Assembly (NCBI GenBank): GCA_018302815.1
Contig: JAGVZE010000007.1
Coordinates: 124,001-188,000 of the forward strand
Reading direction: 5' to 3'
DNA from: Candidatus Woesearchaeota archaeon
GTDB lineage: Archaea > Nanobdellota > Nanobdellia > Woesearchaeales > ARS49
Length of the DNA stretch: 64,000 bases
The translations under genes were made by a program, and so were the position numbers. The notes below the pieces were generated by a model. The model ran no database searches, was not told the origin of the DNA, and saw only the letters and a program-made list of their open reading frames with translations. This document shows, one piece after another, positions 1 to 64,000 of this stretch. Numbering within the stretch: position 1 is the first letter of the stretch; each line of letters begins with the position of its first letter.

Positions 1-366
1 GTCATCAAAAATAATCAGGGGAATGACAACTTTCCCGCACTTTCCTTCACCCACAGGAAGACCATACTTTTGAGACAATTCCAAAAATATCGGTTTTGAA
101 TTCACCACTATCCGAATCCCTCGACCTCCAACGAATATCCTTGACTATTTATTCCAAACTTTCCTGATTAACAGTTGTATATGTTCAAAATACTCCTTGT
201 CTTTCTTTGGATCGCCAACAAAACCTATCCGATAGTGATTCTGAGTATTGCTCAGATTACCATCACCGATGATGATTCCAATTAATTCAGCAAGATATTC
301 GTCCATACAGTTGAATAAAAATAATCGTCTTAAATACTCCACGTCCATGGCTGTCCAGTGGTTCAA
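1..366 (-). pseudogene. LAGLIDADG homing endonuclease-like gene, interrupted by in-frame TAG (145-147) and truncated by the window edge
   Basis: ORF 145-366 has LAELIGIIIGDG motif; same frame continues past TAG as SRIFVGGRGIRIVVNSKPIFLELSQKYGLPVGEGKCGKVVIPLIIFDD to position 1. Confidence 0.6.
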
Positions 367-370
367 AAAC

Positions 371-386
371 CGAAAGCATTTTAAAT
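371..386 (+). promoter_or_regulatory. BRE/TATA promoter of tRNA-Phe
   Basis: cgaaagcattttaaat about 30 bp upstream of tRNA start at 414; matches other GAAAGCTTTAAATA boxes in the window. Confidence 0.5.
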
Positions 387-413
387 CGACTCCTTGAAAG
401 TGACCTTGTCAAC

Positions 414-511
414 GGGGGTATAGTTCAGCCCGGGAGAACACATGCGCCTAATAAGCGCAGTTTAGACCGCTGAAGCCGGTGACGTCGCCGGTTCAAATCC
501 GGCTACCCCCA
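414..511 (+). tRNA. tRNA-Phe(GAA) with 24-nt intron (442-465) at position 27/28
   Basis: Acceptor GGGGGTA/TACCCCC; D-stem GTTC/GAAC; after intron removal anticodon stem CACCG-CTGAAGC-CGGTG; T-arm GCCGG-TTCAAAT-CCGGC; discriminator A. Confidence 0.88.
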
Positions 512-513
512 TT
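498..513 (+). repeat. Direct repeat copy 1 (tRNA-Phe 3' end) TCCGGCTACCCCCATT
   Basis: Identical 16-mer at 613-628. Confidence 0.75.
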
Positions 514-546
514 CATTTTCATAAATACTACGGTTTAGCTGGTTAC

Positions 547-603
547 GGATTTGAAAATCCAGAAGTCTGAGGACTTCTGTCCATCCTCGCACGCTGATGC
601 GAG
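547..603 (+). repeat. Three consecutive perfect hairpins downstream of tRNA-Phe
   Basis: GGATT-TGAA-AATCC (547-560), CAGAAGTC-TGAG-GACTTCTG (560-579), CTCGCA-CGCTGA-TGCGAG (586-603). Confidence 0.7.
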
Positions 604-612
604 CTTCGGATG

Positions 613-628
613 TCCGGCTACCCCCATT
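613..628 (+). repeat. Direct repeat copy 2 of tRNA-Phe 3' end TCCGGCTACCCCCATT
   Basis: Identical to 498-513. Confidence 0.75.
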
Positions 629-650
629 TTATTTTTATGAGGTAATCATT

Positions 651-1187
651 ATGAACTGGGTTTATGTTAAATTTCGTGAATTGGGTTACAGTAGGTTGGC
701 AGCATTTGGAAGGACGATCGAGTCCTATTTCACCGCAAATGTGGCAGCTTTATTTGACTTTTATCATGAAGTTCCTGAATTTGAAATAGAAAAAGACTTA
801 CAAACACTTGAGAAAATTTTCGATCCCGAATATACTCCGACCTTTTCGTCCAATCTAAAAAGGCCCACTCGCTTGTATGAACAAAAGCTGATGATAGCGC
901 ATCCATTAGAATCGTTATTGGGCTCAATCCATCTTGCTTATTGCCGTAACCGTGAAGATTTCGCGCCAAAACAAATAGAACGCTATCAGGCTGCACTTCA
1001 ACAGGCTGAACATGTGGACTTAAAACCCTGCGAGTGGTTTGACAAGGCAGAATTCCTAGACTTTATGAAAAAAATGGAACTTCTCGACTCGAAAGACGAC
1101 GGCGCATTCACAAAATGTCTTGAAGAAAGATACGAACAACGAAGAGCGCGATGGCAACTCCATTTGGAAAAAGAAAGGCTGGTTTGA
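651..1187 (+). CDS. hypothetical protein
   Basis: ORF with internal ATG at 651 preceded by gaggtaat RBS. Confidence 0.6.
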   Translation: MNWVYVKFRELGYSRLAAFGRTIESYFTANVAALFDFYHEVPEFEIEKDLQTLEKIFDPEYTPTFSSNLKRPTRLYEQKLMIAHPLESLLGSIHLAYCRNREDFAPKQIERYQAALQQAEHVDLKPCEWFDKAEFLDFMKKMELLDSKDDGAFTKCLEERYEQRRARWQLHLEKERLV

Positions 1188-1206
1188 CAATTTCGGCAGT
1201 ATTCGT

Positions 1207-1740
1207 TTATTTTTTCTCTAAATCTATCATATAAACAAACGCAGGCGGGGCGTTCCGCAAAACATATTCTCGTTCGAACGAACCGAAGCGTTCGAGCAAA
1301 TATTTCTCGCCCAACGAAGAATAGTGGAATTGGATGTAGCGGTGCCTTGTGATTTTGGCTATCTCGTTCAATACTTCACGATGCGCCTCTTCGTCGAATG
1401 CGACCAGCGGAAGGCCTGAAACGACATAATCTGCATGTTTCACCAACGATGAAAGCCTTCTTGCATCCTCGTTCAAAATCAGCATTCTCTTGTCCTCGAA
1501 TCGCCTCAAATCGTAACAAAACTCGGCATTTATCTCAAAAGCGACAAGCTTCGATTCAGCAGACATCCTAGCGAGCAGCTCTCTTGTTATAGCGCCTGTA
1601 CCGGCACCAAGCTCCACAATAGTTTGAGCTTTTGAGAAGTCAATGTATGAACACATCCTTTTCGCAAGCGATTTGCTACTAGGAAGAACCGCTCCTGTCT
1701 TACCCGGAGACTCCAAGAATTGCTGAACAAACTTCCACAT
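1207..1740 (-). CDS. SAM-dependent methyltransferase (phospholipid N-methyltransferase-like)
   Basis: ESPGKTGAVLPSSKSLAKRM...IVELGAGTGAITRELL...LVAFEIN. Confidence 0.75.
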   Translation of the reverse strand: MWKFVQQFLESPGKTGAVLPSSKSLAKRMCSYIDFSKAQTIVELGAGTGAITRELLARMSAESKLVAFEINAEFCYDLRRFEDKRMLILNEDARRLSSLVKHADYVVSGLPLVAFDEEAHREVLNEIAKITRHRYIQFHYSSLGEKYLLERFGSFEREYVLRNAPPAFVYMIDLEKK

Positions 1741-1819
1741 ACCATTGTGACGATAATGCCCATTTAAAAAGGATGCGTTTGCAACAGCGCGTTCAATGTG
1801 TCATATCTGCGGAATAAAT

Positions 1820-2704
1820 TCAGTCCAGCTCAAATTTTGCGCCATAATTGTCTCGGGTATATTCGTTCAACCAAGGTTCATCTAAAAAAGAAAACGCGAA
1901 CTTTTCAGCAGAATTCCATTCAAGAATGCCGATGCAGTTCTTGTTCAATTCACGGCGTCGCCTGAAATTTACTTCGTTCAAAATGTATCCTCTTGTTTGA
2001 CCTATTGGTTCGAGTTCTTGACCTATTATGTGATAATGACCGCAGAAAATAATACTCGGCTGTTTGAATTCCGCCAGTTTGCGAATCATATCAGACCCGC
2101 TCTCGTTCAATCCTCCTTGGTATGGCTGGTGTGTCAATAGAATGTCAAACTCTTTGGATGAGAGCTCTTTAATTTCGCAGCGTTTGAATTCGAGTCCGTG
2201 GCAGTACTGTTCTAATCCTCCAAGAGAGCCTATCTTTATGTTTTTGTCCTTTGCATCGAACTCAAAAATTTTGCCATTGGGCAAATATTGCATTCTGCCG
2301 TGATAATCTACTGGAATGGGAGAGAATCCGAAACGTTCTATTACTTTCAGGTATTCCACATCTTCATGATTGCCTTTCACCCATATTATTGGCGCGCGAA
2401 GAGCGTTAGGATTTTCCTGATCCAGTATTCTGACTTTAGAAGAGTTAGTGAGGTAGTAAGGGAAACTGATTTCTTCAATGTCTCCTTTATCAAACGCGAA
2501 TCTTTTGGTCGCAGGGTCCAATCTAAAGTACGGGTCAGGCCACGCTCCGAAATCCCCTACTTGAAGTATCAAATCTATTGATTGACCCGTTTCCACTTCG
2601 AACCTTCGAAGAAGGCCAAACGCCAATGAGAAGTGGCCGTGCAAATCTCCTAGAACTGCAATCCTTAGCGGGTCACTGTTTTGAAGGCAATGTGATTTTT
2701 CCAT
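1820..2704 (-). CDS. calcineurin-like metallophosphoesterase
   Basis: VLGDLHGH, QVGDFG, VKGNHED, LLTHQP, CGHYH motifs. Confidence 0.8.
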   Translation of the reverse strand: MEKSHCLQNSDPLRIAVLGDLHGHFSLAFGLLRRFEVETGQSIDLILQVGDFGAWPDPYFRLDPATKRFAFDKGDIEEISFPYYLTNSSKVRILDQENPNALRAPIIWVKGNHEDVEYLKVIERFGFSPIPVDYHGRMQYLPNGKIFEFDAKDKNIKIGSLGGLEQYCHGLEFKRCEIKELSSKEFDILLTHQPYQGGLNESGSDMIRKLAEFKQPSIIFCGHYHIIGQELEPIGQTRGYILNEVNFRRRRELNKNCIGILEWNSAEKFAFSFLDEPWLNEYTRDNYGAKFELD

Positions 2705-3023
2705 ACGCTCCTATGATCGCAGTTATATCATTGTTCTTATCAAGGCGCACTATGCGGACCGGCGCATCTTTCACAAAAAAAGCGATATTTTTTTTCTTAT
2801 CATTCACTGATCCATCAAATTCTGTCTTTATGACTGCGGTTGCGCCATCAAGATCAAAATATTCGTAAGTCAGCGCACGTTCAAGCAAATTACCTGCACC
2901 GTATCTTTCTTGGCGAATCACTTTTCCAAGTTCATCCCTATACTTCCGGATATGGGCATGCTCGGCGGATTCCTCCTGAGAAAGCGCTTTCAAGTCACCA
3001 CAACGATAAAGCTCTATATTCAT
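2673..3023 (-). CDS. hypothetical protein
   Basis: ORF; likely start at internal Met MNIELYRCGDLK. Confidence 0.5.
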   Translation of the reverse strand: MNIELYRCGDLKALSQEESAEHAHIRKYRDELGKVIRQERYGAGNLLERALTYEYFDLDGATAVIKTEFDGSVNDKKKNIAFFVKDAPVRIVRLDKNNDITAIIGAYGKITLPSKQ

Positions 3024-3061
3024 ATAAAAACAACACAATAGCCCATTTATAAACCTTTTCA

Positions 3062-4165
3062 TTAATAAGTGATAACTTTTGCCCCTGCGGATCCGATAAG
3101 AACTTTCAAGATTATCTTGTGCTTATTAACATCGATGATGTGGGAATCAGGATATTCCTTGCTCAATTCAACGGCTCTCTCATGCAGTTCCTCTTTTCTT
3201 TTCCATGTGCTCTCATCAGTAAAAACAAGATGAATGGGCCGATTGGATTTTCCCGCAAAAGTCAGATTAGATAAATTTCTGAATAATTCAACGAACGGCC
3301 CTGAAAAACTTGGTTGCAAGGCACAATCCCTGCCCATGGGAGCGGTGTTCCTCATACCACGAGTTTCGAATAAGAACTTTTTAGACAAATTCCCGAACAT
3401 CTCATCGAATAAACCATCCTTTAAAACAATCAAAATGTCAACATCACTCGTCTTATCAAAATCCGAAGGCAAGCCTAATTTTTTCGGATTATTTGAATAT
3501 CCGGTGATCAAGCTACCATACAGGACAAATAAGATGGGCTCACCATTAAGAGTAATCCTAACGAGTGGGTCAGAAGAGAAAAAATTCAGGATACTTCGCT
3601 GACATTTGCGTATGTTCTCATCGCTCGCCTGAGGCCCGGGCGGATAGCTCTTCTTGGTGGACACTTTTTCCTTCAAAGCCTTCTCGATTTTTTTGAAAGA
3701 GTTCGAAGACAACTTTCCTCGTATCGTACTCAAAAACTGCTCAACCTCGTCTTCTTCCAAATATTTTCTTGCAAGCAATTGCTCAAAATGAGTGCGCGCA
3801 CTATCTTGGCTTTCCATGCGGATAAGTTTGGATAATTGCAACTTTTCCAAAGAGATAATATCATTTAGTAATGCTTGAAGTTGATCATGCCTTTTTTCAC
3901 GAGTGGCGGCTTCTATGGCCTGTCTAGCATCAGCTAGCACTTTATTGCATAATGCCACAAGCTCATCTATTGCCTGCGCTTCCTGTATTTTCTCGTTATA
4001 CCGCCTCAATTCTCGAATTCTTCCTTCAAGATCCTCCAATTCCTGCAAATCCAGAACAAGTATAGCTTTCAGCTGATTTTCCACTAATTCGGGCGGAGTC
4101 TTGCCGCTCAGAATATCTTCTGCTCTTTCCTGAATCAACTTCGCGATTTTGACCGCTGCGCCCAT
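3062..4165 (-). CDS. coiled-coil protein with nucleotidyltransferase domain
   Basis: LFVLYGSLITGYS...KTSDVDILIVL (GS-x-DxD NTase signature). Confidence 0.6.
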   Translation of the reverse strand: MGAAVKIAKLIQERAEDILSGKTPPELVENQLKAILVLDLQELEDLEGRIRELRRYNEKIQEAQAIDELVALCNKVLADARQAIEAATREKRHDQLQALLNDIISLEKLQLSKLIRMESQDSARTHFEQLLARKYLEEDEVEQFLSTIRGKLSSNSFKKIEKALKEKVSTKKSYPPGPQASDENIRKCQRSILNFFSSDPLVRITLNGEPILFVLYGSLITGYSNNPKKLGLPSDFDKTSDVDILIVLKDGLFDEMFGNLSKKFLFETRGMRNTAPMGRDCALQPSFSGPFVELFRNLSNLTFAGKSNRPIHLVFTDESTWKRKEELHERAVELSKEYPDSHIIDVNKHKIILKVLIGSAGAKVITY

Positions 4166-4207
4166 ACTTGTTACACTAGCGTTTGATTATTTAAACATTG
4201 TCTGTTT

Positions 4208-6337
4208 TTAAGTGACTGTAGCGAACGCGGCAACTCCAACTATGCGTGACGCTATCAAGTTAAAGATAATCATCACTGCGCCCGCTATAAGGCAATAAAG
4301 AATAGTGCTGCGCAAAAGATTGTTACCAAGAAGATAACGCTCCTGAAGCTTGTCAGCACCATTCTCAACACCACTTGAAAGAATAGTCAAAACGTAAACA
4401 ATCTGGAACACGTAAACACCCACAACAGCCTGGAAATAATACGTCGGCACACCATCACCAAAGAACGTCGCTAAAGTCCCAATCTGAGTGCCTGACTGGT
4501 CTGAACCAAGCTGGTTGATGCTCTTACCCAGATTTCCAATAATGTACGTTATCATGCTCGTGATGCCGATAACTATTCCCGCAATCATCGGCGTTAAGAA
4601 CGCTATCTGCGATTTCATATCAGAAATGATATCCGCCATCAAATCCTTCAAACGCTCATTGACCTTATGAATCTCCTTGATGTACCTTGCGACATTAAGC
4701 AAAGCCTGCGCCGCGATAAGCGGACCCTTCTTCACGCTCTCAATAAGAACTTTCATCGAAGATTGGATGATCGCGCTTGGATACGAAGACAAAGCGCCAG
4801 TCTGCGGGTTGAAAATAGCCTCGCGAACGCTCATGCCAAGCTTGCTGATGTTTATCGCCACAAGCTTGAAGAACCTACCAGAAGTAGAATCCTCCATGAC
4901 TTCAGCAACCTTTTGAAACGCAATCTCCGCAGGAATACCATCACCCAAACGATTGCCAAGCTGGAAAAGAGCGGAAGAAAACTCATCCTCGAGTTTTTTC
5001 GCCTCATCACGTATCTTGATGACGTTCTGACTCTTTAGTCTGAAATAAAGCCCGATGCTGAAAGCGAACGCGAGAGGAATGAACAAAGAAAGAATGCTAG
5101 AACCCAAACCGAACGGGCCAAGCATCAATCCTTCTATCTTCGTACTCTCCTTGTAACCTAAAAATTCGAAATTACCAACAACAAGATCGTACGACGGATT
5201 CACGAAATGGATAATCAAAGGAGCAAAACCAATCAAAAGAAGCGCGATTCCGCACATAATTGCCACACTCGCAGGAGGAATAGATATACCTGCAATTATC
5301 AGATTTCGGTATTTCCTAAGTTCAGGATTAGTCTCAGACACATCAGAATCACCATAACCTGTCGGACGATTAGACAAAATATTTCGGCCCATGAAATAGA
5401 CAGTCATAGGCAAAGCGACATTATAGAGCGCAGCGATATGATACCACGCGATACCCTCCATAAAGCTAACCATAAGCGGCAAAATGACAAGACCCAAAAT
5501 CGGCAGGATAACACCAAGCATGTAAATCATCGTTATAGGGCTCTTGAGATTCTGAGCGTAATGCAACATCTTCTCATAAGTCTCATCAAGCATGACATCA
5601 AGCGCCTTGTCAAGCAAACTAAGTCTGCGCTCATCAGAACTCTCAAACAAACTGCTCTCAATCAAATGGAAAGACTCGACGAACTCCAAGTTGAACTTTC
5701 GCCAGCCATTAAGATACGACTCCAAACTATCCTTAATGCTCTCAAACTTACTGTTCTCAACATCCCAAATCACCTTTCGCAAATCGAGGCTCAGCGGAGG
5801 CGCCAAATGCTCTGAAGCAAATTCAATAGCAAGCTCCAAATTCGAAGTATGCCTCATATACGTGACAACGTAGAAAATACACAAAACCATCTGATTGCTA
5901 GACTTGATGCGCCAAAGATTCGCCATAAACACAGGAATTTTCTGCAGGATGGCTATTCCTGTGAGCCCCAACATCAAGCTGAACAAAGTGAAAAACATCG
6001 AATCATAAATCACGAGGAAAATAAGCAAGCTGAGCAGGATGAAAGTCACAGGAAGCAAATAACTTGCAGCAAGAACTCCCGCGGGAGTTACCTGCAAATG
6101 GCACGAGTCCAACAAATCCTGCAACTCTTCCGCTTTTTTAGGAGGAACTTTCAGCTTTAGAATCTTCTCACAGCCATTGCACACCTTCTCGTAAATAGAC
6201 ATGTGATTAGGAAGAAGCTCTGAACGAAACGCCTGATATTCTCTGCTGTAAATCGCAGAACTCCCCACGCTCGCCTGCACGTCAAGCTGCGCTTCAATCT
6301 TCTTCTTATACTTCGCTATGAGTTCATCGTCGCTCAC
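4208..6337 (-). CDS. FlaJ/TadC-type (T2SSF) secretion platform membrane protein, duplicated domain
   Basis: Multi-TM protein with two GspF-like halves, start overlaps the upstream secretion ATPase gene. Confidence 0.75.
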   Translation of the reverse strand: MSDDELIAKYKKKIEAQLDVQASVGSSAIYSREYQAFRSELLPNHMSIYEKVCNGCEKILKLKVPPKKAEELQDLLDSCHLQVTPAGVLAASYLLPVTFILLSLLIFLVIYDSMFFTLFSLMLGLTGIAILQKIPVFMANLWRIKSSNQMVLCIFYVVTYMRHTSNLELAIEFASEHLAPPLSLDLRKVIWDVENSKFESIKDSLESYLNGWRKFNLEFVESFHLIESSLFESSDERRLSLLDKALDVMLDETYEKMLHYAQNLKSPITMIYMLGVILPILGLVILPLMVSFMEGIAWYHIAALYNVALPMTVYFMGRNILSNRPTGYGDSDVSETNPELRKYRNLIIAGISIPPASVAIMCGIALLLIGFAPLIIHFVNPSYDLVVGNFEFLGYKESTKIEGLMLGPFGLGSSILSLFIPLAFAFSIGLYFRLKSQNVIKIRDEAKKLEDEFSSALFQLGNRLGDGIPAEIAFQKVAEVMEDSTSGRFFKLVAINISKLGMSVREAIFNPQTGALSSYPSAIIQSSMKVLIESVKKGPLIAAQALLNVARYIKEIHKVNERLKDLMADIISDMKSQIAFLTPMIAGIVIGITSMITYIIGNLGKSINQLGSDQSGTQIGTLATFFGDGVPTYYFQAVVGVYVFQIVYVLTILSSGVENGADKLQERYLLGNNLLRSTILYCLIAGAVMIIFNLIASRIVGVAAFATVT

Positions 6338-8592
6338 TTGCGCACCGCCCGTTTAAGCCACTCGTTCCACCTGAAAAAAATCTTCTCCGAATCAAGAGTT
6401 CCCACTTCCTCACGAACCTGCTCTGAAATCAAATGGAACTCATCATTCGCCTTGATGTAAAATTCAGCCTCAAGCAAGTTCGGATCTTTAAGCTGATTCG
6501 ACACGTTAACCATAGTCTCCTTCATCTTCGCGCGCAAGTTTATGTTATCCCACACAGCATCCCAATTACCCGCCCACTCCTTGACATTGCCCGCGATAGA
6601 CTTTATCACATCACTATCACCCCTTAGCAAGTCGTTGGTAGGAACAAGCTGGTCGGTCTGAGGGTCATACTTGAACAAGTCAACAAAACCATTCTCTGAC
6701 AAAGGATCCTGCTCCCAAAGCTTTCTCACTTCAGTTATCTGCGTCACACGCCTGTAACGGTGGATGCCATCCGGAGAACGCACCGGGTTTGCAACAATAA
6801 TAATATCGGTCGCCTTGAAACTCGTCCTAGGAACACCCAAATCATTCACGACACGATCAAAAACACCATAAGGACTATCACCGTGGATAGTGCCCGCGAC
6901 AACGTTCGCCAAAGCTCCGACACGCATAGCCTCATACAACGCCTTCGCCTCAACGCTACGCACTTCTCCAACGATAAGACTCGAATCACCCAAACGAAGC
7001 GTAGTTCGAATACCCTCATCAGCGCTAACCTCCGTCGTTCCTCTTGTAAGCGCGGAAGCCACCTTCATACTCTGAATATTGTAATTTAGCTTTCGCAACG
7101 ATTCGACAGGTAACTCTAAGGTGTCTTCAATTGTAATAATCCTGGATCTTCTCATAATTTCCACCATAACGCTTCCTAGCAAAGAGGTCTTACCGCTGCC
7201 CCTAGTACCCGCGACCAGCATAGTCCTGCTACCATCAATTAGAAAACTCATAACGCCCGCAGCCAGCGGGTTAATCATCTTTGATTTCACAAACAGCGGA
7301 ATAGTCCAAGGCTTATCCCTATGCCTACGCCACGAATACGCAAGACCAGTCGGATTCAACGGAGCCGTAATAGCAGAAATACGCGCCCTCGCATTCGGCA
7401 AAATAAGCTCAGTATCAAGAATCGGATTCGCCTCATCAAGAGGCCTTCCAGAAATCATTCTAAGTTTCGAAGCCCAACTTTCTCCTTCCGGAGCGGTTGG
7501 GATGATATTAGTTGTGCAATCACCAAACTCATCATGCACGATGAAAATCGGAATTCTGCCCATAGGACTATTGACAGAAATATCCTGAATCTTTTCATCA
7601 GAGAGCAACACTTCCATCAAGCCGAAACCCACAGTATAGCGCACCAAAATCTCGGCCAGCTCATCACGCTCCTTTGCCCTCAAATGAATATTACGATGGC
7701 TCGCAAGCTCCTCCAACAAATCGCTTCCAATAGAAGTGAAAACAGCGCGCATACGCTCAGGGTCAACAAACTCAGAACGCTTAGGCTTATGCTCAGAAAG
7801 AATATTCCTTGCAGCATCGATAAGCTCATACTTGTCATAATCAAGCTTGAACTCCGCAGGAACCATATGATACAAGAATTGAACCGTCTCGGGCTGTTTG
7901 AAAATAGTAATCTCAGTGCTACCAACCTGATAGCTCGCAAGCTCCTCTGCGTCAGTTGGGAACTGCGCCATCAACTTCGTGAACATAAAATCAGGCTTAA
8001 TCGCAGGAGAGAAAAGCCTGCGATAAATCGAACGATCGCCAATCTGGAAACCCGCAAGGAACGGCTCTGCGAGCTTTATCATCTTAAGCTGCTCGAACAT
8101 CCCAATAGTTTCATTCAACAATCGGTAATAATTCTGCAGACACTGCACGCCTTCTTGGTTCACCGCGCCGGATTCGACAAGCCTTCGCTCTTCCCTGCCC
8201 AATCTAACAAGCTCAACATACGCTCCAACAGGATCAGCTTTAAGCGTACGAGTCAAAATGTTCAAAATATTCGAGTATCTAGGATTCACCCACTTTGCGC
8301 ACCCCGGCTTTGAAAGAATACCATACGCGAATTTTTGCTTCACCAACTGCTTGTAAAGCGAAGCCACCTCGCTTAAAATCTGCGCCTGAACCTCATCATA
8401 CTCAAAATCACGCTTTTGAACGAAAACAATCTGGGTAACGGTTCCGACTTCGGACAAAATGTCCATCGTCATCGCCATAACCCTAGAATCATCTTCTAAA
8501 CTCGGGAAGAAAGAACACGAAGCGCAGTCTATGCGGACAGTAATATCTTCTCCTTCACGGATAACCTCGTACTTACCGCACTCCATGCCCAC
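6334..8592 (-). CDS. type II/IV secretion system ATPase (FlaI/VirB11-like)
   Basis: GTRGSGKTSLLGSVM Walker A, RIITIEDTLELP, ADEGIRTTLRLGDSSLIVGEVRS, GTIHGDS. Confidence 0.9.
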   Translation of the reverse strand: MGMECGKYEVIREGEDITVRIDCASCSFFPSLEDDSRVMAMTMDILSEVGTVTQIVFVQKRDFEYDEVQAQILSEVASLYKQLVKQKFAYGILSKPGCAKWVNPRYSNILNILTRTLKADPVGAYVELVRLGREERRLVESGAVNQEGVQCLQNYYRLLNETIGMFEQLKMIKLAEPFLAGFQIGDRSIYRRLFSPAIKPDFMFTKLMAQFPTDAEELASYQVGSTEITIFKQPETVQFLYHMVPAEFKLDYDKYELIDAARNILSEHKPKRSEFVDPERMRAVFTSIGSDLLEELASHRNIHLRAKERDELAEILVRYTVGFGLMEVLLSDEKIQDISVNSPMGRIPIFIVHDEFGDCTTNIIPTAPEGESWASKLRMISGRPLDEANPILDTELILPNARARISAITAPLNPTGLAYSWRRHRDKPWTIPLFVKSKMINPLAAGVMSFLIDGSRTMLVAGTRGSGKTSLLGSVMVEIMRRSRIITIEDTLELPVESLRKLNYNIQSMKVASALTRGTTEVSADEGIRTTLRLGDSSLIVGEVRSVEAKALYEAMRVGALANVVAGTIHGDSPYGVFDRVVNDLGVPRTSFKATDIIIVANPVRSPDGIHRYRRVTQITEVRKLWEQDPLSENGFVDLFKYDPQTDQLVPTNDLLRGDSDVIKSIAGNVKEWAGNWDAVWDNINLRAKMKETMVNVSNQLKDPNLLEAEFYIKANDEFHLISEQVREEVGTLDSEKIFFRWNEWLKRAVRK

Positions 8593-8684
8593 CTCTTTAC
8601 GTTACTTATACCACTCTATCAGAGTCACACAATATTAATATCCCTACCTCCTCTTAAATCGTTCATAACTATATAAACATAACC

Positions 8685-9161
8685 ATGCCCGAACTACCAC
8701 CGCCACCATCAAAAGCTCCTGAACCAAGACAACCAGCGGAGCCATCGTCTGATGCAAACGAACAGCTCAACTTAGTTCGAGCGCGCCAACGAGTAGGCGA
8801 AGAAAGGTACAGTGAATTACGCAAAAAACTACTTTTGATCGAGAACAATATGCTCGCAAACCAAAAACGCTCCTTGAACGATGTCAAATCACTGCAGACA
8901 GATCTTAATGAATTGAAACGAACCATACAGGCTGCCGAAGATAAGATAATCACCATAATCAAAGAACTCAGATTGACCGCGCGACGCGAAGACATAGATG
9001 TACTGAAACGATATTTGGAGCTTTGGGACCCTGTTCGATTCGTCAGCGTCGACCAAGTCGAAAAAATAATAGACGAAAAACTCGGCGGGCACGAAGAAGA
9101 ACACCACGAGACAAAGGATACTTCACTTGTGAAAAAGCCGAACTATGACAGCCCTTCTTAA
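8685..9161 (+). CDS. FlaC/FlaD/E-like archaellum accessory coiled-coil protein
   Basis: C-terminal DVLKRYLELWDPVRFVSVDQVEKIIDEKL resembles FlaD/E domain; adjacent to ATPase. Confidence 0.55.
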   Translation: MPELPPPPSKAPEPRQPAEPSSDANEQLNLVRARQRVGEERYSELRKKLLLIENNMLANQKRSLNDVKSLQTDLNELKRTIQAAEDKIITIIKELRLTARREDIDVLKRYLELWDPVRFVSVDQVEKIIDEKLGGHEEEHHETKDTSLVKKPNYDSPS

Positions 9162-9164
9162 CGA

Positions 9165-9890
9165 TTATTTCTTGACGCCAACACAAAGCCCCCGCTCAAG
9201 CACGTTCTCGACGAAACTAACCTCAAAACCAGCTTGGCGGACAAGATTGAGCATATCTTCTTTGACGAACAGACCGAGCTCATGGCGGTCCTTGAAGTAT
9301 CGAACCCCCTTTCCGGTCTCAGCTATAAGAAAATTGAAGTCAAGAATAGAAACATTCCCTTTTATTCGCGAGATATGAGCGCGGGCAATCTTCACATCTT
9401 GCTCAGAATGCGTGAGCATGTGCGGTTTTCCCGCGGCGAATTCTCCCTTCCAAAACCAGGGTTCTATCATCAAGACCCCGCCGAGTTTCACATGCGCTCC
9501 CAATCTATCAATAGTCTTTTTCAAATTAGCGCGCGTCTTGACATATCCAATAGAACTGAATAGACACGTCACGACATCAAACTGCCGTCCAAGATTCATC
9601 GTCATCATGTCTGCCCTCTTGAACAAAACCCCGTTGATATTCTTTCTAGCGACATTTAGAATACCCTGATTGATATCGGTTCCGACACACGTGAAGACCT
9701 GTTTTAACTGTTCAAGATGTTTACCAGTGCCACATGCGACTTCAAGCAAGTCATTCCCGCGCGACCTCTTGAGCTTCGTCGCTATCTCTATCACCTTCTG
9801 AGCTTCGGCTATGTAGTCCTTCTTCTTCCCACCAACGTACAAAAGATCATAATAGTTCGCCAACTCTCTGTACATCATCTCTTTTTTCAT
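9165..9890 (-). CDS. class I SAM-dependent methyltransferase
   Basis: MYRELANYYDLLYVGGKKKDY...DLLEVACGTGKHLEQL. Confidence 0.8.
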   Translation of the reverse strand: MKKEMMYRELANYYDLLYVGGKKKDYIAEAQKVIEIATKLKRSRGNDLLEVACGTGKHLEQLKQVFTCVGTDINQGILNVARKNINGVLFKRADMMTMNLGRQFDVVTCLFSSIGYVKTRANLKKTIDRLGAHVKLGGVLMIEPWFWKGEFAAGKPHMLTHSEQDVKIARAHISRIKGNVSILDFNFLIAETGKGVRYFKDRHELGLFVKEDMLNLVRQAGFEVSFVENVLERGLCVGVKK

Positions 9891-9964
9891 ACTGGTATCT
9901 CGATTATCCCGCTTTAAATACTTTTTTCCTGCTGGCGACAATTTTATGACGGCCCGGCTTGAGT

Positions 9965-10897
9965 TCACAGTTCTTCTGTTTCTTCAAGCCAGTTGCCCAT
10001 CATGACAAAAAATGAAGCGAATGCGGTTGTTCCCGCATAACTTTTAACGCCCACCTTGAGCATCAGATCGCCTACGGCGCAGATTTTATCTAATGACACG
10101 GGAATCTCAAAAATGTATCCGACAATGCCGCTCACAACTGCCGTGAATGCCATAAGACACATCGTAACAAGCATAGAATAGGAGATAACAAAGGGATGAA
10201 GAGGGTATTTTCGGAACAGATACTCTGCACGGGCGAGAACTTGTTTTGACAAATTCGCCGCTTCTCTTGCTGAACCTAAGCGACCAATTAATGCCTGCTC
10301 AATCTTCACCTGAGAAAGGTATGCCTGCACGTCATTGTTCTGAAGCGCTTTTACCTCCTCCTTATACACTTCCTCAAGACTATCAACAACCTCTCTGAAT
10401 GTGTCTATCTCGTCCAAAAACGCAGCGCCGATAGTATCCATGAAGTCACCGCACTCCTTTTGAGCTATCGTCCAATAATCAGGAGTCAGGGAATGGCCAC
10501 CCCCTAGTTTTGGGAACGGAAGCATCAACGGGCCTATTATGCTGCCTTCCCGTTCGATCCCCTTCTGAATGTTGTATATTACGCTAGCATCAAGCTTTGC
10601 TTTTTCAAGCTCATCTAACCATTTTATGAGGTTCTTCTTGTTCTTCTCAAAAAATGCAAAACTTTTCAAGAACTTCCAAATACCATAACGGACGGTCATC
10701 TTAGGACCAGAACGCGACTCTCCGATAAGCGCCTTCAACACCCGCACGTCATCAATTCTTTCGGACTTCAAAACAACCTTATCGATAGAGCGCTTAGCAT
10801 CGAACAACGCCTTAAGCTTCTTCGCTCGTTCAGGCATAACCTTGAGATAAGTCTTAACATAGCTTCTTGTTGTAACCATACTTTCATTCACAAGCAC
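9965..10897 (-). CDS. hypothetical membrane protein of the secretion locus
   Basis: ORF with C-terminal TM segments. Confidence 0.5.
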   Translation of the reverse strand: MLVNESMVTTRSYVKTYLKVMPERAKKLKALFDAKRSIDKVVLKSERIDDVRVLKALIGESRSGPKMTVRYGIWKFLKSFAFFEKNKKNLIKWLDELEKAKLDASVIYNIQKGIEREGSIIGPLMLPFPKLGGGHSLTPDYWTIAQKECGDFMDTIGAAFLDEIDTFREVVDSLEEVYKEEVKALQNNDVQAYLSQVKIEQALIGRLGSAREAANLSKQVLARAEYLFRKYPLHPFVISYSMLVTMCLMAFTAVVSGIVGYIFEIPVSLDKICAVGDLMLKVGVKSYAGTTAFASFFVMMGNWLEETEEL

Positions 10898-10948
10898 AAA
10901 ACCTTTAAAAACATATGCGCTCTAGAGTAAATAAAAAGAGCTGAACCA

Positions 10949-11569
10949 ATGGCACTAGCAGACTTATTCAAGAAAAAACCAACCGCTCCTATTGGGCCAT
11001 CAGAACCACAAGGCACACTAGGAGAAGTGCCATTGTCACAAGTCATGACAATGCAACAACAAGGACTTTCTAACAGCCAAATCATACAAATGCTCCAAAG
11101 GCAAGGATACCAGCCAACACAAATCTACGACGCTTTGGCGCAATCAGAAGCCAAACAACAAATAGAGCCAATGCCTGCCGTGCCAGGCGAAAGCGCGCCA
11201 AAGAAAGAAGAACAGGCATCAGAAAAAACAGCAGACCATCCAACTTCAGAAGCCTTAGTCGAACAAATCATCGACGAAAAATGGCACGAACTCCAAAAGG
11301 AACTCGCCAAAATGAACGAGTGGAAAGAACTACTAACTTCAAGAGTCGACAAAATCGAACAGACTGTAACCGACATGAGAACAGACTTGACAGGCCTTCA
11401 TAACGCAATAGTCGCGCGAATAGGCGAGTATGACAAAACACTCATGGACGTCGGCACAGAAATAAAAGCCATGGAAAAAGTCTTCCAGAAAGTCTTGCCT
11501 GAACTCACAGGCAACATACAGGAACTTTCACGCATAACAAAGACAGTCAAAGGACCTAAAGAAAAATAA
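10949..11569 (+). CDS. coiled-coil protein with QGxSxxQIIxxLxxQGYxxxQIxDAL motif
   Basis: ORF; QQQGLSNSQIIQMLQRQGYQPTQIYDALAQ then coiled coil. Confidence 0.6.
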   Translation: MALADLFKKKPTAPIGPSEPQGTLGEVPLSQVMTMQQQGLSNSQIIQMLQRQGYQPTQIYDALAQSEAKQQIEPMPAVPGESAPKKEEQASEKTADHPTSEALVEQIIDEKWHELQKELAKMNEWKELLTSRVDKIEQTVTDMRTDLTGLHNAIVARIGEYDKTLMDVGTEIKAMEKVFQKVLPELTGNIQELSRITKTVKGPKEK

Positions 11570-11574
11570 TTCTA

Positions 11575-12111
11575 TTATTGTTCAGTCATATATCTAACTG
11601 TGAAGAACGCGATAAGCATGACAAGCATCAATCCCAAAACTTTCGGATGGAAAATCGTCTGCCAAAATTCAGCAGGACCAGTACCTGAAACATTACCGGA
11701 CTTGACAGCATCCAAATCATATTCCTCGCTCACGACAAACATCAAAGAACCAACAGCAATCAGGATAAGAAGAGCGATAACGAATGTGCCACTTGCGAAC
11801 TCACCGCTTTTGATATGCGCTACAATGTCCTTTTGTTCGAAACCAAGCACCATATAAGTAAACATCACGAAAGTCATAAACATAATCAATAGAACAATCC
11901 ATGGCGCCATCAAATTGATAGTCTTCATCGCGATATCAGAAAACAAAGTCAGCATCGCAAGAATAAGCGCTATCAACGCCGCGAAAACCTGATTCTTCTC
12001 CTTAAACCACTCAATCCTCAAAAGCACGACATAAGTTAGCACTAAAACTAAAATGAACGGAAAAACACCTTCAAACTGCTTCAATACCGTGATGTCAAGA
12101 GGGGTTGCCAT
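11575..12111 (-). CDS. integral membrane protein, tandem paralog 3
   Basis: MATPLDITVLKQFEGVFPFILVLVLTYVVLLRIEWF; several TM segments. Confidence 0.65.
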   Translation of the reverse strand: MATPLDITVLKQFEGVFPFILVLVLTYVVLLRIEWFKEKNQVFAALIALILAMLTLFSDIAMKTINLMAPWIVLLIMFMTFVMFTYMVLGFEQKDIVAHIKSGEFASGTFVIALLILIAVGSLMFVVSEEYDLDAVKSGNVSGTGPAEFWQTIFHPKVLGLMLVMLIAFFTVRYMTEQ

Positions 12112-12113
12112 GG

Positions 12114-12776
12114 TTACTTCTTTGGAGGAGGTCCTGATGGAGCCGAGCCACCGCTTGAGCCGCCCATACCAAATAGGGATTGAATGTTTTGCGCGAAATC
12201 TTGAACTTTTTGAGTCCAAGACTTACTCTTGTCTGCTTCAGTTGGTTCAGAAACCACGAAATAAATCACAAGACCCATAGTCGCCAATATAATTATCAAT
12301 GACAAAAAGTTCGGATCCGAAAACAAGCTTGCAATCCACATGGGTGCGAAAGACGGAAAAGCCGCTGAAATAATTGACATGGTCAATAGAACAAAAGCCG
12401 CTAACGCGATAATTGACATCACCGCATTTGGAAGAGATGCTCCAACAAGACCAAGCAGTATCAAAAGCATCATTATCGCAAGAAGTAAAACCACCATCTG
12501 CGGAAGAATCTGATTAAGAATCAAAATGGGATCTTGTTGGGGCTGATAGAGACGCAACACGTGCGGAATAATTACCATAAGTGATAGCGTGAATGAAAGA
12601 ATTCCTGCATGCGATTGAAATGTGGTAATTCCAGTCATTTTTTTCAATATGATGTATAGTAATGTGAAAATCAATAAGAACGGCAGTAATGCATCAACAA
12701 AACCCCAGTTGTTCAACATTTGGAAAACATTCTGCAACGTACCGCTTCCGCCGTAGTATTGGTATTGGAACAACAT
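12114..12776 (-). CDS. integral membrane protein, tandem paralog 2
   Basis: LNNWGFVDALLPFLLIFTLLYIILKK; several TM segments. Confidence 0.65.
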   Translation of the reverse strand: MLFQYQYYGGSGTLQNVFQMLNNWGFVDALLPFLLIFTLLYIILKKMTGITTFQSHAGILSFTLSLMVIIPHVLRLYQPQQDPILILNQILPQMVVLLLAIMMLLILLGLVGASLPNAVMSIIALAAFVLLTMSIISAAFPSFAPMWIASLFSDPNFLSLIIILATMGLVIYFVVSEPTEADKSKSWTQKVQDFAQNIQSLFGMGGSSGGSAPSGPPPKK

Positions 12777-12793
12777 TGTTTATGCCTCCTTTT

Positions 12794-13375
12794 TTACTTG
12801 GACTTATCTGCCGGTTTCTCGAATGGATTGTATCCAGTCACGAATAATACCGTAGCAAGCACGAATATTATTAAAACTATCGCTGCAACACTCGTATCAG
12901 TGTAAAATCCTGAAAGCCAGTTCCAGAACACTTCAAGCCAAGTCGCGCCCGAATCTGTTTTTAAAGCATCAAGGAAAATGAACAAAAGACAAATGGCGAC
13001 GAACGCCATAAAACCAGTTCTCCAGCCACCTTCCTTGAGGAACACTCCCTTCGCAGTTTCATCTGCGCTGAAGAACGAACCTACTAACATCAGGAAGAAC
13101 ACGATAATCAGGAGAAGCACGACAATCTCACTGCTGACCTTTGTCACAATCTCAACAAGCTTCGAACTTGCGACGACAAGGAATGAAACGACGAACGCGA
13201 CCATAGCGTTCAAATTCTTGCGAGTGTATTTGCCCTCTTTATCCTCAGTACCAAACACGCGGGTTCGCTCAAGAAGAGCAAACATCACGCTGAACGTGAG
13301 CAGGAACGGCAAAAGTACATCAAAAACTCCCAGATTTTCAAAAAAATCCACTACGTTACCAAGTACAGTTGCCAT
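12794..13375 (-). CDS. integral membrane protein, tandem paralog 1
   Basis: FENLGVFDVLLPFLLTFSVMFALLER; several TM segments. Confidence 0.65.
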   Translation of the reverse strand: MATVLGNVVDFFENLGVFDVLLPFLLTFSVMFALLERTRVFGTEDKEGKYTRKNLNAMVAFVVSFLVVASSKLVEIVTKVSSEIVVLLLIIVFFLMLVGSFFSADETAKGVFLKEGGWRTGFMAFVAICLLFIFLDALKTDSGATWLEVFWNWLSGFYTDTSVAAIVLIIFVLATVLFVTGYNPFEKPADKSK

Positions 13376-13463
13376 CGTTCCTCTTTTGTCTTAGTTTGAG
13401 GTTTGTAGTTATATAAAGGTTTCCACCCAAGAATTTATAAATAGCTATTCGGATAGTTATGAT

Positions 13464-14039
13464 ATGCTCAATAAGAAAGCCTTCCAAGAAATGCGAAAGC
13501 ATATGGACACGTACGAAAAGCTTCGCGAAGAACTTATTGGTATTAGTAGAGGAGTAACTAAAACCAGCAAACACGCAATCTATGCCGCACACCGCGATGA
13601 CCTTGACGGCGCGAAGAAATTACTCGATGAAGCAAAGGCAAACGTCATCAAGATTAATATCTTGATCACTAAAGATGTAAACTTGGCGCTTGTTGGCGCA
13701 TACTCAGAAGCACTAGAAGAATACGCCGAAGCCTCTATCTATATACACTTTCTCAAGCACAAAGACATTCCAACACCAAAGCAGCTAGAGATAGAGGCAG
13801 AAGTATATTTGGGCGCACTTTCTGATACCGTGGGAGAATTAGTGCGAAGAGCCATAAATTCAAGCATCAAGGGAGATTTCAAGGCATCATTAGACATAAA
13901 AGACGCAGTCGCAGAAATTTATGCGGAAATGATGCTCTTTGACTGGCGAAACACACCAGTACGCAAAAAGTTCGACGCCATCAAGTACGGACTAGAAAAA
14001 CTTGAGGACTTGGCGCTCAAGATTAAGTTCAAGCAATGA
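13464..14039 (+). CDS. translin family protein
   Basis: All-helical ~190 aa; YSEALEEYAEASIYIHFLKHKDIP...YLGALSDTVGELVRRAI typical of translin. Confidence 0.75.
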   Translation: MLNKKAFQEMRKHMDTYEKLREELIGISRGVTKTSKHAIYAAHRDDLDGAKKLLDEAKANVIKINILITKDVNLALVGAYSEALEEYAEASIYIHFLKHKDIPTPKQLEIEAEVYLGALSDTVGELVRRAINSSIKGDFKASLDIKDAVAEIYAEMMLFDWRNTPVRKKFDAIKYGLEKLEDLALKIKFKQ

Positions 14040-14047
14040 TTCTGTAG

Positions 14048-14084
14048 TCACTTTATAGTGGTTTATATAGTAAACTTTAAATAC
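14048..14084 (+). promoter_or_regulatory. palindrome TCACT-TTAT-AGTGG plus TTTAAATAC promoter
   Basis: Same arrangement as at 45706 and 62303. Confidence 0.5.
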
Positions 14085-14105
14085 TCATCATATGAGCCTT
14101 TTTGT

Positions 14106-14693
14106 ATGCCAACTGAACTTACTGTACATGACAGATTTCCTGATCACAAAACAAATAGATTGGTACTGCAAAGAGCCACGCAGCATTTGACTGAGCTCCT
14201 AGTGGGATTCTATGATATGAATCGCAGAACAACAGGACTGTACATTGGAGATATTGAACCGCGCGCAGAGTTATGGACGTCTCAACACATTTGGGAAGAA
14301 CCATTGTCTTCGCCAAGAAACACGCGCAGGCAAGACGCTCGAGGAAATAACCTGGTTACATCGTACCATATCCCTGATGAAGTTATTGATGATTTATGGA
14401 GAGCGTTTTATAATGATCGTCTTGACAACGTTCGGCAAAACGCAGAATTAATCGGGTATAGTGTGCACACGAGCATAGGCAATCGCTTCCAATTATCGTC
14501 AGATGTTTTTAATGTGAGTTTATTACTGGCCATAATTGCAGGACAGCCAGCACCGCTGCAAGAACACAAACTGCTTATAACATCGTACCAGTTAAACGCG
14601 CCTGTTGAATTTTTCAATGCTTGGGCGGAGCACCGCGATAGACTTATCGCTCAAGCACGAACGCTTTATGTTTCTGACAATCGCAATTGCTGA
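14106..14693 (+). CDS. hypothetical protein
   Basis: ORF; ATG at 14106 after promoter TTTAAATAC. Confidence 0.5.
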   Translation: MPTELTVHDRFPDHKTNRLVLQRATQHLTELLVGFYDMNRRTTGLYIGDIEPRAELWTSQHIWEEPLSSPRNTRRQDARGNNLVTSYHIPDEVIDDLWRAFYNDRLDNVRQNAELIGYSVHTSIGNRFQLSSDVFNVSLLLAIIAGQPAPLQEHKLLITSYQLNAPVEFFNAWAEHRDRLIAQARTLYVSDNRNC

Positions 14694-14738
14694 TTCGCAG
14701 GCATAATTTTATAAACAACCCGACTTCTTCACGCGACT

Positions 14739-16508
14739 ATGAAACGAACGCACACCTGCGGAGAACTCACGAAGAAAGAACTTCAGAAAGAGGCAACTCT
14801 ATGCGGGTGGGTGCATACAAGACGAGACCACGGCGGGCTCGTATTCATAGATTTAAGAGACAGATACGGCGTGACCCAAGTCGTGTTCGACCCCAGCCAC
14901 AACAAAGAAGTCCACAAGAACGCAGAACACCTCGGACGCGAATTCGTTTTGCAAGTAAAAGGACACGTGCGAATGAGACCTGCCGGAATGGCAAACAGCA
15001 AGCTCATAACAGGTGAAATAGAACTTCTCGCAGACTCACTAGAAATACTAAACAGAGCGGAAACACCGCCATTCGAAATAGACGATAGAAACGTCGCGGC
15101 AGAAGAATTACGATTGAAATACCGCTATCTCGATTTAAGACGACCAACAATGCAGTCACACCTTTTATTGCGCCACAAGGCAATGCAGGCAGTGCGCGAA
15201 TTCATGTCAAGCCAAAGCTTCATGGAAATAGAAACACCAATGCTAGTCAAAACAACGCCTGGTGGAGCAAGAGTATTCAAAGCTCCAAGCAGAACACACC
15301 CAGGAACATTCTTCTCCTTGCCAGAGAGCCCGCAAATTTACAAGCAACTCCTAATGGTATCAGGGTGCGATAGATACTTCCAAATGGCAAGGTGCATGCG
15401 CGATGAAGACCTTCGAGCAGACAGGCAATGCGAATTCACCCAAATCGACTTAGAGATGAGCTTCGTCGACATGGACGATGTGCTCGCGATAGGCGAAGGA
15501 ATAATCAAGCACGTATTCAAAAAAGTCCTTAGCGTAGACATACCAACACCATTCCAAAAAATGACATTCCACGACGCAATGACAAAATACGGCTCGGACA
15601 AGCCAGACTTGCGATTCGGACTAGAGTTAGTGGAAGTAACCGACATAGTCAAACACTCTGATTTTGGAGTGTTCAAATCAGTTGTTGACAAAAAAGGACG
15701 CGTATTTTGTTTGAAAGCACCAGGATGCGGCAACTTTAGCAGAGGCGAAATAGAAGAAATGATAGACATCGCCAAACTACACAAACTACCCGGCCTTGCC
15801 TGGATGAAAGCAGAAAACGGCAAATTAGAAAGCAACATCGCCAAATACTTCTCCGAAGCATTACAAAAACAACTGATAACTGCGATTGACGCCAAAGACG
15901 GAGACTTATTGCTATTTTCCGCAGACCAATACGAAAAAGCAGCCAACGCGCTTGGACAAGTAAGACTGCACCTTGGCAGAAAACTCAATCTCATAAAAGA
16001 CGGGCAATGGAAATTCCTATGGGTAGTCGATTTTCCAATGTACGAATGGAACGACGAAGCAAACCAATGGGCAGCACGCCACCACATATTCACAAGACCG
16101 CACGATGACGACTGGGACAAACTCGAAACAAACCCCGCAGCAGTACGCGGAAAACTGTACGACATAGTATTGAACGGAGTCGAACTAAGCTCAGGAAGCA
16201 TCCGAATCCACAGCAAAGACATGCAAGAACGAGTGCTCAAAGTCATCGGCCTTACTTACGAAGAAGCCACCAAACGATTCGACTTCTTGCTTGAAGCCTT
16301 CAAATACGGAGCGCCACCACACGGCGGAATGGCAATCGGGTTTGACAGGCTGGTTGCTTTGATGGGCGGACAAAACGACATCCGCGAATTCATCGCATTC
16401 CCACGAAACAAATCAACAGACAACCCCCTCGACGGCAGCCCACAACCCTGGACGCCTGAATTCCTGAAAGATTACAGTTTGAAGCTAGAGATCGTGCAGA
16501 AGAAATAA
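14739..16508 (+). CDS. aspS: aspartyl-tRNA synthetase, bacterial type
   Basis: Full length ~590 aa with CGWVHTRRDHGGLVFIDLRDRYG, internal GAD-like insertion, C-term AFKYGAPPHGGMAIGFDRLVALM. Confidence 0.95.
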   Translation: MKRTHTCGELTKKELQKEATLCGWVHTRRDHGGLVFIDLRDRYGVTQVVFDPSHNKEVHKNAEHLGREFVLQVKGHVRMRPAGMANSKLITGEIELLADSLEILNRAETPPFEIDDRNVAAEELRLKYRYLDLRRPTMQSHLLLRHKAMQAVREFMSSQSFMEIETPMLVKTTPGGARVFKAPSRTHPGTFFSLPESPQIYKQLLMVSGCDRYFQMARCMRDEDLRADRQCEFTQIDLEMSFVDMDDVLAIGEGIIKHVFKKVLSVDIPTPFQKMTFHDAMTKYGSDKPDLRFGLELVEVTDIVKHSDFGVFKSVVDKKGRVFCLKAPGCGNFSRGEIEEMIDIAKLHKLPGLAWMKAENGKLESNIAKYFSEALQKQLITAIDAKDGDLLLFSADQYEKAANALGQVRLHLGRKLNLIKDGQWKFLWVVDFPMYEWNDEANQWAARHHIFTRPHDDDWDKLETNPAAVRGKLYDIVLNGVELSSGSIRIHSKDMQERVLKVIGLTYEEATKRFDFLLEAFKYGAPPHGGMAIGFDRLVALMGGQNDIREFIAFPRNKSTDNPLDGSPQPWTPEFLKDYSLKLEIVQKK

Positions 16509-16509
16509 A

Positions 16510-17238
16510 TCACTTCAATTGCTTCGCATTCTTCCACATAAAGTCAAAATAACTTTTCATCGTCCTGCTCACATTCTCGTTTTCGATAAGAATCGCTTCA
16601 GGCTTTTCATCCCAGATAAGAATGGCAACCTTTCCAGCATAAATGTTGATGGTCGCAGGCGAAACAACATCGGAAGGAACCTGACGATACTGCGTATATC
16701 TGGCCCTGCTTGTTTTAGTGCGACCTTCGCGAATAAGCATCTTAGTCTTCATACCCTTCTTTTCCTTCAATGACCTAAACAACGGAGCGTAATGAGGCAT
16801 CCTGTCGCGGAACTGGCCTTCACTTCCCATAACCAAATATTCATCGTCTTTGCCCACAGAATCAAGAATGTCCTGGAAAATCGTCTTAAGACCGCGATAG
16901 CCCTGAAACAAAGTCAAATTCTTTTTCTCCTTCGAAACAGCGTATTGAGCCCTAAGCGACGGAATAAGCGCCGACGCCAGCTCCTCTTTCTCCTTGAAAT
17001 AATCAATAATCTTCTTCGGGTCAGCAGGAACGTACGTCGTGCGCTTGTTCTCGAATACGGTTGAGACAATGCCGCGCTCAATTAGAAGCTTAAGCGCATT
17101 ATACGTGCTGCTCCTATCAAGCTGAGCCTCCTTTGCAATCCTTCCTGCAAGTGAAGCTCCAATACGAAGCAAAGTGAGATAGACCTTACTCTCATTCACG
17201 CTGAAATTAAGCCTCTCAAGACCCGCTATAAGTTCCAT
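16510..17238 (-). CDS. TrmB-like transcriptional regulator
   Basis: N-terminal wHTH LNFSVNESKVYLTLLRIGASLAGRIAKEAQLDRSSTYNALKLL. Confidence 0.8.
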   Translation of the reverse strand: MELIAGLERLNFSVNESKVYLTLLRIGASLAGRIAKEAQLDRSSTYNALKLLIERGIVSTVFENKRTTYVPADPKKIIDYFKEKEELASALIPSLRAQYAVSKEKKNLTLFQGYRGLKTIFQDILDSVGKDDEYLVMGSEGQFRDRMPHYAPLFRSLKEKKGMKTKMLIREGRTKTSRARYTQYRQVPSDVVSPATINIYAGKVAILIWDEKPEAILIENENVSRTMKSYFDFMWKNAKQLK

Positions 17239-17345
17239 ACGCACTAAAATCACCTTATTCTTTTTAAGCCTTACTGTTGTAGAATATTCTTCAACAAATA
17301 TTTATGAGGCCCCTCTCTGCGCCTTAAGAAGGTCGCAAGGCCGGA

Positions 17346-17684
17346 GTGAAAACAATGAACGATAAAATACCAACAGCAGCAATCATAGAACACAACAGTT
17401 CAGCAAAATACGTGCTTGGATTGGTTCGGGGCAAAGAAGAACAAAAACTTGTCGTAGTATCAATGCGTTATGAATGGCACAAGGATATCGCTTCAGCATA
17501 CAGTAGACGACTTGGCAGCGAACAAACATTTCGCCCTCTTGGCGGAGGATACCTTACCATAAACACAGAAGAGAAAAAAATCGAGACTCATGGAGAAAGC
17601 GGGTCCTACGGAAGACCCGATCTAACACTTGTTCAACGAGTGCTCAAAGAAAACTATCCTGAATACACTATCGACCTACACTGA
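17346..17684 (+). CDS. Janus/Ocnus (PHPT1-like) phosphohistidine phosphatase-like protein
   Basis: KYVL...YEWHKDI...PLGGGYL...KKIETHGESGSYG...LKENYPEYTI matches PHPT1 motif order including catalytic His. Confidence 0.65.
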   Translation: MKTMNDKIPTAAIIEHNSSAKYVLGLVRGKEEQKLVVVSMRYEWHKDIASAYSRRLGSEQTFRPLGGGYLTINTEEKKIETHGESGSYGRPDLTLVQRVLKENYPEYTIDLH

Positions 17685-17704
17685 TCCGCGCAAGAGGAAA
17701 CACG

Positions 17705-18106
17705 ATGACACCCGAAGAACAAAAACAACTAACACAACAGGAAAGACTCGAGCAGGAACACTTGCCAGACCTTACTCCTCGGCAACAATTTGAAGAGCTT
17801 GCTGAACATCAACGAAATCTTCTGCGAAAGAGGGGAATACATGGTTCATCATCAGACCTTTACATCGCGAAGAACGCGGATGTCGCAATCATTGGAATCC
17901 AGACCTCTCAATATGGACACGGACACGACTCAATCTATGTATTCAAAAGTTCACAAAATGGACCAACAGTGGATATTCTCCTGGATGAACATAGTATCCT
18001 CGGAAGAGTGTTTCCTACTGGGATATCAGCTGAGGGAGAGCGATTTTTCTACAGAAAAATCACTGAAAAAGGCAAAAGAAACGACTTGGAGGCGGACATC
18101 CAATGA
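17705..18106 (+). CDS. hypothetical protein
   Basis: ORF in small-gene operon. Confidence 0.45.
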   Translation: MTPEEQKQLTQQERLEQEHLPDLTPRQQFEELAEHQRNLLRKRGIHGSSSDLYIAKNADVAIIGIQTSQYGHGHDSIYVFKSSQNGPTVDILLDEHSILGRVFPTGISAEGERFFYRKITEKGKRNDLEADIQ

Positions 18107-18264
18107 ACGAGTTGAAGCATCAACAGGAGTCACAAAAACAGTTAGCTGCACTTCACAGTAAACTTGTGCAAGCGCATCCAACCTGGCCTTCGGGCAAAGC
18201 CAAATGGATAGCCATGCAGGCGCTAGGAATGAACATCAAAACAAACGAGAATGAATGGGTCTAG
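18103..18264 (+). CDS. 53-aa hypothetical protein (not in ORF track)
   Basis: ATGA overlap with upstream stop; MNELKHQQESQKQLAALHSKLVQAHPTWPSGKAKWIAMQALGMNIKTNENEWV. Confidence 0.5.
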   Translation: MNELKHQQESQKQLAALHSKLVQAHPTWPSGKAKWIAMQALGMNIKTNENEWV

Positions 18265-18272
18265 GAGGAAAC

Positions 18273-18833
18273 ATGACTGATGAAAAATTAAGAAATGCGG
18301 AAAGGGCGGCGAAGAAAAGCCAAAATGATCCATATTCGCGGGAAAGATATTTAAGCGCGCTTAAACGGACTGGCAACCATGCGCAATTCATCAATGAGGT
18401 AATACAAAAGGCATACGCTGATGTTTTTGAAACAATTAAAATTTCAGTGACTGGGCTTGATCCATTTCCCACGGTCAGAGTATATCCTGATCCTGGTACA
18501 AGGGAAGAAGAAGTTATCTACCATGCCGGCCTTTCCTTTGGATATCGCCAAAATCAGTATAACACAAAAAGGGTTTACATTCTCTTGCCTGATTCCATCA
18601 TAATGGATTGTATAATAATTGACCGTTCTTTAGGACGAAGATACCATTCCATGGTAGACATTCGAAATGGACGAAACCTGGAAACAGCCGCATATCTTGC
18701 GAATGCCGGTGATGCAATATCCGCGATCAATAAAGAGTACGAACGCAGAAGCTTGGCCAAAAGCACGCCACCTCCCGAACCTCCTATTGTTGGATTTGAG
18801 CCCACCGGCGGTGATGAGTGGTGGAGGTGCTAA
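18273..18833 (+). CDS. hypothetical protein, tandem paralog A
   Basis: MTDEKLRNAERAAKKSQNDPYSRERYLSALKRTG...LDPFPTV; RBS ggagg upstream of ATG 18273. Confidence 0.6.
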   Translation: MTDEKLRNAERAAKKSQNDPYSRERYLSALKRTGNHAQFINEVIQKAYADVFETIKISVTGLDPFPTVRVYPDPGTREEEVIYHAGLSFGYRQNQYNTKRVYILLPDSIIMDCIIIDRSLGRRYHSMVDIRNGRNLETAAYLANAGDAISAINKEYERRSLAKSTPPPEPPIVGFEPTGGDEWWRC

Positions 18834-18839
18834 TTCAAA

Positions 18840-19343
18840 ATGACAGACGAACAACTTATCGCCGCAAAAAGAGCAGTTAAAGAAAATCCGAACGATTTTT
18901 GGGCGAGAGAATCCTATTTGAGCTTGTTAAAACGCGCAGGAAAAACCCCCGAAGCATTCGAAGAAATAATGAACAAAACATACCTAGACCTGTGCGAAAT
19001 TGTCAGACAGCACGCGAGCAAACTGGACCCGTTTCCAACGGTTGATTTATATTTAGGACCGCTGGATGTTCTTGATAGAAATGGATTTCAGTTCAACGAC
19101 GGCAAGGATACGTCCAGACCCTATGTTATCTTCGAAGACGGCACTATAAAAAAGAGCCTCAACACATATGGATCCGCGCTTGATACGATTACAGCCAAAC
19201 CACTCGAAGGCACAGACTACGTCCTTATCGCGCCACTGGCAATGCGAAAAATAGACAGTGAACTTTTACTAAGACAGCGAATGCAGCAAGAATCTGCAGA
19301 ACCATACGACCCGTACGATCACGGCGATGCGTTCCATTGCTGA
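18840..19343 (+). CDS. hypothetical protein, tandem paralog B
   Basis: MTDEQLIAAKRAVKENPNDFWARESYLSLLKRAG...LDPFPTV, similar to the previous ORF. Confidence 0.6.
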   Translation: MTDEQLIAAKRAVKENPNDFWARESYLSLLKRAGKTPEAFEEIMNKTYLDLCEIVRQHASKLDPFPTVDLYLGPLDVLDRNGFQFNDGKDTSRPYVIFEDGTIKKSLNTYGSALDTITAKPLEGTDYVLIAPLAMRKIDSELLLRQRMQQESAEPYDPYDHGDAFHC

Positions 19344-19412
19344 GCAGTCATATCCTTTTATTTGTTTTTCCTTCACAAACCTTTTAAATCATCACCGTTC
19401 TTTCTACACTCT

Positions 19413-19697
19413 ATGGATATCACGCCTGAAATAGTCAAAAAAGTAGCTGAAAACGCGCGGCTCAAGCTCAAAGAAGAGGAAATCAAGAAGTTCGCGCAGG
19501 AAATGAAAGACATTCTTTCCAACTTTGAGAAACTAAACGAAGTTGACACAAAAGATGTACCTCCAAGTTTCCACCCAGTTCCTATTAAAAACACATCAAG
19601 ACCTGATGAAAAAGGCGAATGCCTAACGACGCAAGAAGCGCTCAGCTTAAGCCCGCACACATCAGGCAACTATTTCAAAGGACCAAAAATACTATGA
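19413..19697 (+). CDS. gatC: Asp/Glu-tRNA amidotransferase subunit C
   Basis: MDITPEIVKKVAENARLKLKEEEIKKFAQEMKDILSNFEKLNEVDT. Confidence 0.9.
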   Translation: MDITPEIVKKVAENARLKLKEEEIKKFAQEMKDILSNFEKLNEVDTKDVPPSFHPVPIKNTSRPDEKGECLTTQEALSLSPHTSGNYFKGPKIL

Positions 19698-21103
19698 TAA
19701 AACAATACGTCGAATCCGCGAAAAAAGGAGCAGTCGATCTATTAGAACAAGCCCACAAAGCGCTCGAAGAAACGCAAAAAATAAACAAAGAATACCGCTA
19801 TTCTGCAGCTTTCGCAGACCCAGTAGCACAGGCTGAAAAACTCCAACAACAAGCAAAAGACGGCAAAGCAAAAGGACGATTGTTCGGAGTATTCGTTTCA
19901 GTCAAAGACAACATCTGCGTCAAAGGAATAGAAAGCACGGCATCAAGCGCAATACTCAAAGGATACAAACCAGTATTCAACGCAACAGCCGTCCAAAAAT
20001 GCATAGATGAAGGCGCAATAATTCTATGCAAAACCGTACAAGACGAATTCGGATTCGGAGGCTTTAGCGTAAACACCGGCAAAGGAATAGAAAAACCGCT
20101 CAACCCAATCGATAGAAAAAGAACATGCGGAGGAAGTTCAGGAGGCGCTGCGGGCCTCACCAAAAAAGCAACCTTCCCACACCTCGCTCTTGCAGAAAGC
20201 ACAGGAGGATCGATAGCAAACCCAGCAAGCTTTTGCGGAGTCGCAGGACTCACACCCACATATTCAAGAGTCTCACGCTACGGACTAATCGACTACGCAA
20301 ACTCTCTGGACAAAATAGGAACAATGGCTCTAAACGTCAATGATGCAGCGCTATTGCTAGAAATAATATCAGGACACGATCCAAAAGACTCAACCTGCTC
20401 GCAGCTACCAGTTCCAAGCATGGCAGACGTTCCCGGAGTCATATCCGGCCTTAGAATAGGAATAGTCAAAGAAGCATTCAACGAACAAATGGATAACAAT
20501 GTTCGCAAAACAATCCTTGAAGCAGTCTATAAACTAGAACAAATAGGCGCGCGCAGAATAGAACTAAGCCTACCACTATCAATGAACTACGGACTCTCAT
20601 CGTATTACACGCTCGCGATGACCGAAGCCTCAACAAACCTTGCCAAATACTGCGGACTAAGATACGGAGCAAGCGAACAACTCAGCGGAACTTACAATGA
20701 ATACTTCTCACGAGTGCGAACAAGCCAACTCGGCGATGAAGCCAAACGAAGAATACTACTTGGAACATTCGCGAGAATGGCTGGACACCGCGACGCATTC
20801 TACACAAAAGCAGCCCAAGTTAGAACCAAAATCATCCAAGAATACCACATGGCATTCAAAAACGTCGATGTTCTCATAACACCCACAATGCCGCTTGTCG
20901 CACCAACATTCGAAGAATTAAAGCAATTAACGCCGCTGCAACACTACATGATGGACATACTGACCGTTCCTGCCAATCTGGCGGGGTTGCCGCACATAAG
21001 CCTGCCCTGCGGTGAATCAAACAAACTACCAATAGGCATCATGATAACAGCCAACCACTTCCAAGAACAAAAAATGCTACAGGTATCAAATGCACTTCAC
21101 TGA
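19694..21103 (+). CDS. gatA: Asp/Glu-tRNA amidotransferase subunit A
   Basis: Amidase signature VSVKDNIC...RTCGGSSGGAAGL...STGGSIANPASFCGV; start overlaps gatC stop. Confidence 0.95.
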   Translation: MIKQYVESAKKGAVDLLEQAHKALEETQKINKEYRYSAAFADPVAQAEKLQQQAKDGKAKGRLFGVFVSVKDNICVKGIESTASSAILKGYKPVFNATAVQKCIDEGAIILCKTVQDEFGFGGFSVNTGKGIEKPLNPIDRKRTCGGSSGGAAGLTKKATFPHLALAESTGGSIANPASFCGVAGLTPTYSRVSRYGLIDYANSLDKIGTMALNVNDAALLLEIISGHDPKDSTCSQLPVPSMADVPGVISGLRIGIVKEAFNEQMDNNVRKTILEAVYKLEQIGARRIELSLPLSMNYGLSSYYTLAMTEASTNLAKYCGLRYGASEQLSGTYNEYFSRVRTSQLGDEAKRRILLGTFARMAGHRDAFYTKAAQVRTKIIQEYHMAFKNVDVLITPTMPLVAPTFEELKQLTPLQHYMMDILTVPANLAGLPHISLPCGESNKLPIGIMITANHFQEQKMLQVSNALH

Positions 21104-22469
21104 AAACGTCATCATAGGACTTGAAATCCACGTGCAATTAAACACGCAGACAAAACTATTTTGCAGCTGCCCAACTAACGCTTCAGAACCAAACACTGCA
21201 ATCTGTCCAACATGCCTTGGACATCCAGGAAGCAAACCAGTGCTCAACGAAAAAGCGCTTGAATTCGCGGCAAAACTCGCGCTAGCGCTAGGATGCACAA
21301 TCGCACCAACAGTCACGTTCAGCAGAAAGACATACTTCTATCCAGACCTGCCAAAAAACTTCCAAACAACACAATATGAAGTCCCGCTCGGAAGCAACGG
21401 AGCAATCGTTTTAGACAACGGCAAAGTAATCCACATACAACGAGTGCACGTAGAAGAAGACCCCGGAGCCTTGATACACGAAGCCGCAAGCGTTCTTATC
21501 GATTACAACAGAAGCGGAATACCGCTTTGCGAAATCGTCACAGCGCCGGATATGAATAGCCCTGCGGAAGCCAGAGAATTTTTAAAAAAGCTACTCAACA
21601 TCTTAGGCTATCTTGGCGTTTATGATGTCAACAACGGAGTCGTCAAAGCAGACGCAAACATCAGCATAAAAGAAAGAAACTATACTCGAGTCGAACTCAA
21701 AAATATCACCGGCTTCAAAGAAATAGAACGCGCACTCCAATACGAAATCGAGCGACAAAAACAAAACGAAGTCAAGCTTGAAACGAGAGGGTGGAACGCA
21801 GAGAAAGGAGTCTCAATATTCATGCGAAGCAAGGAGACTGAAGAGGATTATGGTTACATTGTTGAACCGGACCTTCCTGTTTTCGAGATATCCTCTGAAT
21901 GGGTGCGTAGCGTGCAACAAAGCATCCCTGAACTTGCAGAGCAGCGCGCGGCAAGATGGATAAAAGATTTGAGCGTTGATAAAGACGACGCACGCATAAT
22001 CGCTGCAAACCTAGACGTAGCAGTCCTTTTTGAAACAATCGCAAAACAATGCGAGCCAATCTTTAGCGCACGATGGGTCAGGCGAGAAGTGCTTCGCATA
22101 CTCAACGATGAACGCAAAGAACTCAAAGAAACAGCATTCGAATCAAGCTCTCTAATAAAACTCTTCAAGCTCATACTTGAGAAAAAAATAACTGACAGGA
22201 TAGGACAACGCATAATAGAACAATTGGCAACAAAGAAATTCTTGCCCGCAGCATACGTCAAAGAAAATAACCTTGCAATGGTAGCAGACGAAGGAGCCCT
22301 CAAAAACGCCTGCAAAAACGCAATAAAAAACAATCCGAAAGCAGTCGAAGACTACAAAAAAGGCGAAGAAAAATCACTCATGTTCCTAATAGGACAAGTA
22401 ATGAGGGCGACAAAGGGAACCGCTGCCCCGAATGTCGTGAAAGAATTACTGAAAGGACTACTTAAATAG
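21090..22469 (+). CDS. gatB: Asp/Glu-tRNA amidotransferase subunit B
   Basis: VIIGLEIHVQLNTQTKLFCSC...CPTCLGHPGSKPVLN. Confidence 0.95.
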   Translation: MHFTENVIIGLEIHVQLNTQTKLFCSCPTNASEPNTAICPTCLGHPGSKPVLNEKALEFAAKLALALGCTIAPTVTFSRKTYFYPDLPKNFQTTQYEVPLGSNGAIVLDNGKVIHIQRVHVEEDPGALIHEAASVLIDYNRSGIPLCEIVTAPDMNSPAEAREFLKKLLNILGYLGVYDVNNGVVKADANISIKERNYTRVELKNITGFKEIERALQYEIERQKQNEVKLETRGWNAEKGVSIFMRSKETEEDYGYIVEPDLPVFEISSEWVRSVQQSIPELAEQRAARWIKDLSVDKDDARIIAANLDVAVLFETIAKQCEPIFSARWVRREVLRILNDERKELKETAFESSSLIKLFKLILEKKITDRIGQRIIEQLATKKFLPAAYVKENNLAMVADEGALKNACKNAIKNNPKAVEDYKKGEEKSLMFLIGQVMRATKGTAAPNVVKELLKGLLK

Positions 22470-22552
22470 ATTTTTTTCTGAACTAATTAGTAAATTATCC
22501 ATACTTTTCTCAGTCAAACTTAAAGAGGACCGGCGTCTTGTGCGGTTTATGA

Positions 22553-22846
22553 ATGAAATTTATGAAGTTGATTCATTTACGGAATTTCTCGAAAAACTTA
22601 AGCCTTTTTGAAAAAGAGTGGATTGAAAAAGTAAAAATTCAATTAAAGGAAAACTTATTCCTCGGCAAGCCGCTAAGATTCGATTTTTTTCGAGAAAAGA
22701 GACTCGGCTCAAACCGACTTTATTATTTCATCAATGCTCAAACGAGTAAAGCCCTCATTGTCGCCTATGGGTCCAAAAAAGAACAACAAAGAATAATTGA
22801 GGAAACCCTTTTGAACAAAGAGGAATATCTTTCACACATTCGTTAA
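22553..22846 (+). CDS. RelE/ParE-family toxin-like protein
   Basis: GKPLRFDFFREKRLGSNRLYYFINAQTSKALIVAYGSKKEQQ. Confidence 0.7.
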   Translation: MKFMKLIHLRNFSKNLSLFEKEWIEKVKIQLKENLFLGKPLRFDFFREKRLGSNRLYYFINAQTSKALIVAYGSKKEQQRIIEETLLNKEEYLSHIR

Positions 22847-22965
22847 CGAACTCGTTTTACCCTTCCCGCCTTGATGTCTTCAAGAGCCATTTTCAGCTGC
22901 AACAAAACATCATCTCTCAACTCGTCGACGCTCGGCTTCTTCTTCAACACTTGAACTGTTTCCAT
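22843..22965 (-). CDS. 40-aa antitoxin-like protein (not in ORF track)
   Basis: METVQVLKKKPSVDELRDDVLLQLKMALEDIKAGRVKRVR; LEDIKAGRVxRV resembles RelB-type antitoxin C-termini. Confidence 0.6.
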   Translation of the reverse strand: METVQVLKKKPSVDELRDDVLLQLKMALEDIKAGRVKRVR

Positions 22966-23020
22966 ACAGTTATTTGTGGTTTGAAGCTATTTAAAACTAT
23001 CTTCAGATTTATTGGAAAGT

Positions 23021-23674
23021 TTACCGAATATGGATTTCCCGTTCCCACTCTTCTTTGGGCTGAGAATATAATCTCCAGAACTCTCCTGCTATCTTGTCAG
23101 GATCATACGCAGTGTTAGGCGCAACTTTGCCATACACGCTCACTGTCGCAACGTGGATTCCTTTAGGTTCATACTCTTTCGCAAGATTCATACATAGATT
23201 CCACAAACCAGCCTTGCCAGCGCTGAGCGCAGTGAACCTTGGGCTCGGATCGTGCGCAAATCCTCCGCCCGTGAACAAAAGGGTTCCATTTCCTTTTCTT
23301 TCCATTGATGGCAGGATTTGCTGTACTGCGACAAACGCCCCGCCTATATCCGCCTGCAGTTCAGCCATGAACTCTTCGCCGGTGATAGACGTTGGAGAAC
23401 TTTTAGCTACAATGGCCGTGTTGTAAACAAGAACATCAGTATGACCCATCCATGATTCGATTTGAGAGAATGTCATTCGAAGCGAATCAAAATAGCCCGC
23501 ATCTGCTGTGAACCCCCGCGCTTTCGTTCCTTTCAATGTGAACTCACGAGCATACTTCTTCATTTTCTCTTCATCTCTTGAAACAAGCGCAATATCAAAC
23601 CCTTCCCGCGCGAACTTTTTCGCGACAGAAAGTCCGATTCCAGGTCCAACTCCAATTATAGTACATAAGCTCAT
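23021..23674 (-). CDS. SDR family oxidoreductase
   Basis: GVGPGIGLSVAKKFAREGFDIALVSRD Rossmann motif. Confidence 0.8.
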   Translation of the reverse strand: MSLCTIIGVGPGIGLSVAKKFAREGFDIALVSRDEEKMKKYAREFTLKGTKARGFTADAGYFDSLRMTFSQIESWMGHTDVLVYNTAIVAKSSPTSITGEEFMAELQADIGGAFVAVQQILPSMERKGNGTLLFTGGGFAHDPSPRFTALSAGKAGLWNLCMNLAKEYEPKGIHVATVSVYGKVAPNTAYDPDKIAGEFWRLYSQPKEEWEREIHIR

Positions 23675-24880
23675 TCAACAACCTCCGAATAAAACATCGC
23701 ACTCCTGCACGAACCTCGCTTCAAAATCATTCACCCGCTCGCCATCTTTCTTTTCAGCAGACAAAACCTGCATGAGCTTTCTTGAATCCTCAACATCTTT
23801 TTCTGAAAGCTTGAATTGAGACGCGTGCTCCTTGAGAAGAGAAGACTCAACTTCTTCAACATTCGCCTCTTTCACCATGATAACTTCTATCTCTTTGCTT
23901 GTCAAAGCGAAAGTGTTTCTTAACACGCAATATGCTCCTTTTGCGTAAGCGTCATGCAACAAATCGTTCCAAGGAATGTCAGACGGACGCCCCTGTTTAA
24001 GACAACCAAAAACGCGAAGTGTAACAATAGCATCCTTAAGATTATTTTTCAGAATGCGCTCCTTAATAGAACTGACTGTCTCACTTGGCGTTTTTTGCTC
24101 AGCATCAACCTCAATACTCACCTGCGGATAAACAACAATAGGAACGTGCTCTATCTGCCAATCTTTGACCAAAACAAAACTTCCGTTCTTCAACTTCTCA
24201 AGCTCGGAAAAATTATTCGGAAAAATCGGGCCAGGGTAAACAATGTTTTTGTATTTGTCCAAGCTAACTTTGTTCACAACGTGAACGTGGCCGCCGGCGT
24301 AATAATCAAAACCCTGCGGCATCAAGCTAACAGCCATAGCCTCCATCTTCTCCATTCCTTTAGGCTTAAGCTCGGCCAAAGCGCTGTGGAACAAGAAAAT
24401 CTTCGGACCTTGCTCGTTCTCTAAATATTCTTTAGCGAGATAATGATAATAGCCAGACTCCAAACCGCCCTTCTTGCCAATCATTCCCGTGATTTTAATT
24501 TTCGTCTTCGGGTCAATTGTGAAGTGCAAACGCACACGGCCGTCAGCAAGCTCATCGCCCCTTGCGACATTTACTGCAAGCCCCGCCTGCTCAAGCACAT
24601 CAAGCATAGTCCTTCCGCTAGGCGAAAAATCATGACTTCCTGCGATGATATAAATAGGAATTTGTTCGTCTTTAAGCTTTTTCAACTGCTCAACAGCCAT
24701 TTTGAGACTGTCGATTGCAGGTATAGCGGTATCGAACAAATCGCCCGAGATAAGAACAAAGTCCACTCGCTCAGCAATACATTTTCCTATCGCAAGACAA
24801 AACGAATCAGCATTAGCCAAACGCAGTTTCGGCTCACGCCAGCCGCCAATATGACAATCTGAAAGATGGGCGAATTTCAT
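23675..24880 (-). CDS. Mre11/SbcD-like DNA repair exonuclease
   Basis: FAHLSDCHIGGW...LISGDLFDTA...IIAGSHD...GGHVHV. Confidence 0.85.
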   Translation of the reverse strand: MKFAHLSDCHIGGWREPKLRLANADSFCLAIGKCIAERVDFVLISGDLFDTAIPAIDSLKMAVEQLKKLKDEQIPIYIIAGSHDFSPSGRTMLDVLEQAGLAVNVARGDELADGRVRLHFTIDPKTKIKITGMIGKKGGLESGYYHYLAKEYLENEQGPKIFLFHSALAELKPKGMEKMEAMAVSLMPQGFDYYAGGHVHVVNKVSLDKYKNIVYPGPIFPNNFSELEKLKNGSFVLVKDWQIEHVPIVVYPQVSIEVDAEQKTPSETVSSIKERILKNNLKDAIVTLRVFGCLKQGRPSDIPWNDLLHDAYAKGAYCVLRNTFALTSKEIEVIMVKEANVEEVESSLLKEHASQFKLSEKDVEDSRKLMQVLSAEKKDGERVNDFEARFVQECDVLFGGC

Positions 24881-24965
24881 GAATCATAGCACCGCAATTC
24901 TCTTTTTAATCATTTATAGTCCACACTAATAAAGCTTTAATACCACACATCTAATCGCATCTCGC

Positions 24966-26252
24966 ATGCAAGAAATCATCGGCATCGCAGGAATGGGATA
25001 CGTGGGGCTTCCTCTCGCGTTACACCTCGCCAAGAATTACAAGCTAATTGGCTATGATATCAGTACACGAAGAATAGAACAATTAAGCCTTAACCACGAT
25101 TGGAGCTTGGAGCACACTCCTGAAGAGTTGAAAGCGGTGAAAATAGAATACACAACCGACGAATCACGGCTCAAAGAAGCGACTTTCATCATCGTCACCG
25201 TGCCAACACCAGTCACAAAAGCAAACATACCCGATTTAACTCCAGTTGAAAAAGCCGCCGAAGCAATAGGGCGGAATATACAAAAAGGAGCAGTCGTAGT
25301 TCTTGAAAGCACAGTCTATCCAGGAGTCACCGAAGATGTAATGGGACGCATAATCGAACGAGTATCCGGCCTTAAAATGTATGAAGATTTCAAGCTCGGA
25401 TACAGCCCTGAAAGAATCAACCCTGGAGACCGCGAGCACGCAATAGACAAAGTCATCAAAGTAATCTCAGGACAAGACGAACCAACACTCGAACGAGTAT
25501 CCGCAGTCTATTCAAGCGTGTGCAAAGCAGGAGTCTACAAAGCAGCAAATATCAAAGTCGCTGAAGCCGCCAAAGTAATAGAAAACACACAGCGCGACAT
25601 GAACATCGCGCTCATGAATGAACTCTCAAAAATATTCCGCAAAATAGGCATTCAGACAAAAGATGTTCTTGACGCCGCAGGAACCAAATGGAATTTCCAA
25701 AAATTCTCACCCGGACTTGTCGGCGGGCACTGCATAGGAGTTGATCCGTATTACCTCACTCACCGCGCGCAAGAACTAGGATACAATCCTGACTTAATCC
25801 TAGCCTCGCGCAAGACTAATGACAGTATGGCGCGCCACGTAGTAGAACTTGCCGGCGAACAGCTAAATATCGCAGGAAAAGCAGTCAAAAACAGCACAAT
25901 CCTAGTATTAGGAGTAACGTTCAAAGAAAACTGCAAAGACTGCAGAAACAGCAAAGTCGCGGAAATCATATCTGAACTCAAAAAGAAAGGAGCCAACGTA
26001 CTCGTCCACGACTCATTCGTGATGGACGAACCGGAAATGGTCCAACACGAAATCGGAGTTTCTCTAACTCCATTTGAAAAGATAAGCAAACTAGACCAAG
26101 TAATAATCGCAGTATCACACAATCAATACAAGAAACTAACCGCTGCAGATTTAAAAAAATGGATGCCTGACAAGCCACTTCTAATCGATATCAAAAACAC
26201 TCTCAACAGAAAACAACTCGAAGCAGACGGAATCACAGTCGATTCATTCTAA
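24966..26252 (+). CDS. nucleotide-sugar (UDP-HexNAc-type) dehydrogenase
   Basis: IAGMGYVGLPLALHLAKNYKLIGYDI...PERINPGDREHAI...FSPGLVGGHCIGVDPYYL. Confidence 0.9.
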   Translation: MQEIIGIAGMGYVGLPLALHLAKNYKLIGYDISTRRIEQLSLNHDWSLEHTPEELKAVKIEYTTDESRLKEATFIIVTVPTPVTKANIPDLTPVEKAAEAIGRNIQKGAVVVLESTVYPGVTEDVMGRIIERVSGLKMYEDFKLGYSPERINPGDREHAIDKVIKVISGQDEPTLERVSAVYSSVCKAGVYKAANIKVAEAAKVIENTQRDMNIALMNELSKIFRKIGIQTKDVLDAAGTKWNFQKFSPGLVGGHCIGVDPYYLTHRAQELGYNPDLILASRKTNDSMARHVVELAGEQLNIAGKAVKNSTILVLGVTFKENCKDCRNSKVAEIISELKKKGANVLVHDSFVMDEPEMVQHEIGVSLTPFEKISKLDQVIIAVSHNQYKKLTAADLKKWMPDKPLLIDIKNTLNRKQLEADGITVDSF

Positions 26253-27387
26253 GCACTGCGCCCAAAGATTCCTTGCGCAGCTCATCATTGAATCGTTCTT
26301 TCAATAATTTAATAGATTCTTCGCTCATTTTCTGACGCAGTTTCGCATCTTTTGCCAGATTAAGCATCTTCTTAACCAAAAAATCTTTCACAAACCCAAA
26401 CGAGTGCTCTCGTGCGTATGCCGCCTTGTCCTTTGTCCACCAATTTTTGTTCGGAAGAAACTCATCCGTGAAATATGAAATGGGGCTTTTGCATACGAAC
26501 CCGTTCTTTCCATCAATAACCATTTCCGGCACAGCAAACATATCTGTCGCTATAACCGGAAGCCCCGCGCTTAACGCCTCCAAATACACCATGCCAAAAC
26601 TATCCTGATACGTGGGCAAAACAAACACGTCCGCGTTAGAATAAACATCCCTGAAAAGCGCCGCCTTATCCAAATTCGCTTCGCGCAGAACGATACTCTT
26701 CGACGAGGTTATTTTCACTTTTGTCTCACCTGTCAACTCAGCAGTTTTTGTCAAAATCATCAGAGTCACACCAGGCACAAGCTTCTCAACCTCAAGGAAC
26801 GCATCAACAACTTCTTTGCCTCCCTTCAAATAGAAATTCGAAGAAATAAACAAAAACCGAACTTTGTCGCTTTTGCTCTTAGTTACAGTTTCTTGTTGCA
26901 CGAACGGATAGACAACAGAGCACTTCTTGGAAATCTCATCATTCTTGAAAAAATTCACAACACTATTTCTCGCAGCTTCACTAATGCAAACGATTCCTTC
27001 ACACCATTTCGATTTCAACCGCCACCTGATGAACGGCTTTAGCAGTCTTAAGAGTGTAAGATTGTAATACGCAAGAACGGCCACGTTATCAATCTCGACA
27101 ACGAACGGAAATCTGTTCAAGACCAAAAAGCCAGGAGAGTAAATAAGGTCCACACCCTTAAGGTTTTTTCGCGAAATCCGATTGTTATAGAAAAACAACG
27201 ATTTGATTTTCTCTACGAACGGATTGCCCCGCACGTTAGTCAATTGATAATCCTTCTTCATCGACTCAAGAGACTGCAACGTCCTGAACTCGACGCCTTG
27301 GGGCGGATTCAAAATAGTCTCGCGCCTTCGCACACGATGCTCACGACCTGTGAATAAAACAACAGTCATAACGCCTTTTCCCATCAC
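26233..27387 (-). CDS. glycosyltransferase family 4-like
   Basis: [30 protein letters not shown]. Confidence 0.85.
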
Positions 27388-28895
27388 CGGTTATTTAAGC
27401 CCTTCGCCAAACCAGCGAAACCCGTGCGTGAAGGAGACTGCGGTCTGTGTTCTTCAGGCATAACTTTTATCGGCATCGCGAATGGCAAGAAACTGCTTGA
27501 GACCAGCGCCTCTCCCTTATCTAAACTTGCGATGTTTCGGTCATCACTGCTCAAATCCTGCGAAGCGCTCTCGATAATCGCCTGACGCTCAGGACGAAGC
27601 TCAATTCCAAAAATAACTTTCGTGTTCAAATTCGCCAAAACCTCCCTTGGAATCAGCGAAGGAAGCTGGGTTATCGCCACAAGCCCAACATTGAACTTGC
27701 GGCCCTCCCTTGCGATCGTCGAAAACACATTCGGCCCGCGCTCAAGCACATCCCTGCCAAGAACACGCGGAGCCTCCTCAAGAACAACACTCACAACAGG
27801 CCTTGACTGCATCTGCGAAAGCTCGTATTTTTTATGACGGTCAAGAATCTGGTGCGCAATCATGCTGCCGATAAGAATCTCCACACTGCCGTAAAACGAA
27901 CTAGTGTCAATGATAACGATTTTGCCCTCCTGCAAAGCAGAAACAATATCCGGAATAGTGGTTGAACCTGCGATAGTGTCAAACACTCCTTTGCAAGTAA
28001 TCTCTTTTTGCTGGTCCACATCAAGGCGAAGCAGCTGCATAATCTTGCGTTTAACCACAGCGAGAGTTCCTTCCATAAAGCCGTGGCCGGGCGATTCATC
28101 TTTCATAACCGCCTCTATCCATCGTTGTCCATACGAATTATAGAACGCGTGCAACGCCTGGCTTTGCGCATCACTCCAATCAGACACGCCATCAAAATGC
28201 CGAGGAGTCAATTCAGCGATGTTGATTTTAAGAGTTCGGCCGCCATTGTGCGGAGCTTCAGAATAGTATAACAAATTCTCTCTTGCCAAAGGATGGAGCC
28301 TTAATTTATCAAAATATTCATCGTGAGGGTCAAGCACGAGCATTGATGCGAACTCCTTGTCAAGACAATCCCACAACAAGTTCGTCATAAACACGCTCTT
28401 TCCACGGCCGGTCGTCCCAGCAATCAAAACATGATGACTGAGCGCCTTTCGACCATCAATAGAAACCGTCACGCCCACATCCTGCGAACCGCTACGTAAT
28501 TTTCCTAGGACCAGCGCGTTTGGCGGAGCGGTTAGGAATTTCACGTCATCAGCAACCACGCCTTCCACTTTAGTGAAGAACGACGGCAAGGTCTTAGCCA
28601 TTGACGCCTTGCTATCGCCCAGTATGGCAAGATTTTTCACTTTCGCCAAAACATAATTTCGCAGCTTAGCATCCATCAAATCAAGCTTATCATCCTCCTC
28701 AAGCTTCATTCCTGAAATGAGTTCAAGCTGCTGCTGTGATAATTGAGAGCCGTAGAGCAAATCAAACACCTGAAGAAGCATCTTTGACGAGCCGGTCTTC
28801 GCGATCAATAGCTCGCCAAGCTCAAGAAGCATCTCGCTTTTTTGGCGAACCAAAATGCTGCCGAATTCCCCGCCGATAATCAGCCCTTTAGTCAT
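27384..28895 (-). CDS. HerA-like ATP-binding protein/helicase
   Basis: [60 protein letters not shown]. Confidence 0.88.
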
Positions 28896-28938
28896 AACAA
28901 GCTGCGCAGAGTATTCGTATTTATTCTTTATTGTATGC

Positions 28939-29026
28939 TGGAAGCAGGATGGATAACGGTGGACGGGAGAACGGCAAGACGGGAGGATGGATGGGCGGAA
29001 GAAGAATGTAGGAAAGATATGAGGCA
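28939..29026 (+). repeat. Purine-rich GGAYGG intergenic element, copy A
   Basis: aggatggataacggtggacgggagaacggcaagacgggaggatggatgggcgg; similar to 60421-60518. Confidence 0.5.
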
Positions 29027-29068
29027 AAAGTCGGTAATTTTATAATACGCACAGCCTTACAAGGCATT

Positions 29069-29326
29069 ATGAAAAAAGAGATACTAAAAGCGCTCGCCCG
29101 AGCCAAAGAACTCGAACGCCTTCCCGATCCAACCAATGAAGAAATCGCAGCCATATATAAGGACGCGATGGAAAAAGCAGGAGAACTCAACAAGCTTCTC
29201 GAACCATGCTGGTTCATCAATGACGTGCACAAACAGCCGGCAAAAGCCGTTAAATCGACGAACAAACCAGCAAAAAAACGTACTTCATCAACTTCACGAA
29301 AACGCAAGACTCACGCTTCTCGTTGA
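29069..29326 (+). CDS. hypothetical small protein with basic C-terminal tail
   Basis: ORF with archaeal promoter cggtaattttataata upstream. Confidence 0.5.
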   Translation: MKKEILKALARAKELERLPDPTNEEIAAIYKDAMEKAGELNKLLEPCWFINDVHKQPAKAVKSTNKPAKKRTSSTSRKRKTHASR

Positions 29327-29538
29327 TATTCCCGACAACTTACGTTTTTGAGCGGTCAAGACTCTCAGATAATATACGTTCATAGACGATAAATCAGGCC
29401 ATTTATTGACGATTCTCGACGACAAAAAAGAAAACTTTATAAACAATCAAGATTTTTAATCATTTGTCGAGTTTGATAATTATCGACGGGGCAAAGGGGG
29501 AAACTTTTCGCCTCTAAGAACTAAAGGAGGACACCAAA

Positions 29539-29769
29539 ATGGCAGAAAAAGTAGCAAAAGTAGGAGTTAAGAAAGCAGAAGGATATCTCTATTTCGTAGA
29601 CAAGAAAGGAGATGTCTCCCGCGCGAAGATGGCAAGAGGCCGAAAGGGCAAGCCAGGAAAAGCAGAGATGGTAGCGAAAGTCGGCGTCAAGAAGCAGGGC
29701 GGATTCCTCTACTTCGTAGACAAAGCAGGCGACATCTCGCGAGCCAAGATGGCGCGCGGCGGAAGATAA
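29539..29769 (+). CDS. 76-aa basic protein of two tandem VAKVGVKKxxGYLYFVDKxGDxSRAKMARG repeats
   Basis: RBS aaaggagg; two near-identical ~33-aa halves. Confidence 0.75.
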   Translation: MAEKVAKVGVKKAEGYLYFVDKKGDVSRAKMARGRKGKPGKAEMVAKVGVKKQGGFLYFVDKAGDISRAKMARGGR

Positions 29770-29851
29770 ATTTTTTTCTTCCATTATTTTTTTCTTTAAT
29801 TTTCTAATTTTTATAACAAATGTTAAAAGCAACAGAAGTTTCTTCACTCCT

Positions 29852-30466
29852 ATGACTGACTTCTATCTTATCCGCCACGCAGAAAGCACGGGAAACACGA
29901 ATCCGCATTTAATCAACGGCAGGTCGAATCATTATCCTTTGACCGAGAAAGGGTTTTTGCAAGCGCGCGCTGTAGGAAAAAGACTTTTGGCCGATGGAAT
30001 AAAACCCGATTTGATAGCAGCATCACCCGCAATTCGAGCGCAGCAAACAGCAAAAACAATATGCGACGAACTCAAAATCCCGCACACTCGAATCGTGACT
30101 TTCGATGACATCCAAGAACTCTCACAAGGAGACTGGGAAGGGAAAATGCGCGAGGAGGTATACACTGCTGATGTTCTTGAACGCATCAACGCAGACAATT
30201 GGAACTTCAGAGCGCCCAACGGAGAATCGCAAAAAGAACTCGAAGAACGAATGCATTCCTGGGTCAGCAGACCACACCAATCAAAAACAATCATCGCGGT
30301 CACGCACGCCATGGCGATAAAATGTTTACTACGCAAACTCCTTGACAGCACGCCGAAAATGACCTTACACTGGCAATTGAGCAATGCGTCCATAACTCAC
30401 ATAAGAAAAACACCAGACACGTGGCAGATAGTCAAAGTGAACGACCATTCGCATATTCTCACATAA
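29852..30466 (+). CDS. histidine phosphatase superfamily (phosphoglycerate mutase-like)
   Basis: FYLIRHAESTGN...LSQGDWEG...IIAVTHAMAIK. Confidence 0.85.
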   Translation: MTDFYLIRHAESTGNTNPHLINGRSNHYPLTEKGFLQARAVGKRLLADGIKPDLIAASPAIRAQQTAKTICDELKIPHTRIVTFDDIQELSQGDWEGKMREEVYTADVLERINADNWNFRAPNGESQKELEERMHSWVSRPHQSKTIIAVTHAMAIKCLLRKLLDSTPKMTLHWQLSNASITHIRKTPDTWQIVKVNDHSHILT

Positions 30467-30526
30467 TCGCGTCCACCAAAAACTATAAATACTAACGACG
30501 AACCAGAAAACACAAAAAGGTGGGGA

Positions 30527-31162
30527 ATGCTAAAGAAACTCAAGTCATTTTTCAAAGAATACGTGTGGAACTTCGGTCCGCGCCAAAACTTCAAGCTAGG
30601 ACTCTACGGACCTCCAAACTCCGGCAAGACAACCCTTGCCAACAAAATTTGTATTGATTGGCTAGGGGAAGAAATGGGAACCAGCAGTCCCATTCCTCAC
30701 GAAACAAGAGAAGTCAACATCAAAGAAAAAATCTCAATCAAAGCCAAAGACGGCAGAGAACTTTTATTCAACCTTGTCGATACTCCGGGAATCGCGACAA
30801 AAATCGATTATGAAGATTTCATGAAAACAGGAATGTCCGCAGGCAAAGCCAAAAAAAGAGCACGCGAAGCCACAAAAGGAGTCATTGAAAGCATAAAATG
30901 GCTAGATGAAGTCGATACAGTCCTTGTCGTTCTTGACGCAACCCAAGATCCATACTCACAAGTCAACGTGACCATCATCGGGAACCTTGCAGCGCGCAAC
31001 ATTCCGGTATTGATCGTAGCGAACAAAGTAGACCTGCGCAAATCAAGCCTCAAACGAATACAATCAGCGTTCCCACAATACGAAGTCATCGGCATCTCAG
31101 CCAAATACGGCAAAAACATCGAGGGGTTCTACAACAAGCTCTTCGAGCTAGCCGGGAGATAA
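30527..31162 (+). CDS. Era-like small GTPase (ArvA/OapA-like)
   Basis: GPPNSGKTTLAN, DTPG, NKVD motifs; followed by DUF2073-like gene. Confidence 0.85.
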   Translation: MLKKLKSFFKEYVWNFGPRQNFKLGLYGPPNSGKTTLANKICIDWLGEEMGTSSPIPHETREVNIKEKISIKAKDGRELLFNLVDTPGIATKIDYEDFMKTGMSAGKAKKRAREATKGVIESIKWLDEVDTVLVVLDATQDPYSQVNVTIIGNLAARNIPVLIVANKVDLRKSSLKRIQSAFPQYEVIGISAKYGKNIEGFYNKLFELAGR

Positions 31163-31165
31163 CCA

Positions 31166-31549
31166 ATGGTAACCCTGCACTTTTTACCCTACACTGAAAT
31201 AGAGAACCTAAGCGGCGTTGGACGAATAAGAAAATTGCTCTCACTTGCAAAACAAAACAAGATAGTTCTATTGCAAGGACGGCTTCGCAAAGAAGAAGAA
31301 GCCGAGTTGATTAAGACAACAATGGAAGAAATCAACAAAGAATTCAAAGGAATCGAACTTGCAGTCATAAACCCAAGCCAAACATCAACAGACGGGCTAC
31401 AAAAGCTAAAGTACGACGTAATGGGATTACTATTCGGCGACACCCAAGGACTCACAATCATCGGTCCTTCCACAATCGTAAAAAACATCAAGAAAGACCC
31501 GACAAAAATAGAACTCCTAACACAGGAAGCTAAAAAGAAGAGGAAATAA
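31166..31549 (+). CDS. DUF2073 (OapB/ArvB-like) protein
   Basis: LHFLPYTEIENLSGVGRIRKLLSLAKQNKIVLLQGRLRKEEEAELI directly after GTPase. Confidence 0.75.
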   Translation: MVTLHFLPYTEIENLSGVGRIRKLLSLAKQNKIVLLQGRLRKEEEAELIKTTMEEINKEFKGIELAVINPSQTSTDGLQKLKYDVMGLLFGDTQGLTIIGPSTIVKNIKKDPTKIELLTQEAKKKRK

Positions 31550-31550
31550 A

Positions 31551-31895
31551 ATGGGGCTAGATGCACTTGTTTTTTCTTACCCCGAATTCACGCTGAAACT
31601 AAAATCAGAGATTAGCTTTCCTGAACGCGGAATGTTCCTAGGAGCAGTGCCCGTGGAGTTTTCATTTCCTTCAGGCCATCAGGCAAAAGGAGCGCTAACA
31701 TATGACACGGGCAAAGGAAAATTCTTCCCCACGCTCACTGATTTCTTTTCGCCTAAAATCGACTTCAACGATCCGAATGTTGACCGCCGGCTAATCGAGA
31801 ACTGCAACACGTACAGGCTCGAGATAAGCAGAGCATTCGAGTTCATCTATGGCGCGGGACTCGTGAAAGAATCAGTTCTTAAAGCAGATAGTTGA
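31551..31895 (+). CDS. hypothetical protein
   Basis: ORF in GTPase cluster. Confidence 0.5.
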   Translation: MGLDALVFSYPEFTLKLKSEISFPERGMFLGAVPVEFSFPSGHQAKGALTYDTGKGKFFPTLTDFFSPKIDFNDPNVDRRLIENCNTYRLEISRAFEFIYGAGLVKESVLKADS

Positions 31896-31945
31896 ACATT
31901 TTTCTAGCACAAAGAATTTAAAGAACACTTCGCCGATAATGTTCT

Positions 31946-32764
31946 ATGAGAATCATCGATGCGCACATACACACAAATTTTGCATATGAATCAGCAGGAG
32001 TGCACGCCCGCGAGCTAGGAGTAACGTTCTCATGGGAAGCTCTGCAAAAAGAGATGAAAGAAAACAACATAGCAGGAGCGCTCATCATAACAACAGACCA
32101 TCACGCGCCAACCCCCGCGGAAAGTGACATACTTATCGGACAACGTGAAAAAGATCCGCGCCTCTTTCCAATATGCTCAATTCATCCAGACTACACAGAC
32201 AAAAGACATCTTACAGCCATAGAACTGCTACTTAAGAAAAAAGCCATATTCGGCATCAAGATTTTTCCAGGGTACCACCCAGTCTATCCAAGCGACAAAC
32301 GATTCTTCCCCTTCTATGAACTCGCCGGCAAATACGGCGTTCCTGTAATAATACACACGGGCGACACATTCGGCAGCGATAATCTAGTCAAATATTCACA
32401 CCCCCTGGACGTCGATGAAATCGCGGTCAAATTCAGAAAAACCATATTCATACTAGCACACCTTGGAAACCCATGGGTTCGCGACGCGGCAGAACTAGTC
32501 TATAAAAACGAAAACGTCTACGCAGACCTTAGCGCGTTCTGCATATCACACCCAGAACACAACGAAGTAAAACGCATAGCAGACGACATCAAATTCGCCA
32601 TCTCATACTCCGCGCGGCCAGACAAATTCCTCTACGGCAGCGATTGGCCCCTAACATCAATGAAACCGTATATCAACGTCATCAAACGAGCCGTTCCCAA
32701 GAAATTCCACCAACAAATATTCTTTGACAACGCGAACAGAGTGTTCAAACTAGGACTCCAATAG
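31946..32764 (+). CDS. amidohydrolase-family metal-dependent hydrolase
   Basis: IIDAHIHTNF...VIIHTGDT...FILAHLGNPWV...LYGSDWPL. Confidence 0.85.
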   Translation: MRIIDAHIHTNFAYESAGVHARELGVTFSWEALQKEMKENNIAGALIITTDHHAPTPAESDILIGQREKDPRLFPICSIHPDYTDKRHLTAIELLLKKKAIFGIKIFPGYHPVYPSDKRFFPFYELAGKYGVPVIIHTGDTFGSDNLVKYSHPLDVDEIAVKFRKTIFILAHLGNPWVRDAAELVYKNENVYADLSAFCISHPEHNEVKRIADDIKFAISYSARPDKFLYGSDWPLTSMKPYINVIKRAVPKKFHQQIFFDNANRVFKLGLQ

Positions 32765-32799
32765 AAACGCTTAAAACACCCCGCAATCTCCAACACCTC

Positions 32800-33183
32800 A
32801 TGCCACACCAGTGCGTACGATGCAGCAAACTCTATGATGACGGCTCAAAAGAAATACTGAGCGGCTGCACGTGCGGAGCTAGACTGTTCTTCTTCATTAA
32901 AAAAGAAAAGCTTGAGAAAGCCAAGAACACAGTTTTGCCTGAACTAAAGCCAGAACAACGGCAACAAATAGAAGAAGACGTCACTGAACTTATAGGCAAT
33001 AACGCAGACGACGCGCCAGTCATACTCGATTTTGAAAGCGTACGCGTCGTAAAACCCGGAACATACGAACTCGATCTCGTAAAACTATTCCAGGAAGACA
33101 CGCCGCTCATCTTCAAACTAGAAGACGGCAAGTACATCATAGATATAGGCGAGAGTTTTGATAGACTAAGAAAGAAATCTTAA
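32800..33183 (+). CDS. Zn-ribbon protein (OapC/ArvC-like)
   Basis: CVRCSKLY...SGCTCGARLFFFI. Confidence 0.75.
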   Translation: MPHQCVRCSKLYDDGSKEILSGCTCGARLFFFIKKEKLEKAKNTVLPELKPEQRQQIEEDVTELIGNNADDAPVILDFESVRVVKPGTYELDLVKLFQEDTPLIFKLEDGKYIIDIGESFDRLRKKS

Positions 33184-33500
33184 ACCAGATTTATGTTGTA
33201 TGCGTTGTTTATGTTCGAGAATGCCCTCAAGAATTCATACGGCAATATGGCGGACAGTTTGTGTTCAGCTATGAGTTCTCCCAATTGGGTTTGATACGCT
33301 CGAACTAATCCTGCATCCAAGAGAGGTCTTCCGTTATCCACGCATGCGGACTCTGTTTTCTTCATAAGAATGGCAGCTTTTGTCAACAACGCAGCATTGA
33401 TATTTCCTGCTTCTTTTTGTTTAATGATGCTCTTCAAAGTCTCTATGACCTCTTTTATATGCAATAAAAAGTCCTCACGGGCCCTCATTGAAACGACCAT
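33180..33500 (-). CDS. hypothetical protein
   Basis: ORF. Confidence 0.45.
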   Translation of the reverse strand: MVVSMRAREDFLLHIKEVIETLKSIIKQKEAGNINAALLTKAAILMKKTESACVDNGRPLLDAGLVRAYQTQLGELIAEHKLSAILPYEFLRAFSNINNAYNINLV

Positions 33501-33609
33501 GATAACTGAAAAAGTATTGAAATATATAAATCTGTCCCACTATGCACGACGCAACATTTAAATATAAGAGCCACCACTTTTATCAAAGCATAAATGAGGT
33601 GATTATACT

Positions 33610-34104
33610 ATGGAAGAGGAACAAAGAGGAGTAGCCCTTGTCATTCTCGGAATAATCGCGGTGATCGCAGTCATAGGACTCGTACTCATGTTCTCCGGCG
33701 CAAAGAAAAGCGCAGGAGCAGTACCGACCTTACTTGGCAGCGATTTACCAAGCGGATTCTGCGACAGCCCGTGCACATTCGCATTCGGCGCATCACAATC
33801 TGAAGTAGCGATGCAAACACAAAGATTCATGGCACGCGGATTCACTCCAGTTGGACAAACCCAATGGACATATGCAGCAGACGGCTTTGGCCTATACGGA
33901 CAATGCCTTTGCCCGCCAATGAACACACCGTTCGCGAACACGCCTGAATACGAGCAGATTGTCTACGGAACCCCGCTCTCAGGAAGAACACCAGGAACTC
34001 CAAGCCCGATGTATGTGGAAACCCCTGCACCAACAGTTGGCCAAATGCCAATAGTCGATGGAGCAGTACCAGGATACCCATACCCGGCAAGCCTGAACAA
34101 GTAA
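33610..34104 (+). CDS. hypothetical membrane-anchored protein with pilin-like N-terminus
   Basis: MEEEQRGVALVILGIIAVIAVIGLVLMF then Cys/Pro-rich exported domain. Confidence 0.5.
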   Translation: MEEEQRGVALVILGIIAVIAVIGLVLMFSGAKKSAGAVPTLLGSDLPSGFCDSPCTFAFGASQSEVAMQTQRFMARGFTPVGQTQWTYAADGFGLYGQCLCPPMNTPFANTPEYEQIVYGTPLSGRTPGTPSPMYVETPAPTVGQMPIVDGAVPGYPYPASLNK

Positions 34105-34113
34105 ATTCCTAAA

Positions 34114-34139
34114 CCCCGAAAGGGGCATCTTTTCTTTTT
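34114..34139 (+). terminator. CCCC-GAAA-GGGG hairpin followed by T-rich tract
   Basis: aaccccgaaaggggcatcttttcttttt immediately before ATG of next ORF at 34140. Confidence 0.55.
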
Positions 34140-34490
34140 ATGAAATTTTTATTCGTGACCATTGCTGCGATTTCTCTTATATCGTTACTCACCGTACTTC
34201 TTGCTGATACAATCAATGGAAACGTTTCTATAACGCCAAATTGCGGAGGACAACGCACATACGCGTTCTACCGCACACTTGAAGAGAAAACCGCAGTAGA
34301 ACATATGTGGCGCAAAGCAGGATTCATCCCTGAAAGCTGGGAAGAAGCGCCGGACAGCTTCAAAGCAAGCGGAATGATGGGCTTCTTCTGCTTACGACGC
34401 ATGACGCGCCAAGAACTCGAACAAGAACACATGCTCGAACGAACGAGCGTAGTGACAAGAGGCAGTTCTAAGGCGATGAATCGGACTTGA
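34140..34490 (+). CDS. hypothetical protein with N-terminal TM
   Basis: ORF; MKFLFVTIAAISLISLLTVLLADT. Confidence 0.5.
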   Translation: MKFLFVTIAAISLISLLTVLLADTINGNVSITPNCGGQRTYAFYRTLEEKTAVEHMWRKAGFIPESWEEAPDSFKASGMMGFFCLRRMTRQELEQEHMLERTSVVTRGSSKAMNRT

Positions 34491-34491
34491 T

Positions 34492-34890
34492 TTATTCGTT
34501 TTCTACATTTATCAAATAAGCTATCGCACTATCCACGTCATTAGATGCCTGTAAAAGCGCAGCAACTGCAGCGTTTTGCTGCGAAGCAGTATACGTCTTT
34601 GTTCTTGTTGCAAGATCGGTCGCTCTTTTCAAAAATACGAGAACTCGTCTCTTGACAATCTGCAAATCACGCGCACTCATCTCTTTAGGCTCTTGCTTGT
34701 GCAACGGGCCTGATTTGTTCTTCACTAAAACATTCAAAAGTTTCTGAATATCCTCAAATAGCAAAGCCCAAGCATCAGACTGCTCTTTTGTTCCAGTGCC
34801 CCATTCAGTCTTTGTTCTTAATTTGAGCACTTGGTTCAAATCGTACATCAAGCTTATCATCGCGCCCCTTGCAGGATAAAGTGTTGTCAT
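34492..34890 (-). CDS. hypothetical helical protein
   Basis: ORF. Confidence 0.45.
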   Translation of the reverse strand: MTTLYPARGAMISLMYDLNQVLKLRTKTEWGTGTKEQSDAWALLFEDIQKLLNVLVKNKSGPLHKQEPKEMSARDLQIVKRRVLVFLKRATDLATRTKTYTASQQNAAVAALLQASNDVDSAIAYLINVENE

Positions 34891-34895
34891 CTTTC

Positions 34896-35816
34896 TTAAG
34901 CCTCATCCATGACCAATCTAGCCACATTGTTCGTCAACGTGACCATTGTCTTGAAAATCTCGGCAGTGCCAGCAGGAAGCTCTGAAGCCTCCTTTAGAAC
35001 GCCCTCGCGCTGCAAAGCGACATTGTCAGCAAGCTTCTTGTCCTTTGTGAAGTAAGCCTTCATAACATCCAAGTACGACTTTTCAACTTTTTGGAAAACA
35101 CTCTTAACTTTCTCTTTCTTCTTCTCTTTAGAAATGTATTCGACAAGCTGCTTTGCGCCATCGGCAAAATTCTCCAAGTTGATAGTCAAATAGTAGTAGC
35201 TTAGAACTTTATCGTTCGTAAGCTGGAACAACTCTGCTATCTGCTTATTCGAGAACGCGCTCTTGAGGAGCCGCATAAGCAAGAAATAAGCCCTATTGAC
35301 CTCATAATCACGAACAATAACACTCTGGCCAAGCTCTTCCTTATCAATTGCCGCTATGCTATCCTGAATCATGCTGCGAACCAACATGTCCATCCTGCGA
35401 ATAGTTTTATCGATACTAAGCTCCTTAAGATTAAGCAAATCCTTTGCCACAATGCTTTTTGCAGTGTGGTCCGCAACTTCAAGCGCCACAAAATCGTGCA
35501 ACATCTTACGGATATCTTTAGCTTTCTCCGTCAATTGATCGCCGCTGAGCGTTATAGTATTGTAATTGTTGATATACGCGCTTGTAATCTCACGCTGAAT
35601 AGTGCTGAACTCCTTGTTATCAACAGGAATTATAATCTCTTTCGCTGGAAGCTGTTCTTCAGGCTTGTTCTCAGGCGTAATCATCAACTCCTTATCGCTC
35701 TTCTCAAACAAATAAACCAAATCACCCTTTTTCAAATTATGCTTATCGAGCCATTCCTTAGGAAGCGAAATCGTATGCGAAGCCTGACCTGCCTTAACTA
35801 ATCGTCTGATTATCAT
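34896..35816 (-). CDS. PhoU-domain protein with N-terminal AbrB/SpoVT DNA-binding domain
   Basis: RRLVKAGQASHTISLPKEWLDKHNLKKGDLVYL plus helical PhoU repeats. Confidence 0.85.
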   Translation of the reverse strand: MIIRRLVKAGQASHTISLPKEWLDKHNLKKGDLVYLFEKSDKELMITPENKPEEQLPAKEIIIPVDNKEFSTIQREITSAYINNYNTITLSGDQLTEKAKDIRKMLHDFVALEVADHTAKSIVAKDLLNLKELSIDKTIRRMDMLVRSMIQDSIAAIDKEELGQSVIVRDYEVNRAYFLLMRLLKSAFSNKQIAELFQLTNDKVLSYYYLTINLENFADGAKQLVEYISKEKKKEKVKSVFQKVEKSYLDVMKAYFTKDKKLADNVALQREGVLKEASELPAGTAEIFKTMVTLTNNVARLVMDEA

Positions 35817-35876
35817 CTAAATCACCTACCTTTTTTCGGCAATTAAGCCGTACAATCGTACATTATGTGCCATAAG

Positions 35877-35887
35877 TATATATAAAT
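35877..35887. promoter_or_regulatory. TATA-like box between phoU-like gene and hairpin array
   Basis: tatatataaat. Confidence 0.4.
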
Positions 35888-35944
35888 CTTTTGACAATGA
35901 AGAATACATCAGAAAATAACGATGCTGGCGTATCACAACACAGA

Positions 35945-36172
35945 AGCAACCTACGGTTGCTAGACATCACTCAGGGCAGGTCCTCACGGACCTCCCAATT
36001 TACAATGCAACGAGATTCCAAAGAACCAAAGAAGAATGTTTGGAATCTCAAACAACACGAACCGCAGCGATCCCTGCGGTTCACTCAACAACCGCCATTC
36101 CAAAAAATTGGCGGTTCCCAATGTCCCCTACCAACCAATTGGCGCAACCCCCACCTAATTCTTGCGCCAATT
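35945..36172. ncRNA. Array of six perfect hairpins, putative structured RNA
   Basis: Stems of 7, 6, 11, 9, 8 and 11 bp at 35945-35961, 35978-35993, 36012-36049, 36059-36082, 36090-36116, 36137-36172. Confidence 0.5.
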
Positions 36173-36210
36173 ATTTATTCTCACCATTTAAACAACTCTA
36201 AAATACGAAT

Positions 36211-37314
36211 ATGAACCACATAACAAATCCCCAACTATTGGAACGCGTGGATGCATTTTTGCGAGGCATCACTGCGGAAGACAAAGTAGTGATAGTGCAC
36301 GATACAGATCCTGACGGCATATGTTCCGCAGTCATAATGGCAAAATGCATAGAAAGGCTGCGCAAACGCAAAATAGACCTGCACATTTCTCTTGACAGAA
36401 AAACGCACGGAATCAGCGCTGCCATGATTTCTTCATTCAAAAAGAAAAAAATCACAAAAATAATCACAACAGACTTTAGTTTAGAACAAGACCCTGAAAC
36501 AATCAAAAAACTGGAAAAATTCGCATCAATTCTAGTAGTTGATCATCACAAAGTCTACAATGAAATACAAAGCGACAAAACACTACTATACAAGCCGCAA
36601 TTCTTCACATCAATAGACCCGCCAAAATATTGCACGGGCAAATTAGCGTATGATGCCGCTAACAGGGTCGTGAACGCATCTGATCTCGACTGGATGACGG
36701 CGGCCGCCTGCATAGCAGACATCGCCACACAACCCTGGGAAGACTGGCTTTCACAAGTGCTTAGCAAACACAACATTCACATCACCAATTTCGATAACAG
36801 CGAACTATTCAAGAACAGAATAGGGCAAGTTGCTGCCACGATAAGCAGCACAGAAATCTACAATCAAAAACTCGTCCCAAAATGTTTTGACGCATTCTAT
36901 GTGGCAAAAGGACCTGATGACGTACTCAACTCAGTCTTTGGTAAATACAAAAAAATCATAGACAAAGAACTCTACAAACATCTTGATCTATTCGAAACAA
37001 AAGCCGAAATCTACGGCGAAACACACTTCTACGAACTCAAGTCCAAATATCGTGTCAATTCACCGCTTAGCACTATACTCGGGCTCAAATACCCAAACAG
37101 AACAATCCTGATAGTTAATACTACAAAGCCCACAATCTCGGTTAGCGCGCGAAGAAACGACAAAAATCCACCGGTAAATACTCTACTTGAAAACGCAATA
37201 AAAGGATTCAAAGACGCCAACGGCGGCGGACATGCACCAGCAGCAGGAGCCGGATTTTCCAAAAAATACTTAAAAACATTCAAACAACGAATCATTGAGG
37301 CATCACATGGCTAG
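36211..37314 (+). CDS. DHH-family phosphoesterase (RecJ-like)
   Basis: VVIVHDTDPDGICSAV, TDFS, VVDHHK, NGGGHAPAAGA motifs. Confidence 0.88.
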   Translation: MNHITNPQLLERVDAFLRGITAEDKVVIVHDTDPDGICSAVIMAKCIERLRKRKIDLHISLDRKTHGISAAMISSFKKKKITKIITTDFSLEQDPETIKKLEKFASILVVDHHKVYNEIQSDKTLLYKPQFFTSIDPPKYCTGKLAYDAANRVVNASDLDWMTAAACIADIATQPWEDWLSQVLSKHNIHITNFDNSELFKNRIGQVAATISSTEIYNQKLVPKCFDAFYVAKGPDDVLNSVFGKYKKIIDKELYKHLDLFETKAEIYGETHFYELKSKYRVNSPLSTILGLKYPNRTILIVNTTKPTISVSARRNDKNPPVNTLLENAIKGFKDANGGGHAPAAGAGFSKKYLKTFKQRIIEASHG

Positions 37315-37411
37315 AGTAGGACTCGCAGTCGCAAGCATCATCGCGGTAACAGCAATCTTCGCAGCAGTATTGATAGTCAGCGGAAGAACAGTACTAATGC
37401 TTGTCCTTTAA
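37307..37411 (+). CDS. 34-aa single-TM microprotein (not in ORF track)
   Basis: MARVGLAVASIIAVTAIFAAVLIVSGRTVLMLVL; start overlaps the end of the DHH gene. Confidence 0.5.
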   Translation: MARVGLAVASIIAVTAIFAAVLIVSGRTVLMLVL

Positions 37412-38077
37412 CGAATCAAATTTATTTTTCAGAATAGTATATTTTCCCTTTAAAATCGCATACATATCCCGAATTTCGCCAACAACTCCACGTTTCAATC
37501 CTTCAGAAATAGAATCAACAAGTCGCAACCTGAGCGCTTCATAACGCTCAGGATCCATAAAAGCGCCCTTAGAAGCTTCCAATCGCAAAGCACAATGAAC
37601 GTAATCGCTAAACCACAAAGGGTTCTGGCCTTTATTCTGAGCATCACTTGCAACTTTCAAAAAATCCTCAACAGAACACTTCAGAAAACCAGCGCCGAAT
37701 TCACCAATAGAAGCTTCAACCTCAATCTCGACATCTTCGACACAGTCATTTTCACCTTCGATGACTGCGGTTTCCACGCGTTTGCCAATACCATCAATAC
37801 CATAACCAAACTCTTCCAAATCACCCTTATATTCCTGCGGGTGAAGAGCGCTCACACGCGAAAGAATAACAGAACCAGATTTTGAACTTAATTTGTACAT
37901 ATTCGTGTCAAAATAAATTCCTGCAACTTCCAAATTAGAACGTGAAGGCTGCGAAACTTCAAACTCCTCTCGTAATGAGTCCAGCATCAAAGAAATATTC
38001 TCTTCCAATTCAGAAATATCGCCATCGCCACCAAACGGCTCACACCACTGCAGAATTTTTTTCATTTCATTGCACAC
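37394..38077 (-). CDS. hypothetical protein
   Basis: ORF. Confidence 0.5.
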   Translation of the reverse strand: MCNEMKKILQWCEPFGGDGDISELEENISLMLDSLREEFEVSQPSRSNLEVAGIYFDTNMYKLSSKSGSVILSRVSALHPQEYKGDLEEFGYGIDGIGKRVETAVIEGENDCVEDVEIEVEASIGEFGAGFLKCSVEDFLKVASDAQNKGQNPLWFSDYVHCALRLEASKGAFMDPERYEALRLRLVDSISEGLKRGVVGEIRDMYAILKGKYTILKNKFDSLKDKH

Positions 38078-41000
38078 TTACAATTTGAATCCTGAACTTA
38101 AGAGTCTTATTGCCAAGCTGATGAGCTGCAGGGTCAACGCCATAACCTTCCTCGGGCTTCACAGTGATAACTTTAGTCTGGTTAGCTTTCATACCCTCAA
38201 TACCATTCTCAAAACCAGGAACCATACGCTGCTCCTTGAATCTGAAATCAAGCGGGCGCCAAACACCTTCGCTAAATGAAATATCGGGAGTGATATTCAT
38301 CTCTTTCCAATCAAGCAAGCTCGCATCAAAGATTCCTTCTTCAGTCCAGCCGATATAGTTCAGTTTCACCTGAGCTCCAGCTTCGACTTTCTCCTTCGGC
38401 TTAAGATCATCAGGAATGAATGGGCTTTCTCCAGCCCAATCAAGTTCATACGCGTAAATCATGCCTGCGAAAAGCTGCCTATCCTGCGCGAACGGCTTGA
38501 AATGTTTAAGACCTAAGCCACGCATGTAGAACATCCTTGTGAACATACTATCCGCAAGAGGCTCTACTGCGGCCATAGCCTTGAACTGTGAACCTTCAGG
38601 CCAAATCATAACAACAAGCGCGCTGCTCTCGTTAGGAACTTTGACATTTTCGACATTTCCTTCTTTGTCATACATCGAAAGCTTGCCTGCAAGCGCAACT
38701 CCGTTTTGTATCTGAACCTCGGTTCGTTTGCTCGTCAAATTAATCTTGATATTTCCGCAGGTCATAATTTGGCCTTCTTTTGAACAGGAATCAGGGTCAT
38801 CAATGAAACCAGGCCAGCCTGAAATCCATTGATTCGCAGCATCCTCACTTTCGAGCGAAAGCGCATCAGCGTACAATTTTGACGCCTCTTCTTGAGTCAT
38901 ATTAAACCTCTTTGCCATAGCAGGCACGGCCTCTTCTTCAGGAACATTGCGCCATTTCTCCCATACTTCTGCGCGCTCGAAACTCCAAGTACCAAAATGC
39001 GCCCAAACTCCCGACTTTCCAATCATGTCCGCGCTAGCTATCATGAAATTCTCCGCAGGCTCGCAATGCGTCAAGTCAGTCACGTGTTCAGGAATGCCAA
39101 GAGCTTTCGCCTCAGTTTTGGCATCTTCTTCATCCATCATTATCATGCGTTTTATGAATTTCACAGAAACATACGGATCTTTCGTAGTGTTCTCAGCTAG
39201 CTCATATGCACGGTTGCTTCCGCAAGCGAGCATACGCATTATGGCCGCAGCTTCTTTCTCGTCATTAGTCTGCAGGACTTTTCCAATCCAGTGCGCCTGA
39301 GGAGTAGTTTGAGAAGCACCATCAAATGTTACTTTCCTATTCGCAATAAACTTGAAATGATGGCCGAAATCCCACCAACTGGAGATAATCGCATCCGGCT
39401 TGCTTTCATCCTTAATCTTAGTGAGGACGCTCCACCAAGCATCATTAACTATCGGAACGCCATTCACAGCATTGTTGAACGAGTTCGCGACCATATGAGG
39501 ACCGTTTTGGACAGGACCAACTATGATTAATCCGAACACGAGTATGACAAGAGAACCTGCGATAACTCGCTGAATATCAGAGCTTGTCATCTTCGCCAAA
39601 CGCTCATGCATCAAACCAACAAAAGCGCCGAAAGCTATAGCGAACGCAGGACCAAGCAAGAAAATAAATCGCACGCCTTTGAGCGAAGCGTATGTCGTTC
39701 CGAAAAACCATAACGCGAGAAGCGCAGCGTACATGGCATCGCGCTTTCCGTGCTCATCTTTTTTGAACGCTAAAAGCAAAATCCCGACAACCGCCAAAAA
39801 GAACATCAATGTTCCGCCAACAGAAGATACGACTGCATCAATCGAACCCGGATTGAGCTCTGCCACAGTAGTTAGGACATTCGGCCAAAGCGTAGTCAAA
39901 CTTGCCTGTTTGATGCTCGTAAAACCAAGCGCTCCCTGGAAAGTCCCGCGCATAAACTGATAGAAACCCTGAGTGAACAACGAAAAGATGAATGCGGATA
40001 CGAACAAAACCGCGCCAACAAACACATCTTTACGAACATCTTTATTGTGAACAATCGCTTTCACGCCAGACTTTCGATGAGTATACACTGTGTAAATGAC
40101 GCCTATAACAATCGCGCCCAACATGAAATCGAACACATACCACCAGCCTGACCAGAACTGGCTGAACAACGCGACCACTAAACCTGCCGTCGAAGCAATA
40201 ACTGCCTGAAGCTTCCACGATCTAGCGTGATACGCCTCAACGAAAAGCCAAACAAGCAATAACGGGAAAAACAATTGATAAGCATCATTATCGCCGCCCC
40301 AAGGCGTCCTTCCCATAACCGCAGGAAGCAACGCAAGAACAGTCACTGCGAAAAAGCCACCCATATTGCCCGCAAGGCGCCTTGTCGCGAAAAATATGAA
40401 AATAAGAGAAAAGAACACGAAAATTATCGGGTAATAACCAATAGAATCCATCAAAGGAACATTCGGACGGAAAATAGAATCTATTTCATGAATCAAGAAA
40501 TAAACGTAAGGGTGCCATGTTTTTTCCATACCAACGCCAAACGGCGCAAGCATGTGGTCGTCCCAAGGAATGCCTGCTTCGAGCCGGTCATACTGATGAC
40601 CAGTCTCTAATATATTGCGCGCATAACGCATATAATGGTACGGGTCGATATCAGGCATATATCCATATGTCGTACCATTGCTTTCGTATTGATAATGAGC
40701 ACGGATTTCATTAGCTAAACGCTCACGCTCTGAATCAAGAAGACTTGATTGTTCAGAACGCAGCTTCTTCATGACATCTTCAATGACTTTATTACGGTTT
40801 GAATCAGGAAGATTCGGATAAGACCTGACAACTTGGTCTGTTGCCTGGCTTCGAAGGAAATTATCAACGCTTGACGCAGCAGCGTTATCGGCAATGCGCA
40901 AATCTCTTGCTTCCAAACGCATCCACATCCCGCCCCAAGGATACTTGCCGCCCTCATTAGGAACGAACTGCAACGCGAGAACAAGAAGCAAAGTGAACAG

Positions 41001-41108
41001 AACAGCATGCTTAGAAACAAATGAAGCCGCAGATTTCACATACGGAACCAATTCTTTTGCCTTATCAAGCGCGCTCTTTTGCTCCATTTCACGTATCACC
41101 TTGAGCAC
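38067..41108 (-). CDS. STT3/AglB oligosaccharyltransferase with C-terminal FKBP-type PPIase domain
   Basis: Multi-TM N-term, SWWDFGHH catalytic motif, C-term VKLNYIGW...FDAS...MVPGFENGIEGMKANQTKVITVKPEEGYG. Confidence 0.9.
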   Translation of the reverse strand: MLKVIREMEQKSALDKAKELVPYVKSAASFVSKHAVLFTLLLVLALQFVPNEGGKYPWGGMWMRLEARDLRIADNAAASSVDNFLRSQATDQVVRSYPNLPDSNRNKVIEDVMKKLRSEQSSLLDSERERLANEIRAHYQYESNGTTYGYMPDIDPYHYMRYARNILETGHQYDRLEAGIPWDDHMLAPFGVGMEKTWHPYVYFLIHEIDSIFRPNVPLMDSIGYYPIIFVFFSLIFIFFATRRLAGNMGGFFAVTVLALLPAVMGRTPWGGDNDAYQLFFPLLLVWLFVEAYHARSWKLQAVIASTAGLVVALFSQFWSGWWYVFDFMLGAIVIGVIYTVYTHRKSGVKAIVHNKDVRKDVFVGAVLFVSAFIFSLFTQGFYQFMRGTFQGALGFTSIKQASLTTLWPNVLTTVAELNPGSIDAVVSSVGGTLMFFLAVVGILLLAFKKDEHGKRDAMYAALLALWFFGTTYASLKGVRFIFLLGPAFAIAFGAFVGLMHERLAKMTSSDIQRVIAGSLVILVFGLIIVGPVQNGPHMVANSFNNAVNGVPIVNDAWWSVLTKIKDESKPDAIISSWWDFGHHFKFIANRKVTFDGASQTTPQAHWIGKVLQTNDEKEAAAIMRMLACGSNRAYELAENTTKDPYVSVKFIKRMIMMDEEDAKTEAKALGIPEHVTDLTHCEPAENFMIASADMIGKSGVWAHFGTWSFERAEVWEKWRNVPEEEAVPAMAKRFNMTQEEASKLYADALSLESEDAANQWISGWPGFIDDPDSCSKEGQIMTCGNIKINLTSKRTEVQIQNGVALAGKLSMYDKEGNVENVKVPNESSALVVMIWPEGSQFKAMAAVEPLADSMFTRMFYMRGLGLKHFKPFAQDRQLFAGMIYAYELDWAGESPFIPDDLKPKEKVEAGAQVKLNYIGWTEEGIFDASLLDWKEMNITPDISFSEGVWRPLDFRFKEQRMVPGFENGIEGMKANQTKVITVKPEEGYGVDPAAHQLGNKTLKFRIQIVSVQ

Positions 41109-41125
41109 AGTTTAAAAACTTTTTC

Positions 41126-42202
41126 TCACCAAAGCCGTCTTGCGAACGTGACAAAACGAGGCTCGGCGATGAAAAGACGCCACAAAAACCTCGAAGGATA
41201 TTCTCTCGGGTAATATGCGAGAATTCGCTTAACACGCTCCGAAGACATATATCTGACCAATCGTTCATAGTCATCATCAGAGAACTTGTCCAAAGTTTCC
41301 CTTATTTTCTTATGAAGCCACAATTCTTTGCGAAGAGGCCTTAGCAGTTTAGAGTAATTTTTGCCTTTCTCAAGAGCCATTGCTAGAATATTAGCGGACC
41401 AAATACCAGTGATTATGCCTCCACCCGTAGTGTTCTTGACAACACCTGCCGCATCACCTACCAAATAGATATTGCCTTTCTGAACACTTCTTGCGCCATC
41501 ATAAATAGGAATAGGCCCTGCCTGACGCTCGATAATTTCGCCACCAAACTGTTCTCTTAACATATCAAAGAAAACATGGACGTGTTTCTTCGAAGCTACA
41601 CCAACCCTTGAGAGATTTTTTCCTTCTGGAACAGCCCATGCGAAAAAACCAGGAGCACACTTACCAAAGAACGTGAGAAAAACATTCGGCTCGAACTCGC
41701 CTTTAACTGTCGCCTGCGACCCTATATAATATTGACGGCCCTCAAGAAGACCTGCAGATCGTGCGACTGCGGAGAAAGGACCGTCCGCGCCTATTAATAT
41801 GTCAAATTCTTTTTCAATACTCCTTTCGCCATTTTTGAATTTAGCTTTGTTGTCCTTTGCTTCCACAAACTTATGGCGAAGATGCAGTTTAACACCCGCA
41901 TCCTGCGCGCGCCTTACCATCCACGTATCGAACTTCTCGCGGCAGATCACGTACTCGTGCATAGGAATCTCAAGAGTTTTTCCAGAAGGCGAGAAAATAC
42001 GAACCGCCCTAAGCTCATTAACAATGTATGATTCATCCTTTGGAAGGAATTCAAAAAGAGCCCGGGTCACAATCCCCGTGCACGCGATAGGACGCCCAAC
42101 TTGGACGTGCTCCTCGAAAAGTTCGACATCATAACCCTGCTTTGCGAGCAATCTTGCAATCTGCGCGCCAGAAGGACCTGCCCCGACAACAAGAGCGTTC
42201 AT
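41126..42202 (-). CDS. geranylgeranyl reductase family FAD-dependent oxidoreductase
   Basis: ALVVGAGPSGAQIARLLAKQGYDVELFEE...IGADGPFSAVAR...YLVGDAAGVV. Confidence 0.88.
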   Translation of the reverse strand: MNALVVGAGPSGAQIARLLAKQGYDVELFEEHVQVGRPIACTGIVTRALFEFLPKDESYIVNELRAVRIFSPSGKTLEIPMHEYVICREKFDTWMVRRAQDAGVKLHLRHKFVEAKDNKAKFKNGERSIEKEFDILIGADGPFSAVARSAGLLEGRQYYIGSQATVKGEFEPNVFLTFFGKCAPGFFAWAVPEGKNLSRVGVASKKHVHVFFDMLREQFGGEIIERQAGPIPIYDGARSVQKGNIYLVGDAAGVVKNTTGGGIITGIWSANILAMALEKGKNYSKLLRPLRKELWLHKKIRETLDKFSDDDYERLVRYMSSERVKRILAYYPREYPSRFLWRLFIAEPRFVTFARRLW

Positions 42203-42233
42203 GCCGTTCTTAGAATGACCATTGCTTAAAAAA

Positions 42234-45041
42234 CTATTCTCCGCGCAACTCTCTAGTCAACTCAGCGGACCTTGAATTGTAATCTTCTTTTTGGATATCC
42301 CCTCTAACATACGCCCCATTCAAATCCTGCAATTCTCTCCAAACAGCATCCCTGCGCTCGATTTGAAGCCGAACCTGCTGAGCGCGGTCAGTATCTATGA
42401 GCAGCCTCGTTGATTCCTCAGCAAGATGGGTCTGCGTATCAGTAAATCCATCGAAATAATCCCTATCGAGAGTTGTGTGCGAAAGCTCAGCTATCTCTTC
42501 GCCATTTCTTGATGGGCATTCGAGCTGAGATTCAAGCGATTCACGCGCCTGCGTCAAGCGCCTATCACGAACAGAACTTCTGATCTGGGCGCGATAATAA
42601 TCTGTCCAAATGTTCGTGACCTGTTTTTGATACTCAAAAATAGATTCATACGCGTGCTGGACTCTCTCAATCTGATACCTCTCATGAAGCTGCACAACCC
42701 GGTCTAGCATCTGCTTGACATCAGGAGACTGCGAAAGACTCTCGGCTTCAGTTAGATTCTGACGGGCAGCAGCATAATCATGGCTATCCGCTTCTCTTTG
42801 AGCGAGCTCGGCCAAACTTTGCGCGCGTTCAGCGCGCCTTGCGGAATCTTGAACAGAACTGTGCAATCCATCAAGCTCGCCAAGCGTTCTTTGAAGAGAT
42901 AAAATTAAATTATCCGGAACAGTGTTCTCTTCATCGCTGCGTTTCCAGTCACGAGCTTTTTGCAGCGCGTCATCAAGAGCGGAACGCGTTTCATCATATT
43001 GTTCGAGAACATTAAGAGAGTCAATATCTCTATAAACCGTAAACGCAGAATCATATCTTTGCTGAGCGGTAGACGCAAGCTCCTCACGCTCAATATTAAC
43101 ACGGGCCACAGACGCAGAGCTTCTTGCCTGAGCTATAAGTCTGTCAACAAGCGCGATTCTTTGCGCTCCAGACTCGCTTTCTATTTTGACAGCTTCGTCA
43201 CGAACGTGCCCGAGCGTTTTAACAATAGAATCTATCGCAGCTATCTGGTCCTGAGGCGCTGCTTGTTTGAACTCATCGTATTGCTCCTGAGCTGCGCCAA
43301 ACAACGATTCAAGATGAAGTTCCTGTGCGCGAATACGCTCAGAACGCTCAAGCCTTGAAGCGGTATTCGCAAGCTCTGCCCGCGCGCTCTTAAGCTCATT
43401 TATCTGGACGGCAATGCGCGGGTCATTCTCGACACCACTCAACTGCTCCAAACTGCTGACTGCCTGATCGTATTCTAACACTGCGCTTAACACGATTGTC
43501 CTATTGTTTGACGCTGACGCGCGCTCACGCATATCCTGCGCCTCTTCAAGCTCGACCTTGGCTATTTCGCGAATCCTGTTTTTATTCTCCTCAACAATTA
43601 TCGATTTTTCATAAAGATCGTACGCATAAACAGACGCGCCAATAAGCGCAGCTGCAGCAACGGTCTTTATTTTTCTAGCGTATAGGTGTTGGATGAACCT
43701 TGTATGAATCCATTTCTTGCTCGCCTTCGGAGGAATCCCTTTTTTGAAACGCTCCAAATCATCGGCAAAGTCAGCAGCGCAAGCGTATCGCACCCAACGC
43801 TCTTTCGCCATAGCTTTCTCAACTATGTCCGCTAAATCGCGAGGGATTTTTTTATTCAACATGCGAACAGGAGCCAAAGAATTCGTCTGCACAGCACGCA
43901 CTATCTTGATGACGGAATCGAGTTTTAGAATTCTCTTTGAATCAGATATGTCCACAAACTGAGGAGTAACTCCAGTCACTAATTCATAAATAATCGCGCC
44001 CAAACCGTAAACATCACTTCGATTATCCACCTGATCGACATCGCCTGCCGCCTGCTCAGGAGATAAATAGTGCGGCGTTCCTAAGATAAGTCCTTTCTCT
44101 TGTTCCGCCTGGCCTGTTCCGCGCACCAGAGCGATACCAACGTCAGAAATGTACGCCTTGCAGTCTTCGTCTTCTAAAATGTTGGCAGGTTTGAGATCGC
44201 GATGGATGATGCCCTTATCGTGAATTTTCTGCAAAGCGCGCGCAAGCTCGATGCCTTTGTTCACAGTCTCTTCCAATGTAAGCTTTTCATTAGCATCTAA
44301 TCGTTCTTTTAGAGCATGATGCATGAGCCCTTGTTCCAGATACGGAATCTTCACTTTACGCTTAGAACCGGTCGCATCAAGAAAAGAAATCTCTCCCCAT
44401 GCAAAATTATAAACACGCACGACATTCGGTATGCTATCCAATGAACGTATCACTGCCGCTTCCTTCGCGAAACGCCCAAGCTTCGATTCATCATAACCTC
44501 TGAGGAATTTTAGCGCAGTAGTGCTATCCATCAATTCATTTGTCGCTTGATATACCGCCCCGTCCGCGCCTTGGGCTATGAATTTGATATCTTTGAAACC
44601 AGAGACCTCTATTTCTTTGGGCAAATCCTTCGCATCGCCATGTTTGACACTCGAACCAGAACCCTGCTGCGGCATTATGACGGTGGGAGCATGGACTGCT
44701 GGCGGTCCAGGCTCTTTTATAGTCATGGCGCTAGCAGCTTGCGCATCAGTGAACTCCCCCGTATCTTGATCGGACAAGGGCTTTGAAATTCCTCTAACTG
44801 GAGTGAGGGGTTGGCTGTCGTTGACTCTTTTCGGAAGAGGACCGCTCGCATCATGATCAGTTGGGCTAACGAACACATCAGCTGCGGGAACAAAACCTGC
44901 AGGGATTTCAGGCTCGGTGGCATCATTCTCGTCTATAACGTCTGCATCAGAATCACCACTCGCATCCGCCTTTTTCTTCGCGGAAAGCCTGCCAATTAGC
45001 TCGTTAGCCTTGTCTGCCGATTTTCGATCATCACTATGCAT
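42234..45041 (-). CDS. Hanks-type Ser/Thr protein kinase with C-terminal coiled-coil region
   Basis: GIIHRDLKPANIL, SDVG, GTPHYLSPEQA, RSDVYGLGAIIYELVTG; TM-like stretch then ~400 aa coiled coil. Confidence 0.9.
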   Translation of the reverse strand: MHSDDRKSADKANELIGRLSAKKKADASGDSDADVIDENDATEPEIPAGFVPAADVFVSPTDHDASGPLPKRVNDSQPLTPVRGISKPLSDQDTGEFTDAQAASAMTIKEPGPPAVHAPTVIMPQQGSGSSVKHGDAKDLPKEIEVSGFKDIKFIAQGADGAVYQATNELMDSTTALKFLRGYDESKLGRFAKEAAVIRSLDSIPNVVRVYNFAWGEISFLDATGSKRKVKIPYLEQGLMHHALKERLDANEKLTLEETVNKGIELARALQKIHDKGIIHRDLKPANILEDEDCKAYISDVGIALVRGTGQAEQEKGLILGTPHYLSPEQAAGDVDQVDNRSDVYGLGAIIYELVTGVTPQFVDISDSKRILKLDSVIKIVRAVQTNSLAPVRMLNKKIPRDLADIVEKAMAKERWVRYACAADFADDLERFKKGIPPKASKKWIHTRFIQHLYARKIKTVAAAALIGASVYAYDLYEKSIIVEENKNRIREIAKVELEEAQDMRERASASNNRTIVLSAVLEYDQAVSSLEQLSGVENDPRIAVQINELKSARAELANTASRLERSERIRAQELHLESLFGAAQEQYDEFKQAAPQDQIAAIDSIVKTLGHVRDEAVKIESESGAQRIALVDRLIAQARSSASVARVNIEREELASTAQQRYDSAFTVYRDIDSLNVLEQYDETRSALDDALQKARDWKRSDEENTVPDNLILSLQRTLGELDGLHSSVQDSARRAERAQSLAELAQREADSHDYAAARQNLTEAESLSQSPDVKQMLDRVVQLHERYQIERVQHAYESIFEYQKQVTNIWTDYYRAQIRSSVRDRRLTQARESLESQLECPSRNGEEIAELSHTTLDRDYFDGFTDTQTHLAEESTRLLIDTDRAQQVRLQIERRDAVWRELQDLNGAYVRGDIQKEDYNSRSAELTRELRGE

Positions 45042-45660
45042 CTTCACCCAACTCCGCTTCAAGACGCGCGATTATCGCATCGAGCGATTCTCTCAAATCA
45101 TTCCTGTTAGTTTCCGCCTGCTCTCTTTTATCTTTTTCCGCGTCTATCTGCCTGTCTTTTTCCTTGAGCCGCTCTTCGTATACTTTTTTTTCATCAGCGT
45201 TAGTGTGGAGAATAGAATCACTTGCTTCTTTTTTCACCAAATACTCTCTCCAAATATGGCACAAAGCCGAGTGAGGAGAATATTCAGCCAGGTGTTTACC
45301 CTTTTTTATTTTTCCGTCATTCTCGACAGCTTCCTCTAGCTGGCGAAGATGGTCAACAGTAAGACTGCCACTTATCTGCGTAGAATTTGCGATATCGAGA
45401 GTTTTTTCCATATCGCCTAAAGCCCGAGCGAGATTAAGCACATATTTTGGCACTTTAGGGTCGTCAAGACTGTTTGCTCCATAGAGCGTAGGAACTGTCT
45501 TTGCCAGATAGAACTCGCCGCCATCTTTCATGACTTTCACTTTTTTATAAACGAGCGCTATTAATTCCATGACTGCGTCGTATTTATCCTTCAACTCATT
45601 GAAGCTCACATTCAATTCATCGAATTTTTTATGGGTATCTTTATCGCTCTCGTTTGTCAT
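45034..45660 (-). CDS. coiled-coil hypothetical protein in operon with kinase
   Basis: ORF overlapping kinase start. Confidence 0.55.
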   Translation of the reverse strand: MTNESDKDTHKKFDELNVSFNELKDKYDAVMELIALVYKKVKVMKDGGEFYLAKTVPTLYGANSLDDPKVPKYVLNLARALGDMEKTLDIANSTQISGSLTVDHLRQLEEAVENDGKIKKGKHLAEYSPHSALCHIWREYLVKKEASDSILHTNADEKKVYEERLKEKDRQIDAEKDKREQAETNRNDLRESLDAIIARLEAELGEDA

Positions 45661-45705
45661 ATTTATTCAAAAACCCGCGCCACTATAAAAGCGTTTCTTA
45701 CTTAT

Positions 45706-45742
45706 CCACTGAGTAGTGGTATATCTGGAAAGATTTAAATAC
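45706..45742 (+). promoter_or_regulatory. palindrome CCACT-GAGT-AGTGG plus TTTAAATAC promoter
   Basis: 14-nt spacing, same as at 14048. Confidence 0.55.
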
Positions 45743-45763
45743 GGATGCAGACGAGCCAAAGAT

Positions 45764-46342
45764 ATGAAACGAACTCTTGCCGCGCTTGCAATAGCCTTTG
45801 CGGGATGCACAGCTGAACTAACTCCTAAACAATATGAAGATCTTCAAAAGCGACAGCGAGAAGATGCGCTTCAATACTTGCGAGAAAATCCAGATGCGCT
45901 CAGAGCCTTAGATTCTGGTATCGGACGGCTTGAACGACAGCATACTGAATCTGAATCACGCACGAACGAAAAGCTTGAAGGATTCCAACGCACTCTGGAT
46001 GTGTATGAAAATGAAAGCGGCCGAGCGGTTCGTTCAGCAGAAACTGCTACCATGAGCGCGGAAGCCCTTCGCGAAACAGTCGAGAGAGACCTTGGCGAGT
46101 TCAGAAGCGGCTATGACGCGCAAATCGGCGAAGTAGCAGAACGCGCAGCCGGCGTCATCAACCGCGTCGAAGGAATCGAAGACGCTCACGAAGGAGCCAA
46201 CAGAGCATACGAAGAACGATTCCTTCCGGCGCACGAACAACGTGAAAGAACATTACAATCACTCGATGAAACGCTCAGAACTGCCAGAACCCCAGAAGAA
46301 ATACGCCTAGCAATCGAAGAAGCGAGGAGAGCAGGACAATGA
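45764..46342 (+). CDS. coiled-coil lipoprotein 1
   Basis: MKRTLAALAIAFAGCTA lipobox; ATG at 45764 after promoter. Confidence 0.65.
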   Translation: MKRTLAALAIAFAGCTAELTPKQYEDLQKRQREDALQYLRENPDALRALDSGIGRLERQHTESESRTNEKLEGFQRTLDVYENESGRAVRSAETATMSAEALRETVERDLGEFRSGYDAQIGEVAERAAGVINRVEGIEDAHEGANRAYEERFLPAHEQRERTLQSLDETLRTARTPEEIRLAIEEARRAGQ

Positions 46343-47016
46343 AGCGATATATTTTTGGCATGGCACTAGCAGTATCGTTTAATGGCTGCGAAAGCGTTGA
46401 CATCGCAGCAGAAGTTCAAAATGAACTCGACCGGCAAAGAACACCTGAACTTCGAAGAGACGTTGATAATTATCGAAGCAGGCTTGAAGATATCGAAGGA
46501 AGATATGAACGCTTAGGAATTCGAAGCGCAGCGAACGTGCAAGGACTTGACCTTCTCGAACAAAAAATCAATTCACTCTATTTGCGGATGCTAGAACAAG
46601 ACGCGCGCACATTCCAACTATCGTTAGATGCAACTGCAGAAGAGACCCGCGAGCGAAGAGACGCAGTAGAAACCGAAGCGAATTTCAGACGAGAAACAAC
46701 AACTCGCGTTTTGGACTACGTACAGACAACACACACTCTGCTCATCGCACGAAATGACGTATATTCTATTCGCCAAGAAATAGAGACCCGACGCGACAGA
46801 ATGACATTACGCTACGTTATTCGCATAATGAACGCAACAGAACAAGAAAAACAAGATTTACTCAGACAATACTCTCTAGAAGACAGAACTCTTGAAGAAA
46901 CATACCAGCCGCGCATCAGAGAATTGGACGCTCAAATCGAACAATTACAGCAGGCATTCGAACAGTATCCTCAGAGAGTAAACACTGTCGGCCGAAGACC
47001 AAGGAGAGTGTCCTGA
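46339..47016 (+). CDS. coiled-coil lipoprotein 2
   Basis: MKRYIFGMALAVSFNGCES lipobox-like. Confidence 0.6.
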   Translation: MKRYIFGMALAVSFNGCESVDIAAEVQNELDRQRTPELRRDVDNYRSRLEDIEGRYERLGIRSAANVQGLDLLEQKINSLYLRMLEQDARTFQLSLDATAEETRERRDAVETEANFRRETTTRVLDYVQTTHTLLIARNDVYSIRQEIETRRDRMTLRYVIRIMNATEQEKQDLLRQYSLEDRTLEETYQPRIRELDAQIEQLQQAFEQYPQRVNTVGRRPRRVS

Positions 47017-47837
47017 TGAAAAAGGCACTAATTTCACTCGCATTTCTTTTAGGATGCTACACGCCGCACCCGAATATGGTCGGCGAGAGAACACAGCCAG
47101 TTGTAGAGCATACCAATCAAGAACCACAAACTGATTCGCAGGAAGCAGGCCAAAGGATGGTTGGAGCAGCCAGAGACTTCGCTCAACACCCGCTTGGCAA
47201 TCCGGAAAATCCAATCGAGCTTTCAGAAGATGACACAATATCCGGCTTGCTTAGCAGCATTCCAAGCGCTGAAACAAGACGAAGAGAAGCGCTCACGATC
47301 GCGCAGATTTACTCAACCAGAGACTTGCTTGAGCGAACGCTCGAGCAAAGAGCGTATGAAAACAGGCAGGAAAGAATACGTACAGGTCAAAACGAATTTA
47401 CCGCGCAGGAATTGGATGGAGCAGATTATCGCGCATTGCAAATACAAATTGGTTCAATTATCGAAGAGCTCGCCCAACTATACTGCACTGATACTCAAAG
47501 ATTTGCGGCTGAACGGTCTGCAAGATTAGCTGAAATTGAACGCAAAATAAACGAATACTCCGGTTACGGACTTTCAATTATGGTCATGCCTGTCGAACAA
47601 CAGGAAGAATTTCAAGATGCGGGGCAGATGCCAGCTCGGCCAGAGCCAGCTCCTCTTCCTGCACTCATGGGACGAGAAGAAAGAGAGGCTCGAATGCGAC
47701 TTTCTGATCTTCAAAGAAGACGAGCGCTTTGTCAATCGCAATACGATTCAGGAAGAATAAACCAAGTGAACTATGATTCATCTTCACGCGCTCTTGACGA
47801 GGCGATACAGGAAATAGAGCGCAGATTGCCAAATTAA
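47016..47837 (+). CDS. coiled-coil lipoprotein 3
   Basis: MKKALISLAFLLGCYTP lipobox. Confidence 0.65.
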   Translation: MKKALISLAFLLGCYTPHPNMVGERTQPVVEHTNQEPQTDSQEAGQRMVGAARDFAQHPLGNPENPIELSEDDTISGLLSSIPSAETRRREALTIAQIYSTRDLLERTLEQRAYENRQERIRTGQNEFTAQELDGADYRALQIQIGSIIEELAQLYCTDTQRFAAERSARLAEIERKINEYSGYGLSIMVMPVEQQEEFQDAGQMPARPEPAPLPALMGREEREARMRLSDLQRRRALCQSQYDSGRINQVNYDSSSRALDEAIQEIERRLPN

Positions 47838-47917
47838 TTGTTCCTTTCTAGTAGTTACAATCGAAAGCTTTAAATAATACTTCGCGGGGCATTAAGTCAA
47901 TCGTAGGGGGTTTTACC

Positions 47918-48982
47918 ATGAACAAGATCAAACAAGCACTTATCGGAACAATTCTAGCACTCGGAGGCTGCGTAGGGCCAACGCCAAACACAACCACTCA
48001 AGTACAGCCAAACGTCTCACAATCAGGAGCACTTTTTCCAGGAACAGGCTATGTCACCCTTGGCGGAACGACAAGCAGAAACATCAATACCGGAAGCGTA
48101 CAAGCAGGAGCGAACGTCACCCATAATGTAGAACGTGACAATCCTCTTTACCAAATCCCAATCATAGTCGGCGCAGAAGCGCAAGCCCTTGACCAGCACG
48201 GCAAAGCAGACGGCACATTCGCAGGCGAAAGCTTAGGCCTTGCAGCAGGATACGATTCACGAGACTTTTCACAGCACATCGAACTTACCGCAATAGGCGG
48301 AGCAAGATTTAGCAACCAGCACAGAATATCAGGCGAAGCTGAAACAGAACGCCAAAACGCATTTGATTTGAACGGCGCGATAGCGCTTCAGATGAGACCG
48401 AACAACGACTGGTACGCACGAGCAGTAGTCAGCGGTTACCACATTCTCGACGGAGAAGGACAGCTTGACCTGCGTGATTCCAACCGAGATAAAATAGAGA
48501 CAGAAAACAGCGGACACGGAGTCGATGCAGAAGTAGTCGTCGGCAGACGTTTAACTCAAGATTTTCTTGGACGCGAAGCAGGACTTGTAGGACGAGCACG
48601 CGCTGAGTATGATTCGCTTTCACGCGAAGCTAGCGCAGCATCACCAATAGGAACACTCCACGTAACTGAAGATGTCGAGAACACAAGAATCAGCCTTGGC
48701 GCAGGAGCTTATACTGCCGCTCCAAACGGCACTTTGCGATGGGTCCATCTAATGCCAACTTACACTTTCGAGCAGGCAAAACAAAGCATAGACCGCGACG
48801 CGGTCCTTGGCCCTGATTCGTCCTCACGAGTTACAAGACACTTTGTCGGCCTTGAAGCGCAAACCCAGCTTGGGGAACGAGTCTATGTCGGCGCAAGCAT
48901 CGAAGGCAAAGTTGCCGAGTCAGGAGACGCAAGCGATAAAGACGAAGTTCGAGGCGGGCTAGGACTCACTATACGCTTCTAG
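47918..48982 (+). CDS. lipoprotein with outer-membrane-like beta-barrel character
   Basis: LALGGCVG lipobox; alternating strand pattern; C-terminal VRGGLGLTIRF. Confidence 0.6.
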   Translation: MNKIKQALIGTILALGGCVGPTPNTTTQVQPNVSQSGALFPGTGYVTLGGTTSRNINTGSVQAGANVTHNVERDNPLYQIPIIVGAEAQALDQHGKADGTFAGESLGLAAGYDSRDFSQHIELTAIGGARFSNQHRISGEAETERQNAFDLNGAIALQMRPNNDWYARAVVSGYHILDGEGQLDLRDSNRDKIETENSGHGVDAEVVVGRRLTQDFLGREAGLVGRARAEYDSLSREASAASPIGTLHVTEDVENTRISLGAGAYTAAPNGTLRWVHLMPTYTFEQAKQSIDRDAVLGPDSSSRVTRHFVGLEAQTQLGERVYVGASIEGKVAESGDASDKDEVRGGLGLTIRF

Positions 48983-49068
48983 TTAGCACTTGCGGATAGT
49001 AACGTTTATATACCTTTTATTTTTTACCCCTAATAAATAACAGTATTTCGCTCACGGAGGCACATACA

Positions 49069-49923
49069 ATGAACAACAACCAAAGCATTCTTTCAAGAAT
49101 TTACAATTCAACACAGGCAAAAGTATACGGTGCGCTCATCGCAGCTTCCCTTGGCGGCTGTGTAAGCGCAAGCGGACGATTGGACGAACAACTCGAAACT
49201 CCTGTTGCGACAGAAACACGCTATTCACTAGATGATATGCGCTCATTCGCTCAGGAATACTTGAGGCTCGAAGATAAAACAGACAGAAATACTGAAGATA
49301 ACGTAAGAATGGATAACCTACTCAACAGAATGAAACACGGCCTTCAGACAAGCGAAGGACGAGTATATCTGCTAATCAACTACGAGCGAACGCCAGGAAC
49401 AGACCCTGTAAGCTACATAGTTCGAAGCGCAATCACGCTCGAAGACATAGCAACTGCGAAATCAGCTGCAGTCACAGCCGCGCTTCCGAGCGATCGCAGA
49501 CTCGCAGAACTCGTCGCTCACGCGCAAAATAGTTTCAATTACTTTTTAGAAGCACGACACCCGCAGGACTGGGACAGCATAGGCTACCTTCTCCTTGCAG
49601 ATGAAGGACAGGTCAACGCAGTCGCAAACCACAACGGAGCTCTCGCCGCATCTCTTCGCCTTGTGAACGAAAACGGCGAACAGACCAGCGCAGAAGTCAC
49701 AGAGCAACATTACGCGATACTTACCGACGGCGACAAAACAAACGGCGAAATCCACGCGGAACGCCCAGGAGCATTGCTTCTCGTCATCGAAGGACAGCAA
49801 CCGGTTGAAGAACAAGCGGCACCGAGCGCAACAACTGAAGTTCCTGCTCCTGCGCCTGCGACAGAAGCTCCACCTGCTGAAGCACCAGAAAAACAACAGA
49901 ACACTGGCAGCGGCAACGAGTAA
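49069..49923 (+). CDS. lipoprotein 5 with Pro/Ala/Glu-rich tail
   Basis: LIAASLGGCVSASG lipobox; tail VPAPAPATEAPPAEAPEK. Confidence 0.65.
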   Translation: MNNNQSILSRIYNSTQAKVYGALIAASLGGCVSASGRLDEQLETPVATETRYSLDDMRSFAQEYLRLEDKTDRNTEDNVRMDNLLNRMKHGLQTSEGRVYLLINYERTPGTDPVSYIVRSAITLEDIATAKSAAVTAALPSDRRLAELVAHAQNSFNYFLEARHPQDWDSIGYLLLADEGQVNAVANHNGALAASLRLVNENGEQTSAEVTEQHYAILTDGDKTNGEIHAERPGALLLVIEGQQPVEEQAAPSATTEVPAPAPATEAPPAEAPEKQQNTGSGNE

Positions 49924-49936
49924 ACGAGGCACACAA

Positions 49937-51217
49937 ATGAACACCAAGGCACTCCTCGCAATCTTTTTGACACTTTTACTTATTCCGACGGTTATAGCCG
50001 ACACGCTTCCAGACCCTAACGCGGGCGGAATTTTCGGCAACAACTTCGGTGGAATCTTCGGCAATAACTTCGGAGGAGTCTTTGGAAGCAATTTCGGAGG
50101 AGTATTCAGCAATAATTTTGGCGGAATCATAAGCCCTACGCCAACTGATCCTACGCAGCCAACCTCGCCAACGCAGCCGACTTCACCTACACAGCCAACA
50201 TCGCCAACCTCTCCAACACCTACGACACCGAGCACACCCGTGCCGAACCCTCCAAACAACCCACCTACACAGCCAATACCTACACCAACACCTACACCAA
50301 CTCCAACGCCATCAAACAACAACCCAGTCATAAACGCAATAAACGACATGACTGTCTATGAGAATCAAAATCTAGCGTTCACAGCGACATTTTCTGACCC
50401 TGACGCAGACGCGCTCAATATCGATGTGCCTACGCTACCTTCAGGAATGACAGTCGTCAATAACGTAGGTTCGCTCACGTTCAGCTGGACGCCAAATTTC
50501 AACCAAGCAGGAAACTATCCGCTCACCTTGACTGTTCGCGACAACCGCGGCGGCTCTGCAAGCGAATCATTCACGATAACAGTAATCAACGTTGATAGAA
50601 ACGCCCAATGGGGCAGTCTTGACAATCAGTCAATAAAACAGGCAAGCCCTGATTGGACAGTTGTTTATCCAAATGTGACCGACTTGTGCAGCGATCCCGA
50701 CGGAGACGCATACGTATCTGTTGAATCATGGCACGACAACTTCGGCATTCTTGTATGGTTCAAAGACTTGCTCGTATACTGGCTCAATCCGTTCTTTGTA
50801 GGAACAGAAACTGTAACTCTTGGATGCAACAATGTGACGTCGAGTTTTGAACTCAACGTGACGCCACTTCAAGGAGCGGACTTTACAGACGTACACACGC
50901 CTGACGAAGGACTCTTCATCGGCACAATAGCAATACCCGATTATGCGAGCGAAGGAAGCTTTGTCCCAATAACAATCGCATACCGCAACAGCGGAGAACT
51001 CAAACTTAGAAACGTAAAAGCAGTCGCGAGCATACCTGAACTTGGCATACGCTCGCCAAACGCGCTTTTGCAGGATATGGGCCTTGGCAAGAAGAACTCG
51101 GAAACCCTCTTAATCGAGCTTCCGGAATCCGTCGAACCAGGCACCTATACGGTCAGAATAACGCTGGATAGCGGCTCAGTGCATAGAGTGGTGCACAGGG
51201 ATATCGTCGTGAACTGA
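49937..51217 (+). CDS. secreted surface protein with GGxFGNNF repeats, Pro/Thr linker and Ig/cadherin-like domain
   Basis: Signal peptide MNTKALLAIFLTLLLIPTVIA; four 8-aa repeats; SPTQPT repeats; PVINAINDMTVYENQNLAFTATFSDPDAD. Confidence 0.75.
   Translation: MNTKALLAIFLTLLLIPTVIADTLPDPNAGGIFGNNFGGIFGNNFGGVFGSNFGGVFSNNFGGIISPTPTDPTQPTSPTQPTSPTQPTSPTSPTPTTPSTPVPNPPNNPPTQPIPTPTPTPTPTPSNNNPVINAINDMTVYENQNLAFTATFSDPDADALNIDVPTLPSGMTVVNNVGSLTFSWTPNFNQAGNYPLTLTVRDNRGGSASESFTITVINVDRNAQWGSLDNQSIKQASPDWTVVYPNVTDLCSDPDGDAYVSVESWHDNFGILVWFKDLLVYWLNPFFVGTETVTLGCNNVTSSFELNVTPLQGADFTDVHTPDEGLFIGTIAIPDYASEGSFVPITIAYRNSGELKLRNVKAVASIPELGIRSPNALLQDMGLGKKNSETLLIELPESVEPGTYTVRITLDSGSVHRVVHRDIVVN
50024..50128 (+). 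repeat. 24-bp coding tandem repeats encoding GG[IV]F[GS][NS]NF
   Basis: GGIFGNNF GGIFGNNF GGVFGSNF GGVFSNNF GGI. Confidence 0.85.
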
Positions 51218-51237
51218 TAGAAAGCTTTATATACTAG

Positions 51238-51255
51238 TGTCACCAAAAGGTGACA
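51238..51255 (+). promoter_or_regulatory. Perfect inverted repeat TGTCACC-AAAA-GGTGACA just downstream of a TATA box
   Basis: gaaagctttatatactagTGTCACCaaaaGGTGACA. Confidence 0.55.
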
Positions 51256-51333
51256 TATAAGAAACACTACTGAGGGATAGAAAACCTTTAATAGAACGTT
51301 AAAATCCGAAAACCAAGGGGGTATAAATACACC

Positions 51334-52551
51334 ATGAAAAAGCTCATAATTTTGGCGATACTGGCGCTATTTGCAGTACCTGCATTTGCGCAGACACTAC
51401 CAATACTACAGTTCGATGAAGTCCAAGTCGACGGCACCGAACTTTCTCCTAACGCCACCAACAGGCTAAACCTCGATCGAGGCGAAGAATACCAAGTAAG
51501 AGTACAATTCACCCCACTTGCAAACATAAAATCAGGCAAAGTCAAAATAAGCATCGACGGCTACGAATTCAGCGATTTCGAAGACATAACTGACGCATCC
51601 GATCTTAACGATTACAAAGCAAACAACACATACGTCGAAAAGCTCTCCATCAGAATACCTGATGACGCAGACCTCGACTCATACAAATTGCGAATCGAAC
51701 TTACTGACAGAAACAGCCAGAAATTCTCAGTAGACTACAACCTTGAAATCGACACCCCGCGAAACGCGGTCAGCATCGAAGACATCTTTTTCAACCCAAG
51801 CGACGCAGTACGAGCAGGCTCAAGCCTACTCGCAAAAGTACGCGTTGAAAACAAAGGACAGAAAAACCAAAATGACGTTCGAGTAACCGTAAGCATACCG
51901 GGCCTTGGCGTCTCAGGAACAAGCTACATAGAAGAAATCGAAAACGACGATGAAGAAGAAGAGACAGAAGAAATCTTCCTTCGCATTCCAAGATGCGCAA
52001 AGCCTGGCTCATACGATGTCAACGTCGAAGTCGAATTCAACGACCGCCACCGAAAGGCAAGCGAAAGAAAACAAATCACAGTCCTTGAAGACGAAACCTG
52101 CACAGACCAAAAGCAGACGACAATAACTCTTGGAAACCAAGCGCAAAACGCGGCAAGCGGACAGACAGCAGTCTATCCGATAACCGTGACCAACGCAGGA
52201 AAGACCAGCAAAACCTTCACCCTCGCTGTCCAATCGGCAGACTGGGCGCAGGTAACAGTCTCACCTACAAGCACACTTGTCGTTGCAGCAGGACAAACGC
52301 AGACAGTCTTCGTGAACGTCCTTGTAAATGAGGAATCGCAGGCAGGAGCCCACAGTCTTGTCGCACGCGTGACCTCAGGCAAAGACACACAGGAACTCAC
52401 CCTGACAACGAACGTGCAGGAGAAAGAAAGCTCACTACGCGGCGTATTCGAAGTGACCCTTGTAGTCCTTGTAGTATTGCTCATCATCCTAGCTCTTGTA
52501 ATCGGAATAGTCCACCTCAAGACCAAGGAACAAACCGAGACGTACTACTAA
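51334..52551 (+). CDS. putative S-layer/CARDB-type surface protein with C-terminal TM
   Basis: Signal peptide MKKLIILAILALFAVPAFAQ; Ig-like repeats; C-term TM. Confidence 0.75.
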   Translation: MKKLIILAILALFAVPAFAQTLPILQFDEVQVDGTELSPNATNRLNLDRGEEYQVRVQFTPLANIKSGKVKISIDGYEFSDFEDITDASDLNDYKANNTYVEKLSIRIPDDADLDSYKLRIELTDRNSQKFSVDYNLEIDTPRNAVSIEDIFFNPSDAVRAGSSLLAKVRVENKGQKNQNDVRVTVSIPGLGVSGTSYIEEIENDDEEEETEEIFLRIPRCAKPGSYDVNVEVEFNDRHRKASERKQITVLEDETCTDQKQTTITLGNQAQNAASGQTAVYPITVTNAGKTSKTFTLAVQSADWAQVTVSPTSTLVVAAGQTQTVFVNVLVNEESQAGAHSLVARVTSGKDTQELTLTTNVQEKESSLRGVFEVTLVVLVVLLIILALVIGIVHLKTKEQTETYY

Positions 52552-52558
52552 AGGCCAC

Positions 52559-54913
52559 ATGAGATACAATCTCTTTTTTTTGCTTGTATTGCTTCTTTCA
52601 AGTATAGCCAACGCTGAATTCATAGCGTTCGGCGAACAAACAATTAACGCGCACCCGTGCGAAAGCGCGCAGAGCAACGTAACACTACAAAACACAGGAA
52701 CCTCGAATTCAAGCTACGACATAAGCATCGATGGGTCAGCTGCCGACTTTGTCAAATTCAACACGCTACAATTCACGCTAGCGCCAGGCCAGCTTAATAC
52801 AGTGCAGACATTCTACACAATTCCGTGCGATGCGCAGACAGACCTGCTTGAAGTAAACGTCTACTTCAACGACGGAACTGAAGAACAATTTTTCACACAA
52901 TTCGTCAACGTCACATATCCCGACACAACAGAGCTTCGAGCTCCAATAGTGAGCCGCGTCATCGCTCCATGCGAAAGCGCGGAATACGAGATAAACGTCC
53001 ACAACAGCGCGAACTTCACAGAACTATACTCAATATCCGTCAGCGGACATCCGAATGCGCAAATATCAGAACCCGCGCCAGTAATCCTTCCACGACAGAA
53101 CAAAACACTCACGCTCAGCGTGACACCTGATGACTGCACAGAATCAGGAAGCTTCCCACTCACATTCCTTATCGAATCAGAAAAAAGCGAACAGGCAAAA
53201 GAACTCGCGCTTGAACTTATAATTACCAACAGAGACATACCTTTGCTCGCAGACGGCATCGGCACAATAAGAACAAGCTATGAAGACTCCAGCACGGAAC
53301 TTTCAATTAAAAACATTGGCGATAGAACCACAACTTACACTCTTGCAATAGATGGAATAACATGGGGCTCAATTAGTCCAAGCCAAATCAGCTTAAAACC
53401 AGGAGAGAAAAAAGCGCTCCAATTAAGACTGCAGCCAACCGAAGAAGAATCGACAGGAACATATCCCGTCTTATTCACCGCGACAGTCGAAGAAACAGGC
53501 ATAACCTATTCAACTGAACTTATCGTAAACCTTCAACCTCCAACATTTTTTGAGACAAATCCGGTCCTTGCAATAAGCCTTGCAATAATACTCATCGCGC
53601 TCACAATAGCCGCAACATACTTCGTACGCTATATGAGAACTGATGCGTTCAAGACTCGCGTTCAGAACTGGAAAGCACGTTATGCTGAATGGAAAGCAAA
53701 ATGCGCAAAACAAAAAGAACTTCGAATGCAAAAACGCGAAGCAGACCGCGCGCGAAAACTCGAAGCCCAGAAAAAGGATGACGCGCGAAAGAAAGCCGAA
53801 CTCGTAAAAAGACAAGCACGCGAGCAAAAACTTCGAATACGCCTTGAAAGAAAAGTCGCAAACGAATACCTTCGAAGCCACCACGTAATCTCCAAAAAAG
53901 ACCTCATACTAGCAAAAACACCAAGAACACCATTTAGGACATTGTTCAAGACAATACTGCTCCTGCTCGCGCTGCTCACATTCGCACTCTGGGGAGTCTT
54001 ATCCTCGAACGCAGAATACGCCGTGCTCGGATTTGTAATGCTTGCAATCATACTAGTGCACAGAAAACTGCGCAAAGGAAGAATAATCAACAAACGATGG
54101 AAGCTCTTCCCACAAAGCGCCACAATATCAGTTTGGTCGAAGGGGCTATCACAATTGACAGTGCTCACTGAGAACGCTGTACAGAATTTACAATTATGCG
54201 TCAAACGAGCGCGCGCAAAAACAAAGCCATCGCCACACGTATTCCAAACATTCACAATAACGGCCAACACCGAAGCCAAATTCCAAGCAAGTTTTAGCAT
54301 GCCAAAATCGTGGGGAGAAGTAAAACTCGCAAGATATTCAAACCACACTTGGACAACAGTTCCGCTCAAAAACGCAGGAGAAAGCGCCAAAGCACTCTTC
54401 TTCGCAGCAGACCTCAAATCAGGAACCTACGCGATATACGCCAAAACGCCAAAGCAGACACCAAAGAGCAGAAAACTATTCCTTGGTCTTGCAGCGCTAG
54501 CAGCGCTTGTCGCGGCAGCAGTATTCATAGCTCCTGCGCCATCGCCAGCAAACTTGATACCCGCGCAGGAATTCGAGCAAAACACAGTGCACACACTTGA
54601 CCTTGCGCCCTATTTCCAAGATCCGGATAAAGATGCGCTAACATTCAGCACAACTGAAACCAAGCACGTCGCAATCGATGTCATCGGAACCAAAGCAATC
54701 TTCACCCCCGAACAAGGCTTCATCGGAGAAGAATTCGTTCGATTCATCGCCCACGACGGCAAAGGCGGAGAAATACAAAGCAACACGGTATCCTTGCGCG
54801 TGACGAAAAGCGTGGTCCCTGCATCCCTTAGAGTCCCAATCAGCTTGGGAATCGGAATACTATTCGTTCTAATACTGCTCTTTGTCGTAAAAGTCTTACA
54901 CAAGAAGAATTAA
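52559..54913 (+). CDS. large multidomain surface/membrane protein (Ig-like, TM, basic helix, PGF-pre-PGF-like, cadherin-like)
   Basis: Signal peptide, repeated Ig-like ectodomain, TM segments, very basic R/K stretch, terminal TM. Confidence 0.7.
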   Translation: MRYNLFFLLVLLLSSIANAEFIAFGEQTINAHPCESAQSNVTLQNTGTSNSSYDISIDGSAADFVKFNTLQFTLAPGQLNTVQTFYTIPCDAQTDLLEVNVYFNDGTEEQFFTQFVNVTYPDTTELRAPIVSRVIAPCESAEYEINVHNSANFTELYSISVSGHPNAQISEPAPVILPRQNKTLTLSVTPDDCTESGSFPLTFLIESEKSEQAKELALELIITNRDIPLLADGIGTIRTSYEDSSTELSIKNIGDRTTTYTLAIDGITWGSISPSQISLKPGEKKALQLRLQPTEEESTGTYPVLFTATVEETGITYSTELIVNLQPPTFFETNPVLAISLAIILIALTIAATYFVRYMRTDAFKTRVQNWKARYAEWKAKCAKQKELRMQKREADRARKLEAQKKDDARKKAELVKRQAREQKLRIRLERKVANEYLRSHHVISKKDLILAKTPRTPFRTLFKTILLLLALLTFALWGVLSSNAEYAVLGFVMLAIILVHRKLRKGRIINKRWKLFPQSATISVWSKGLSQLTVLTENAVQNLQLCVKRARAKTKPSPHVFQTFTITANTEAKFQASFSMPKSWGEVKLARYSNHTWTTVPLKNAGESAKALFFAADLKSGTYAIYAKTPKQTPKSRKLFLGLAALAALVAAAVFIAPAPSPANLIPAQEFEQNTVHTLDLAPYFQDPDKDALTFSTTETKHVAIDVIGTKAIFTPEQGFIGEEFVRFIAHDGKGGEIQSNTVSLRVTKSVVPASLRVPISLGIGILFVLILLFVVKVLHKKN

Positions 54914-56023
54914 TTCGTAGGCCATACCAACCGCGAAAACACCAATCAGCGCGCCATAAAGCAACCAATTCGAAGGAATGCGATATTCAGGTTTTCTTTC
55001 TCCAGATGTGCTTGCCTTCCAATGCATCAAAACAATCAGTATGCCAGTAATTCCTCCTGCAAACGTGCCTGTGACTTCAAGTGTTCTCACAAAAGATTCC
55101 ACACCTATTAACAGCAGAACTATCGGCACAGCAAGCGCGAGCGCCCAAGCGTCCCATTTAGGCACGCCCAAGTCTTGATACGATTCTCTTAACGCATAGC
55201 CAAGCGCTAAAAATGACGAGCCCATAGCGAGGATAGCGAATGCGTTCAGAAGAATCGAACCAGCAACTCCTGTGAAGCGTAAAAGTCCAATAGTTGCGAC
55301 CTGAGTTGTCAGCGGACCTGAAACACCGATAACCGCAATCGTGAATAAAATGTAGCAGACCAGCGGAATCAACGAACCTATGAGAATGGCCCTTTTCGTA
55401 AGAAGCCTGCAGCCGCGCATCTGCTCATGCAGTTCAGGAATCGCGGCAGTTCCAAGGAAAGCGAACAAAATAACACCGTATGGCAGTAGTAATCGTTCGA
55501 ATGAGAAGCCTGAAAAGTAAACATTTGAGAAATAAGGAGATGCGAACAGTATCAATGCAAGCAAAACAAAAACACCGAATTTAAGCGATTCAAACCCAAG
55601 CTCAGACCTTCCAAGCCAGCCTATGCCTTGAAATAAAATAAGACTCATCAAGAGGTAATATACGCTCATCCACATCCAAATCGGACCTCCAAAAAGAATA
55701 GACAAACTATTTCCGATGCCTATCGTGTAAGCAGTCAGCGCGCCATAGACTCCAATAATCATTGAAAGAAGCATCAAGTTCCTGCCGCGCTTGCCTAAAT
55801 ACTTCTCTGCGTAACCCACCAATTGATGGCAGGCATTCGTTCTTAACGCAATTTCTCCTATCATCAAGTGCAAAAGCAGGATACAAACGCCCAGAACCCC
55901 AAGAACTAACATTCCCGTCCAAAAACCCGCCCTTAGAACAACATAAGGAATGCCCAATACTCCCGCGCCGATAATACAACCGGTCAATGTAGCAATAGCT
56001 TCGTAATACGCGCGGGGTTTCAT
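54896..56023 (-). CDS. amino acid permease-like transporter
   Basis: TLTGCIIGAGVLGIPYVVLRAGFWTG; about 11 TM segments. Confidence 0.8.
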   Translation of the reverse strand: MKPRAYYEAIATLTGCIIGAGVLGIPYVVLRAGFWTGMLVLGVLGVCILLLHLMIGEIALRTNACHQLVGYAEKYLGKRGRNLMLLSMIIGVYGALTAYTIGIGNSLSILFGGPIWMWMSVYYLLMSLILFQGIGWLGRSELGFESLKFGVFVLLALILFASPYFSNVYFSGFSFERLLLPYGVILFAFLGTAAIPELHEQMRGCRLLTKRAILIGSLIPLVCYILFTIAVIGVSGPLTTQVATIGLLRFTGVAGSILLNAFAILAMGSSFLALGYALRESYQDLGVPKWDAWALALAVPIVLLLIGVESFVRTLEVTGTFAGGITGILIVLMHWKASTSGERKPEYRIPSNWLLYGALIGVFAVGMAYELILLV

Positions 56024-56071
56024 TGGTCCTCTTTTTAGACTTTGATTGAGTTTGCGGTTTAATAATACTTC

Positions 56072-56098
56072 GTATGAAATATCATACTTCAAGTATGA
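56072..56098. promoter_or_regulatory. Two overlapping palindromic operators
   Basis: GTATGAAATATCATAC (56072-56087) and TCATACTTCAAGTATGA (56082-56098) between permease and wHTH gene. Confidence 0.6.
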
Positions 56099-56138
56099 AA
56101 AGAAAGACTTTAAATGATGCGGGATTTTATTCCAGATT

Positions 56139-56447
56139 ATGATCGGCATATTTTGCGAGACATTCGGCGACACGCCAAGAAACAGAATTGTTGAGTTTTT
56201 CTTAGAGCTGAGAGAGACCGACTACGGCCTTGGCGATGTAGCGCGCAACCTTGACATGAATAAAGCGACTGTTTACACTATCGGACACGAACTAATAAAG
56301 AACCAGTTCCTTGTACCGCACAGGCATATAGGAAAAACACAAACGTATATCCTGAATAGAAAGCATCCATCTGTAAAAGTGCTCATCAAAACGTTTGATA
56401 TGCTTCTAAGACAGATCGGGGAAGAAGAGATAGTGAAGGAGTGTTAA
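56139..56447 (+). CDS. winged-helix transcriptional regulator
   Basis: TPRNRIVEFFLELRETDYGLGDVARNLDMNKATVYTIGHELIKNQFL. Confidence 0.75.
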   Translation: MIGIFCETFGDTPRNRIVEFFLELRETDYGLGDVARNLDMNKATVYTIGHELIKNQFLVPHRHIGKTQTYILNRKHPSVKVLIKTFDMLLRQIGEEEIVKEC

Positions 56448-56490
56448 AACGTATGATTTTTAAACCCCTGATTGTCCACTTCGTACAGAG

Positions 56491-56564
56491 GGGGATGTAG
56501 TATAACTTGGCTATTATGATCGGCTCCAACCCGATCGATCTGGGTTCAAATCCCAGCGTCCCCA
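56491..56564 (+). tRNA. tRNA-Trp(CCA), intronless
   Basis: Acceptor GGGGATG/CGTCCCC; anticodon stem ATCGG-CTCCAAC-CCGAT; T-arm CTGGG-TTCAAAT-CCCAG. Confidence 0.88.
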
Positions 56565-56929
56565 CTTATTTTTTCTTTGAGAAGTTCGTACCTGTTCCTC
56601 GTCTGTTCAAACGACAGAACATACTCCCTTGTCGAATCGTACTGCTTTTTCTTGTCGATGCCTTGCGGAATTATTGTGCCCTGCGGGAACTGCCGTTTTG
56701 TCAGATCAACAATTTGTCCAGTTGCGGTCTCGTTGAAGTAATGAGAACTCTCACTTCCGTCTGGCAAGCTCGCGCTCGCCCAAATAAGTCTTCCGCCCAG
56801 ATAATCGTTCACCACCAAGGACGTTACCGCGCACTGGCCCCACGCGGGATTGACCGCCGTCCAATTGTTCGGGTCTGAACTTGTCTCCTTGCACCATGCT
56901 TGTTCCAACCTCTTTTCTAAGTCCCTCAT
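56546..56929 (-). CDS. YunG-like protein
   Basis: NNWTAVNPAWGQCAVTSLVVNDYLGGRLIWA...SHYFNETATGQIVDLTKRQF. Confidence 0.55.
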   Translation of the reverse strand: MRDLEKRLEQAWCKETSSDPNNWTAVNPAWGQCAVTSLVVNDYLGGRLIWASASLPDGSESSHYFNETATGQIVDLTKRQFPQGTIIPQGIDKKKQYDSTREYVLSFEQTRNRYELLKEKISGDAGI

Positions 56930-57299
56930 TTCGCACCTCTTTTCTGACAAAATGAACAACATCTCCAACTTCAGTACGCGTTTGAGCTATCGTACCCATC
57001 GGAAGCTCGAGCAGGAATGAGCACTCTCTTGCAGATGAAAAAGAGCTTCTTTTCTCCCATTCTGACTTTAATTCTATAACCTCCCACGCATCATTCAAAA
57101 GGACCAAATCCATGCCTGCCGGACAGAACCAAGAATGTAAATGGACACGTTGAGGCGCTGAGAAAACAAACAACAACGGGACAACTTCCTCGCGAAACAT
57201 CATCCCCCTTGTCTGCTCCCAAAAAGTCCTGCACTGGAGCGCAGAATCGGCAATCGTGGAGTCCTTGGACACATTCATTATACGCATCAGAAACCTCAA
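56751..57299 (-). CDS. DUF192 family protein with out-of-frame C-terminal extension
   Basis: ADSALQCRTFWEQTRGMMFRE...FSAPQRVHLHSWFCPAGMDLVLLND. Confidence 0.65.
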   Translation of the reverse strand: MRFLMRIMNVSKDSTIADSALQCRTFWEQTRGMMFREEVVPLLFVFSAPQRVHLHSWFCPAGMDLVLLNDAWEVIELKSEWEKRSSFSSARECSFLLELPMGTIAQTRTEVGDVVHFVRKEVRNEGLRKEVGTSMVQGDKFRPEQLDGGQSRVGPVRGNVLGGERLSGRKTYLGERELARRK

Positions 57300-57303
57300 T
57301 CAC

Positions 57304-59022
57304 TTAGCGTTTTAAAAACGTTTGCAACTTTTTAAGAGAAAGAGCGTTTATGACATCCTTCGCCTGCGCCCATCCCCTTCTTGCCTGAGCGACCCCAAGC
57401 TCCATGTATCTTAAATGCTCCACAGAATGACTATCAGTATCAATAGATATTTTACAACCCATATCGACTGCCTTTTGCACCAGTTCGTCACGCATATCAA
57501 GCCTTGAAGGATAACTATCAACTTCGAGCGCAATGCCTCGCTCCTTCGCAGCACTCATAATTTTTTCTGCATCAAACGCGTAGCCCTCGCGTTGGTGAAC
57601 AACCCTTCCAGTGGGGTGGGCAAGCGCGTTAATGTACGGATTATCAAACGCTTTTAAAATGCGCTTTGTCATATCCGCTTTAGGCGATTTGAATCCTGAA
57701 TGCACCGCGCCAAGAACAAAATCAAGCTCCTTTAGATATTTGTTCTTAAAATCCAAAGAACCGTCTTTTAGAATGTCCACTTCGCTGCCTTTAAGAATAG
57801 TGATGTCGACTTTTTTTTGAACTTTATCAATCTCTTTCAAATATTTCACAAGCCTTTTCTCGTCAAGACCGTTCGCAATACGCTCGCTCTTCGAATGATC
57901 GGTTAGCGCGATATACTTGTACCCCGCTTTTTGCGCCGTTAGCGCCATCTCTTCAATAGTATTCCAACCATCGCTCCACTTAGAATGCATATGCAAATCG
58001 CCCTGCATATCAGCCATAGAGACAAGCCGCGGAATGTTTTTTTCGAACTCCCCTTGATTCTCACGAAGCTCAGGAGGAATCCAGTTCAAGCCCAATTTTC
58101 GGTAAACCTCTTCCTCAGTCTTTCCGCAAACATACTTATCATTCCTGAACAAACCATACTCAGAAAGCTTGAACCCTTTTCGAATAGCGATTTGGCGCAG
58201 GCGAACATTATGCTCCTTGCTGCCTGTAAAATACTGAAGAGCCGCTCCAAACGATTTCTCATCAAGAACTCGGACATCGGCCTGCAATCCATCATTCAAA
58301 ATGACCGAGCTTCTCGTATCACCCTTGGCAAGAACTCTTTCGACCTCCGGCATTTTTGTAAAAGTTTCCATAACCTTTTTCGGGTCTTTGCTTATCACAA
58401 GAACGTCAACATCTCCAATTGTCTCTTTCATCCTACGAACACTTCCAGCAGGTTCTGCGCGCTTAACTCCTTGAACTTTCTTTAGTCTGGATGCAATTTC
58501 ACGCGACCAGGAAAGACCCAAACTCAAAAGCTTTCGCTCCTTACCCTGCTCGAGAAGCGAAAGACCCTTGACTATGTCCTGCTCGCTCTTCTCGCCAAAC
58601 CCGCTTAACTTTCTTAGTCTGCCCTCTTCTGCCGCCTTTTTCAGCTCCTTAACGCTTTTGATATTGAGCTCCCGGTACAGGCGCATAACCTTCTTTGGCC
58701 CAAGACCCTGAACGTGAAGCATCTCCTCAACACCCTTCGGAACGCTCTTCGAAAGCACCTCGAACTCCTTTAGCCTACCAGTTTTCAAAAACTCAAGAAT
58801 TTTATTCGCTATACCTTCACCGATGTTTGGAAGCTCTGTTAGCGCCTTAAGCCCGCGCCGTCCGATATCTTCCACCGGCTCCTCTAAAGTTTCGATGACT
58901 CTTGCAGCTTTTCTATACGCATTCGGCTTCCACTCGACCCCTTGCAATTCGAGCAAGTCAGCCATCTCCTCGAACAATTCAGCGAGCCTTCCATTCAACG
59001 CCATTCTTTCTTCTCCATTCAT
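57304..59022 (-). CDS. polX: family X DNA polymerase with PHP domain
   Basis: LPNIGEGIANKILEFLKTG, GSVRRMKETIGDVDVLV, PHP: DLHMHSKWSDG...HPTGRV...DTDSHS. Confidence 0.92.
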   Translation of the reverse strand: MNGEERMALNGRLAELFEEMADLLELQGVEWKPNAYRKAARVIETLEEPVEDIGRRGLKALTELPNIGEGIANKILEFLKTGRLKEFEVLSKSVPKGVEEMLHVQGLGPKKVMRLYRELNIKSVKELKKAAEEGRLRKLSGFGEKSEQDIVKGLSLLEQGKERKLLSLGLSWSREIASRLKKVQGVKRAEPAGSVRRMKETIGDVDVLVISKDPKKVMETFTKMPEVERVLAKGDTRSSVILNDGLQADVRVLDEKSFGAALQYFTGSKEHNVRLRQIAIRKGFKLSEYGLFRNDKYVCGKTEEEVYRKLGLNWIPPELRENQGEFEKNIPRLVSMADMQGDLHMHSKWSDGWNTIEEMALTAQKAGYKYIALTDHSKSERIANGLDEKRLVKYLKEIDKVQKKVDITILKGSEVDILKDGSLDFKNKYLKELDFVLGAVHSGFKSPKADMTKRILKAFDNPYINALAHPTGRVVHQREGYAFDAEKIMSAAKERGIALEVDSYPSRLDMRDELVQKAVDMGCKISIDTDSHSVEHLRYMELGVAQARRGWAQAKDVINALSLKKLQTFLKR

Positions 59023-59401
59023 CCGCAGCAGCCAACACTTCTTTCGCAGATTTATACGTCACTTTCTTAAGAGCATCTTCAAATTCGAGCCAAATAAAAT
59101 CAGTATGTTCATGAGACAATTTCACCAAGCTTTTACCGCATATCGCAAAGAAAAACACGACATCTTTCGACACAAGCTCTCCATCAAGCTCCAATTTGTA
59201 ATTAATAGTGTGAGAGAACCCGTCAATTATTTGGGCTGAAATCCCCGCCTCTTCTTTCAACTCGCGAAGAGCAGCGGTTTTGTCATCTTCTCCTTGCTCC
59301 AAATGCCCCTTTGGAAAATCCCAATGGCCTGCCTCATATTTGAGAAGAAGATATTTGCCTTCGCAGAACACAACAACACCCGCGCTGTGATCTCTTTTCA
59401 T
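58979..59401 (-). CDS. NUDIX hydrolase
   Basis: GHLEQGEDDKTAALRELKEEAGI Nudix box. Confidence 0.9.
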   Translation of the reverse strand: MKRDHSAGVVVFCEGKYLLLKYEAGHWDFPKGHLEQGEDDKTAALRELKEEAGISAQIIDGFSHTINYKLELDGELVSKDVVFFFAICGKSLVKLSHEHTDFIWLEFEDALKKVTYKSAKEVLAAADEWRRKNGVEWKAR

Positions 59402-59485
59402 GACGGCAATAAGCGAAAACGCGTATATAAACCTGTGTATCAAAGCGCAACAAAGCTTAAATAGAGCCATAAAGACTTTTTTCTT

Positions 59486-60418
59486 ATGAACTACCTTCCT
59501 TTGATTCTCATCGCATTACTAATCGCTTGCAACGCTACACAAGAGAGCACGGGCGCCAAGGAACTCGCTCAACAGTTGCGCGAGCAAGCCGAAATAGATG
59601 CGGCAGAACCAGTTGAAACGCAAATTGAAGAGCAAACTAACTCAGAGAATACTACTGCTGTTGTGCAAGAGCCTATCGCAGAACCAGTACCTGAAACAGC
59701 CCCTGAACCTGCCCAAACACCAGAAATAGCAGTCGCGGAGCCAGAGCCGGAACCTTCGATGCCAATAATTGAAACCATCGAAGAAAATGAACCTGTTGAA
59801 CGGACAGTACTATATGATTTCCTCGACACGTTCGCCAAAAAAGTCACAGGATACCAATTCGTTTACAAGGGAGATAAATACTCGGTCAAAGGAACCAAAG
59901 TCAAAATCGTACTCGATGAACCTCTTGTCGCGCGAGACCTCAAACTCAACGGTGTGCGGTACAGCCTGTTCTATTATGACACAATCTACGTCGATAGAGC
60001 GGCAAAAACCGCAATCGCTTACTGCGAAGGGACTGAGACCGAACTCAACCGCCAATGCACGCAAATGAATTTATACGACGTTCCATACGCAGTCCCATTC
60101 AGTGAATTCAATACCGTGCTTCCTGAAGACTGGCTATTCACATACCTTGACCAAACTCCCGCAAGAATAGATGCTGATAAATACATAGTGCAGGGAAGAA
60201 GCGCAGTTTCGCTCACGTTCAGGGCAGGCGATGATTCAACTGAACTCTTTTTTGATGAAACAATAGGACTTCCAGTTCGGGCGCATCAGCTCAAACACGG
60301 AAATACTGTCAACCGCATAGATTACGAATTCCTTTCCGCCAATAAAGTGCGCGACGTAGACGTGCGCCATCGAAGCTATTCAGAAATACCAAGTTCGGAT
60401 TATTTTTATAAACGGTAG
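59486..60418 (+). CDS. lipoprotein, hypothetical
   Basis: MNYLPLILIALLIACNA lipobox, acidic Pro-rich linker, C-terminal domain. Confidence 0.65.
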   Translation: MNYLPLILIALLIACNATQESTGAKELAQQLREQAEIDAAEPVETQIEEQTNSENTTAVVQEPIAEPVPETAPEPAQTPEIAVAEPEPEPSMPIIETIEENEPVERTVLYDFLDTFAKKVTGYQFVYKGDKYSVKGTKVKIVLDEPLVARDLKLNGVRYSLFYYDTIYVDRAAKTAIAYCEGTETELNRQCTQMNLYDVPYAVPFSEFNTVLPEDWLFTYLDQTPARIDADKYIVQGRSAVSLTFRAGDDSTELFFDETIGLPVRAHQLKHGNTVNRIDYEFLSANKVRDVDVRHRSYSEIPSSDYFYKR

Positions 60419-60420
60419 AT

Positions 60421-60518
60421 GACCGGACGACGGTAGGACGGATGGACGGCAAGATGGCAGACGGACGACGGCAGGAAGTAGGAAGGACGAGGGCGAGATG
60501 GACTGAATGCGGGAGGAC
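60421..60518 (+). repeat. Purine-rich GGAYGG intergenic element, copy B
   Basis: ggacgacggtaggacggatggacggcaagatggcagacggacgacggcagg. Confidence 0.5.
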
Positions 60519-60558
60519 ACACAATACATTTTTAAACTCCCTTCGCAAAAATGCCTAT

Positions 60559-60960
60559 ATGAGAGATGAGTTCGAACGCGATTTAGCAGAGTACCTAAGC
60601 GCTCGCAAACGAGCAGGCAGAATAGATATCAAATCGTTCTTGAAGAAATTAATGCCCGAACGAAAAGTCGAAGACCCAACTGTAGCGATTCCCGAACAAG
60701 TAGAAGTATACACAGAACCGCAGCCTGTGCCAAAACAGCCAAGCTTTATCTCAAAAATATTCAAAAAAGAAGTCGTAAACGAAGAACTCGTACGCGAACA
60801 CATGCGAGCTGACGACGCTTTGGACGATATGAAAGAAGTCGCAAAAATAGCACTATCGATGATAAAACAACTGCCTGATGAACAGTTAAGGCTGTTCAAG
60901 AACAGTCCTGATTTTGAAAGGCTAAAAACTTTACTTAAAAAACACGATCTTATCAAGTGA
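60559..60960 (+). CDS. hypothetical protein
   Basis: ORF; likely start MRDEFERDLAEYLSARKR. Confidence 0.5.
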   Translation: MRDEFERDLAEYLSARKRAGRIDIKSFLKKLMPERKVEDPTVAIPEQVEVYTEPQPVPKQPSFISKIFKKEVVNEELVREHMRADDALDDMKEVAKIALSMIKQLPDEQLRLFKNSPDFERLKTLLKKHDLIK

Positions 60961-60976
60961 GGTATGGACTATTTTC

Positions 60977-61348
60977 ATGAAAGCAAAGGACATTGAACTA
61001 AAAGTACGCACTGTTCTCAAAAGACATGGTTATTTCTTTGTAATCTTCATCTTTTTCTCGTTTTTGATCAGCTTCTACTCAGGATATATCTTTCTTGCTT
61101 TGGTCTTAGCACAGTTTATGTTTATCGGAGGATTCTATTTGAAGGCAGGAATGTATTATGGACTTTTTCAAACTCATGGTGAGGACTACGTTCGAAAAAT
61201 GCTTTTTTGGAGCCTTGCATCACTCCCGCTCGCGATCGTTGTCCTGCCATTTCTGCTGGGAACGCCTGAATATATCCTGACTTATTCCTTGTTGTTGAGA
61301 ATTTTCTTTCTTTCGATAGCGCCAGCGTATCTCTGGTACACAGGATAA
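60977..61348 (+). CDS. small integral membrane protein
   Basis: Several TM segments. Confidence 0.55.
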   Translation: MKAKDIELKVRTVLKRHGYFFVIFIFFSFLISFYSGYIFLALVLAQFMFIGGFYLKAGMYYGLFQTHGEDYVRKMLFWSLASLPLAIVVLPFLLGTPEYILTYSLLLRIFFLSIAPAYLWYTG

Positions 61349-61360
61349 GAAACCTACTTT

Positions 61361-62248
61361 CTATATTTCTGACTTACGCCACAAGCTTTTAAACTCTTCC
61401 TCGAACTCTGCAGCAATCCTCTCGTCCCTTAGAATCAACACATTCTCATCATTTCTCGTGTAACCGTTTCCAGTCGGGTTCGCGCTCCCCGTGATCACTG
61501 TGCTGTTGTCGATTATGAAGACTTTATGGTGGATTTTTGACACGATGGAGATGTTCTTTAGGCGCTCGTATTCGCTGTATTTATCCATTCGCGGATCGAA
61601 AACACCTTTCACGTCAATACCTTTCGTTGATTTCTTTTCTAATAGAGCGCCTATTTCGTTGTCTGTGAATGAGAACGCCATAAAATGGATTGATTCCTTG
61701 GCCGAGTTCAGCACTTCAATGACCCTTTTTTGGCACGAATCTTCAGGACAGAAAAACGCCTCTGTCAAATGACCGTTCAAAGCGACCCTGCCCTGACCTG
61801 ATTTTCCGCCATGGAAAACGCCTCTTTCGAGCTCCTCAAACTCGTCAAGATATGCTTTCGCAAGAACCCTGCTCTCGATCAAAATGACATTATTCGATAT
61901 CGTGCGTTCCTGAGACGGGTTCCATGAGCCTGTCCAGACCATCGAGTTATTAATCACGCAAAACTTATCGTGCATAAGGCCAGAACCAGCTTCCACTGTG
62001 GCTCCTTTTATCGCGTGCTCCCCATCCACTATGAGAGATCCCCTGCTTTGAATCCAGTCTGCCTGAGCCTTTGATGTGTGATACATCGCGCAGCTAAGTT
62101 CCCCCTCTCTTGTGAGGTTCTTTAAAAGCTCAAAACAGTCTGTTTTATCGCAAAAGAAGGCGAAAACAGCCCCTGTTTCTGAAGGAAGAACGCTTTGGCT
62201 TAAACAACCAGTGAGCAGGATAAATATGAGCAGTCTCATTCCATTCAT
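61361..62248 (-). CDS. lipoprotein-anchored phospholipase D-like protein
   Basis: Lipobox ILLTGCLS; two HKD-type motifs MHDKFCVINNSMVWTGSWN and IHHKVFIIDNSTVITGSANPTGNG. Confidence 0.85.
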   Translation of the reverse strand: MNGMRLLIFILLTGCLSQSVLPSETGAVFAFFCDKTDCFELLKNLTREGELSCAMYHTSKAQADWIQSRGSLIVDGEHAIKGATVEAGSGLMHDKFCVINNSMVWTGSWNPSQERTISNNVILIESRVLAKAYLDEFEELERGVFHGGKSGQGRVALNGHLTEAFFCPEDSCQKRVIEVLNSAKESIHFMAFSFTDNEIGALLEKKSTKGIDVKGVFDPRMDKYSEYERLKNISIVSKIHHKVFIIDNSTVITGSANPTGNGYTRNDENVLILRDERIAAEFEEEFKSLWRKSEI

Positions 62249-62302
62249 TTATAAAGGGGGCTTTATAAGTTTATTCAGGGTTTATTCGTAAGAATTATGT
62301 TG

Positions 62303-62340
62303 CCACTTCGGAGTGGTCTTAAAGCGAAAGCTTTAAATAC
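62303..62340 (+). promoter_or_regulatory. palindrome CCACT-TCGG-AGTGG plus TTTAAATAC promoter
   Basis: 15-nt spacing; third copy of the motif arrangement. Confidence 0.55.
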
Positions 62341-62361
62341 CACTTGTACTATCCAGTAGTA

Positions 62362-62409
62362 GTAATGAGGTGAAAATGCCTCGTTAATATTCAAGATCAC
62401 CTCTTTTTC
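62362..62409 (+). ncRNA. Putative short RNA with terminator-like hairpin
   Basis: GAGGTG (62367-62372) pairs with CACCTC (62398-62403) followed by TTTTT; promoter at 62332. Confidence 0.35.
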
Positions 62410-64000
62410 CCTCGCAGGCGTCGCTTCGGCGGCGCTTGCAGGGTTTTTTCTCTATTCCCTGATAGAAGTCTAAAGATAGAATATGCGATAACTACGCCTA
62501 TAATCATTCCAGCTGCGAAAGCTAAAGTCGCTGAAGGAATCCTCACGACGACTCGCTTTTCAATCTTCACCTGCTCTGCCTGTCTCTTCTCGAAATAAAT
62601 ATCCAGATTCGATAGTTCAAGAGCATACTCCGCGAAAAGCAACGATGACACGTTGTCGAATTCCTGCAAACTGCTCGCGTATTCATAATAACTATACGCT
62701 ATAATCGGAAACACGCCTTTCTTCTGCGCTTTCATCAAAGCCTCTTTTGAGACATCAAGCTTGAGCGAAATCAATTCGCCGAAACGATCCTCTTCAACAC
62801 CCATCACGCCCAGAACAACATCAGCTTCTGCCTTAGCTTTAGACGCAGTATACAAGCACATACTGTGCTTATTTTCTCTTAAAAGCGCGTAGGCATCATC
62901 AATATCTGCCCTTGTCCCGTCAAGCGCGTCAGGAATCACGCTGCGAACATAATTATACCTCTCTTCAGCCTCTGAAATCTTTGAAACACAGCCTTTTTCC
63001 AGCGATTTCTCATCAATAATCAACTGCTGACTGCTTCCATCGAAAAACCTAGACCATGTGACTCCTGAAAACAATCGCTCTTCTGCGTACGCAACATCAC
63101 GCGCAGCTGTAGATCTCGCCTTGCTTTTGGATTCATTCGCATCGAACAATAATTCAAGAGCCTCATCAACACGCTCAAGCACAGCCATAGCTGTCTGCAA
63201 ATCAGTCAAAGTCGTGATGTTCTTGCTTTCCACGTTCTTTTTTACTCTCTGCGCCTCTACTACAAGCTCATAGATTTGTTTCTCAAGTTCGGCATTAGAG
63301 ACATTATACTCGATATTCTGTTTATATTCAACATTAGACCTGAAACAATACGACGCCGCAGCGTAAAATTCACCCTGCTCAAACGCCTTTTTTGCTCTTG
63401 CTGAATACTCCTGCGCTTTAGTGTCATTGCGCGCTTTTTTCGAGTAAGATTGCGAACGTTCGCATAAGTCCTGCGCTACATCACGCATAGTCATCGCGTA
63501 TTTTTCATCGATTTTAAGCGACTCATTGAATCGCACACGAGGGACGCCCAGTTCAAGCTCAAGCACTTCGCCAATCGTAGCCACTTCCATAACAGTGACA
63601 TTAAGCTGCTTTCCATACTCGATAAGGTCTATTGTTTTATTGCCTTCCTTAGAATCTTTAGTTCCTTTAGGTATATACGCGCGCTTTATCCCATGCTCGG
63701 CAGCAGCCTCGATCTTGAATCTCAAACCGCCAACAGGACCAATTAGGCCTCCGCTATTAATAGTGCCCGTCATCGCAACATCATCAGGGACGGATTTGTT
63801 AAGAAGCAAGGCTGATGTTATGAATGTCGCAGCGCTTCCAGCACTAGGACCTCCAACTATCCCCGGCAATGCTTGGATAGTGAACAAGAAATCCTTGTCT
63901 GAGCAATCAACGTCCAGCTCTTTGCAGGCCGTCTGCTGGGCAAATCTTAGGCTCGCCTGCGTAGTCACCTTAGTCATAGGATACGTTTCGAGGAAAACCC
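62397..64000 (-). CDS. Lon-like (S16) serine protease domain protein with C-terminal TM, N-terminus truncated by window end
   Basis: LPGIVGGPSAGSAATFITSALLLNKSVPDDVAMTGTINSGGLIGPVGGLRFKIEAAAEHGIKRAYIP; frame open to window end. Confidence 0.82.
   Translation of the reverse strand, partial: VFLETYPMTKVTTQASLRFAQQTACKELDVDCSDKDFLFTIQALPGIVGGPSAGSAATFITSALLLNKSVPDDVAMTGTINSGGLIGPVGGLRFKIEAAAEHGIKRAYIPKGTKDSKEGNKTIDLIEYGKQLNVTVMEVATIGEVLELELGVPRVRFNESLKIDEKYAMTMRDVAQDLCERSQSYSKKARNDTKAQEYSARAKKAFEQGEFYAAASYCFRSNVEYKQNIEYNVSNAELEKQIYELVVEAQRVKKNVESKNITTLTDLQTAMAVLERVDEALELLFDANESKSKARSTAARDVAYAEERLFSGVTWSRFFDGSSQQLIIDEKSLEKGCVSKISEAEERYNYVRSVIPDALDGTRADIDDAYALLRENKHSMCLYTASKAKAEADVVLGVMGVEEDRFGELISLKLDVSKEALMKAQKKGVFPIIAYSYYEYASSLQEFDNVSSLLFAEYALELSNLDIYFEKRQAEQVKIEKRVVVRIPSATLAFAAGMIIGVVIAYSIFRLLSGNREKTLQAPPKRRLRGKKR

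Follow-up and report, generated by a model that had tools for sequence, protein, structure and literature searches.

What is a gap of 395 bp, filled with perfect hairpins and large for a gene-dense genome, doing between two genes of an uncultured woesearchaeote, a DPANN archaeon? To the best of our knowledge, little is known of the noncoding RNA of DPANN archaea, and the titles and abstracts of the open literature on Woesearchaeota noncoding RNA mention no such RNA. Here we analysed the 64,000-nucleotide stretch that holds the gap (hereafter the window) together with homologous loci in related genomes, and followed up a sequence-only reading that had described an array of six perfect hairpins. 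Judged from sequence comparison, positions 35890-36180 of the plus strand are probably a noncoding RNA region, either a stand-alone RNA ending near the last hairpin, P6, or a structured 5' leader of the recJ-like gene that follows.

The locus and its hairpin array

The gap is flanked by divergent phoU-abrB and by a recJ-like gene, on whose DHH-DHHA1 protein the RecJ-specific models scored below their cutoffs. phoU-abrB was matched in all 26 genomes of the family (in a few of them through distant paralogues only), and the two genes adjoin in the 19 family gaps that we read, which range from about 190 to 1350 bases. GGDEF-like genes, so named from their sequence, recur beside this locus (L105, L107, L110, L111, L100, L116 and L118), and in relatives some of them sit between the promoter and recJ. 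In G011 (L086) a gene between phoU and recJ is flanked by two RNA-like units, each with CTGGGNAATCCGGCA or a motif very like it and with a closing hairpin of the GGCGCG/GGTGCG type.

All six perfect inverted repeats reported by the sequence-only reading are present, as hairpins with perfect cores at 35945-36172 on the plus strand. The box that it had placed just upstream was found as TATATATAAA at 35877-35886, and 35837-35861 contains its short palindromes CGGC..GCCG and GTAC..GTAC. Contrary to that reading, some of the stems are related: AACCGC/GCGGTT occurs in both hairpin 4 and hairpin 5, and AATTGGCG is a direct repeat common to hairpin 5 and hairpin 6. The features of the locus are as follows.

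34896-35816, minus strand: phoU-abrB, encoding an AbrB/MazE-type DNA-binding domain and a PhoU domain (Pfam MazE_antitoxin and PhoU, above cutoff)
35848-35861, no strand assigned: CGTAC repeats CCGTACAATCGTAC, candidate regulator-binding sites (CGTA/TACG enrichment)
35877-35886, plus strand: TATA box TATATATAAA of the putative hairpin transcript (TATATATAAATCTTTTG conserved in relatives)
35925-35943, plus strand: conserved unpaired linker CTGGCGTATCACAACACAG (alignments; AUCAC-type motifs enriched)
35945-35961, plus strand: hairpin P4, AGCAACC-TAC-GGTTGCT, 7 bp, loop 3 (hand-delimited; pairs in six genomes with varying stem sequence)
35964-35973, plus strand: conserved unpaired linker ACATCACTCA (ATCACTCA enrichment; region present in six of seven aligned rows)
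35974-35996, plus strand: hairpin P5 in full, GGG(C)AGGTCC-TCAC-GGACCTCCC, in which GGG/CCC lengthen the core around one bulged C (RNAalifold; stem table of 14 genomes)
35978-35993, plus strand: hairpin P5 core, 6 bp, loop 4 (inverted repeat)
36012-36049, plus strand: hairpin 3, 11 bp, loop 16 (genome-specific, inside an insertion)
36059-36082, plus strand: hairpin 4, 9 bp, loop 6 (genome-specific; stem sequence in common with hairpin 5)
36090-36116, plus strand: hairpin 5, 8 bp, loop 11 (genome-specific; stem sequence in common with P6)
36117-36136, plus strand: C-rich linker, corresponding to the element ACCCCCC in relatives (ACCCC enrichment)
36137-36172, plus strand: terminal hairpin P6, 11 bp, loop 14, with loop CCCCCACCTAATTC, then a T-rich stretch (RNAalifold, compensatory pairs)
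36211-37314, plus strand: recJ-like DHH-DHHA1 protein gene, downstream of the array (Pfam DHH, DHHA1)

The claim that such a density of hairpins lies far above chance held. Counting perfect stems of 7 bp or more whose loops did not exceed 20, we found 5 that do not overlap (46 bp), against 0.19 (1.4 bp) expected and a maximum of 3 in 500 first-order Markov samples; in a comparison made within the 64-kb window, the paired length was at least twice that of the next-best 300-nt window with this region excluded. The cassette at 547-603, to which the array had been likened, resembles it loosely and has a copy of the 3' end of a tRNA gene on either side. This is a tRNA-Ile gene at 414-511 (anticodon called AAT), longer than usual and perhaps with an intron, whose 3' end TCCGGCTACCCCCATT is repeated exactly 115 bp on, at 613-628, with three small hairpins between; the whole (414-628) looks like a tRNA-end duplication or an attachment-site-like remnant.

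As RNA, the region folds better than dinucleotide shuffles on both strands, with z = -9.6 on the plus and -5.0 on the minus strand and 0 of 200 shuffles as good. Under a gentler Markov null the values were -4.8 and -3.5, and several relatives gave z near -1. The unpaired linkers of the window copy contain 9% G and 73% A+C and the stems 28% G, the G-poor linkers being confined to the plus strand. Elsewhere in the window, at 50101-50390, C is in great excess over G, 232-nt windows there having a GC skew of about -0.6.

Conservation in related genomes

Nine other genomes of the family have DNA similar to the window gap at the corresponding position, beside RecJ proteins that are only 46-63% identical. 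Conservation of the core linkers and of P5 and P6 exceeds that of the flanking RecJ protein, and the pairing persists across genera. From phoU to recJ, relatives show the same order: CGTA/TACG sites, a TATATATAAA-type box, AUCAC linkers, P4, P5, a C-run, P6, a T-rich stretch and recJ. Upstream of the TATA box, CGTA/TACG occurs in 19 of 19 homologous gaps (55 occurrences vs 7.5 shuffled). The single-stranded motifs are likewise enriched, AUCAC-type motifs numbering 21 vs 7.6 in shuffled gaps, ATCACTCA 7 vs 0.2 (7 of 18 gaps) and ACCCC 19 vs 7.1 (15 of 18 gaps).

The stems behave differently from the linkers, in that their sequence changes between relatives while pairing is kept. In seven close relatives P5 and P6 were recovered by RNAalifold; two pairs had changed on both sides, and the covariation term was small. 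In a stem table of 14 genomes P5 has 12 different 5' arms, yet 101 of 102 positions pair, as against 50% with swapped partners. Across hand-delimited P4, P5 and P6 stems, 99-100% of positions pair with their own partner and 49-57% with the partner from another genome; pairing here is partly by construction, so that these values show replacement of stem sequence and are not an unbiased test. Helices kept by compensatory change are seen both by RNAalifold (P5 and P6) and in the hand-delimited tables, and the covariation check proposed for homologues found stems that still pair while their sequence changes. The loop of P6 is C-rich in relatives. As an element spread over the order it was rejected, since matches outside the family were at about the level of a reversed control.

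The one long ORF of the gap, at 35891-36214 with TTG/ATG starts, stays open for 107 codons and overlaps the recJ start as ATGA, but it has no Shine-Dalgarno sequence, the spacing of conserved landmarks varies modulo 3 from one relative to another and stops interrupt most of their frames, so that we give almost no credence to its encoding a real protein. No reading frame was conserved across the relatives compared, among which the rows of G023 and G012 carry no weight, as the landmarks of G023 and part of those of G012 were misplaced.

Searches for known families and further copies

At the gathering threshold of Rfam 15, the window yielded only two tRNAs and nothing at the array, in keeping with the earlier remark that no known RNA family was evident; with E up to 10, there was no credible match in 11 homologous loci, nor for the pseudoknotted RNA described below in 6 loci. 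The supposition of an unknown structured RNA is thus supported by kept pairing and by the lack of an Rfam match, but conservation is limited to P4, P5 and P6, the other three hairpins being specific to this genome. Archaeal RNase P RNA (RF00373) and SRP RNA (RF01857) were rejected as candidates, neither having a match in the window; the genome's own copies lie at G000:C21:103164-103491 and G000:C26:2175-2445, respectively. A sigma-70 promoter and terminator scan was set aside as uninformative, the host being an archaeon.

No similar DNA was found elsewhere in the genome that holds the array, whose locus was the single match there. Neither was a repeated mobile element, which would have told against the earlier reading, nor a CRISPR or other mobile repeat, there being no unit repeat at the locus and no second copy in the genome. 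Phage records searched for the array and viral contigs searched through the phoU neighbour likewise returned nothing.

It may be asked whether the hairpins act as DNA, as regulator-binding palindromes or as a site of recombination or replication. RecJ-like nucleases act on single strands, and CGTAC palindromes adjoin the array. Yet the strands are asymmetric, with G-poor linkers on the plus strand only, better folding on that strand and T-runs on the plus side in relatives; the stems differ between relatives, unlike protein-binding palindromes; and the genome holds no similar DNA elsewhere. We regard a role as DNA as very improbable.

A pseudoknotted RNA that has probably left the locus

In less close members of the family, a second structured element comes first after the array promoter, an undescribed pseudoknotted RNA made up of a closing stem P1, a hairpin P2 and a stem P3 (motif CUGAG...GCUAWAYGC), in which the P2 loop pairs with P3. 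In a sequence-only MAFFT alignment of 16 genomes, 10 of its pairs show double changes, and covariation as strong as that observed arose in 0 of 500 shuffles. Four of the five pairs of the pseudoknot helix are changed on both sides, all sequences form the inner four, and the covariation is destroyed when the partner is slid by 1-3 columns. Searches with a model of this RNA gave a single copy per genome, in 16 of the 26 genomes of the family and also in two from another family; the count of 16 is of matches at E up to 0.05, and the remaining family genomes are not taken as truly lacking the RNA. The weakest family match (G013, E 0.024) and that in G012 were outside the input of the model, and the outer stem P1, which is absent from the model, is well formed in both, which supports it.

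In the clade of the window genome (G000, G008, G012, G013, G015, G017 and G023) the pseudoknotted RNA lies outside the phoU-recJ gap, the window genome's copy being at G000:C15:50787-50920 (L162, L177). In five of these genomes it has a common neighbourhood with an rpoE-like gene, whose product reads from its sequence as RNA polymerase subunit E'-like. CGTA/TACG is found upstream of the relocated RNA as well, in 7 of 7 cases (16 vs 3.8 expected). We infer a single move in the ancestor of this clade, with the P4-P6 part left beside recJ. Its direction, from the gap to elsewhere, is suggested by another family (G055, G185), in which the pseudoknotted RNA also lies at the gap, and the gap is likely the ancestral home of this RNA.

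Gain and loss of hairpins

An insertion of about 105-110 nt in the window genome, which carries hairpins 3-5 (36012-36116), is absent from relatives, and G002 has an insertion of its own with other perfect hairpins; hairpins are thus gained and lost as whole units. The stem sequence common to neighbouring hairpins suggests local duplication, and we take the three extra hairpins to be recent local gains. In G023, perfect hairpins have been added between P1 and P2 of the pseudoknotted RNA (L131/L165), the same kind of gain as in the array.

These additions would suit a decaying remnant, that is, a spacer drifting after the pseudoknotted RNA had moved, in which quasi-palindrome mutation or duplication throws up hairpins incidentally: one genome alone has three of the hairpins, which have sequence in common with their neighbours, and in G023 the other RNA has acquired hairpins too. 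Drift, however, sits poorly with core linkers, P5 and P6 that are better conserved than the RecJ protein and paired across genera, and with so large a gap in a gene-dense genome, and we consider decay improbable.

A stand-alone RNA or a leader of recJ

We return, then, to a noncoding RNA region, whose transcription the TATA box at 35877 would drive toward recJ and away from phoU-abrB. The array would consist of hairpins on a G-poor, C/A-rich single-stranded thread with conserved AUCAC and C-run motifs, and the linkers may be protein- or mRNA-binding sites that the hairpins hold open. A regulator binding the CGTAC sites probably controls it. PhoU-AbrB is the obvious candidate because it is encoded next door, and perhaps is that regulator, although this is a guess. 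P5 and P6, which carry U-runs in distant relatives, may as terminal or attenuating hairpins set how much transcript reaches recJ, although archaeal termination does not need hairpins.

It could also be that there is no independent RNA and that the array is only a long 5' leader of recJ, with hairpins and U-runs that act in cis as an attenuator or stability element. In most relatives read, a few dozen bases separate the end of P6 from the recJ start, neither the window nor these relatives show a clear recJ promoter, and the gap has remained beside recJ after the pseudoknotted RNA left. The window copy of recJ has no Shine-Dalgarno sequence, and recJ could have a promoter of its own overlapping the T-rich stretch. 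Two observations tell against a mere leader. The unit that ends in a P6-like hairpin in L105, where a different stem carries the similar loop CCCCCACACTCATTCT, has a further CGTAC promoter and a GGDEF-like gene downstream of it rather than recJ; and in L016, L017 and L019 long T-runs follow P6. A leader without an independent RNA is a serious possibility, which we would sooner doubt than accept.

More broadly, and tentatively, since we find the case for and against nearly balanced, the noncoding RNA region may be half of a previously undescribed system of two RNAs in Woesearchaeota. One would be the pseudoknotted RNA, single-copy and mobile, the other a string of hairpins, as an RNA or a leader, that gains and loses whole hairpins between conserved single-stranded motifs, and both would lie behind CGTAC promoters. 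A conserved locus with a common putative control site, a pseudoknotted RNA and a hairpin-swapping partner with kept linkers would make a testable new RNA family, and linkers kept while hairpins are swapped or added would be a natural case of modular RNA evolution.

Comparison with known systems

CRISPR arrays, integron attC arrays and REP/MITE elements are also series of inverted repeats, but the present array lacks unit-length direct repeats and genomic copies, its stems differ from one another and its neighbours are phoU-abrB and a recJ-like gene. With riboswitch and attenuator leaders it has in common a structured stretch with a terminal hairpin and a T-rich tail just before a gene, behind what would be a promoter. 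It differs from them in having no conserved compact aptamer, as its core consists of P4-P6 and linkers with a variable number of hairpins. The pseudoknotted RNA is the part most like a ligand pocket, yet it leaves the locus and is single-copy, unlike a typical gene-control element. Rfam families found by comparative genomics differ in that the number of hairpins in the array varies and no Rfam 15 model fits it, but resemble it as intergenic RNAs with promoter elements of their own and conserved helices with compensatory changes. Finally, small RNAs are generally known that have C-rich or anti-Shine-Dalgarno-like single strands, similar to the C-runs in the loop and linker of the array, and its AUCAC motifs resemble, as a likeness of sequence and nothing further, the 16S tail AUCACCUCC.
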